Positions 1-40,018 of a stretch of 40,018 nucleotides of DNA are shown one piece after another. The position numbers were made by a program, and so were the translations under genes. The stretch spans positions 1 through 40,018 of the forward strand of contig JAQWLX010000086.1 in the NCBI GenBank assembly GCA_029247075.1, written 5' to 3'. Each line of letters begins with the position of its first letter. Position 1 is the stretch's first letter. The notes beneath the pieces are model-generated. The model worked only from the letters and a program-made list of their open reading frames with translations, did no database searches and was not told the origin of the DNA. The DNA comes from Halieaceae bacterium (GTDB taxonomy: Bacteria; Pseudomonadota; Gammaproteobacteria; Pseudomonadales; Halieaceae).

Positions 1-302
1 TCAAAACCAAACCACCATTCGTCTGATGCGGCAGCAGCGGCGGTAGCTCGAGTATTACTTGGATGGACTTCATGAGATCCAGTTTGCACCTCACACATTA
101 CCAAAAAATCGCTATTACAAGGTCCTGGATAGGTGGTTGCTGGGATTAGTAGGCAGTCTGATGCACCGCCTTCCGCTTGCTGTGTGGACGACCCATCAAA
201 CGACCAATCTGGGGCATTTGGCTCATCGGTCACCTTTACCTTGCTCCTAAGCGATGGCTCAGGGGTATATCCATCGAGCCAAATATATTCAAATTTTTGC
301 AT
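1..302 (-). CDS. glnII: Glutamine synthetase, GlnII-like (5' part, cut by window edge)
   Basis: Glutamine synthetase makes glutamine from glutamate, ammonia and ATP in the cytoplasm. This gene is absent from the ORF track because it has no stop inside the window; I translated the reverse strand by hand. About 100 residues are visible: an N-terminus with EYIWLDGYTPEPSLRSK, then the beta-grasp signature WSFDGSSTQQAEGGASDC, then HPSNTRA and WWFGFE at the edge. The YIWLDGYTP opening and FDGSSTQQAEG are typical of the GSII (GlnII, eukaryote-like) family rather than classical GlnA (GSI). The ATG at 302 has a GGAG about 10 bases upstream. The catalytic half lies outside the window, so intactness is unknown. 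A sigma-54 promoter and NtrC-like sites lie upstream, which fits nitrogen control. The family call is secure; the exact subfamily name is less so. Confidence 0.87.
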   Translation of the reverse strand, partial: MQKFEYIWLDGYTPEPSLRSKVKVTDEPNAPDWSFDGSSTQQAEGGASDCLLIPATTYPGPCNSDFLVMCEVQTGSHEVHPSNTRATAAAAASDEWWFGF

Positions 303-359
303 TCGTTCGTTTCTCCATTTAAGTCTAACAATTATTTAATGGTTTACGTGAAGGATCAA

Positions 360-376
360 AGCAATTCCTGTGCCAA
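360..376 (-). promoter_or_regulatory. Sigma-54 (RpoN) promoter of the glutamine synthetase gene
   Basis: Read on the minus strand the sequence is TTGGCACAGGAATTGCT. It matches the RpoN consensus TGGCAC-N5-TTGC(A/T) with the strict GG to GC spacing. It points at the glutamine synthetase. The predicted transcript start is near 349, giving a leader of about 47 bases. This class of promoter needs an activator such as NtrC, and candidate sites lie upstream. Confidence 0.8.
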
Positions 377-447
377 GGAATTAATTTCAGTAACTACCTG
401 ATTTTATACACTTTATTTTCTATTCTAAGAGACGCTACAAGATAGAT

Positions 448-464
448 AGCACCAATATAGAGCA
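448..464 (-). promoter_or_regulatory. NtrC-like enhancer site A
   Basis: On the minus strand the site reads TGCTCTATATTGGTGCT, against the NtrC consensus TGCACC-N5-GGTGCA. The half-site GGTGCT is strong and the other half is degenerate. Its centre is about 107 bases upstream of the predicted sigma-54 start, a normal enhancer distance. Confidence 0.55.
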
Positions 465-468
465 TTAA

Positions 469-485
469 TGCACTTTAATAGAGCA
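469..485 (-). promoter_or_regulatory. NtrC-like enhancer site B
   Basis: On the minus strand the site reads TGCTCTATTAAAGTGCA, a second degenerate NtrC dyad. Its centre is 21 bases from site A, two helical turns, so both would face the same side of DNA, as expected for cooperative NtrC dimers. It is weaker than site A as a consensus match. Confidence 0.5.
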
Positions 486-686
486 CCCAGTTTTTCTCTA
501 ACCTAGGCATTATTTAAGTGGAGATCTTAAAGGATAACTCATTGGTCTTATAAGATTACGAAGTTTTCTGCGAGAAGCAAAATTTCACTCTACTCAGAAA
601 TTTATATTTTAGATAACCGAGTAAGTCATTTTTAAAATATTGCCATTGAATTTAAAAAACTAAACATTAGATTATTGAGGGTGTCC
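486..686. other. Intergenic stretch without a recognised gene
   Basis: This is the middle of the 454-base gap between the glutamine synthetase and dtd. It is AT-rich, and I see no ORF with coding character on either strand and no tRNA. A weak inverted repeat (ATCTTA...TAAGAT, around 525-555) has a long loop and is not convincing. It is probably regulatory spacer or decayed sequence. Confidence 0.4.
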
Positions 687-716
687 TTGCAGCGAAATCT
701 GACCTTTTGATAATCT
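687..716 (+). promoter_or_regulatory. Candidate sigma-70 promoter for dtd
   Basis: TTGCAG (687-692) and TAATCT (711-716) are 18 bases apart, about 40 bases before the dtd start. Both hexamers are partial consensus matches in AT-rich DNA, so this is only a candidate. Confidence 0.35.
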
Positions 717-756
717 GCTTCTTCAGCGATGAATATTTCAGGACGGAATATTAAAT

Positions 757-1197
757 TTGAAAGCATTATTACAAAGAGTAAAAGAAGCAAGTGTCACGAT
801 CGAAGCTGATCAACTTAGCTCGATTAACCAAGGTCTTTTGATATTGGTTGGCTTGGAAAAAGGAGATGATATAAGCATTGGAATCCGGATTCTTGAAAAA
901 ATTCTTTCGTATAGAGTTTTTAATGACGCTGATGGCCGCATGAATCTCAGTGTAAAAGATATTGCTGGAGGAGTTTTACTTGTGCCGCAGTTTACTTTGG
1001 CCGCTTCGACTGGTAGAGGTTTAAGGCCAAGTTTTTCCGATGCGATGCCTCCAGCGGAAGCACACGACTTATTTCAAGAAATGTACCAGAAGTTAAAAGA
1101 AAGGTATGAGCCAACATTGTCGGGCCGCTTTGGAGCGGATATGCGGGTGGCACTAGTCAATGATGGACCAGTTACTTTTCTGCTTGAACTACGCTAA
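757..1197 (+). CDS. dtd: D-aminoacyl-tRNA deacylase (Dtd)
   Basis: Dtd removes D-amino acids (and mischarged glycine) from tRNA and so keeps translation homochiral; it works as a cytoplasmic dimer. The 146-residue length is normal. It aligns end to end with the E. coli type: QRVKEASVTIE at the N-terminus, the catalytic-loop motif QFTLAA (usually SQFTLA, here PQFTLAA), RPSFSDAMPP, and the C-terminal NDGPVTF carrying the cis-proline that rejects L-substrates. The start is TTG, supported by AGGACGG about 10 bases upstream. The gene ends inside the 3' end of the convergent elaA. It is usually constitutive, and nothing special in its regulation is visible beyond a candidate sigma-70 promoter. Confidence 0.93.
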   Translation: MKALLQRVKEASVTIEADQLSSINQGLLILVGLEKGDDISIGIRILEKILSYRVFNDADGRMNLSVKDIAGGVLLVPQFTLAASTGRGLRPSFSDAMPPAEAHDLFQEMYQKLKERYEPTLSGRFGADMRVALVNDGPVTFLLELR

Positions 1198-1674
1198 ATT
1201 TTTAGCTGTCGGCTGTTTTGTTTGGATCATCTGTGTGTGAGGTATGTCATCTTCTAGGTATTCAGAACCTCTCACTTCGAAGCCAAATTCCTTGTAAAAA
1301 TCTATCAAGTAACTCTGGGCACTAATACGTATCATCCGGTTGGGCCACTCTAGCAGGTTGTTGTCAATTGATCTTTTGACTAGTTCACGTCCAAGCCCTG
1401 CTCCACGTTTTTCAACTGCTATCAATATCCTACCCAGAGTGCTATAGATGGAATCTTTAGAAGGAGGTAAGCCACGAGCATAGGCAATAATTTTGTTGTT
1501 TTGAATACAGGTGACATGAGAAGCAACTTGATCTAAGCCATCAAGATCTAGATAGGCGCAGTTCTGTTCAACGACAAAAACCTTCTGCCGCAATTCCAGG
1601 ATAGAATACATTAGTGACTTATCTAAATCAGAAAATTTGAACGTCTGCCACGTTAATTGATTTATGTCTATCAT
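1189..1674 (-). CDS. elaA: ElaA-family GNAT acetyltransferase
   Basis: This is a predicted acetyl-CoA-dependent N-acyltransferase whose physiological substrate is unknown in the family. The 161 residues match ElaA: LRQKVFVVEQNCAYLDLDGLD near the N-terminus is the family hallmark. RGAGLGRELV (around residue 90) is the acetyl-CoA pyrophosphate-binding loop of GNAT proteins, and FYKEFGFEVRGSEYLEDDIPH closes the fold. The ATG start has a poor Shine-Dalgarno sequence. The last 9 bases overlap the end of convergent dtd. It appears monocistronic, transcribed away from parC. Confidence 0.88.
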   Translation of the reverse strand: MIDINQLTWQTFKFSDLDKSLMYSILELRQKVFVVEQNCAYLDLDGLDQVASHVTCIQNNKIIAYARGLPPSKDSIYSTLGRILIAVEKRGAGLGRELVKRSIDNNLLEWPNRMIRISAQSYLIDFYKEFGFEVRGSEYLEDDIPHTQMIQTKQPTAKNLA

Positions 1675-1810
1675 AAAAAATTAAGAGTATCAGTATCGTC
1701 TAGCGGTTAAAAAAAGCTACCATGTCTTGTTATCATAGCTAGGAAACGATAAATACAAAAGTCATGCATGAAAAAGGCTTATAGCAGATATTTCTTGGAG
1801 TTAAGGTGAT

Positions 1811-4075
1811 ATGGATTCAGTATTGATAGGAGATGATGGTTTTGAGGAGTTGTCCCTTAAAACTTATGCTGAACGTGCCTATTTAGATTATTCAATGTAT
1901 GTGATCCTGGATCGAGCCTTGCCTCATATTAGCGATGGGCTAAAACCTGTCCAACGTAGAATTATTTATGCGATGAGTGAGCTTGGACTGAAGGCCACTG
2001 CTAAATATAAAAAGTCAGCTAGAACAGTTGGTGATGTGATTGGAAAATTCCATCCGCATGGCGATAGCGCAGCATATGAAGCCATGGTTTTAATGGCACA
2101 AGATTTTAGCTACCGTTATCCGCTTGTCGATGGACAGGGGAACTGGGGTTCCCAAGATGATCCTAAATCATTCGCTGCGATGAGATATACTGAATCTCGC
2201 CTCACGTCTTATGCGAGCATCCTTCTAGGTGAGCTGGACCAAGGCACAACGGATTGGGTACCGAATTTCGATGGCACTCTTGAGGAGCCAGAAGTCCTGC
2301 CCGCAAAGATCCCAAATATCTTACTGAATGGTGCAAGTGGAATTGCTGTGGGGATGGCGACAGACATCCCTCCCCACAACTTAAGAGAGGTTTTGCGAGC
2401 TACCATTAAATTACTCGATACACCAAGAACACCGATCGCAAGTCTTTGCGAAGATCTGATAGCCCCAGATTATCCAACAAATGCTGAAATAATTACTCCG
2501 AGAACTGAGATTCTGTCAATTTATGAATCTGGTCGAGGAACATTAAAGATGAGAGCTGTTTGGGAAGTAGAGAGTGGCGGCATCATAATTACGGCACTCC
2601 CCCATCACGTTTCCGGATCAAAGATACTGGAACAGATTGCCCAGCAGATGCAAGCCAAAAAGTTGCCGATGGTGATAGATCTGCGTGATGAATCAGATCA
2701 CGAACATCCGACTCGACTCGTGGTTGTACCACGCTCTAACAGAATAAATAGTGAAGAGCTTATGAGCCATTTGTGCGCTACCACTGACCTTGAAAAGAGT
2801 TACCGCGTTAATCTAAATATGATTGGCATTGATGGGCGACCCGCTGTTAAGTCGTTAGATCAAATATTAAAGGAGTGGATAAAGTTTCGTATAGAAACTG
2901 TTCGCCGACGTTTACGCCATCGACTTGAACAGGTGGAAACTAGGCTGCATTTGTTGGAGGGGTATTTAGTTGCCTATTTAAATATTGATGAAGTCATTAG
3001 AATTATCCGTACTGAAGATGAACCTAAACCAGTTCTAAGAAAAAAATTAAAAGTCACTGAAATACAAGCTGAGGCTATCTTAAACTTAAGACTCCGGAAT
3101 CTAGCGAAGTTAGAGGAGATAAAAATTCGCGGAGACCAAGATGATTTGTCTGCAGAGAAAGATACTCTAACGAAGTTATTAAGTAGTAAGGGAAGAATTA
3201 AGACCCTGATTAAAAAAGAACTGACTTTGTTGGGAAAGGAGTATGGTGATCAAAGACTTTCAAAAGTCGTTGATCGATCAGAATCTAAAGCTTTCAATGA
3301 GCTAGATCTCATCGCGTCTGATCCTATAACAGTTGTAGTGTCTGATCGTGGATGGATTAGATCTGCAAAAGGTCATGATATAGATCCTAGGACTCTCAGC
3401 TTTAAATCCGGTGATGCTTTCAGATTGTCATTTCGAGGGCGCAGTGATAATCCCGTCGTCATCATTGATTCCACTGGGCGAGCCTATACCTTTCCATCTC
3501 ACAATCTTCCTTCAGCAAGGGGTCAGGGTGAGCCGGTTACAGGGCGAATAAATCCACCTTCCGGCGCCACTTTTGAAGGCTTAATGATGGGCGCAGCTGA
3601 TACCCAATTTCTGGTAGCTAGTGATGCGGGCTATGGGTTCGTCGCGAATTTATCTGATTTACAAACTAAAAATCGCTCGGGAAAGACGGTTCTAATACTT
3701 CCTAACTCTTCTAAGGTTGTTCAACCTGCATTAATAAGTCAAAAAAAGGACTCCTGTGTAGTCGCCGTATCAAATGAAGGCAGAATGCTTATGTTCTCTT
3801 TGTCAGAACTGCCCGAGTTGGCAAGGGGTAAAGGGAATAAGATAATAAATATTCCGACTGCTCGTTTGAGAAATCGCGAAGAATGGATGGTTGATGTTCA
3901 GATCGTTGCCCCGGAAGATATTTTGGTAATCTTCTCGGGGAAACGCCATCTTAAGCTAAAGTTTTCTGATTTAGAGCGCTATCGAGGGGAGCGTGGTAGG
4001 CGTGGCTTAAAACTACCTAAGGGACTGCAAAAAGTTGACTCACTTCAAATCGAGCGCCATATCGAACTAATTTGA
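1811..4075 (+). CDS. parC: DNA topoisomerase IV subunit A (ParC)
   Basis: ParC is the breakage-reunion subunit of topoisomerase IV, which decatenates daughter chromosomes with ParE. The 754 residues are full length (E. coli 752). The winged-helix/tower region starts at [23 protein letters not shown]. The quinolone-resistance region reads [10 protein letters not shown], with Ser86 and Glu90 at the E. coli Ser80/Glu84 positions, so it looks quinolone-sensitive there. The catalytic tyrosine is in AAMRYTESR (Tyr126). The C-terminal third has the beta-pinwheel repeats. It is ParC rather than GyrA by length and by lack of a clear GyrA box. parE is not in the window. GGAG lies before the ATG. The stop codon directly abuts the stop of the convergent neighbour. 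Confidence 0.96.
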
Positions 4076-5320
4076 TTAATCTAGAATTCCAATTTTGCGA
4101 ATTATCATCCAGCGCTGTCTATCAATTATATCTAATTCCGGGACATCAAAATAACCTGCTGGAAGAAAACTATTTTGATAATCACTTTCCATAGAAATTC
4201 CCAGCGTTCTTTTGGCTTCTGAATCCGCTAAAAGTTTCTCACTGAGCAGCAACTCTTCTTCACTGGAATCGCACTGCTGCTGTAGTTTATTAAGACAAGT
4301 TTGGATATGGATCTCGCCATAAATGTCTTGGCTACCTTCAGTTTCCATCTCACAAAGATCAGCAGCCATTCGAATTTGAATAGATAGATCCATCTTGTCT
4401 CGAACTTCCTGTTGAACAGATCGAATAAGTTGACCACATGAAATCGCTCTGAACGCAGCGGATAAAACATTATCCTGCTCTTCAAAGAAAATAGCTGATC
4501 CAAATAGACGGACAACTCTTGTGTCACCTGCATAAAAATCCGCCGCATAAGAAATAATCTGCCTGATAGACTCAATATGTGCGCGAAGAGATACTTGGTC
4601 TAAAGTCTGAAGATATTTCTCTAAACTATGAATATTTAGGTAAAGGATGGCGGTTTTTTTATTAATTCTATCGGCGAAGTTTGTTGTTACGGGATATTTT
4701 AGAAGATTGAGTGGAAGGCTTTCGATTTGTTTTTCTAGTTCTGCTAAAACATTATTTTCCTTGAGATGATTGCTTTCTGTAATTTCTAGCTGTTCAGCCG
4801 CATAGCGGAGCCGGCGTGTAATAAAAAGAGACAACTTCTTTTTGGCGAAAAATATTACGATACTAAAAAATACTGCAAGGCCCATTAAACTCACAACAAA
4901 TCTAAGTTGCAGAAGATCGTTACGCGAGGAGTTGATTTCGATAACTACGCTGCCTGCAAGATCTTTTCCGATCAAAATAGGAGCAGTATATTGAGGGAAG
5001 CCATCCGTGATTTCTCCAGAGCTTGCTAGAATGTTTTCCTCTATGTCATATACTAATGCGACTGTCGCCGAAGAATCGGAAATGAAAGACTGCAATGAAC
5101 CTACTAGATCAATGAGGTCGCCCGTTTCTATAGATTCAATGATTTGCTTACTCAACTGATCAGCTAATGCTTGTCCTAGAAAATCTAGATTCTCTTTCTG
5201 TAGGTATAAACTGGAAATGCTAGCAAGAAAAGTTAAGATGAGGCCGCTTAAGAGAGAAAAAACCGAGCAAGTTATAGCAAGTTGAACTTCGAGGGTTGCT
5301 TTTAAAAAACGTTTAAACAA
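4076..5320 (-). CDS. Membrane protein, Smp/AhpA-like, with degenerate cyclase-type domain
   Basis: This is a two-pass inner-membrane protein of unknown function. It has an N-terminal transmembrane helix (about 13-40), a roughly 98-residue periplasmic region, a second helix (about 139-159), a basic juxtamembrane stretch (KKKLSLFITRRLR), a helical linker, then a cytoplasmic domain from about residue 222. That domain resembles class III nucleotide cyclases in outline (AILYLNIHSLEKYL, VVRLFGSAIFFE, IYGEIHIQTCLNKL), but I do not see the metal-binding aspartates, so it is probably not catalytic. A membrane protein next to serB (Smp/YtjB in E. coli, a longer homologue in pseudomonads) is a known arrangement. 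The start is TTG with AAGGGA upstream. It is divergent from serB and its stop touches the parC stop. Confidence 0.6.
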   Translation of the reverse strand: MFKRFLKATLEVQLAITCSVFSLLSGLILTFLASISSLYLQKENLDFLGQALADQLSKQIIESIETGDLIDLVGSLQSFISDSSATVALVYDIEENILASSGEITDGFPQYTAPILIGKDLAGSVVIEINSSRNDLLQLRFVVSLMGLAVFFSIVIFFAKKKLSLFITRRLRYAAEQLEITESNHLKENNVLAELEKQIESLPLNLLKYPVTTNFADRINKKTAILYLNIHSLEKYLQTLDQVSLRAHIESIRQIISYAADFYAGDTRVVRLFGSAIFFEEQDNVLSAAFRAISCGQLIRSVQQEVRDKMDLSIQIRMAADLCEMETEGSQDIYGEIHIQTCLNKLQQQCDSSEEELLLSEKLLADSEAKRTLGISMESDYQNSFLPAGYFDVPELDIIDRQRWMIIRKIGILD

Positions 5321-5451
5321 TCTACTTGTCCCTTGGATAAAACATAAATAGCTAGAATGTAAAGCCTAAACCTACTTATATACCTAAGGCAATTAGTTTT
5401 CTGAAGTCACTTTGCAGTATAAAATCTCATTACTAAGTACGGAGAAGTCGG

Positions 5452-6687
5452 TTGAGTCAGCTTGAACTAATTACACTGTCGGGCCATGATCAGCAAGGCC
5501 TGATTTCCGGAGTGATGGATATACTTGCTAACTACGGCGCAAATATTTTGGATCTTGGGGAATCGGTTATCTACTCAACCATAATTCTGGGAATTCTAGT
5601 AGAGACTTCTGATGAAGCAGATGACGAGAAGCGACGTCAACACCTAAAGGATTTTGTGAAGGACAAAAATCTCTCGATATCTTTTTCCAGTATTGATTTT
5701 CCAAAGTATTCCAAATGGGTTAAAAGAGAAGACTCTCCCAGATTTATTGTTACCTTGCTCGCACGAAAATTGTCTGCCGAACACTTGTCTAAAGTAGCGG
5801 AAGTAATCTATAAAAACGGATTAAACATAGATGAAGTTAAGCGACTTTCAGGACGAATTTCGCTTGAGGAAGCAATAAAAAAAGAAAATAAAGTGTGCAT
5901 CGAATTTTCACTAACCGGTGAACTAGATAACTCCATGAATTTTAGGCGTAATCTTTTAAAATTAAGCCGCTCATTAGGTGTGGATTTAGCATTCCAGGAA
6001 GATAATCAGTATCGTCGCAATCGAAGGGTGGTGGTTTTTGATATGGATTCGACTTTAATTGAAACAGAAGTGATTGATGAGCTTGCTCAACTGGCCGGTG
6101 TTGGTCAGTCTGTAAAAAATATTACGGATAAGGCAATGTTAGGAGAAATTGATTTCGAAAAAAGCCTTCGAGATCGTGTCTTTTTGCTCAAAGACTTACC
6201 AGTTTCTGCACTAGAAATTGTTGCAGAAAAATTACCTATAACTGAGGGTGCTGATAACTTAATTAAAACATTACGTATGCTGGGATATAAGACAGCTATA
6301 ATTTCTGGAGGTTTTTCTTTTTTTGCAGATAAATTGAGAAATGAATTAGGTATTGATTATGTTTTCGCAAATAGGTTAGAGATATTAAATGGAAAATTAA
6401 CCGGACAAGTCGTTGGTACGATAATTGATGGTGAAGGAAAGGCGAAATTATTGAAGGAAATTTCTCTACAAGAAGGGCTTGATAGTGAGCAAGTAATAGC
6501 AGTAGGTGACGGAGCAAACGATATTGCTATGCTAAGCGCCGCCGGTCTCGGGGTCGCATTTAGAGCTAAGCCCAAAGTTATTGAAAGTGCGGAGCAATCC
6601 ATCTCTCAGGTTAGTATTGATTCTATACTTTATCTTCTCGGGATAGCCGATCGACATCATGTGGCCCACATAAAAAACAATTTTTAA
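5452..6687 (+). CDS. serB: Phosphoserine phosphatase with N-terminal ACT domains (SerB)
   Basis: SerB carries out the last step of serine synthesis, hydrolysing O-phospho-L-serine. The 411 residues comprise tandem ACT-like domains over about 1-180 (ITLSGHDQQGLISGVMDIL; FIVTLLARKLSAEHL), then a HAD hydrolase domain. The nucleophile motif is FDMDSTLIETEVIDELA (about 196-212, Asp197 and Asp199), followed by IISGGFSFFADKL and the metal site GDGANDIAML. The ACT pair probably binds an amino acid, as in Pseudomonas and mycobacterial SerB, whereas E. coli SerB has a shorter N-terminus. The start is TTG, supported by GGAG seven bases upstream. It is probably transcribed alone; efp follows 75 bases later. 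Confidence 0.94.
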   Translation: MSQLELITLSGHDQQGLISGVMDILANYGANILDLGESVIYSTIILGILVETSDEADDEKRRQHLKDFVKDKNLSISFSSIDFPKYSKWVKREDSPRFIVTLLARKLSAEHLSKVAEVIYKNGLNIDEVKRLSGRISLEEAIKKENKVCIEFSLTGELDNSMNFRRNLLKLSRSLGVDLAFQEDNQYRRNRRVVVFDMDSTLIETEVIDELAQLAGVGQSVKNITDKAMLGEIDFEKSLRDRVFLLKDLPVSALEIVAEKLPITEGADNLIKTLRMLGYKTAIISGGFSFFADKLRNELGIDYVFANRLEILNGKLTGQVVGTIIDGEGKAKLLKEISLQEGLDSEQVIAVGDGANDIAMLSAAGLGVAFRAKPKVIESAEQSISQVSIDSILYLLGIADRHHVAHIKNNF

Positions 6688-6762
6688 AATTCTTTGCTGC
6701 TGATAAATCCAAGTCTCTAGGTTATTATTAGACATTATTCTAATGCTCCGGATTTTATTTAA

Positions 6763-7335
6763 ATGGCTAATTATTCTACAAATGAATTTCGTTCAGGAAT
6801 TAAAGTGATGCTGGATGGAGATCCATGCAGTATTCTGGAAAATGAATTTGTCAAACCTGGTAAAGGTCAGGCATTCAATCGGGTTCGATTAAGGAACTTA
6901 AAGACAGGTAGAGTCTGGGAGCGTACATTCAAATCAGGTGATAGCCTGGAGTCGGCAGACGTCGTTGATCGATCAATGGAGTATTTATATAACGACGGTG
7001 AGTTTTGGTATTTCATGGAGCCAGATACTTTTGAGCAATATCAGGCTGATTTAAATGTTGTTGGTGATTCAAAAAAATGGCTTAACAAACAAGATCGATG
7101 CGAGATAACTCTTTTTAATGGAATCCCATTGTCAGTTTTACCTCCCAATTTTGTAGAGTTAGAGATTGTAGAAACAGATCCCGGTCTTAAAGGAGATACC
7201 GCGCAGGGTGGGAGTAAGCCAGCAACATTGAGTACAGGCGCTACAATAAAAGTGCCGCTATTTCTTAATCAAGGGGAAATCGTTCGTGTAGATACTCGTA
7301 CCGGAGAATATCAAAACCGAGCAGGCAAGGACTGA
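6763..7335 (+). CDS. efp: Translation elongation factor P (EF-P)
   Basis: EF-P enters the ribosomal E site and relieves stalling at consecutive prolines. The 190 residues are the standard length with three OB-like domains. The tip loop KPGKGQAF places Lys34 exactly where E. coli EF-P is beta-lysylated. The C-terminal signature ([17 protein letters not shown]...KPATLSTGA) is intact. The next gene, 4 bases downstream, is the ligase EpmA, so factor and modifier appear co-transcribed. Only a weak, distant GGA is seen before the ATG. Confidence 0.97.
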
Positions 7336-7339
7336 ACTA

Positions 7340-8284
7340 TTGTCATCTTGGGAGCCCAATGCTAGCAGAAAATTGCTAGAATCCCGTGCCGCGCTTCTAA
7401 ACACAGTTCGTATTTTTTTTTCAGAGCAGGGGGTTCTAGAGGTAGAAACTCCGTTGTTAGCCAGTTCCAGTATTACTGATCCAAATATTGAAATATTCGA
7501 GATTGAATCTGAGCAAAAGAAATATTTACAGACCTCTCCAGAATATGCGATGAAGAGGCTTTTATGTGCAGACAGCGGTCCAATTTTTCAGATCGCTAAA
7601 GCCTTTAGGGATCAAGAGATTGGAAGATACCATAATCCAGAATTCTCCATTCTAGAATGGTATCGACCAGATTATGATTATCACAAGTTAATGTCAGAAG
7701 TATTTGAATTAATTAAAGTATGTCTAGGTCGTTCGAAGTATAAAAAAATTTCCTATAGAGATATATTTTGTGATCTGCTCGAAATTGATCCATTTATTGC
7801 CACTCAAGATGAATTGTTGGCAGTGGCGCGCAGATGCTTAGACGATATCAAACTTGACCTTAAGAGATCAGAGATCCTTGACTTGCTAATGGGAAATGTT
7901 CTGCAGCCGAAACTCAGTAGCGAAGGAGTCTGTTTTATCTTCGATTACCCTGAAGATCAAGCAGCTTTGGCTAGGCTTCGTAATGAAAATGGTATTGTTG
8001 TGGCAGAACGATTTGAACTCTTTATTGATGGAGTAGAGCTTGCCAACGGTTATACGGAACTTGCAAATGAATCACAGCAAAGAATGCGGTTTATTTCAGA
8101 AAATAAGCTAAGGATAGAAATTGGTAAAGAACCTCGGGCAATAGACGAAAAATTTATGTCGGCCCTAAAATCTGGGTTACCGTTCTGTAGTGGAGTGGCG
8201 GTTGGGTTGGATCGTCTCCTGATGCTTCAGGTGGGTTGTTCATCTATTGCAGAGACACTTGCATTTAGTTGGGATAATTGCTGA
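7340..8284 (+). CDS. epmA: EF-P (R)-beta-lysine ligase EpmA (GenX/PoxA)
   Basis: EpmA is a truncated class II lysyl-tRNA synthetase paralogue that attaches (R)-beta-lysine to Lys34 of EF-P. The 314 residues contain only the catalytic domain, with no N-terminal anticodon-binding OB fold, which separates it from LysS. Class II motifs are visible: FRDQEIGRYHNPEFSILEWY (motif 2) and GVAVGLDRLLML (motif 3), with NGYTELANE between. The start is TTG at 7340 with AAGGA eight bases upstream, directly after efp. EpmB (YjeK), the lysine 2,3-aminomutase that supplies beta-lysine, is not in the window. Confidence 0.94.
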   Translation: MSSWEPNASRKLLESRAALLNTVRIFFSEQGVLEVETPLLASSSITDPNIEIFEIESEQKKYLQTSPEYAMKRLLCADSGPIFQIAKAFRDQEIGRYHNPEFSILEWYRPDYDYHKLMSEVFELIKVCLGRSKYKKISYRDIFCDLLEIDPFIATQDELLAVARRCLDDIKLDLKRSEILDLLMGNVLQPKLSSEGVCFIFDYPEDQAALARLRNENGIVVAERFELFIDGVELANGYTELANESQQRMRFISENKLRIEIGKEPRAIDEKFMSALKSGLPFCSGVAVGLDRLLMLQVGCSSIAETLAFSWDNC

Positions 8285-8309
8285 TAGTGGATCTGAAAAG
8301 CAGTCTTAA

Positions 8310-8753
8310 CTAAATTATAACGGCTGGACCATACCCTTCTACAAATTCTTTTGGTAGTCGTCGAGGCTTCCCAGTACTTATTTCTATACATGCGAAGTGC
8401 ATTGCTCCACGCAATAGGGTAGCCCCATCTTCCCGAATTATCTGGAACTCTCTTTTCATAGTCAATTTTTTGTCCCAGGACACGATCCAGGTGCCTATTT
8501 TCATCTTATCGCCGACATTAGAAGCCCTTAAATATTTGTATTCACTATAGGTTATGGCCATTGCTCTATCTAATTCTTTATAGCGCCCTATATTCAATCC
8601 TAGTTGCGCAGAATGTGCCCACGCTACTTCCTGACACCAATGGACATATACTGTGTTATTAGTATGAAGGAGTTCATCGACATCATCCTCTAAGACCAAT
8701 CGATCTAGAAAGAAAGGGTCCGGGTAATCCCAATCAGGCTCTGCAATTTCCAT
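8310..8753 (-). CDS. Acyl-CoA thioesterase, 4HBT hotdog family
   Basis: This is a predicted cytoplasmic thioesterase hydrolysing acyl-CoA (substrate unknown). The 147 residues form a single hotdog domain. LHTNNTVYVHWCQEVAWAHSAQLG resembles the YbgC/FadM-type active-site helix region, normally D-x-x-G-H-x-N-N-x-x-Y. Here the usual Gly-His is replaced by Leu-His-Thr but the asparagines and tyrosine are kept. The start overlaps the stop of upstream nhaC as TAATG, implying translational coupling. No functional tie to a sodium antiporter is known to me. Confidence 0.8.
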   Translation of the reverse strand: MEIAEPDWDYPDPFFLDRLVLEDDVDELLHTNNTVYVHWCQEVAWAHSAQLGLNIGRYKELDRAMAITYSEYKYLRASNVGDKMKIGTWIVSWDKKLTMKREFQIIREDGATLLRGAMHFACIEISTGKPRRLPKEFVEGYGPAVII

Positions 8754-10234
8754 TAATTTGCGACCAAGCTAACTTCGGAGTTGGAGTCGCTAGGCTTTAG
8801 CGCTATTCCAAGGAAACCATAAGATATTGCGATTAACGGACATAACCAGTTTAAAAAGGCATATGGAGCATAACTTATTGTTGCCACTCCCAGTGTTGCT
8901 GACATATAAGCTCCACAGGTATTCCATGGAATCAATGCCGATGTCATAGTTGCTGAATCTTCAATTGTTCTTGATAGATTCAGGCTTGAAAGCCCTATTT
9001 TCTCATACTCATCTTTAAACATTCGTCCTGGTAATGAAATACCCATGTATTGATCAGCCGTTAGCGCGTTTGTTCCTACGCAAGCAATCGTGGTTGCGCT
9101 TATCAGACTGCCGGCGCTGGTGACTCCTTTAAGCGCCCGATTAATGAGGAATCTAAGTATTCCAGTAGCTTCCAAGATACCCCCAAAGCCTAAAGCCGTG
9201 ACAATTAGCCAGACCGTGTTTAGCATGGAACTCATCCCGCCTTTACTTAACAGTTTATCGAGAAATTCGTTTCCGCTATTTAATTGAAATCCGTCGAAGA
9301 GGCTTATCCAAATCCCTTTGAGTGTTGCAAGGCTGATTGAAAGCCCGGGAGAGTTAGCGAGATCAGCAGCAACATTTGATTGGAAAATTGCAGCAAAAAC
9401 AGCTCCAAATAAACTACTTATTACAATGGCTGGATATGCTGCTATGCGCTTATAAATTAAGATCAGCATAAAAATCAGTGGTAGGAGAAGATGCAAACCA
9501 ATATTAAATTCTGATCGAAGGTTTTCTTGTAAAATTCTGATATCGTCGGGAGATGTCGCGATTGACTCACTTATTATTAAAAGAATAATAAGTGTTATTG
9601 CATAGCCAGGAATTGTAGTCCACAGCATATGCTTAATATGTTCAAACAAATCTTGGCCAGCTACGGCCGATGCAAGATTGGTAGTGTCTGATAAAGGTGA
9701 AAGTTTATCGCCGAAATAGGCTCCAGATATAATTGCACCGGCAGTTATTGCTGGGGAAAGTCCAAAGCTAGTTGATATTCCCATAAGACCAATACCTAAA
9801 GTTCCAGCTACAGTCCAAGAACTACCGATACTGACCGCTACTACGGCAGAAATCAGAGAAGATGCCGCGTAAAACATACTTGGTTCAAGAATCTGTACGC
9901 CGTAATAAATCATGCTTGGCACAGTGCCGCAGAGTATCCATGTCCCTATCAAACCTCCAACAGCAAGTAGAATTAAGATTGGTGCCAGTCCTATCATAAT
10001 CCCGTTTAGAATCCCTTCCTGAAGTTGCGGCCAAGGAATCCCAATTTTTTTCCCCACTATAGCGGCAGCAAATGTGGCCATCACTAGCGCAATTTGATTT
10101 GCTCCATATGAAGAATCTGAGCCAAATAAAAAAACTGATAAACCTAAAAGAAAGATAAGTAGCGTAAGTGGAAATAGAGCAAGGGCGATACTGAGATTTC
10201 GTTCCTTTACTTCGTTATCTTGCATATGAGTCAT
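8753..10234 (-). CDS. nhaC: Na+/H+ antiporter, NhaC family
   Basis: This is an inner-membrane secondary transporter predicted to exchange sodium for protons. The 493 residues have about 11-12 hydrophobic helices. The family motif is seen in AGAIISGAYFGDKLSPLSDTTNLA (around 165-190), and a second conserved block TADQYMGISLPGRMFKDEYE lies near the C-terminus. Two nearby ATGs (MTHMQD) are possible starts. It is the first gene of a two-gene unit with the thioesterase. The family also contains tartrate/malate and other amino/organic acid exchangers, so the ion is inferred from family membership. Sodium extrusion would suit a marine or brackish organism. Confidence 0.87.
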   Translation of the reverse strand: MTHMQDNEVKERNLSIALALFPLTLLIFLLGLSVFLFGSDSSYGANQIALVMATFAAAIVGKKIGIPWPQLQEGILNGIMIGLAPILILLAVGGLIGTWILCGTVPSMIYYGVQILEPSMFYAASSLISAVVAVSIGSSWTVAGTLGIGLMGISTSFGLSPAITAGAIISGAYFGDKLSPLSDTTNLASAVAGQDLFEHIKHMLWTTIPGYAITLIILLIISESIATSPDDIRILQENLRSEFNIGLHLLLPLIFMLILIYKRIAAYPAIVISSLFGAVFAAIFQSNVAADLANSPGLSISLATLKGIWISLFDGFQLNSGNEFLDKLLSKGGMSSMLNTVWLIVTALGFGGILEATGILRFLINRALKGVTSAGSLISATTIACVGTNALTADQYMGISLPGRMFKDEYEKIGLSSLNLSRTIEDSATMTSALIPWNTCGAYMSATLGVATISYAPYAFLNWLCPLIAISYGFLGIALKPSDSNSEVSLVAN

Positions 10235-10293
10235 TGGCCTCTATTAAGAATATTTTCTATAGGAGTTGAAGGTGGCGCAAAAGCGCTAGTGTT

Positions 10294-10299
10294 ATTATA
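10294..10299 (-). promoter_or_regulatory. Candidate -10 element for nhaC
   Basis: A perfect TATAAT on the minus strand lies about 60 bases upstream of the nhaC start. No good -35 is seen at 16-18 bases. A small GCGC-AAAA-GCGC hairpin lies downstream of it in the predicted leader. Confidence 0.35.
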
Positions 10300-10361
10300 C
10301 CCCCAAGATTTTTTAAATATCTCTATTTTCTCTATCGGTTTTAACTACTAGGATTTTGTTA

Positions 10362-11246
10362 GTGATCAATAAAAATAAATCTTTCTACTATGGTTTGTCA
10401 GCGGTGTTTTTGTGGTCCACATCTGCAACTGCTATAAAACTTGCGTTGGACGTGTTAGATGTTTTTCAGCTATTGTTTTTTTCTACGTTTACCTCTGCGA
10501 TTATTCTCTGTTCTATAGTGTGCTACCAAGGAAGGCGCACACTTTTTTTTGACGTAATAAAAACTAAACTGAGTTACTTTCTTGGGATGGCAATACTTAA
10601 TCCGCTAGTTTTTTACTTTTTATTATTTTCTGCTTACGGCCGCTTGCCTGCTCAGCAAGCACAAACGATTAACTATACTTGGGCAATAACTCTGGGTTTG
10701 TTAAGTGTGCCGTTGTTGGGGCAGCGACTGGGTAAAGTAGATTTCTTGGCTATGTCTCTTGGTTACTTTGGAGTAGTGATAATTGCCACTCAAGGTAGTT
10801 TCTTGTCATTAAAATTTTCCGATGAACTGGGAGTTTTTCTTGCTCTATCCAGCACTATTGTTTGGGCCCTTTACTGGATAATTAACGCTGCTCAAAAACT
10901 GGATCCAGTAGTGGGCTTGGCGATTAATTTCATATTTGCTACTCCTTTCGCATTCGTATTAACCTTGCTATTTTCTGATTCTTTAGCTATCAACTTGGAC
11001 ACTATCTTCCCGGCCATTTATATAGGTATTTGTGAAATGGGGGTTGCTTATGTTTTTTGGATTTTTGCTCTTAGAAAAACAACTTCTATTTCCCGTGTGG
11101 GGAACTTAATCTTTCTCTCTCCGGTGCTTTCGCTGATTTTTATTGCACTCATATTAAACGAGACTATTCAATTGGCCACACTAATTGGCTTGGTGTTAAT
11201 TATTCCAGGAATATATCTACAAAACAAAAAAAGCCAAGCAAAATGA
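10362..11246 (+). CDS. EamA/DMT-family transporter
   Basis: This is a predicted inner-membrane exporter of the drug/metabolite transporter superfamily, with unknown substrate (members export amino acids, nucleosides or other metabolites). It has ten hydrophobic helices arranged as two EamA repeats, the first beginning GLSAVFLWSTSATAIKLAL and the second ALSSTIVWALYWIINAA. The track starts at TTG 10356, but the TAGGA at 10349-10353 is properly spaced only for the GTG at 10362, giving MINKNKSF and 294 residues. It is divergent from nhaC and convergent with the cfa-like gene. Confidence 0.85.
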   Translation: MINKNKSFYYGLSAVFLWSTSATAIKLALDVLDVFQLLFFSTFTSAIILCSIVCYQGRRTLFFDVIKTKLSYFLGMAILNPLVFYFLLFSAYGRLPAQQAQTINYTWAITLGLLSVPLLGQRLGKVDFLAMSLGYFGVVIIATQGSFLSLKFSDELGVFLALSSTIVWALYWIINAAQKLDPVVGLAINFIFATPFAFVLTLLFSDSLAINLDTIFPAIYIGICEMGVAYVFWIFALRKTTSISRVGNLIFLSPVLSLIFIALILNETIQLATLIGLVLIIPGIYLQNKKSQAK

Positions 11247-11257
11247 AATGAGGCTTT
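11226..11257 (-). terminator. Rho-independent terminator after the cfa-like operon
   Basis: On the minus strand AAAGCC and GGCTTT pair across a 16-base loop and are followed by a run of T (GGCTTTTTTT). It lies just past the stop of the cfa-like gene. The hairpin also spans the eamA stop, so it may work both ways. The stem is short (6 bp). Confidence 0.5.
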
Positions 11258-11278
11258 AATACATTCCAAATATAACAG

Positions 11279-12568
11279 TCATGGATCAAGATGTTTAGTA
11301 TTTGGATGTTCGTTGGGTTTAAAACCAGGTTTAACTAAGCACAACTGCACAGCCCCTATAACTCGCTCTCGAAAACCACCTTCACAATAAGCGAGATAAA
11401 ATTCCCACATTCGAATAAATCTTTCGTCAAATCCCTGGCGGACGACTTCCTCTGATTTGGATAAAAATCTACCTCTCCAGATAGATAAAGTTGTTGCATA
11501 GTCATGTGCTATATCTCGTAAGTGCGTGATTTGCATATCCGTATCTCTCCCTACATGGTATGCAATTTTTCCTATTGAAGGGAGGCAGCCTCCAGGGAAA
11601 ATATATTTCTTAATGAAATCAACCGTATTGGTGGCGGCTCGATATCTTTGATCTGGGATGGTTATTGCCTGTAATACCATCTTTCCATTTGGCGTGAGTA
11701 GTCGACTGCAAGATTCAAAATATTTCCCGAAAAACTGGTCACCTACTGCTTCTATCATCTCTATTGAAACCAGTTTATCAAACTGCCCGCTTAAGTTGCG
11801 GTAATCTTCGAGTAATACACTTATTTTTTCCTCTAAACCGTATTTCTTCACTTTCTCTAGCGCATATTTATATTGTTGTTTTGATATTGTCGTTGTTGTT
11901 ACTTGACAATTAAATTGTTGCGCAGAGTAGATGGCCATTCCACCCCAACCAGTGCCAATTTCTAATAGATGATCTTCTTCGGTTAGTTCTAGCAGTTGAC
12001 AAAGGTTGTCGAGTTTATCCTGAGACGCCTTGTCAAGATTACTCGCCCCATCAAAAAATACAGCTGACGAATACATCATTCTGTCATCTAGAAACAACTT
12101 AAAAAAATTATTACCTAGGTCGTAGTGAGCTGCTACGTTGCGTTGAGAACCTTCAACGGTATTTCTGTTAAAGAAATGTTCTATTGAGAGTCTGAGTCTG
12201 CCAGCCAGATTTTGCTGATAACGCATTTTTTCTAACATACTTAGATTCGCACTGAAAAGTTGTATGACTATTGGGAGGTTGGGGGAGTTCCAGCCTCCAT
12301 CTATATATGCTTCACCTGACGCTAATACTCCGCCACTTAAAATATTTCCATAAACGCTTCTGTCATGGATTATCACTTCTGCATTAAGATCTTTTCTTTG
12401 TTTGTCTTTGCCTAAAGTGATTTTCCCATAATCATCTTCTATAGTTAAAATCCCAACTGAAATTTTATTAAATAGTCTTAACAAAATGCTTCGGCTTAGC
12501 GATTTTTTTCTATCAGATAGTTGATTCATACCTAATAAATTAAGTAGTGAGATAATACCTTTAGTCAT
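11279..12568 (-). CDS. cfa: Cyclopropane-fatty-acyl-phospholipid synthase-like methyltransferase
   Basis: This is a predicted SAM-dependent enzyme acting on unsaturated acyl chains of membrane phospholipids, giving cyclopropane or methylated fatty acids. It has 429 residues: an N-terminal lipid-binding part, VAAHYDLGNNFFKLFLD and RMMYSSAVF (about 145-171), the SAM motif LLEIGTGWGG (201-210), KLVSIEMIEAVG, and C-terminal EGGFRERVIGAVQLCLVKP. The family includes Cfa and the UfaM methylase of furan-fatty-acid synthesis, and sequence inspection alone does not separate them. It is the last gene of the FAD-oxidoreductase/DUF1365/cfa operon; its ATG directly follows the DUF1365 stop (TAA-ATG). It is presumably controlled by the ECF sigma factor encoded divergently. 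Confidence 0.88.
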   Translation of the reverse strand: MTKGIISLLNLLGMNQLSDRKKSLSRSILLRLFNKISVGILTIEDDYGKITLGKDKQRKDLNAEVIIHDRSVYGNILSGGVLASGEAYIDGGWNSPNLPIVIQLFSANLSMLEKMRYQQNLAGRLRLSIEHFFNRNTVEGSQRNVAAHYDLGNNFFKLFLDDRMMYSSAVFFDGASNLDKASQDKLDNLCQLLELTEEDHLLEIGTGWGGMAIYSAQQFNCQVTTTTISKQQYKYALEKVKKYGLEEKISVLLEDYRNLSGQFDKLVSIEMIEAVGDQFFGKYFESCSRLLTPNGKMVLQAITIPDQRYRAATNTVDFIKKYIFPGGCLPSIGKIAYHVGRDTDMQITHLRDIAHDYATTLSIWRGRFLSKSEEVVRQGFDERFIRMWEFYLAYCEGGFRERVIGAVQLCLVKPGFKPNEHPNTKHLDP

Positions 12569-13324
12569 TTAATGCCTCGGAGAATTTCTTTTAGGATGAG
12601 AATGAAGTGGCGTACCCTTGACAAATAATTTGAGCGCTTCCCAATAGATAGCCGCTCCTATATTGATGGTCATGAGCGGATATCGAATCAGGTGTAGATT
12701 TAATGACCATGCATTTAAGGCTCTCGCTTTTAGAGCTAGGCTGGCATCGAAGATCAATCGATCATCCTGATAATTTTTTAAGTGGACTATTAATCTTGAT
12801 CCTGGTGCATTGCTGCGCCAGTGATACTGCATGTCCATTGGGTTGAAAGGAGACACATGAAGCGATTTTTCAAATTCTGTTTTTAACCAAGTGTCAGTCC
12901 CAGGCCCCTCGAGGACATAGCTGTGACGTTCGTCCCAAGGGGTGTTGTTAACCTCGGCGACAATATACTGCAGTTCGGTCATTTCTCGGTTGTAGCAATA
13001 ATAAAATGCGATAGGGTTCATTTGAAAACCAAAATAGCGAAGGTTTGCGAGCAAAAAAATTGGCCCGTCATGAAGAGCCTTTGTTTCCACAAATATTCTT
13101 TGCCGCACTTCTTCGATTAGTGAGTTTTTATTATCGCCTAGGAAATCTGACCTCTTAAAATAACCTAAAGCAAAATGCCGAGCGGACCAAAGCGGAATTT
13201 TATCTAGTAAACCCGGAAGTTCCTGAAGACAAATGAAGGGCATAAAAACACGGTACGTGAAACTATGCATAGTGGGTTCGTGTCTTCGGTGACGAAGTAG
13301 GCCGGTGTATAGTTTTGACTTCAT
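12569..13324 (-). CDS. DUF1365 domain protein
   Basis: A 251-residue protein of the DUF1365 family, whose biochemical role is unknown. Recognisable features are the opening LYTGLLRHRRHEPTMHSFTYRVFM, then RYFGFQMNPIAFYYCYN and AEVNNTPWDERHSYVL in the middle. No signal peptide is seen. In many proteobacteria this family is found between an FAD-dependent oxidoreductase and a Cfa-like methyltransferase, as here, implying a joint role in fatty-acid or lipid modification. It starts 17 bases after the oxidoreductase and runs directly into the cfa-like gene. The family call is firm, the function is inferred from context. Confidence 0.87.
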   Translation of the reverse strand: MKSKLYTGLLRHRRHEPTMHSFTYRVFMPFICLQELPGLLDKIPLWSARHFALGYFKRSDFLGDNKNSLIEEVRQRIFVETKALHDGPIFLLANLRYFGFQMNPIAFYYCYNREMTELQYIVAEVNNTPWDERHSYVLEGPGTDTWLKTEFEKSLHVSPFNPMDMQYHWRSNAPGSRLIVHLKNYQDDRLIFDASLALKARALNAWSLNLHLIRYPLMTINIGAAIYWEALKLFVKGTPLHSHPKRNSPRH

Positions 13325-13341
13325 GTGTTTATATGTGGCAC

Positions 13342-14583
13342 TTATGTTAGTTCTTTGGCAATTTTAAGAGCGCTATTAACTCCATCTTCATGGAAACCAT
13401 TCCCCCAATAGGCTCCGCAGTACCAGGTATTGGAAACGCCATTTATAGAAGCCCAATGTTTTTGGGCTGAGCAGGCCTTGAATGAGAATACTGGGTGTTG
13501 GTATTCGAATTTCCCCAGAATCTTACGCGCGTTTATTGAGTTGGAATCATTCAGAGTGATACAGAATGTCTCGGGAGCAGAGATTCCTTGAAGAATGTTC
13601 ATATTGTATGTGACTGTTGCCCTGTAATTATTCGATCTCAATCTATAGTTCCAGCTACTCCAGACTTTAGGATTTTTCGGTAATAGTTGAGTGTCAGTAT
13701 GTAAGATAACCTCATTAACCTGATAGGGTATGGCTCCTAAAATTTGCTTCTCTTCTTCGAGTGGATCCTCGAGAATTTTTAGGGCTTGATCAGAGTGAGT
13801 TGCTATGACGACCTGGTCAAAAAAATAAGTCTGTCCCCTTTCTACTTGAACACGAACTTTATTCTTTTCTTGTCGTGATATTGATGTTACTCGACAATTC
13901 GTAAGAATATTGTCTCTAAATCTCGAGGTTAGAGGAGCAAGGTATTCTCGAGAACCTCCTTCAATTACATGCCATTGAGGTCTATTTCGAATAGAGAGCA
14001 ATCCGTGATTATGAAAAAACGAAACAAAGAAAATAGCAGGGAAATCCAATACGTTATCCCAGTCTGCAGACCAGATTGCCGATCCCATGGCAATCAGATA
14101 TTTATCTACAAAAATTTTGCTATAGCTGTTTCTTAATAGGTAGCAGCCAAGTTTTTCTGAAGGGTCTATGTTGTTTGTTTTTAGATCGTTTGTGGCTTGT
14201 TTATTAAAACGAATAATGTCTCTAAGCATCGTCAAGAAAGACCAGGAAAATATATTTTGGCGTTGAGCAAAAATCGCATCTAGATTCTTGCCGGCATATT
14301 CAATACCTGTTTCTAGATCGCTTAAAGAAAAACCCATAGAGGTGTTTTTTTTTGCAATACCTAGCTCTTCTATTAATTTAACAAAATTTGGATAATTCCT
14401 ATCATTAAAGACAATGAAGCCTGTATCAATTTGGTAGGTCTTATCATCCAGTTGAACGTCACATGTCGCCGTGTGTCCACCAATTCTTCTCTCGGATTCA
14501 AAAACAGTTACTTCATGGCTCTTTTCGAGAAAGTAGGCACAGGAAAGACCTGAGATGCCTGAACCCACAATTCCTATTTTCAT
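13342..14583 (-). CDS. FAD-dependent oxidoreductase (amine-oxidase-like)
   Basis: This is a predicted flavoprotein. The N-terminus MKIGIVGSGISGLSCAYFL is a classic Rossmann dinucleotide fold (GxGxxG at 7-12), followed by the FAD-ribose glutamate (VFESERRIGGHT) and the conserved IDTGFIVFNDRNYPNF. The C-terminal NTWYCGAYWGNGFHEDGV is the second FAD contact. Similarity is to amine-oxidase or desaturase-like NAD(P)/FAD proteins; the substrate is probably a fatty acyl chain, from context. The track start (TTG, 14598) is replaced by the ATG at 14583, which fits the Rossmann start and has AAGGG upstream. It is the first gene of the lipid-modification operon and has a promoter of the same type as the divergent sigma gene. 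Confidence 0.86.
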   Translation of the reverse strand: MKIGIVGSGISGLSCAYFLEKSHEVTVFESERRIGGHTATCDVQLDDKTYQIDTGFIVFNDRNYPNFVKLIEELGIAKKNTSMGFSLSDLETGIEYAGKNLDAIFAQRQNIFSWSFLTMLRDIIRFNKQATNDLKTNNIDPSEKLGCYLLRNSYSKIFVDKYLIAMGSAIWSADWDNVLDFPAIFFVSFFHNHGLLSIRNRPQWHVIEGGSREYLAPLTSRFRDNILTNCRVTSISRQEKNKVRVQVERGQTYFFDQVVIATHSDQALKILEDPLEEEKQILGAIPYQVNEVILHTDTQLLPKNPKVWSSWNYRLRSNNYRATVTYNMNILQGISAPETFCITLNDSNSINARKILGKFEYQHPVFSFKACSAQKHWASINGVSNTWYCGAYWGNGFHEDGVNSALKIAKELT

Positions 14584-14626
14584 AGCACCCTTGGCCAAAA
14601 TATTTTACTTTATCTAACTTACCGTG

Positions 14627-14653
14627 TTACGAATTATAGCTTTTTTTGGATCA
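14627..14653 (-). promoter_or_regulatory. ECF sigma promoter of the FAD/DUF1365/cfa operon
   Basis: On the minus strand TGATCC is followed by 16 bases and CGTAA. The same hexamer, spacing and -10 occur in the promoter facing the sigma gene, so one sigma factor probably reads both. TGATCC is the -35 known for ChrR-partnered sigma factors. The leader to the ATG is about 35-40 bases. Confidence 0.75.
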
Positions 14654-14672
14654 ACCTTTTAAAAACTTAAGA

Positions 14673-14686
14673 GGATCATATGATCC
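14673..14686. repeat. Palindrome GGATCATATGATCC overlapping the sigma promoter
   Basis: This is a perfect 14-base palindrome made of two opposed TGATCC hexamers. The plus-strand copy is the -35 of the sigma-gene promoter. The minus-strand copy has no CGTAA 16 bases on, so it is unlikely to be a promoter by itself. It may be an operator or chance. Confidence 0.5.
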
Positions 14687-14707
14687 GAAAGAGGAAAAAG
14701 TTCGTAA
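14681..14707 (+). promoter_or_regulatory. ECF sigma promoter of the sigma factor-chrR operon
   Basis: TGATCC (14681-14686), a 16-base spacer and CGTAA (14703-14707) mirror the divergent promoter exactly. It lies about 50 bases before the sigma-gene ATG, which suggests positive autoregulation, as known for RpoE-ChrR. Confidence 0.75.
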
Positions 14708-14759
14708 ATGCAGGAAGTCACCATACTTGGTAAACTATTAACACACACAGAGTGGACTT

Positions 14760-15350
14760 ATGGCAGTGCCAGATTCAAAAAAGACCGAAGATCAAAAGGA
14801 CTGGGATGCATGTCTCGCGTCGATAGCTGTCTCCAATTCAGAGGCATTTGCGGATTTTTTCAATCACTTCGCCCCGTTAATTAAGTCATTTGCTTTTTCA
14901 GGGTCTTCTATGTCTGCAATCCATGCCGATGAATTGGTTCAGGAAGTCATGATTAAAGTTTGGCAAAAAGCAGCAGCATTTGATCCTAAGAAAGCCTCAG
15001 CAACCACTTGGTTATATGCGGTCGCTAGAAACTGCAGAACTGATCTCTACAGGAAGCTTCGAAAATTTGATACGCCCCTAACTGCAGAAGATTTGATGAT
15101 AGAGGAAGAGTCGCAAGAAGCGTTTGATCTCTTACAAATAAAGCGGAATGCTGAAACTATTCGAGAAAAGCTACAAGCCTTACCGAATGAGCAAAGACAG
15201 GTTATCGCAAAAATCTACATGGAAGGAAAATCTCACTCAGAAGTTTCCGCTGAATTAGACCTGCCATTGGGTACCGTTAAATCGAGAGTGCGCCTAGCGA
15301 TTAATAAGCTCGGTGTTCAGTTGGCACCTACGGGAGATTCGCATGATTAA
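14760..15350 (+). CDS. ECF sigma factor, RpoE/ChrR (ECF11) type
   Basis: This is an alternative sigma factor that directs RNA polymerase to stress promoters. The 196 residues have sigma region 2 (DELVQEVMIKVWQKAAAFDPKKA, ATTWLYAVARNCRTDLYRK, about 60-100) and sigma region 4 (ALPNEQRQVIAKIYMEGKSH, LPLGTVKSRVRLAINKL, about 140-185) and lack regions 1.1 and 3, as usual for ECF factors. Its immediate partner is a zinc ChrR-type anti-sigma that overlaps it by 8 bases, placing it with the Rhodobacter RpoE singlet-oxygen group rather than E. coli RpoE. A TGATCC-N16-CGTAA element upstream implies that it activates its own gene and the divergent lipid operon. Confidence 0.92.
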   Translation: MAVPDSKKTEDQKDWDACLASIAVSNSEAFADFFNHFAPLIKSFAFSGSSMSAIHADELVQEVMIKVWQKAAAFDPKKASATTWLYAVARNCRTDLYRKLRKFDTPLTAEDLMIEEESQEAFDLLQIKRNAETIREKLQALPNEQRQVIAKIYMEGKSHSEVSAELDLPLGTVKSRVRLAINKLGVQLAPTGDSHD

Positions 15351-15996
15351 GCATCATCCAGATGTTAATTTGTTGGTGGATTATGTGTCGGGAAATATTT
15401 CCCCTGCGAAGGCCGGATGCATTTCTACTCATAATAGCTATTGTGGTATTTGCCGAAAAACCACCTTCCAGTTGGAGACTTTGGGCGCAGAGTTATTAAA
15501 AGATTTAGAGTCACCACCAGTCCATAATTCGACCTTCGATTCAGTGTTAGCTAGATTAGAAAATTCACCCCAAGGCCAGAGTGAATCGTTGAATTGCAAG
15601 CAAGAGTCGTTTCCTCTTGTATTAAAGAAGTTAATGAGTAAAGAGTTTGAAGATCTTGAGTGGAGGAAGGTGACTAGTGCGTTATCTGTAAGTCGGTTAC
15701 ATACAGGTGACTTGAAACATGAATGTGCGCTATACCAAATAGCCGCTGGAGGAAAGATACCTGAACACGATCATAAAGGTGTCGAGATGACTGTTGTCAT
15801 TAGCGGAGGATTTTCCGATAGGCAGGGTGTGTATCATAAGGGAGATTTCATTTTTCGTGAAAAAGATCAGATTCACGCGCCAACAGCATTAGAATCAGAA
15901 GATTGTATTTGTTTGGCTGTTTCTGACGCTCCCCTGCGTTTTACAGATTGGAGATATCGCTGGATGAATCCCTTTCTTCGTTTTAGTGCAGGTTAG
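15343..15996 (+). CDS. chrR: ChrR-type zinc anti-sigma factor with cupin domain
   Basis: This protein would hold the ECF sigma factor inactive until singlet oxygen or related oxidants release it. The track start (15313) is replaced by the ATG at 15343 with GGGAG upstream, giving 217 residues and an 8-base overlap with the sigma gene. The N-terminal zinc anti-sigma motif is His5-X24-His30-X3-Cys34-X2-Cys37. The C-terminal cupin has His142-X-His144-X3-Glu148 and His178. Both metal sites have the same spacing as Rhodobacter sphaeroides ChrR, shifted by one residue. It is soluble with no membrane helix. Its Cys85 and Cys128 are not part of these sites. Confidence 0.92.
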   Translation: MIKHHPDVNLLVDYVSGNISPAKAGCISTHNSYCGICRKTTFQLETLGAELLKDLESPPVHNSTFDSVLARLENSPQGQSESLNCKQESFPLVLKKLMSKEFEDLEWRKVTSALSVSRLHTGDLKHECALYQIAAGGKIPEHDHKGVEMTVVISGGFSDRQGVYHKGDFIFREKDQIHAPTALESEDCICLAVSDAPLRFTDWRYRWMNPFLRFSAG

Positions 15997-16010
15997 AAAC
16001 GCTTTTTTTT
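15979..16010 (+). terminator. Possible terminator after chrR
   Basis: CGTTT and AAACG can pair across the chrR stop codon, followed by C and eight T. The stem is only 5 bp, so this is a weak candidate supported mainly by the T run. Confidence 0.35.
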
Positions 16011-16034
16011 ACGCCATTTTTGTTCTTTCAATAG

Positions 16035-16040
16035 TATAAT
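16035..16040 (+). promoter_or_regulatory. Candidate -10 for the pnt operon
   Basis: A perfect TATAAT lies 83 bases before the pntAA start. No clear -35 is seen at the right distance. The intergenic region contains no TGATCC, so the pnt genes do not look like members of the neighbouring sigma regulon. Confidence 0.35.
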
Positions 16041-16122
16041 TTTAGTCGATATTGCATTTTGTCTCCTATAAAATCCGTCTTTTTATCATCAAAACTAGAA
16101 GATATTAAGGGAATTTAGCGTT

Positions 16123-17265
16123 ATGCATCTAGTCGTACCTAGAGAAATCCTCCCCGGGGAAAATAGAGTTCCGATTATTCCAGATACTGTAAATAAGTTT
16201 TGTCGTCTAGGAGCGATCGTCTCTATTGAGAGTGGTTTAGGTAGTAGGTCAGGGTTCACTGATGAGGAATACGAGCAAGCTGGAGCAGTAATCTCTTCGG
16301 AAAGAGCCCAATTAATTCAGAGTGCGGATATGCTACTCAGACTGCGCAAGCCTGCAGTGGGAGACGTGACTTTGATGAAAGAAGGATGTGTTCACGTTAG
16401 TTATTTGGATCCATTTAATGAGAAGGAATTAGTATCCGCACTGATGGTTAGAGGTGTAACCGCAATAAGTATGGAGATGATTCCAAGGACAACTCGCAGC
16501 CAAAAAATGGACGCCTTAAGTTCGCAAGCAAATCTTGCTGGTTATGTGATGGTGATGCAGGCGGCGATCCATTTGCCGAGGATATTCCCAATGATGATGA
16601 CCCCAGCTGGAACATTGAAGCCCGCAAATGTATTTGTTATTGGAGCAGGTGTAGCAGGTTTGCAGGCAATAGCAACTGCTAAGCGATTGGGAGCGAAAGT
16701 GACTGCTTTTGACACTCGTCCAGTCGTCGCAGAGCAAGTGCAATCTTTAGGCGCTAAGTTTCTCGAAATTGACTTGGGTGAGACTGGTCAAACTAGTGAT
16801 GGATATGCTAAAGAGTTAAGCGCCGAGCAAGTGGAGTTACAAAAGAAAGCGCAGGCCGAGGTTATAGCTAAGTCAGATGTTGTTATTACGACGGCGCAGG
16901 TATTTGGCCGAAAACCGCCGGTGCTTGTTACAAAGGAAATGATCTCTGGGATGTCTCCAGGTTCGGTAATCGTTGATATGGCCGCAGAAACTGGAGGCAA
17001 TGTCGAAGGCTCAGTTCCTGATGGAGTGATTGAGATTTCTGGAGTTACCGTAATTGGTAAGGCTAATTTAGCAGGATCGGTAGCAAAAGACGCTAGTCAA
17101 ATGTATTCGTCTAATCTTTTTAATTTGATTGAGGATAATTGGAGCGAAGAAAAAAATGCCTTCATTGTTGATTTTGATGACGACATCTTGCGTGGATGTG
17201 TCATTACCCATGGCGGAGAAGTAGTCCACGATACGATTAAGCAAATATGGCAAGGAGACTCTTGA
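16123..17265 (+). CDS. pntAA: NAD(P) transhydrogenase subunit alpha part 1 (PntAA)
   Basis: This is the soluble NAD(H)-binding domain (dI) of the proton-translocating transhydrogenase, which uses the proton gradient to reduce NADP+ with NADH. The 380 residues begin MHLVVPREILPGENRVPIIPD. The NAD Rossmann motif VIGAGVAGLQAIATAKRLGAKVTAFDTRP lies near 172-200, and the nucleotide-binding SGMSPGSVIVDMAAETGGN follows. The protein ends after dI; the membrane part is a separate gene, as in Rhodospirillum and Pseudomonas and unlike E. coli PntA. pntAB starts one base after the stop codon, so the three pnt genes are an operon. Confidence 0.95.
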   Translation: MHLVVPREILPGENRVPIIPDTVNKFCRLGAIVSIESGLGSRSGFTDEEYEQAGAVISSERAQLIQSADMLLRLRKPAVGDVTLMKEGCVHVSYLDPFNEKELVSALMVRGVTAISMEMIPRTTRSQKMDALSSQANLAGYVMVMQAAIHLPRIFPMMMTPAGTLKPANVFVIGAGVAGLQAIATAKRLGAKVTAFDTRPVVAEQVQSLGAKFLEIDLGETGQTSDGYAKELSAEQVELQKKAQAEVIAKSDVVITTAQVFGRKPPVLVTKEMISGMSPGSVIVDMAAETGGNVEGSVPDGVIEISGVTVIGKANLAGSVAKDASQMYSSNLFNLIEDNWSEEKNAFIVDFDDDILRGCVITHGGEVVHDTIKQIWQGDS

Positions 17266-17266
17266 C

Positions 17267-17554
17267 ATGATTCCTCCCGAGGTTTTTTTAACATTTATTC
17301 TAATGTTGTCGGTCTTTTTAGGTTTTGAATTGATTAGCAAGGTTCCTGCGACCTTACATACTCCTTTAATGTCTGGTGCGAACGCGATTTCAGGTATTAC
17401 GCTAGTTGGTGCGGTCGGTTTGGCGGGGACTGGAAATCACGACTTGTCCAATTGGCTTGGTGCTGCTGCGGTTGGCCTCGCCACTATAAACGTGGTGGGT
17501 GGATATTTGGTTACTGATCGTATGCTTGCAATGTTTAAAAAGAAGGAGAATTGA
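17267..17554 (+). CDS. pntAB: NAD(P) transhydrogenase subunit alpha part 2 (PntAB)
   Basis: This is the small membrane component contributing part of the proton channel (dII) of transhydrogenase. The 95 residues contain three hydrophobic helices and the family stretch VPATLHTPLMSGANAISGIT, followed by a short lysine-rich cytoplasmic tail (MFKKKEN). An AAGGAG lies before the ATG within the end of pntAA. The stop overlaps the region upstream of pntB. Confidence 0.95.
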   Translation: MIPPEVFLTFILMLSVFLGFELISKVPATLHTPLMSGANAISGITLVGAVGLAGTGNHDLSNWLGAAAVGLATINVVGGYLVTDRMLAMFKKKEN

Positions 17555-17556
17555 TT

Positions 17557-18912
17557 ATGGACATTCTTATTCAGTTCTCTTTTGTGGTCGCTGCTGCCTT
17601 GTTTATTTTTGGTCTTAAGCAGCTTGGCTCACCCGCCACCGCTAGGCGAGGAAATTTAATTTCATCGATTGGAATGTTGATTGCAATTGTGTCAGCACTG
17701 GTTGATCAAGGGATTGTTGAATATCAATTTATTCTAATTGGCATAGCTCTAGGCGCAATCGTTGGTGTTGCGGCGGCGCGATTGGTGCAGATGACCTCTA
17801 TGCCTGAGATGGTTGCACTATTTAATGGGTTTGGAGGGATGGCCAGTTTACTTGTCGGTTGGGCTGCGTTGAGTCCAACTGCTGGCACCTTTAATCTTGT
17901 GACGATTGTCTTGTCGATTCTTATTGGAGGTTTGACTTTTACTGGTTCGTTAGTGGCCTATGGCAAATTAAGTGAGACCATCAGTAGTGCCGCCGTGATG
18001 TTTACGGGGCAGCAAGTCGTCAACAGTTTGATTGTTCTCAGTATTCTCGCAAGTGCATTTATGTTTTGTTTGCAGCCAACTGATCCTCAATGGCTGTACT
18101 TGGTAGTTGGCCTGTCTCTGCTTTTTGGAATTATGGCGGTTATTCCAATTGGCGGAGCTGATATGCCTGTAGTAATTAGTCTGCTTAATTCATATTCAGG
18201 ATTGGCTGCCTGCGCTGCTGGGTTTGCCGTAGATAACAATATTCTTATTGTAGCTGGTTCTCTGGTTGGAGCGAGTGGGATTATATTGACTCAGATTATG
18301 TGTAAAGCTATGAACCGTTCCTTGGCAAATGTTCTGTTTTCTGGATTTGGTAGCGCACAAGCTCAAGGCGGAGAAGTTGAAGGCGAAGTGAAGCCGATAA
18401 CGGTAGAGGACGCTTACTATGTCCTAGAAGCGGCAACAAATATAGCTTTTATTCCAGGCTATGGTATGGCGGTAGCGCAAGCTCAACATGTCGTTAAAGA
18501 GCTTGCCGAGTTATTGGAACAAAACGGTGCTGAAGTCAATTTCGGCATTCATCCAGTTGCAGGTCGTATGCCAGGGCATATGAACGTACTTTTAGCTGAA
18601 GCGGATGTTCCTTACGATCAATTACTTGAGATGGATGAAATTAATCCGCGGATAGAGACAGTAGATGTTGCGATTGTTATTGGCGCAAATGATGTCGTGA
18701 ATCCAGCGGCCCGCGAGATGGAAAGCTCTCCAATCTATGGAATGCCAGTTATAAATGTTGATCATGCACGTACAGTGTTTGTACTAAAGAGGTCTATGGC
18801 ATCCGGGTTTGCGGGTATCGAAAACCCGCTCTTTTATAAAGATAATACTCGCATGCTATTTGGAGATGCAAAGGAATCAATCGGTGGTCTGGTAAGGGAA
18901 TTTGGTAGCTAG
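17557..18912 (+). CDS. pntB: NAD(P) transhydrogenase subunit beta (PntB)
   Basis: PntB supplies the remaining membrane helices and the NADP(H)-binding domain dIII. About eight to nine hydrophobic segments come first (MTSMPEMVALFNGFGGMASLL and IGGADMPVVISLLNSYSGLA are conserved). The C-terminal dIII has GYGMAVAQAQHVVKELAELL, the NADP-binding HPVAGRMPGHMNVLLAEA, and NDVVNPAA. The track start is TTG 17551, but AAGGAG at 17543-17548 is correctly spaced for the ATG at 17557, giving 451 residues (E. coli 462). The complex supplies NADPH for biosynthesis and oxidant defence. Confidence 0.95.
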   Translation: MDILIQFSFVVAAALFIFGLKQLGSPATARRGNLISSIGMLIAIVSALVDQGIVEYQFILIGIALGAIVGVAAARLVQMTSMPEMVALFNGFGGMASLLVGWAALSPTAGTFNLVTIVLSILIGGLTFTGSLVAYGKLSETISSAAVMFTGQQVVNSLIVLSILASAFMFCLQPTDPQWLYLVVGLSLLFGIMAVIPIGGADMPVVISLLNSYSGLAACAAGFAVDNNILIVAGSLVGASGIILTQIMCKAMNRSLANVLFSGFGSAQAQGGEVEGEVKPITVEDAYYVLEAATNIAFIPGYGMAVAQAQHVVKELAELLEQNGAEVNFGIHPVAGRMPGHMNVLLAEADVPYDQLLEMDEINPRIETVDVAIVIGANDVVNPAAREMESSPIYGMPVINVDHARTVFVLKRSMASGFAGIENPLFYKDNTRMLFGDAKESIGGLVREFGS

Positions 18913-18964
18913 TTATGTGTAACCCTGCTTTATAAGCATTTGTTAGGCTCGGTATATATTCCTG

Positions 18965-20743
18965 CTATGCGCTATTTTCTTTAACCGATAAATCTTGACC
19001 CTCTCTGAACTGTATTTGCGCAAGCCTAGAGTATAGTTGATTAGATTTAATCAGTTCAGAGTGGCTGCCCGTGGCTACTACAGAGCCTTTATCAATTACT
19101 GCAATTTTATCAACGTGCAAAATAGTTGATAGTCTATGTGCAATGATAATTGTAGTGCGGTTTTGCATCATATCTTTTAGGGCTAGCTGTACTGCTTGTT
19201 CGCTCTCGCTGTCTAGTGCACTGGTAGCTTCATCAAGTAAAAGAATCTTTGGGTCATTCAATATTGCTCTAGCTAATGCAATACGTTGTTTTTGTCCGCC
19301 AGATAGCCTTACACCCTGTTCACCCAAATAGCTTGAATATCCATCTGGCAGTTGATTTATAAATTCGTGTGCATGAGCTGCTTTGGCTGCAGATATCACT
19401 TCATTTTCAGTAGCGTTAGGCTTTCCATAGGTAATGTTGTAACGGACATCAGCGGTAAATAAAACGGGTTGCTGAGGGACTAGTGCAATTTCGCTCCGTA
19501 GTGATTGAAGGCTCATTTTTTTTATATCAGTATCATTTAAAAAAATTAACCCTTTGCAAGGATCATAGAAGCGTTGTAGCAATTCAAAGACGGTAGATTT
19601 TCCTCCTCCACTGGGACCGACCAGCGCCAAGCTGGTTCCTGTTTTGATATCTAAGTTGAACTCATTCAGCGCTAACTTTGTTGGGCGAGAGGGATAATAA
19701 AAGCTGATATTACTGAAAGTTAATTGCCCTTCAGAACTGTTCTTAATATCCTGCTTGGAGTTGCTGATGTTGCTTGAAGCATCAAGAAGTTCAAGGAGTC
19801 TTTCTGCTGCTCCGGCCGCTCTCTGAATTTCGCCCCAAACCTCCGAAAGAGTTGCAAAACCACTCCCGACCATAATTGCGTAAAAAACGAAAGACCCAAG
19901 TTCTCCAGCAGTCATTTCTCCGCTTATAACATCATGACCTCCAGCAGACATCATTCCTGCAAATCCGCCAAAAAGCATTATCATTGCAACACACACCAGT
20001 AGTGCGCGTTGCCTAACGCGTCTTCGCGCTATTTCAAAAGCTTTTTCAACTTCGCCATCGAATGCCTTGATCTCGAATTTCTCTTGAAGATGACTTTGAA
20101 CAACCTTGATTTGTTGAAAAATCTCTCCAGCGTAACTACCGACACTAGCAACACTTTCTTGACTACTTGAGGATAATTTTCTTACGCGACGTCCAAACAC
20201 CAGAATTGGCAGAAAAACCATGGGTACACTGGCAGTTATAATTAGACTTAGTTTTAGATTGGTAATGAACATCATAACTAGCGCTCCGGCAAGAGTTAGG
20301 GTTGATCGAAGAGCTAGACTTAGCCAGGACCCAATGATGGTTTGAAGAAGGGTGGTATCTGTTGTCAATCGAGACATAATTTCGCCAGGGCGATTGCTTT
20401 CAAAATACCCAGGGTGTAAATATACTAAATTAGCGAAAACAGCTTTACGTAAGTCAGCGCTTACTCTTTCCCCTAGCCATGAAATATAATAGAACCTAAC
20501 AAAAGTGCCGATGGCAATGATTCCGCTAATCATTAGTAGAGTTGTTATGGATTCTGTAAGCTTAGCTGGATCATTGCTCCCGAAACCTTGATCTATAATA
20601 GCTTCGATGCCTTTACCAAGAGATAGCGTAGCCAATGCAGTTACGATAAGCGCAGTAGCTGCTACGATCATTCTAAACTTATAGGGTAACAAGTATTTAA
20701 ATACTGCTAGTAGTGTAGAAGGATTTCCCTTACTGTTAGTCAT
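18965..20743 (-). CDS. ABC exporter, fused permease and ATPase (MsbA-like)
   Basis: This is a half-transporter that works as a homodimer in the inner membrane. The 592 residues start with a six-helix exporter domain (about 20-310), which includes the loop motif LHPGYFESNRPGEIMSRLTTDT. The ATPase domain has Walker A GPSGGGKST (376-384), the Q-loop LVPQQPVLF, signature LSGGQKQR (480-487), Walker B ILLLDEATSALD and the H-loop histidine in IAHRLST (536). It resembles MsbA and multidrug or lipid exporters, but no lpxK lies nearby, so I do not call it msbA. It is monocistronic, convergent with pntB and divergent from the SDR gene. Confidence 0.87.
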   Translation of the reverse strand: MTNSKGNPSTLLAVFKYLLPYKFRMIVAATALIVTALATLSLGKGIEAIIDQGFGSNDPAKLTESITTLLMISGIIAIGTFVRFYYISWLGERVSADLRKAVFANLVYLHPGYFESNRPGEIMSRLTTDTTLLQTIIGSWLSLALRSTLTLAGALVMMFITNLKLSLIITASVPMVFLPILVFGRRVRKLSSSSQESVASVGSYAGEIFQQIKVVQSHLQEKFEIKAFDGEVEKAFEIARRRVRQRALLVCVAMIMLFGGFAGMMSAGGHDVISGEMTAGELGSFVFYAIMVGSGFATLSEVWGEIQRAAGAAERLLELLDASSNISNSKQDIKNSSEGQLTFSNISFYYPSRPTKLALNEFNLDIKTGTSLALVGPSGGGKSTVFELLQRFYDPCKGLIFLNDTDIKKMSLQSLRSEIALVPQQPVLFTADVRYNITYGKPNATENEVISAAKAAHAHEFINQLPDGYSSYLGEQGVRLSGGQKQRIALARAILNDPKILLLDEATSALDSESEQAVQLALKDMMQNRTTIIIAHRLSTILHVDKIAVIDKGSVVATGSHSELIKSNQLYSRLAQIQFREGQDLSVKENSA

Positions 20744-20895
20744 TAATAATTGACTCTGTTTAATAGGTGAAATTCAGGCGCTAGGTTATTGCGACGCTAA
20801 AAACAATATTATTTGTATAGAAGTTCCTAGTAATCCTTCTGTAAGTCTAAATCTTCAAGGATTACATTGATACTAGTGATGAGTGAAGTTTAAAG

Positions 20896-21648
20896 ATGCG
20901 CTTTAAAGATAAAGTAGTTCTAATTACTGGAGCCAGCAGAGGCTTGGGCAAGGCAATGGCGGAGGGTTTTGCCGAAGAAGGCGCAAAAATTATCGTTAGC
21001 AGCCGAAAGTTAGATGCATGTGAGGCGGTTGCAGGAAGTATAAAATCTAGAGGTGGCGATGCAATCGCAATTGATGCTCATCTAGGATCAACGGAGAAAA
21101 TAGATAGTCTTCTATCAAAGGTCTACTCGGAAGTATCAAAGGTAGACATACTAATTAATAATGCAGGTATCAATTTAGGCATGACTTCTCTCTCAGATAC
21201 GACTGTCGCTATGTTCGATAAGATGATTTCAGTCAATCTGCGAGGACCTTGGTATTTGTCTTCTAGGATAGCGCCAAAAATGGGTGATTCCGGGGGTGGA
21301 TGTATAATCAATATTCTTTCCATAGCAGCAATGATTTCTCCACCTAACATGGGTTTATACGCGGCTACTAAGGCTGCCCTGGCTTCACTTACTGAAGTGA
21401 TGGCTCAAGAGTGGTCATCCCTTAATATTCGAGTAAATGCTCTTGCACCAGGGAGTTATCGAAGTGAAATGACCAATAGTGCAATTGAAAGTATAGAAGG
21501 ATACGAACAGTCATTGATTGATGCGGCATTGATTCCTAGGATCGCAGATTCTAAAGAAATTCTGAATCCAATTTTTTACCTTGCTACTGAAGCCTATACT
21601 ACAGGAACGACTTTAGTAGCAGATGGAGGTGTTCTTGCGAAAAGATAA
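20896..21648 (+). CDS. Short-chain dehydrogenase/reductase (SDR)
   Basis: This is a classical SDR, a cytoplasmic NAD(P)-dependent oxidoreductase with unknown substrate. The 250 residues show the cofactor motif TGASRGLGKAMA (about 12-23), with SSRK after strand 2, which suggests NADP(H). NNAGINLG (about 88-95), the catalytic serine in INILSIAAM, YAATKAAL with the Tyr-X3-Lys pair, and APGSYRSEM are also present. All four tetrad positions are present. The C-terminal TGTTLVADGG is typical of 3-ketoacyl-ACP reductase-like SDRs. The ribosome-binding site is weak. It appears to be a single-gene unit. Confidence 0.87.
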   Translation: MRFKDKVVLITGASRGLGKAMAEGFAEEGAKIIVSSRKLDACEAVAGSIKSRGGDAIAIDAHLGSTEKIDSLLSKVYSEVSKVDILINNAGINLGMTSLSDTTVAMFDKMISVNLRGPWYLSSRIAPKMGDSGGGCIINILSIAAMISPPNMGLYAATKAALASLTEVMAQEWSSLNIRVNALAPGSYRSEMTNSAIESIEGYEQSLIDAALIPRIADSKEILNPIFYLATEAYTTGTTLVADGGVLAKR

Positions 21649-21665
21649 ATACACTGAGTTTCTGA

Positions 21666-22418
21666 CTAATCGAAGGTATCTATTTCATCTTTGATCGGCT
21701 CCATTCTTCTCGCTAAAAAAATCCCTAGCTCGAATAAAATCCACATTGGTATAGCCAACAGAGATTGTGAAATAACATCTGGAGGAGTGAGTAACATTCC
21801 GATAACAAAACAGCCCACTAGAATAAAAGGACGTTTACTAGCTAACTTTTCTGCGGTGGTTACTCCAGTTACTATAAGTATGATCGCGACGATGGGTATT
21901 TCAAATGCTATACCAAAGGCGAAGAAAAGTTTAAGAACAAAATCAAGGTAGCGATTAATATCCGTCATAATTTCTATTCCGTCTGGCGCTACACTAGTAA
22001 AAAAGCTAAAAACTAGAGGGAATACAACAAAGTAGGCGAAAGCGGTTCCAGCATAAAAAAGAATAATACTAGAAGATAAGATAGGAATTGCAATACGCTG
22101 CTCTGTAAGGTACATACCCGGCGAAATGAATCGCCATATTTGAAAAAGCACATACGGCATTGCTAAATATAAAGATAAAAGCATCGATAGCTTAAATGGA
22201 GTTAGGAATGGCGATGCGACTTCGGTTGCAATCATGCTAGCTCCTTCGGGGAGAAGGTCTCTAAGGGGCAGTGAAATAAACTCATAGATCTCATTCGCAA
22301 AAGGAAACAGAAACAGGAAGATGATAAAAACAGCAATTAAGCATCGGATTATGCGATCTCGAAGCTCCGTTAGGTGGGCTATCAATGTTTGTGGTTGATC
22401 AAGATCTTCTTTGCTCAT
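21666..22418 (-). CDS. tatC: Sec-independent translocase TatC
   Basis: TatC is the six-helix inner-membrane receptor that recognises twin-arginine signal peptides of folded proteins. The 250 residues start with the conserved LIAHLTELRDRIIRCL. The first periplasmic loop region contains SPFLTPFKLSMLLSLYLAMPYVLFQIW, and FGIAFEIPIVAIIL carries the conserved FxxxFExP motif. It overlaps tatB by four bases (ATGA) and is the last gene of tatABC. Confidence 0.96.
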   Translation of the reverse strand: MSKEDLDQPQTLIAHLTELRDRIIRCLIAVFIIFLFLFPFANEIYEFISLPLRDLLPEGASMIATEVASPFLTPFKLSMLLSLYLAMPYVLFQIWRFISPGMYLTEQRIAIPILSSSIILFYAGTAFAYFVVFPLVFSFFTSVAPDGIEIMTDINRYLDFVLKLFFAFGIAFEIPIVAIILIVTGVTTAEKLASKRPFILVGCFVIGMLLTPPDVISQSLLAIPMWILFELGIFLARRMEPIKDEIDTFD

Positions 22419-22756
22419 TTGCTTTGGTCTTTAATTGAACCAACAGCTACGTTGTCTGCCTTGACGGGTGGGAATTCAGACAATTGACTGCTCAGCTCTC
22501 CATATTGTTTTCCAATAGCATTTTCGATTTCTTCGGATTCATTTTTGATATGCTCACCGGTATCACGCAATTCTTTTAGAATACTTTCATTATGCAGTTC
22601 TTGCTGCACCTCCATGCGGATATCATTATAACTTCGACGAATTTTGTTAAGCCAAGCACTTAAGGTTCTAATAGTATCTGGAAGCTGCTCGGGCCCAATA
22701 ACCAGTAGTCCGACAACTGCGATCAGAACAAGCTCAGCGAAACCGACATCAAACAT
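22415..22756 (-). CDS. tatB: Sec-independent translocase TatB
   Basis: TatB associates with TatC in the receptor complex. The 113 residues comprise one N-terminal membrane helix (MFDVGFAELVLIAVVGLLVIGPEQLP), with the TatB-typical glutamate in GFAEL and the GPEQLP hinge, then a long amphipathic helix (RTLSAWLNKIRRSYNDIRMEV). This separates it from TatA, which has FG rather than GPEQLP. It sits 11 bases after tatA and overlaps tatC. Confidence 0.95.
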   Translation of the reverse strand: MFDVGFAELVLIAVVGLLVIGPEQLPDTIRTLSAWLNKIRRSYNDIRMEVQQELHNESILKELRDTGEHIKNESEEIENAIGKQYGELSSQLSEFPPVKADNVAVGSIKDQSK

Positions 22757-22767
22757 TTTATTTTAGA

Positions 22768-22983
22768 CTAGAGAGGCCTAGCCGGATCGTTGTTATCCTC
22801 ATCTTTAGCAGAGGAAGCAGATTCGGTCTCTTCTGATGAATTTTCCTGGAGACTCTTTCGAAATCCTTTCACAGCTCCTCCCAGATCACTACCTAACGAC
22901 TTTAACCTCTTTGTACCAAATATCATTATTACAATGACGAGAATTATTAGTAGTTGCCAAATGCTAATACCACCTACGCCCAT
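22768..22983 (-). CDS. tatA: Sec-independent translocase TatA
   Basis: TatA oligomerises to form the passage for folded proteins. The 71 residues have a short membrane helix ([17 protein letters not shown]), the [20 protein letters not shown] amphipathic helix and an acidic, disordered tail. It is the first gene of tatABC, 22 bases after hisE, and is likely read with hisI-hisE as in pseudomonads. Confidence 0.95.
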
Positions 22984-23005
22984 AATTTGTACCTCGCGTT
23001 AAATT

Positions 23006-23335
23006 TCATTTTTTTCTTGACGCCTTTTCTTCGATTCCAGAGATACCAAATCTCTCCTGCAGACAATCAATCACCTCAGCTACATCTCCATCCAAGTGTG
23101 AAAGTAGTATCATGCAATGAAACCATAAATCTGCTACTTCGCCCACTACCTCCTCTCGACTTTGATCGGAATTGTTGTTTTTCGCTGAGATTATGAGTTC
23201 AGTCGATTCCTCTCCAATTTTTTCTAGGATTTTATCAAGGCCCATTTCGTGTAAGCTGGCAACATAAGAAGAATTTGGATTTGCATTTCTACGATCTCTA
23301 AGAACTTCACTAAGTTGAAAGAAAATATTACTCAT
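23006..23335 (-). CDS. hisE: Phosphoribosyl-ATP pyrophosphatase (HisE)
   Basis: HisE hydrolyses PR-ATP to PR-AMP, the second step of histidine synthesis. The core motifs are [27 protein letters not shown] and [16 protein letters not shown], which carry the magnesium-binding glutamates and aspartate of the MazG-like helical fold. Three in-frame ATGs exist (MGMEMSN). I choose the third (109 residues) because it fits homologue N-termini and has GGA upstream. It overlaps hisI by 8 bases. It is a separate protein, not fused to HisI as in E. coli. Confidence 0.94.
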
Positions 23336-23720
23336 TTCCATTCCCATAGATTTTATCGGGTGGCTTAATTATAGGTGCATCTATCTCCCATTTGTGATTC
23401 GAATAGCGCCAAAAGAAACAATTTGCCCTGCCTGTATGACAGGCTATTTCACCAACCTGATCGACCTTAATTAAAATAGTATCCAGGTCACAATCTATAC
23501 GAATTTCTCGAATGTGTTGAACGAATCCAGATTGTTCTCCCTTCCGCCAAAGTTGACTTCTTGACCTTGACCAATACACGGTCCGACCTTCCGAAATACT
23601 GCACTCTAACGATTCTTTATTCATCCACGCCAGCATTAGAATTTCACCGGAAGACCAAGATTGAGCTATCGCAGGTATTAGCCCGTCTTCATTCCACTTT
23701 AAATCATCCAAATTATCCAT
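23328..23720 (-). CDS. hisI: Phosphoribosyl-AMP cyclohydrolase (HisI)
   Basis: HisI opens the purine ring of PR-AMP, the third step of histidine synthesis. The 130 residues carry the family motifs [37 protein letters not shown], a metal-binding [11 protein letters not shown] segment and [10 protein letters not shown]. The zinc and magnesium ligands (Asp/Cys in DCDLD, Cys in CHTGRANC) are present. It is the first gene of a likely hisI-hisE-tatABC operon and sits 87 bases downstream of ubiB. The remaining his genes are elsewhere. Confidence 0.95.
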
Positions 23721-23752
23721 GTTCCGTTTCTGTTGATGTTGTATTTAATGCG

Positions 23753-23758
23753 ATTATC
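23753..23758 (-). promoter_or_regulatory. Candidate extended -10 for hisI-hisE-tatABC
   Basis: The minus strand reads TGTGATAAT, an extended -10 (TGn before GATAAT), about 33 bases before the hisI start. The -35 is poor (TGAAGT at 17 bases). It would allow his-tat expression apart from the ubi genes. Confidence 0.35.
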
Positions 23759-23807
23759 ACATAAGTAAGACTAAGACTTCAGTGTCTTGTGCAAATATAT
23801 AATGGGA

Positions 23808-25412
23808 TTAGCCAAACATTGACAAATACAGCGGGTTAAATAGTGAAGGGAATTTGAGAGATAAGACGACAATTGATAAAACAACACCAAGCAAAACAAA
23901 AGACAGCAGCTGTCGAGCCAATCTTTCGATTTGAAATTTCCGACGAAGATCATTAATTTCCGCATTGCAAGTCCCTAGTTCTTTCTTTAAATTCTTATTT
24001 TCGGACAAGTTGCTATATAGAACATCAGGTAATTCTGGAAACTTTTCTAACCAAGAAGGTAGCTTAGTTTTTAAGCGCTGTAAAATTGATAGTGGAGAAT
24101 AACGATCTTTAATCCAGTTTTCTAAAAACGGTAAAGCCGTATCCCACAAATTCAACTCTGGATAGAGTTGACGACCAAGTCCTTCAATATTTAGTAAGGT
24201 CTTTTGGAGCAGTACCAGCGAAGGTTGTACCTCCATATCATACTGACGTGCCGCTCTGAACAGATTAATTAGTAGCTGACCTAATGAAATATCTCTTATC
24301 GGACGCTCAAAGATAGGCTCACAAAGAGTGCGTATAGTAGACTCAAAATCCTGAATATTTGTGTTACTTGCGACCCAGCCACATTCTAAGTGAAGCTCTG
24401 CAACTTCTCGATAGTTGCGTCTGAAAATTGCGAGTAGGTTTCGACCTAAATAATATTGGTCTTTGTCACTGAGAGTGCCAATAATTGCGCAGTCCACCGA
24501 AATATAGGTTGGGTCATCAGGTTTACTGATATCTATAAATATATTCCCTGGATGCATATCTGCGTGAAAAAAATTGTCTTCGAATACTTGAGTGAAAAAA
24601 GTTTCCACTCCCCTCTCTGCTAAAACTTTGAGGCTGATATTTGATGACTTTAAAATTTCTATATCGTTGACAGGAACACCACCTATTCTTTCCATCACAT
24701 ACACAGTCTTTGATGTGTATTTCCAAAAAACTTCCGGAACATATACTAGGTTTCTGCCTTGAAAGTTACGTCTTAACTGACTGGCGTTGGCCGCTTCTCG
24801 AGCAAGATCTAGTTCTGCAATAATTGTGTTTTCATAGTCAGATACAATCTCGATCGGTCGCAATCTTGGGCCATCTTTAAAGTATTTTACTATGAATTGT
24901 GCGAGAGAAAACAAAAGGCCTATATCGTCGTGAATAATATCTTCAATGTCAGGTCTAATAATTTTAACGACAACTTCCTTGCCATTATGCAAGGTAGCAG
25001 CGTGAACTTGGGCCACAGAAGCAGATGCTATTGGCGTCTCTTCGAAGTGCATAAAAATCTCTGAGATCCTTCCACATAAGGCTTTTTCTACAATCGAGAT
25101 TGCCTTTGTCTCTGAAAACGGAGGGACCTTATCTACAAGCTTGACTAGCTCATCTGCGATATCCATTGGTAACAGATCACGTCTAGTAGACAGTGCTTGT
25201 CCAAATTTAATAAATACTGGCCCAAGTTCTTCTAAGCCGCGTCTGAGTCGAGTACCTCTGTCTATGTCACTCTCTGCAACGAGCTTCCACGGATTCATTT
25301 TCAGCAGGACAGAAAGAGGCCATGCCAGTACATCCCTTGATATTAATTCATCAAGTCGGTATCGGCCTATAACTCGAATGATTTTTAGAAGACGAATAAT
25401 TCGTGATATCAA
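23808..25412 (-). CDS. ubiB: Ubiquinone biosynthesis kinase-like protein UbiB
   Basis: UbiB is an atypical (ADCK/ABC1) kinase-like ATPase needed for ubiquinone synthesis, probably by mobilising lipid intermediates. The 534 residues have the signature KFGQALSTRRDLLP (KxGQ at about 69-72), the alanine-rich loop ASASVAQVHAA, and FHADMHPGNIF (catalytic-loop equivalent). Two hydrophobic segments close the protein (FVLLGVVLSIVVLSL and after), the usual membrane anchor. The start is TTG with GGA seven bases upstream; no ATG is nearby. It follows ubiJ by 17 bases, and ubiE-ubiJ-ubiB form one unit. Confidence 0.94.
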   Translation of the reverse strand: MISRIIRLLKIIRVIGRYRLDELISRDVLAWPLSVLLKMNPWKLVAESDIDRGTRLRRGLEELGPVFIKFGQALSTRRDLLPMDIADELVKLVDKVPPFSETKAISIVEKALCGRISEIFMHFEETPIASASVAQVHAATLHNGKEVVVKIIRPDIEDIIHDDIGLLFSLAQFIVKYFKDGPRLRPIEIVSDYENTIIAELDLAREAANASQLRRNFQGRNLVYVPEVFWKYTSKTVYVMERIGGVPVNDIEILKSSNISLKVLAERGVETFFTQVFEDNFFHADMHPGNIFIDISKPDDPTYISVDCAIIGTLSDKDQYYLGRNLLAIFRRNYREVAELHLECGWVASNTNIQDFESTIRTLCEPIFERPIRDISLGQLLINLFRAARQYDMEVQPSLVLLQKTLLNIEGLGRQLYPELNLWDTALPFLENWIKDRYSPLSILQRLKTKLPSWLEKFPELPDVLYSNLSENKNLKKELGTCNAEINDLRRKFQIERLARQLLSFVLLGVVLSIVVLSLKFPSLFNPLYLSMFG

Positions 25413-25429
25413 AATATTTTCCGAGGAGT

Positions 25430-26050
25430 TTAGATAGCTTTCCGTAATTTTTTTGTAAGTGAATCCAAGCGATCTGCAGCTAACCTTAACTTTTGTGTGT
25501 CTGTATAAAAATCCTCCAATTCTAGTTTAGATGGCGATAGCCTCGCTTCTTCATGTATATACTCTCTTATTTGTCTTAGTAGACTGTCTTTGGTTAGTTT
25601 ATTCCATTGATGCACTCTTCTGACCGAACTACCTATACGATGGCTTGCTATATCACCTAAGTATTCTGTTAAATATGCTTCCCAGTCTAAATCTAGATTC
25701 TTGAGAATCTGACTGATCTCAAGCAATCGGTTACTTTCTCCACTAATTTCTAGCGGACTATTTATAAGCTCTTTACCAGGATCTTCAGATAGAGTCAGTG
25801 CAAAGAATTCAGATGCTGTGCCGGAGACTCGAGTGGTAATTTCGCCCTCATAGATGTTCTGTAATCTAGGTTGACCTGCTGAATCTATAATTAAATACAC
25901 TGTTAGACTAGGTTCAGTGATATTTATTAAGAAAGCACACCCAGAAAGAGCACGAAGCCGGGAACATTTTGAGCGATCAAGCTTCATCGCTTGATGCATA
26001 GATATTTCAAGCATAGCCAATGCTGCCGTTTGAAGAGTCTGACTAAGCAT
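25430..26050 (-). CDS. ubiJ: Ubiquinone biosynthesis accessory factor UbiJ (SCP2-like)
   Basis: UbiJ is a lipid-binding accessory protein of the ubiquinone assembly complex, partner of UbiK. About 206 residues comprise an SCP2-like N-terminal half and a C-terminal helical tail ([18 protein letters not shown]) like the one that pairs with UbiK. Sequence conservation is low, as is usual; the call rests on position between ubiE and ubiB and on general layout. The track start at 26080 would overlap ubiE by 38 bases; the ATG at 26050 gives an 8-base overlap and a normal length. Confidence 0.86.
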
Positions 26051-26801
26051 CTGGATTTTTAATTCCTCGATGGATTGCAACTATACCTCCAGTCATATTG
26101 TAATAATCACAATTTGAGAAGCCTGCATCTTCAACGAGTATTTGAAGCTCTTCCTGATCGGGGTGCATTCTTATAGATTCGGCTAAATACTTATAGCTAT
26201 CACTATCGTTCGCAACAATTTTTCCCATTAAGGGGAGAATATGAAATGAATAGGCATCGTAGGCTTTAGCCAGAATCCCATTTGTTGGTTTAGAAAATTC
26301 GAGAATTAATAAACGACCGCCGGGTTTTAATGCCCGATACATGGATTTTAAGGCAGCCGACTTATCTGTCACATTACGAAGGCCAAAAGCAATTGTAATG
26401 CATTCGAAATTCGCATCTGGAAAGGGCAGTTTTTGTGCATCAGCCTGAACAAAATTTATGTTCGATCGCCAGCATTTGTCAAGTAACTTATCCCTTCCTA
26501 CTTTAAGCATTGATTCATTTATATCAGCTAGGACAACGGTCCCATCTGACCCAACAATGTCAGAGAATTTAATAGCTAGATCTCCGGTGCCTCCCGCTAT
26601 ATCGAGCACTGAATTTCCTTCTCTAACAGCACTCAGTTCAATAGCAAAACGTTTCCATATGCGGTGAATACCAATAGACATTAAGTCATTCATTAGATCA
26701 TAGCGATCAGCAACTGAGTTAAATATACCAGCCACAAGATTAGCTTTTTCATTTTTTGGGACGGTTTTAAAACCGAAATCGGTCGAGTCGTTTTCTTTCA
26801 T
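26043..26801 (-). CDS. ubiE: Ubiquinone/menaquinone C-methyltransferase UbiE
   Basis: UbiE is a SAM-dependent C-methyltransferase acting on demethoxyubiquinol or demethylmenaquinol. The 252 residues equal the E. coli length (251). Motifs are [20 protein letters not shown] near the N-terminus, the SAM site [12 protein letters not shown] (about 65-76), [20 protein letters not shown], and the C-terminal [14 protein letters not shown]. It heads the ubiE-ubiJ-ubiB unit, 60 bases after the DUF971 gene. Confidence 0.96.
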
Positions 26802-26861
26802 ATTTAGATATTTTATTTATCCTAAGATTTATATTTTAACTTGATAGTAGGAATAGATCTG

Positions 26862-27254
26862 TTATATTTTAAAATTCAAAACTTGCTCATTTGGGTCTCG
26901 GCTTAGTCCTTCTTCAGAAAGTCTTTTTAAATATTTTGACCATAGAGATTCTTTATTAATACTAAGATACCTAAGATATTCCCATGAATAAATTCCAGAG
27001 TCGTGATCGTCATCGAAGACGAGTTGGATTGCATAGTTTCCAACTCTGTTTATTTTTGATATGCCAACATTTTTTTTCCCGTGTTGAAGTTTTTCTTCTT
27101 TCGAATTGTGGCCTCGCACCTCTGCCGACGGAGAGTTTATTCTAAGATATTCGAAACTAAGTGAAAACGATTCCTGATTAGAATAAAGAAGCTCTAGTTG
27201 ACGATTTTTTTTTCGAATTAATATCTGACTTGGACGAACACTGTCTTCCGTCAT
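26862..27254 (-). CDS. DUF971 (GBBH-like N-terminal) domain protein
   Basis: A 130-residue protein of the gamma-butyrobetaine-hydroxylase-like N-terminal family (DUF971), function not established. The conserved block FDDDHDSGIYSWEYLRYL and the upstream SFEYLRINSPSAEVRGH are recognisable. The catalytic dioxygenase domain found in true GBBH is absent; bacterial short forms are stand-alone. It follows hslU by 12 bases, the same position as in Pseudomonas, so it is probably co-transcribed with hslVU. Confidence 0.87.
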   Translation of the reverse strand: MTEDSVRPSQILIRKKNRQLELLYSNQESFSLSFEYLRINSPSAEVRGHNSKEEKLQHGKKNVGISKINRVGNYAIQLVFDDDHDSGIYSWEYLRYLSINKESLWSKYLKRLSEEGLSRDPNEQVLNFKI

Positions 27255-27266
27255 TTGGAATTGCTC

Positions 27267-28589
27267 TTACAGAATAAATCTCGATAAGTCTTCATCAGCA
27301 CTTAGTTCTCCTATTTGTTTATCGACATAGTCAGAGTTAACACAAATAGTGGCGTTACCGGAAGCTTTATCGGCTGCTTCGTAAGAAGCTTCCTCTAGGA
27401 GGCGTTCCATTACTGTATGAAGTCGTCGAGCTCCAATATTTTCAGTTTGTTCATTAACTTGCCATGCTAATTCTGCAATTCTTCTTAACCCATCACTTGA
27501 AAAAGATAGCTCTACCCCTTCAGTAGATAATAGCGCCTTATATTGCTCGCTGAGAGAAGCACTTGGTTCTGTAAGAATACGTTCAAAATCGTCTGCCGAT
27601 AAAGCATTCAACTCAACTCTTATAGGGAGTCTTCCTTGTAACTCTGGAATTAGATCAGAAGGTTTTGCTAGATGAAATGAACCTGAGGCTATGAATAATA
27701 TGTGATCAGTTTTTATTATTCCATACTTGGTGGATACATTGCATCCTTCTACTAAGGGCAAAAGATCTCGTTGGACGCCTTCTCTTGAAATATCTGCACC
27801 ACTTCGCTCGCTGCTTTTTGCAACTTTATCTAGCTCATCAATAAAAACTATACCGTTTTGTTCTGCCGCTTGGATGGCTTTTAGTTTTACATCATCATCA
27901 TTTACTAGTTTTTTGGCTTCTTGTTCGCAAAGAGAATGAAAAGCAGCCTTGACGGTCATTTTTCGCAATTTTTGAGTCGCCTCAGATATATTAGAAAACA
28001 TACTTTGCAGTTGGCTAGTCATTTCCTCCATCCCTGGGGGAGTCATTATTTCTATGTTGCTACTAGGAACTGATATTGATAATTCAATTTCTTTTTCATC
28101 GAGTACACCTTCACGAAATTTTTTTCTTAGGAGTTGTCTGGTATTACCTATGCTTTCTTTATCGCTTAAGTCGTTGGCTGGAAGCAAGATATCTAATATT
28201 CGCTCCTCTGCGCTTTCTTCAGCACGAAACTTAACACGGTCCATTTCTTTTTCACGTAAAAGGTTTACCGAAATTTCTAGGAGATCGCGAACTATAGATT
28301 CAACGTCACGGCCAACATAACCCACTTCAGTAAATTTGGTTGCCTCTACTTTAATAAATGGCGCATTTTCCAATTTTGCTAAGCGTCTAGCTATTTCTGT
28401 TTTTCCTACACCTGTAGGCCCAATCATCAAGATGTTTTTGGGAGTAATTTCGCTTCTAAGGTCATTGCTCAATTGCATACGTCTCCAGCGATTTCGCAAT
28501 GCAATAGCAACCGCTCGTTTGGCTGATTCTTGACCAACTACATATTTATCAAGTTCGTGAACAATTTCTCTAGGCGTCATTTCGGTCAT
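27267..28589 (-). CDS. hslU: ATP-dependent protease ATPase subunit HslU
   Basis: HslU is an AAA+ hexamer that unfolds substrates and feeds them to the HslV peptidase. The 440 residues match the E. coli protein: [17 protein letters not shown], Walker A GPTGVGKT (57-64), the pore loop [13 protein letters not shown], the intermediate I-domain in the middle, Walker [13 protein letters not shown], and sensor-2 [18 protein letters not shown]. The C-terminal LSRFIL fits the HslV-activating tail. It starts one base after the hslV stop. HslVU expression is often heat-shock controlled; I see no sigma-32 site here. Confidence 0.97.
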
Positions 28590-28590
28590 T

Positions 28591-29133
28591 TCAGTTAAAA
28601 TCCAAAGTTTCTATAGTTCGACAATCATTGGTATAAACGCATATTTCGCCAGCAATTGATAAACCCTCCTTTACTATTTGAGTGGCAGAAAGTTCGGTGT
28701 TTTCTAGTAATCCTTTTGCTGCTGCTTGTGCATAAGGGCCTCCAGACCCTATCGCTATGAGATTATCTTCAGGTTCTATTACGTCACCATTACCTGTTAT
28801 TACAAGAGAAGTGTCTTTATCCGCAACGACGAGCAGGGCTTCTAAACGCCTAAGAGATCTTTCACTTCTCCAAGCTTTTGCAAGTTCTACGGCAGCTCGA
28901 GTTAACTGACCTTGATATTTTTCAAGTTGCTCCTCAAATAATTCAAATAAAGTAAATGCGTCCGCTGTTCCCCCTGCAAATCCAGCTAGCACCTTATTTT
29001 TAAAAAGCCGCCGAACTTTTTTTGCGTTACCTTTTAGAATTGTATTCCCAAGAGAAACTTGACCATCTCCACCTATTGCCACTGTTCCATCCCGTCTGAC
29101 AGAAAGAATTGTGGTTCCTCTAAATTGCTTCAA
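28591..29133 (-). CDS. hslV: ATP-dependent protease peptidase subunit HslV
   Basis: HslV is the threonine peptidase that forms a double hexamer in HslVU. The track start (29166) adds [11 protein letters not shown], which matches no homologue I know. The TTG at 29133 has GAGGA seven bases upstream and gives [16 protein letters not shown], the short propeptide form seen in several gammaproteobacteria. Cleavage after Gly6 would expose the catalytic Thr. The rest is canonical: [51 protein letters not shown]. It is 180 residues long and followed directly by hslU. Confidence 0.95.
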
Positions 29134-29177
29134 CCTATACTCCTCGGTACGTTGTTCGCCGGACAAAAGATATTTTC

Positions 29178-29756
29178 CTATTGTGTAACTCTTTTTTTCA
29201 ATAGTGTTTTTATGCCGTCACTCTCTATTAATTTCTGCACCTTTTTTGCTTCTGTTAACGATCCAAGCGGTCCTACCGTTAGTTTATAAAGTGAGTCCTT
29301 CTTTTCCTGAGTTAAGCTAATCTCCGGTTCTAGATCGAGCAATACTAGTTTTACTCGGCGATTTTCGGCATCTTCCCTTTTTTTGAAAGCGCCAGCCTGC
29401 AAGAAATAAATTTTATTCTCATCAATATTTTTATTTCTTGCAGTACTTAAATCGCTCTTTCTATATTTGTTCTCTTTTTCAGGCAAGATGTCGTAAAATT
29501 CGAATTGAGTTGTTTTTTGTTTTGTTGATATTTGGCCAGATATTTTTTTTGGTTCAGAGGGTTGTGATATTATTTTCCCCTTGTCTTCAGGCAGAGAAAG
29601 CAGATAAGCTAACAAGCTTATTACAACTCCAGTTGCCGTGCCCGCAGAATACCATTTTAGATTTGAACCAATGCTTTCTTTGGAGGAAGGACTTTCTTTT
29701 TTATAAATTCGACTCTTACGGTTGGAATTAGCTTTCTTAACAAAATCCTTACGCAT
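29178..29756 (-). CDS. ftsN: SPOR-domain cell-division protein, FtsN-like
   Basis: This is a predicted bitopic inner-membrane protein that binds denuded septal peptidoglycan through SPOR and activates division. The 192 residues have a basic cytoplasmic N-terminus (about 1-33), one membrane helix (about 35-54), a periplasmic linker with [12 protein letters not shown], similar to the short essential segment seen in the equivalent Pseudomonas protein, and a C-terminal SPOR domain (about 113-190: [21 protein letters not shown]). Its position before hslV matches ftsN of E. coli. It sits one base after argS. The SPOR call is firm; FtsN identity is by context. Confidence 0.8.
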
Positions 29757-29757
29757 T

Positions 29758-31440
29758 TTACATCTCTTCTGGAGCCGATACGCCCAGAATATTTAATCCA
29801 TTAGCGATTACTTGGCGAACCCCCATGCTCAACATTATTCGCGATTCTCTTAATTCCTTATCTTCTACCAGAACTTTGTATGAATTGTAGTAAGAGTGAA
29901 ACTCCCCTGCCAGCTCTCTAAGATAGTTCGCTATAGTATGAGGTTCATATTGCTGAGCTGCTTGCTTTATTATTTCTGGGAATTTCATTAAATGTTGCAT
30001 AATAAGATGCTCTTCTTCTAGAATAAGCTTCGAATTAGACAGATTCATTTTTTTCATCCAATCAGAATCGAGTTCAGTCATTTTGCGAAGTACACTCGAT
30101 ATTCTAGCGTGTGCATATTGTATATAAAAGACAGGATTGTCATTAGATGCAGATATAGCTAAGTCTATATCAAATATTAGTTGCGAGTTAGGTGCGCGCG
30201 CCACAAGGAAATATCGAGTAGCATCACTACCAACTTCGTTAACTAATTCGCTAAGTGTTAAATACTCTCCTTTACGCTTGGATATTTTTACCTCTTCTCC
30301 ATTTCGGACTACCGTTACCATTTGATGTAAGAGATAATTTGGCCATTTTTCTGGAATATTTTTTTTCAATGCTTGTAGACCCGCTCTAACTCTAGTAATT
30401 GTGCCGTGGTGGTCCGCACCTTGTTCATTGAGGGCATTTTTGAAGCCGCGCTCCCATTTATTTATATGATAGGCGATGTCTGGAACGAAATAGGTAAAGG
30501 TGCCATCTTGTTTGCGCATCACTCGGTCTTTGTCATCACCAAATTGAGTTGTTTTTAGCCATAATGCGCCGTCTTTCTCATAGGTGTATCCAGAATCAAT
30601 TATTTCTTGAACGATTCTTTCCACTTCACCGCTACTATAAAGAGAAGATTCCAAAAAGAAGCTATCGAAATTTACATTAAAATTAGCAAGGTCACGATCT
30701 TGCTCACGCCTAAGATAGGTGACCGCGAATTCCTGTATTTCATCAAGTAGCTCAGGATCTTTTGCTCCAGTAACTGATTTATCCTTCGCTTCTAATGTCT
30801 CTCCATCTAGATAAGCTCGTGCAACTTCATTTATATACTCCCCACAGTAGCCATCGTCTGGCCAGTCAGGGTTTTGAGGGTCAATTCCAAGGCATCTTGC
30901 TTGGACTGATAGCGCAAGATTTCTTATTTGTTGTCCTGAATCATTATAATAAAATTCACTTTGAACATTCCAACCATTTGCTCGCATTAAACGACAGATA
31001 CTGTCTCCAATTGCTGCTCCACGTCCGTGACCAACGTGGAGTGGTCCTGTTGGATTTGCTGATACGAATTCTATTAATATCGGTACACTTTTTCCTTCGT
31101 TGTTGCAGCCGAACCTTTCTTTTTTGTCAATTATTTCCAGCAGAAGTTTCGATAACGCATCCTTTGAGAGGAAAAAATTAATAAAGCCAGCTCCTGCGAC
31201 TTCGCAGTGATCCAAGAACGAAGTGGTTGGAATATTCTGTAGTATTAAACTAGCCAAATCTCTAGGATTCATGCGGCAAGATTTGGAAAGTGTAAGAGCT
31301 ATATTGCTAGCTAGGTCGCCATGTTTTTTATCTCGTGTAAATTCCACGACTACTTCTACCTTTTCGAGAACTGGCAGGCGTCCAGATTCCACAAGATTTC
31401 TTATCGTTTTTTCTATCAAGCAAGAGACATTTTCTTTCAT
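29758..31440 (-). CDS. argS: Arginyl-tRNA synthetase
   Basis: ArgS charges tRNA-Arg. It is a class I enzyme with the N-terminal ArgS-specific domain (Add1, to about residue 110), the HIGH motif as HVGHGRG within ANPTGPLHVGHGRGAAIGD, the KMSKS equivalent KISKRKGEYLT, and a C-terminal DALR anticodon-binding domain (FYIQYAHARISS onward). It is 560 residues from the ATG at 31440, which fits homologues; the track uses a TTG nine bases earlier. It heads a likely argS-ftsN-hslVU-DUF971 operon. Confidence 0.96.
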   Translation of the reverse strand: MKENVSCLIEKTIRNLVESGRLPVLEKVEVVVEFTRDKKHGDLASNIALTLSKSCRMNPRDLASLILQNIPTTSFLDHCEVAGAGFINFFLSKDALSKLLLEIIDKKERFGCNNEGKSVPILIEFVSANPTGPLHVGHGRGAAIGDSICRLMRANGWNVQSEFYYNDSGQQIRNLALSVQARCLGIDPQNPDWPDDGYCGEYINEVARAYLDGETLEAKDKSVTGAKDPELLDEIQEFAVTYLRREQDRDLANFNVNFDSFFLESSLYSSGEVERIVQEIIDSGYTYEKDGALWLKTTQFGDDKDRVMRKQDGTFTYFVPDIAYHINKWERGFKNALNEQGADHHGTITRVRAGLQALKKNIPEKWPNYLLHQMVTVVRNGEEVKISKRKGEYLTLSELVNEVGSDATRYFLVARAPNSQLIFDIDLAISASNDNPVFYIQYAHARISSVLRKMTELDSDWMKKMNLSNSKLILEEEHLIMQHLMKFPEIIKQAAQQYEPHTIANYLRELAGEFHSYYNSYKVLVEDKELRESRIMLSMGVRQVIANGLNILGVSAPEEM

Positions 31441-31528
31441 AAACTTCAATTCTTAATCTTTTATTGCGAAGAACTAACTACTATTCTCATGCGCTGATCT
31501 GGCTAATCGAAAGGTTTTAGCTCAACTG

Positions 31529-33724
31529 CTAACAAATTTCGACCGGATCAACATCAATAAACCAATTCATTTTATTTCTTTTTGTTATTTTGTCTCCGAT
31601 AGAAACCAATTTGGTTGCAGCCTTATGAATGCTCGCCCTATTTTTTGAGTGAAGTAGCAACTGATTGCGATATTTGCCAGCCCTTCTAGGCATAGCAGAC
31701 GGTAATGGCCCAATTAATTTTACATTCCCAGGTATATTAGCACGTTCAGCGATCGATTTAAGAAAACGCTCCCCGTCTTCTTGATACTTGCTGTCTGCTC
31801 TCATTAGAATCAAATATCCTAATGGAGGCAAATCTCTAGCGCCTCTGTCCTCTAGAATATATTTTGACAAGGTGCTATATGACTGATCGACTATTGCTTG
31901 CATAAAAGGATGATCTGGATGATGTGTTTGAAGAAATACGTGGCTTTTATTTGATTCACGTCCAGCCCTTCCTGATACTTGAGTAATAAGTTGTGCCATG
32001 CGTTCTTCTCCTCTAAAGTCTAATCCAAATAGAAGGCTGTCAGCGTCAAGTACTCCCACAAGGGTGACTCCAGGAAAATGATGACCTTTGGCAAGCATTT
32101 GTGTTCCAATCAGTATACAGGGGCGTCGCTGGGTAACGCTTTTCATTAATTTCTCCATAGCAGCTTTATTTGGAATATTGTCGCTATCTACTCGATGGAT
32201 TATTGTTCCTCTAAAGGCTTCTCGAATTTTTTCTTCAGTTTGTTGTGTTCCTATACCCTCAAGGAGTAGATTTTTTGAACCGCAATTTGGGCATGACAAG
32301 ATTAGGCGTGCTGATTTCCCACAATGATGACAACGCAATTCCTTTGTTTTTTTATGCAATGTCATTCTGACGTCACAATCTTCACATTCTGCTATCCAGC
32401 CGCATCTGTGACACTGTAATTGAGTGGCATATCCTCTTCTGTTTAGGAAAAGAAGAACTTGTTGATCCTTATCTATTGTATTTTTAATAGCCCTTAGAAG
32501 AGTGGAAGACAGACCTCCAGATAAAGCTTTTCCTCGAATGTCTATCGTCGTTAGATTAGGTAAGTTTGCGCCTCCGACGCGCTCAGTAAGCTCATGGTGT
32601 AAGTAGCGGTCAGAGCGTACATTTAACAAGGTTTCTAACGAGGGAGTTGCACTTCCTAATATTATTGGACAATTTTCGATTTGTGCTCTCTTGACGGCGA
32701 TATCTCTTGCGGAGTATCTGAATCCGTCTTGTTGTTTATATGAGCTATCGTGTTCCTCATCCACTATTATCATGCCTAAGCGAGAGCAAGGTGCGAAACA
32801 AGCCGATCGAGTACCAATAATGATGTCTGAGTAACCCTCACTGACCAGTCGCCAGGAATAATCCCTATCAGAATCAGTCAGTCCAGAGTGAAGCTCGGTG
32901 ATTCTCGCATCAAAACGTTCACTTACTCTTAATACAGTTTGGGGAGTAAGATTTATTTCTGGTATCAACAGCAGCACTTGTTTTTGTTGTTTTAGTGCTA
33001 AATGTATAAGTTGTAGATAAATTTCAGTTTTACCACTGCCTGTAACGCCTTCGATCACCTGGCATCTAAATGAATCGATATTGTCTTTTATGGATGATAA
33101 AACCTGCTTTTGAGCATGATTTAGCGTTACACCCTGTTTTTTTGATCTACTTAAAACTTTTGGAAATACTTTTTTAAGGGTAATTAATTTCTTTTTTTTC
33201 AAAGCATAAAGACTTGAGTGACTAGCATGATTGGATATGTATTCTTTGCCTAAAAACCCAGATTTTCTAATTAAATTGAGCAAAGAAGCTTGTTTTGGAG
33301 CTCGCATGGCAATCTTACCTTGCTTAATAGTTTCTTCCCCTAGACTAGTGGCAATCCAACCATAGTTGACCAATTCACTAACCGGTAATCCACGACGTTG
33401 TTTCGAGCTAAAAGCGGCCGCAATTACCTCTCCTGGTGGGTGGTGATAGTAACTCGCGGCCCAATTGCAAAGTTCTAAAAGCTCTCTTCTTATAAGTGGA
33501 GTGTCATCAAGAATTTCTAGTACATGCTTCAATCGGGATTTGTCTATATTGGTTGATAGAGCAACTTCCAATAAGATACAGACTACTGATCGATTACCAA
33601 AAGGAGCCCTTATCCGAATTCCTGGTTGTAACTTTTCAACTGCCTTTTCAGCCATTTGCACCGGAGGAAGGTAGTCAAAAAAGCTTCTCATTGGTGATAT
33701 AACTGCTAGTCTGAGAATCTGCAT
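31529..33724 (-). CDS. priA: Primosomal protein N', replication restart helicase PriA
   Basis: PriA recognises stalled forks and D-loops and reloads the replisome outside oriC. The 731 residues are full length. The N-terminal 3'-end-binding domain (SFFDYLPP...GIRIRAPFGNR) precedes the superfamily 2 helicase: Walker A GVTGSGKTEIYL, DEEHD box (MIIVDEEHDSSYKQQDG), then QVSGRAGR. The zinc region holds four cysteine pairs (CHRC, CEDC, CHHC, CPNC), the complete two-zinc set. It is divergent from rpmE; argS lies 88 bases downstream. Confidence 0.96.
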   Translation of the reverse strand: MQILRLAVISPMRSFFDYLPPVQMAEKAVEKLQPGIRIRAPFGNRSVVCILLEVALSTNIDKSRLKHVLEILDDTPLIRRELLELCNWAASYYHHPPGEVIAAAFSSKQRRGLPVSELVNYGWIATSLGEETIKQGKIAMRAPKQASLLNLIRKSGFLGKEYISNHASHSSLYALKKKKLITLKKVFPKVLSRSKKQGVTLNHAQKQVLSSIKDNIDSFRCQVIEGVTGSGKTEIYLQLIHLALKQQKQVLLLIPEINLTPQTVLRVSERFDARITELHSGLTDSDRDYSWRLVSEGYSDIIIGTRSACFAPCSRLGMIIVDEEHDSSYKQQDGFRYSARDIAVKRAQIENCPIILGSATPSLETLLNVRSDRYLHHELTERVGGANLPNLTTIDIRGKALSGGLSSTLLRAIKNTIDKDQQVLLFLNRRGYATQLQCHRCGWIAECEDCDVRMTLHKKTKELRCHHCGKSARLILSCPNCGSKNLLLEGIGTQQTEEKIREAFRGTIIHRVDSDNIPNKAAMEKLMKSVTQRRPCILIGTQMLAKGHHFPGVTLVGVLDADSLLFGLDFRGEERMAQLITQVSGRAGRESNKSHVFLQTHHPDHPFMQAIVDQSYSTLSKYILEDRGARDLPPLGYLILMRADSKYQEDGERFLKSIAERANIPGNVKLIGPLPSAMPRRAGKYRNQLLLHSKNRASIHKAATKLVSIGDKITKRNKMNWFIDVDPVEIC

Positions 33725-33765
33725 TTTCGCTCGAAGTTTAATTTATCAATAAGAATAGATTTTGT

Positions 33766-33771
33766 ATTGTA
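33766..33771 (-). promoter_or_regulatory. Candidate extended -10 for priA
   Basis: The minus strand reads TGCTACAAT, a TGn-extended -10 with TACAAT, about 42 bases before the priA start. No convincing -35 is seen, as is common for extended -10 promoters. Confidence 0.4.
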
Positions 33772-33790
33772 GCAAAATCATTTGTTTCTC

Positions 33791-33818
33791 TTGCGTTGGC
33801 TCCAGCTTCTGGTAGTAT
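33791..33818 (+). promoter_or_regulatory. Candidate promoter for rpmE
   Basis: TTGCGT and TAGTAT are 16 bases apart, about 45 bases before the L31 start. Both hexamers are partial matches, so the element is tentative. Confidence 0.3.
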
Positions 33819-33863
33819 CGCCTCGCTCACCCTATAAGCTAAGAAATGGCCGAGGACACTAAA

Positions 33864-34091
33864 ATGCAACATAGTATCCATCCAAAGTACGAGGAGATCA
33901 CGGTCACGTGTAGTTGTGGTCATTCACTTAAAACTCGCTCGACTTTGTGTAAGGATTTTCATATTGATGTGTGTTCAAAGTGCCATCCGTTTTTCACTGG
34001 AAAGCAGAAAATAGTTGATTCTGGTGGGCGAGTCGATCGTTTCAAGAAACGATTTGGGAAAAGAAGTGGAACTAAGTCATCAGAAGATTAA
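33864..34091 (+). CDS. rpmE: 50S ribosomal protein L31 (zinc form)
   Basis: L31 bridges the large and small ribosomal subunits. The track start adds MAEDTK; the ATG at 33864 has GAGGA seven bases upstream and gives the usual [19 protein letters not shown]. It is 75 residues with the four zinc-binding cysteines at 16, 18, 37 and 40, so this is the C+ (zinc-containing) form rather than the YkgM-type paralogue. [22 protein letters not shown] is conserved. It is a single gene, divergent from priA and convergent with mrcA. Confidence 0.96.
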
Positions 34092-34119
34092 TTAAGGCGC
34101 TAGAAAAGTTCCTTAATTA
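34089..34119. terminator. Inverted repeat between convergent rpmE and mrcA
   Basis: A perfect 9-base stem TAATTAAGG/CCTTAATTA with a 13-base loop starts at the rpmE stop codon and contains the mrcA stop codon in its loop. It could act as a bidirectional terminator. It lacks a good T tract on either strand, so the role is uncertain. Confidence 0.4.
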
Positions 34120-36532
34120 GTTCTTCGGTTCCTTGTGATTCCAAAGTATTTTCAGAGCCCAAAGAATTTCTAGTTGGTGAATTTTCAATTCTGAAGTATT
34201 CAAAGATAGCTTTTTCATTTGAGGCTTTAGAAGCAAGACCGGTTATTGGATCGATTCTTGTTAAAACTACGCCCGTTGGAGTTACTCTATTTTTTTCCGG
34301 CATATCTTCCATGGCTTGCCTCATAAACTCAATCCAAATAGGAAGTGCTGCAGTTCCACCGAATTCTCTTCGACCTAGCGAAGTGAAATTATCAAAACCA
34401 ACCCAAGTGCTGGTAACAATTTCAGAATTGTAACCAGAAAACCATGCATCCATTGGCCCATTAGAAGTCCCTGTTTTCCCCGCTATATCATCTCTTTCTA
34501 ATTTTAAAGCTCGTCTGCCTGTGCCTAACTTAATTACGTCTTTTAAAATAGAATCTATAATAAAATTCACTCGGGCATCCATAACGCGCGGGGCGAGAAC
34601 TTTTTCTTCTTTCTTGGCTGTGTTTTCTAGAAGAATTTCTTCCATGCTAAGTTCCTGGTAATCATCTTTTTCTTCCGCACATAGATGGCACGCGATAGCC
34701 GGGTTGTTTTGATAAACAATCTCTCCATCCAATTTCTCAACTTTAGCTATTAAATATGGTTTAACAGAAAAACCGCCATTTGCGAGAACAGCATATGCTG
34801 TGGCAATTTGCATTGGAGACATTGTTTGGGAACCCAATGCTAGAGAAAGATCTCTTGGAAAATCTCTTGTTTGAATTCCAAGATTTTCAACATAATTAAT
34901 TAGGTTTCCAATGCCTAGTTTTTGCAAAAGTCTAATGGAAACAATATTTCTTGATTTTGTTAAAGCCCACCTTAAGCGTGTTGGACCATAAAATTTACCT
35001 CCATCATTCTCGGGTCGCCATGTTTCTTCTAGAGCAGTATCTTCTAATACAATCGGAGCATCATTGATTACGCTTGCAGCGGTAAATCCATGCTCGAGCG
35101 CGGCAGAATATAAAAAAGGTTTAAAGTTTGAGCCCGGTTGACGAAAAGCTTGGGTAGCTCTGTTAAACTTGCTAAGAGAAAATCCCATGCCTCCTACTAC
35201 ACTAAGTATTGCACCAGTGTTAGGTTGTAATGCGACTAATGCAGCTTGCACTCTTGGAATTTGAGACAACTGCCATCTTCCGTTTTCCTCATGTTTTACT
35301 CTGACGAGATCGCCAATCGAAAGAATATTAGCAGCTGCTTTAGGGTATGGGCCTACTTGATTTTCACTAATATAGGGCCTTGCTTGCTTTAAGCCGTCTT
35401 CCCAGTCTAGTTGATGTTCACTCCCGTCACTTAGAATAAAACTCGCTGTTTGTTCCTGGGTTTCCTTAATTATTGCTGGAATCAGTTCATCTACTTTTGG
35501 GGCTCTTTGAAGTTCGGATAACCAAATTTCTAGCTGACTTTCTCTATCATTCTCAGCAACAGGGAATTGACGTTCTGGTCCTCGATATCCATGCCTTTTG
35601 TCGTATCTTAGAAGTCCATCCACGACTTCACTTTGTGCAACACGCTGGAGTCTTCCTTGGATGGTTGTGTATACGCGATATCCATCGGTATAAGCTCCAC
35701 TCCCAAAAAGTCTAAGCATTTCACGCCTTGCCATTTCAGCAGAATATTCTGCTGAAAATTTGACCGTAGATCCATGAAATCTTGCAGTAACAGTGCTTTT
35801 AGAAGCAGTTAGATATTCGGTTTCTTTAATATATTTTAAGGAAAGCATTCTCTTCAGGATCCAATTACGTCGTTCTTTAGCGGAACTGGGTCCACTAATC
35901 GGATTATTCCGAGAAGGTGCTTTCGGTATGCCCGCAAGCATCGCATGTTGAGCTAAGCTTAAATTAGAGATGGATTTACCATAATACACCTCAGAAGCAG
36001 CCTCGAAACCGTAAGCGCGATGACCCAAAAATACTCTATTAAAATACAAGCCAAATATCTCACGTTTGCTTAGTCGACGCTCAATTTCTATGGCTAATAA
36101 TATCTCATTGAACTTACGAAGAAAGGTTTTCTCTAGGGAAAGAAAATAATTTCTAGCAACCTGCATTGTTATGGTGCTGCCACCAGAACCTTTTTTTCCA
36201 GTTAAGATTAGCTCTGATACAGCTCGAAGCAACCCTTTAATATCGACGCCCCTATGCTCGAAAAAACCATCATCTTCTGCGGCCATTAAAGCTTTAATAA
36301 ATTGACTTGGTATTTCTTCATAGCTTAGAGGTTTTCTTTTTTGTTCTCCAAATTGACCTATTAATTCACCTTCTTGGGTAAGAATTTGCATTGGAGTCTG
36401 CAGTTTAACGTCTTTCAGCTTTTCAACATTTGGCAAATTAGGACTTAAATATAAGTAGGTGCCAGATAGCAGCCATAGGCTAAAAACTATCGCTAAAGAT
36501 GATGTATTCAGAATAAATCGTAAGAATCTCAA
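34100..36532 (-). CDS. mrcA: Penicillin-binding protein 1A
   Basis: PBP1A is a bifunctional class A PBP that polymerises and crosslinks peptidoglycan in the periplasm. The 810 residues have a membrane anchor (about 7-28), the glycosyltransferase motif EDDGFFEHRGVD (catalytic Glu86) and GGSTITMQVARN, an OB-type insert between the domains, then the transpeptidase with SNFK (Ser468-Lys471), SRN (527-529) and KTGTSNG. The start is TTG at 36532, giving MRFLRFILN like other PBP1As; the ribosome-binding site is weak. It is divergent from pilM, as in Pseudomonas. Confidence 0.95.
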   Translation of the reverse strand: MRFLRFILNTSSLAIVFSLWLLSGTYLYLSPNLPNVEKLKDVKLQTPMQILTQEGELIGQFGEQKRKPLSYEEIPSQFIKALMAAEDDGFFEHRGVDIKGLLRAVSELILTGKKGSGGSTITMQVARNYFLSLEKTFLRKFNEILLAIEIERRLSKREIFGLYFNRVFLGHRAYGFEAASEVYYGKSISNLSLAQHAMLAGIPKAPSRNNPISGPSSAKERRNWILKRMLSLKYIKETEYLTASKSTVTARFHGSTVKFSAEYSAEMARREMLRLFGSGAYTDGYRVYTTIQGRLQRVAQSEVVDGLLRYDKRHGYRGPERQFPVAENDRESQLEIWLSELQRAPKVDELIPAIIKETQEQTASFILSDGSEHQLDWEDGLKQARPYISENQVGPYPKAAANILSIGDLVRVKHEENGRWQLSQIPRVQAALVALQPNTGAILSVVGGMGFSLSKFNRATQAFRQPGSNFKPFLYSAALEHGFTAASVINDAPIVLEDTALEETWRPENDGGKFYGPTRLRWALTKSRNIVSIRLLQKLGIGNLINYVENLGIQTRDFPRDLSLALGSQTMSPMQIATAYAVLANGGFSVKPYLIAKVEKLDGEIVYQNNPAIACHLCAEEKDDYQELSMEEILLENTAKKEEKVLAPRVMDARVNFIIDSILKDVIKLGTGRRALKLERDDIAGKTGTSNGPMDAWFSGYNSEIVTSTWVGFDNFTSLGRREFGGTAALPIWIEFMRQAMEDMPEKNRVTPTGVVLTRIDPITGLASKASNEKAIFEYFRIENSPTRNSLGSENTLESQGTEELIKELF

Positions 36533-36654
36533 GATTTCACTTTACTTGGCATAGTCGACGATTAAATTAGTTATCAATCAAAAATTTACATTATAGGACT
36601 TTTCGTCCAGTACTGTATCTAAAAGTCTATAGGGCAGAATATTGGTAGAAATTT

Positions 36655-37782
36655 ATGAGAATTATGACTAACAGCGTTATTTTTGACAAAGCGACAATAG
36701 TTAATTCTTACCGCACTGTTAAGAATTTCTTCGCCACATCTGCTACTGGGCTCCTTGGTGTTGATATCAATAATTATTCCGTGAAAGTGATAGAACTTGT
36801 TCGAGACAAGCGAGCTGGAGTTTATCAAGTAACTCGATTTGGTTACGCATCTGTTTCTCAGGGCGGGATGCTAGATAATTCTATTGAAGGTGTTCAAAAA
36901 CTTGCTGCCGCAGTTTCAGAAGCCGTCTCTCTGTCAGGAAGCAAATTAAAACATGCAGCGGCCGCCGTTTTTGGAAATTCGGTGATTAATAAAGTTGTTG
37001 ATGTTCCATCTGGCCTTAATGATGATGAACTTGAAATGTTCTTATCTATTAACTCTGATAAATATATTCCATTTCCCTTAAATGAAGTAGCAATGGATTT
37101 TCAAAAACTAAATTTACCCTCTGCTATTAAAAGCTGCGAGAAAATTCTATTAACAGCTTGTCGAAGAGACGCCATTGATAAACAGGTGGAGGCGATTAAT
37201 TTAGCTAATTTATCTGTTGAAGTTGTCGATGTGGCACCTTTCGCGGCGGAAAGAGCATTGAGAAATTGTGTTCGAAATTTTAACGCCGAGAACGAAAATT
37301 TAAGGCTCATCGTAGATGTTGAAGACAATTATATTGTCTGTAATCTAATTGATAGTGAAGGAGCGCTATTTGTTTGGGAGGAAGCTATTAAATGTTCGTC
37401 AATTCAGCAGGGCGTATCTGGATTAAATCAGCCTTCTGAAATTGATTCTATCTCTGAATCATTTTTAATTCAGTGTCGAGATAATATCAAAAAGTCATCT
37501 CGCGGGGTGTTCATACAAGCTCTTACTGCAGCGTTAAAGCGAGCACTCCAGATGGCTTCTTCCTCTACCAATTATGAAATTAAAAATTTAGTTCTAATAG
37601 GTGATGCAATACCAACTGTTAACGAAGTAACTATTATCGGAGATCATCTTGACGTAAAGGTTAATTTAGGAAATCCATTTCAGAATATGATTTTTGACCC
37701 CTCTCTTAACTCTAGTCAACTAACTTTGCGTGCTTCCTCTTTCACTACTGCCTGTGGTTTAGCTCTCAGGGGTTTGATATGA
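36655..37782 (+). CDS. pilM: Type IV pilus assembly protein PilM
   Basis: PilM is a cytoplasmic actin-like ATPase-fold protein that binds the N-terminus of PilN and links the inner-membrane alignment complex to the motor. It has 375 residues. The conserved nucleotide-fold opening GLLGVDINNYSVKVIELVR starts at about residue 32, some 20 residues later than in typical PilM, so there is an N-terminal extension; a second ATG lies at 36664. DVAPFAAERAL is also typical. The ribosome-binding site is weak. It heads pilMNOPQ, and pilN overlaps it by 4 bases. Confidence 0.93.
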   Translation: MRIMTNSVIFDKATIVNSYRTVKNFFATSATGLLGVDINNYSVKVIELVRDKRAGVYQVTRFGYASVSQGGMLDNSIEGVQKLAAAVSEAVSLSGSKLKHAAAAVFGNSVINKVVDVPSGLNDDELEMFLSINSDKYIPFPLNEVAMDFQKLNLPSAIKSCEKILLTACRRDAIDKQVEAINLANLSVEVVDVAPFAAERALRNCVRNFNAENENLRLIVDVEDNYIVCNLIDSEGALFVWEEAIKCSSIQQGVSGLNQPSEIDSISESFLIQCRDNIKKSSRGVFIQALTAALKRALQMASSSTNYEIKNLVLIGDAIPTVNEVTIIGDHLDVKVNLGNPFQNMIFDPSLNSSQLTLRASSFTTACGLALRGLI

Positions 37783-38351
37783 GTATTCAAATAAATTTGC
37801 TTCCCTGGCGTGAAGCTCTTCGGTTACAGAAAAATAGATCTTTTTTTGCTCAGCTTGGACTAGGGTTGGTTTTAAGCGCAATTCTCGTTCTGATTTGGGG
37901 GTATTTTTTGAATCGGCAGTTAATTTACCAGGAATTACGGAATCAATATCTTTCCTCGTTCGTTAATCAATTAGATTATCAGCTTGCCGAAATTAAGGAT
38001 ATAGAGATACGTCGACAGCAAATTATTGACAGAATTTCTTTAATTGAAGAGCTTCAAAATAATCGACAAATCGCCGTAAGAATTTTTGATCAGATCGTTT
38101 ATTCGACACCTGAGGGTGTTTTTTATAAACAACTAAGTCGTTCAGGAAATCTTTTGTCTATGGTAGGTGTTGGCGAAAATAGCGATCAAATTTCTGATTT
38201 AATGAGGCGACTCGAAGCTTCCAAGTGGCTTAATTCTCCGGCACTGGATTTGATAGAGTCTAATTTGGAAACCGGTTCTAAACGAAGCGCCTTTAATTTG
38301 TCAGTTTACATAGACAGACCTGAGTATGTCGTCTCGAGTTTGGGAGGCTAA
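37779..38351 (+). CDS. pilN: Type IV pilus assembly protein PilN
   Basis: PilN is an inner-membrane protein with a short cytoplasmic N-terminus that inserts into PilM (INLLPWREALR, residues 4-14), one membrane helix (about 24-43), a coiled-coil stretch and a periplasmic ferredoxin-like domain that pairs with PilO. The 190 residues are the family length. It starts within ATGA at the end of pilM. Confidence 0.94.
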   Translation: MSIQINLLPWREALRLQKNRSFFAQLGLGLVLSAILVLIWGYFLNRQLIYQELRNQYLSSFVNQLDYQLAEIKDIEIRRQQIIDRISLIEELQNNRQIAVRIFDQIVYSTPEGVFYKQLSRSGNLLSMVGVGENSDQISDLMRRLEASKWLNSPALDLIESNLETGSKRSAFNLSVYIDRPEYVVSSLGG

Positions 38352-38352
38352 G

Positions 38353-38973
38353 ATGAAAATCGCTAAAGATTTGCTCAGCCTGCGCGAAATTAGCTTCTCC
38401 GAATTAAGCTCTAATAATATTGGCCTTTGGCCAGACGGGCTCAAATTTGTTTTGATAATTAGTGTGGTTTCGCTTTCATTTATTGTCGGTTACTACAGTT
38501 ATATAGAACGACTGAAAGTTGACGTAAATAGCTCCATTATTAGAGAGGAAAATCTGCGGAAGGAGTATGAAAAGAAATCTTCACAAGCTTCAAGTATTCA
38601 TCTTTATCGATTGCAAATGGCGAAGATGGAGGAAATATTTTTAAATTTAGTTGGGCAACTTCCTTCAGCTAATGAGGTTCCTGCTCTGCTAGAGGATGTG
38701 ACGCAAAGAGGTGTAGTAAATGGATTAAGCATCACCAGCATAGATCTCCAGGAGGAACAGCCAAGAGAATTTTATATTGAGATGCCCATCAAAATTAAGG
38801 CAGAGGGTGGTTATCATGATTTAGGGGCTTTTGTGAGTGGCTTAGCCGCATTACCTAGAATAGTAACATTACATGACTTTTCGGTCTCGAGTCTTGACAT
38901 TGAATCAGGGTTGCTGGGGATGACTATGGAAGTGAAGACTTATAGATATAAGTCTGAAGAATTAGTCAAATGA
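38353..38973 (+). CDS. pilO: Type IV pilus assembly protein PilO
   Basis: PilO forms a heterodimer with PilN and connects to PilP. The track start at 38326 overlaps pilN by 26 bases; the ATG at 38353 with GGGAGG just upstream gives 206 residues beginning MKIAKDLLSLREI. It has one membrane helix (about 30-48), a coiled coil (about 50-90) and a periplasmic core ending GMTMEVKTYRYK, as in homologues. The conserved IKAEGGYHDLGAFVSGLAALPRIVTLHDF block is clear. Confidence 0.94.
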   Translation: MKIAKDLLSLREISFSELSSNNIGLWPDGLKFVLIISVVSLSFIVGYYSYIERLKVDVNSSIIREENLRKEYEKKSSQASSIHLYRLQMAKMEEIFLNLVGQLPSANEVPALLEDVTQRGVVNGLSITSIDLQEEQPREFYIEMPIKIKAEGGYHDLGAFVSGLAALPRIVTLHDFSVSSLDIESGLLGMTMEVKTYRYKSEELVK

Positions 38974-39497
38974 AGCCTAATAATAAAGTTTTCGCTACAT
39001 TGCTTTCTATGCTTCTAGTTAGTTGTGCTGAGAAAAATTTTTCTGACTTAGATGCGTTCATCGAAAACAAGAATTCAGTCCGAATAGAAAATATTGAACC
39101 ACTTCCAAGCATTAGAAATTATCGCGCATTTGCTTATCGAGCGACTCAGGTTCGCAGTCCGTTTTCATTGCCGCCAGATCCTAATGGAATTTCTAGACTG
39201 CCACCTGTTCTGTCAGATCCGCCAGATAAATCTCGAAAAAGGGAATTTCTCGAGCAATTCCCTTTGGAGTCTCTAACCATGGTAGGGAGTCTAAATCGAT
39301 CGGGAAAAATTTGGTGTTTGGTACAGGATCCATCGGGAGGGGTGCATCGGATTAGTAATGGATCCTTCTTAGGCCTTAATCATGGGAAAGTTATTTCAGC
39401 TGGAGAAATTTCGATGAAATTGGTAGAGATAGTGACGGACGGAACTGACCACGGCTGGATTGAACGACCACGATCCTTACATCTTAATTCTTTTTAA
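38970..39497 (+). CDS. pilP: Type IV pilus lipoprotein PilP
   Basis: PilP is an inner-membrane lipoprotein that links PilNO to the secretin PilQ. The 175 residues have a lipoprotein signal with lipobox LLVSC (Cys19) and a disordered linker that contains the PilNO-binding region (YRATQVRSPFSLP). The C-terminal beta-sandwich domain is represented by LTMVGSLNRSGKIWCLVQDPSGGVHRI. It overlaps pilO by 4 bases (ATGA). Confidence 0.94.
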   Translation: MKPNNKVFATLLSMLLVSCAEKNFSDLDAFIENKNSVRIENIEPLPSIRNYRAFAYRATQVRSPFSLPPDPNGISRLPPVLSDPPDKSRKREFLEQFPLESLTMVGSLNRSGKIWCLVQDPSGGVHRISNGSFLGLNHGKVISAGEISMKLVEIVTDGTDHGWIERPRSLHLNSF

Positions 39498-39513
39498 TTT
39501 CATGGAGATCGTT

Positions 39514-40018
39514 ATGCACTCCCTTATCGACAGCAGAACTGAAATTCGTAGTTTAAAAGCAATTTCATTGCAGATACCGATAAAGATGATTATTAGTAGT
39601 CTTATTCTACTTAACACTAATCTTCTATTTGCTTTCGAAAAAATTGATGACTCTAATATTGAAAAAACTTTGATAAAAGATTTGGATTTTCAGTATGGTC
39701 CATCAGCTTCGGGTGTCCTATCACTTACCATTGAAGGTGAAGTTGAGAATATTTCGATCAATCAAGTTGAAGGCAAGCTAACAGTTCAAATCCCAAATGC
39801 CGTTGCCAATAATAATTTACTAAGAACTTACTACGTGTCTGATTTTGGAACACCGGTCGATAGAATTATTTTAAATAAAATCACTCAGGGAGTTTCAATA
39901 ATATTAGAAACTAACGAGCTAGTTAGTTATGTATCAGATCAAACCGCTCATAAATATGTGCTTAATATAAGTCATGAAAGTACGGATGATGAATCATCAT
40001 TATCTCAAGAGATGTTCA
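39514..40018 (+). CDS. pilQ: Type IV pilus secretin PilQ (5' part, cut by window edge)
   Basis: PilQ is the outer-membrane secretin through which the pilus passes. It is not in the ORF track because it has no stop in the window. From the ATG at 39514 (GGAG six bases upstream) about 168 residues are visible. A signal-like hydrophobic segment (IIISSLILLNTNLLFAF-like, about 25-41) follows an unusually long charged N-region. An AMIN-type domain comes next (VLSLTIEGEVENISINQVEGKLTVQIP; VDRIILNKITQGVSIILET), which binds peptidoglycan. A later ATG at 39586 would shorten the signal peptide but lacks a ribosome-binding site. The secretin domain lies outside the window. Confidence 0.88.
   Translation, partial: MHSLIDSRTEIRSLKAISLQIPIKMIISSLILLNTNLLFAFEKIDDSNIEKTLIKDLDFQYGPSASGVLSLTIEGEVENISINQVEGKLTVQIPNAVANNNLLRTYYVSDFGTPVDRIILNKITQGVSIILETNELVSYVSDQTAHKYVLNISHESTDDESSLSQEMF

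Follow-up and report, generated by a model that had tools for sequence, protein, structure and literature searches.

A probable ufaD-ufaO-ufaM furan fatty acid operon divergent from a sigma-E/ChrR pair in a Halieaceae bacterium

Gene content and regulation of the locus

The window analyzed here, a stretch of 40,018 nucleotides from a Halieaceae bacterium, carries five genes, confirmed by open reading frame and profile checks, that form a three-gene operon on the minus strand divergent from a sigma-chrR pair (Table 1). The operon is transcribed in the order ufaD, ufaO, ufaM with intergenic gaps of 17 and 0 nt, and the sigma and chrR genes overlap by 8 nt. Reading frames, family assignments and gap lengths thus bear out the tight operon of FAD oxidoreductase, DUF1365 and Cfa-like genes divergent from sigma-chrR that the sequence-only reading had described. 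The start listed for ufaD (TTG at 14598) is probably wrong; the internal ATG at 14583, which gives a protein of 413 aa, is preferred because the orthologue of a congener, also of 413 aa, starts there. The genome is a metagenome-assembled genome (MAG) of 2.14 Mb and 71% completeness, in which other lipid enzymes may be missed; family searches within it returned one DUF1365 gene and one full-length CMAS gene, and absence elsewhere in the genome is meant in the sense of these searches.

Table 1. Genes and predicted promoters of the ufaDOM/sigma-chrR locus (positions in the window)
Feature	Position	Strand	Properties
ufaM	11279..12568	-	429 aa; PF02353, E=4e-82; CMAS family, predicted SAM-dependent cis-vaccenoyl-phospholipid methyltransferase
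ufaO	12569..13324	-	251 aa; PF07103, E=1.6e-71; predicted furan-forming oxygenase (DUF1365), function from PMC7380195
ufaD	13342..14583	-	PF01593, E=2.5e-26, and PF13450; predicted FAD-dependent desaturase of the methylated acyl chain
Predicted sigma-E promoter of ufaDOM	14627..14653	-	TGATCC-N16-CGTAA, about 44 nt before ufaD
Predicted sigma-E promoter of sigma-chrR (autoregulation)	14681..14707	+	TGATCC-N16-CGTAA, 52 nt before sigma
ECF sigma factor	14760..15350	+	PF04542, PF08281; orthologue of R. sphaeroides RpoE (ECF11)
ChrR zinc anti-sigma factor with cupin domain	15343..15996	+	TIGR02451, 162 bits against a cutoff of 124.5

The order ufaD-ufaO-ufaM is seen again in most of the 60 loci fetched, from several classes of the phylum, and the arrangement is therefore not due to chance. 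DUF1365 itself was found in 30 of 38 genomes in a search of relatives and in 130 of 299 genomes sampled across the phylum. Within the family of the window organism the trio stays together in all but one of 20 loci, the exception being a contig end, and in 11 of them it has no recognized accessory gene alongside, a count that was taken from gene-order listings and is approximate at contig ends. The remaining loci add genes for DUF2878, an unnamed protein of 251 aa, SDR, SnoaL-like proteins or photolyase. Photolyase, DUF2878, DUF3833, SDR and SnoaL genes flank the operon in other loci and are absent from the operon in the window, as the initial reading had correctly remarked for the first three; a lipocalin gene was not seen among the cluster representatives scanned. 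The bare trio is therefore real, but the label "minimal" given to it singles out nothing special: the compact sigma-chrR/ufaDOM layout is the usual form in this bacterial family, and R. palustris has the same set.

The 176 nt between ufaD and the sigma gene contain two facing TGATCC-N16-CGTAA sites. The pattern TGATCC-N16-CGTA is present on the sigma side in 25 of 28 divergent loci (shuffled expectation 0.05) and on the ufaD side in 23 of the 28 (shuffled expectation 0.06); since the pattern was shaped on the window, which is one of these loci, it is the others that provide independent evidence. Genome-wide the pattern says little, because 14 matches were obtained against six for a reversed-pattern control and, in another search, 16 against 21. 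A ferrochelatase gene (G000:C3) was considered as a regulon member and rejected, as the good-looking site in front of it is absent at the other 25 ferrochelatase loci from relatives, the same genus included, and is ascribed to chance. Photolyase genes are present in the window genome and carry no promoter motif within the flanks fetched.

The ChrR protein aligns nearly end to end with R. sphaeroides ChrR (PDB 2z2s chain B). This alignment shows that the zinc ligands of the anti-sigma domain (His6, His31, Cys35 and Cys38) as well as those of the cupin domain (His141, His143, Glu147 and His177) are kept. By analogy with R. sphaeroides, singlet oxygen would cause breakdown of ChrR, and the free sigma factor would then transcribe its own operon together with ufaDOM. 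The pair could also sense a different signal such as organic hydroperoxides or metals, with the lipid genes serving in general envelope stress. Such a reading agrees with a furan pathway and competes with the proposed inducer alone. In R. sphaeroides, organic hydroperoxide is a further signal to which ChrR reacts, through a route of its own (PMC6852236, PMC3818230), and neither rhodopsin nor reaction-centre genes were found in the 71% complete window MAG. On the other hand, this MAG is incomplete, and the cupin domain, which is needed for the singlet oxygen response, retains its zinc ligands. Furthermore, type II reaction centres occur in a congener and in two other members of the family, which makes photosensitizer-derived singlet oxygen plausible in this lineage; a setting of this kind would presumably suit the Halieaceae (OM60/NOR5). 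We consider a signal other than singlet oxygen unlikely.

Orthology of the five genes and position of the methyltransferase

R. sphaeroides requires UfaM, UfaD and UfaO to form a methylated furan fatty acid, and these three enzymes suffice for it (Lemke et al., 2020; PMC7380195). UfaM is a SAM-dependent methylase of cis-vaccenate, UfaD a flavin desaturase, and UfaO, which contains DUF1365, was identified via in vivo, in vitro and 18O2 data that established O2 as the source of the furan oxygen (PMC7380195). Earlier, deletion of the DUF1365 gene RSP1090 of the same organism had been found to result in sensitivity to singlet oxygen and in stabilized ChrR (Nuss et al., 2013; PMC3818230). The DUF1365 step, which had been put forward as biochemically undescribed and as the best candidate for new biology at this locus, is thus that of UfaO, and its gene has already been deleted. 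A core sigma-E/ChrR regulon of eight genes, among them those for the furan pathway, is on record for alpha- and gammaproteobacteria (PMC6852236), and the sigma-ChrR regulon of P. syringae has been determined by ChIP-seq (PMC5507510). A report on Halomonas sp. YLGW01 describes three consecutive ufa genes and formation of 11-methyl-12-18:1 upon expression of UfaM in E. coli (PMC12089945). Among the papers found, UfaM is the only one of the three gammaproteobacterial enzymes for which expression is reported, and these papers contain no verification of a furan product in gammaproteobacteria.

When named genomes were scanned with ChrR of R. sphaeroides, its sequence taken from PDB 2z2s, Cereibacter johrii (ChrR 95% identical) and Luteovulum azotoformans were obtained. 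In both organisms sigma-chrR adjoins ufaD-ufaO, and a single full-length CMAS is encoded beside a photolyase gene, matching RSP2143-2144. Because of this photolyase linkage the two CMAS proteins were taken as UfaM references, in the role of proxies for R. sphaeroides 2.4.1. RSP1089, at one point considered as a second Cfa competing for orthology, was rejected as it is a GPH symporter (PMC7074977). Cereibacter orthologues exist for all five genes in the window, those of sigma, chrR, ufaD and ufaO lying together and that of ufaM next to the photolyase gene. Identities with the C. johrii proteins amount to 39% for the sigma factor (RpoE), 37% over 404 aa for UfaD, 32% over 159 aa for the UfaO adjoining sigma-chrR and 38% for UfaM; the latter is 36% identical to E. 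coli Cfa (over 351 aa). Judged by family and by these relationships, the window encodes all three enzymes of the furan pathway.

In a maximum-likelihood tree of 47 methyltransferase rows, the window enzyme falls into one group with 31 other operon-linked enzymes and Cereibacter UfaM (support 97/93), a group into which a row without operon linkage (L232) and a long-branch row (L191) also fall. Two housekeeping Cfas from the bacterial family of the window group separately, together with E. coli Cfa (100/97). The comparison with UfaM and Cfa that had been proposed along with the sequence-only reading thus places the enzyme with UfaM, and the clustering with housekeeping Cfa named there as a refutation was not found. 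Furthermore, the enzyme scores 280 bits with the NCBIfam equivalog PRK11705, below the cutoff of 400.

Active site of UfaM, electron balance of UfaO and proposed pathway

Three residues of E. coli Cfa, Glu239, His266 and Tyr317, bind the catalytic bicarbonate (PMC11387697). Glu239 and Tyr317 are kept in the UfaM group, His266 is Gln throughout (Gln300 in the window), and the full ligand set of Cfa is therefore not present. Altogether, Gly236, His240, His266 and Pro279 of Cfa are replaced by Glu, Ala, Gln and Asp in 33 of 33 UfaM rows, the long-branch row L191 being left out of this count; in the numbering of the window protein the signature reads E270, A274, Q300 and D317. Cys139 of Cfa is replaced by Ser, Ala or Gly in the group, and I268 is kept in window UfaM. 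The histidine at position 266 is retained in all five solved relatives aligned, i.e. E. coli Cfa, two other Cfas, UmaA and a mycolic acid synthase. The four-residue signature separates UfaM from Cfa, two enzymes that are routinely annotated alike. Loss of the His266 ligand would fit a methyl-alkene rather than a cyclopropane product, a connection for which a partial literature search returned no published statement.

The methyltransferase might nevertheless be a housekeeping cyclopropane synthase that lies near stress genes by chance, in which case the set would make cyclopropane lipids. Its 36% identity with E. coli Cfa and its status as the sole full-length CMAS found in a 71% complete genome speak for this, as does the statement in the Halomonas report that cyclic fatty acids, too, appeared when ufaM was overexpressed in E. 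coli (PMC12089945). However, the tree separates the enzyme from E. coli Cfa and from the housekeeping Cfas of its own family, the replacement of H266 by Q and of H240 by A extends to the whole group, and the solved relatives consistently hold on to the histidine. A cyclopropane synthase is accordingly a highly improbable identity for this protein.

Lemke et al. did not identify a reductant for UfaO and noted that the reaction did not call for one to be supplied (PMC7380195). The masses given in the same paper allow a balance in which the diene methyl ester C20H36O2 (308.27) plus O2 minus H2O equals precisely the furan ester C20H34O3 (322.25). On this mass balance UfaO would require no outside reductant, because oxidation of the substrate pays for the full reduction of O2; on paper, this answers the published reductant puzzle. 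The furan would result if an endoperoxide or hydroperoxide formed first and then released water. Polar residues that are invariant or nearly so in 98 UfaO sequences are H12, R14, Y24, D60, N103, E124, Y136, K153, S158, Y167 and K236. Just one histidine is invariant, which makes an iron site with two histidines less likely. An AlphaFold2 model of UfaO (mean pLDDT 82, pTM 0.82) consists of a beta-rich body and a long C-terminal helix. Sequence searches returned no solved relatives of DUF1365, and comparison of the predicted fold with solved structures (PDB) gave no match at E<=0.001; the best one, the fatty-acid-binding-like Ycf58 (3bdr; E=0.035, TM 0.38/0.56), is only a hint at a lipocalin-like barrel. 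Taken together, these considerations lead to a tentative proposal, to which we give somewhat less than even chances: UfaO may be a self-contained, O2-fixing ring closer, of a fold lacking a confident counterpart among solved structures, that works without a classical two-histidine iron site and is not a reductant-driven monooxygenase, while UfaM may be a Cfa minus the base-holding histidine, whose intermediate loses a neighbouring proton of the chain and so ends as alkene and not as cyclopropane.

The window thus very probably contains a ufaD-ufaO-ufaM operon for furan fatty acids that is controlled by an ECF11 sigma-E/ChrR pair. Gene content, orthology, the promoter pair, the ChrR zinc ligands and the UfaM-type active site are observed here, and characterized relatives are the basis on which chemistry, inducer and feedback are proposed. 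UfaM would methylate the cis-vaccenoyl double bond in membrane phospholipid to a methyl-branched trans-alkene, the flavoprotein UfaD would desaturate it to a conjugated methyl-diene, and UfaO would add O2 and close the furan ring. The resulting furan lipids would act as scavengers of singlet oxygen; breakdown of ChrR probably depends on them, as it does in R. sphaeroides, and this would close a feedback loop. It is also conceivable that the pathway stops short or diverts, so that methylated lipids with one or two double bonds, or a furan with other substituents, are made instead of the furan acid known from R. sphaeroides. Among the three enzymes UfaO has diverged furthest (about 32% identity to Cereibacter) and has a lower PF07103 score than the proteins from other genera of its family, and the papers found do not verify the furan product for gammaproteobacteria. 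Despite this divergence, window UfaO has the residues that are conserved in the Rhodobacterales set and also in the wider one, and the trio is hardly ever separated in the family (19 of 20 loci, with a contig end as the exception); a truncated or diverted pathway appears quite unlikely to us. The locus is a well-formed member of the furan fatty acid system already described. Families, synteny, orthology and the promoter pair uphold the initial view of a ChrR-controlled set for membrane-lipid modification, and its guess that furan fatty acids are the product is probably right.

Comparison with known systems

With this locus, a known stress-lipid circuit is found in a further family of gammaproteobacteria. 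RPA2571-2570-2569 of R. palustris, that is ufaD-ufaO-ufaM, are necessary and sufficient for the 9M5 furan fatty acid (PMC7380195); compared by gene content and locus numbers, they match the window in the three genes and in their order. Unlike the window, R. palustris also has fufM, which serves to introduce a second methyl group. R. sphaeroides (RSP1091-1087, rpoE-chrR and RSP2144) possesses orthologous sigma, ChrR, UfaD, UfaO and UfaM proteins, as established via C. johrii and L. azotoformans, and has sigma-E promoters on both operons, as predicted for the window. Its ufaM is unlinked and lies beside the photolyase gene, whereas ufaM is linked to ufaD-ufaO in the window, and its operon also contains a GPH symporter gene, a hypothetical gene and an SDR gene, none of which is needed for the furan acid. 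Among gammaproteobacteria, P. syringae (PSPTO_1043/1042 and PSPTO_1121-1116) has a core regulon whose members include cfa as well as DUF1365-type and flavin amine oxidase genes; in contrast to the window, its operon includes photolyase and SDR genes and is not adjacent to sigma-chrR (PMC5507510). In Halomonas sp. YLGW01, compared by gene order and UfaM product, ufaD-ufaO-ufaM are consecutive just as in the window (PMC12089945). Like UfaM from the window, E. coli Cfa belongs to the CMAS family, uses SAM and acts on phospholipid acyl chains, with E239, I268 and Y317 in common, but the two differ at G236, H240, H266 and P279 (E, A, Q and D in UfaM) and belong to separate clades.

Transhydrogenase genes beside chrR

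The genes for NAD(P) transhydrogenase (pnt) lie next to the zinc anti-sigma gene chrR in the window, and homologues of pntB are likewise located on the chrR side at 12 of the 20 same-family loci. This linkage may be functional, providing NADPH under oxidative stress, or it may be mere synteny.

Features with coordinates (G000, window genome; G001, congener; C, contig)
Feature	Location	Strand	Remark
pnt genes	window 16123-18912	+	126 nt 3' of chrR
TGATCC-N16-CGTA site (L234)	G000:C3:8673-8698		upstream of ferrochelatase
Second photolyase-family stretch (L249)	G000:C109:812-1411		in-frame TAA inside match
Two type II photosynthetic reaction-centre genes	G001:C1:41206-42896

Features outside the window

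Among the ferrochelatase loci compared, a TGATCC-N16-CGTA site is confined to the window genome. Relatives, members of the same genus among them, contribute 25 further such loci, and all of these lack the site, so it is probably due to chance. The type II reaction-centre genes of the congener were not found in the window MAG (71% complete), a difference that may reflect gain, loss or incompleteness.

Methyltransferases and ufa genes in other loci

Some loci (L180, L182, L183, L185, L197) contain a second CMAS-like methyltransferase near the ufa genes, which branches deeply in the tree and forms a separate group of its own. In more distant members of the phylum (L187, L192, L193) ufaD-ufaO occurs without an adjoining operon-type ufaM, an arrangement resembling the split ufa genes of R. 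sphaeroides.
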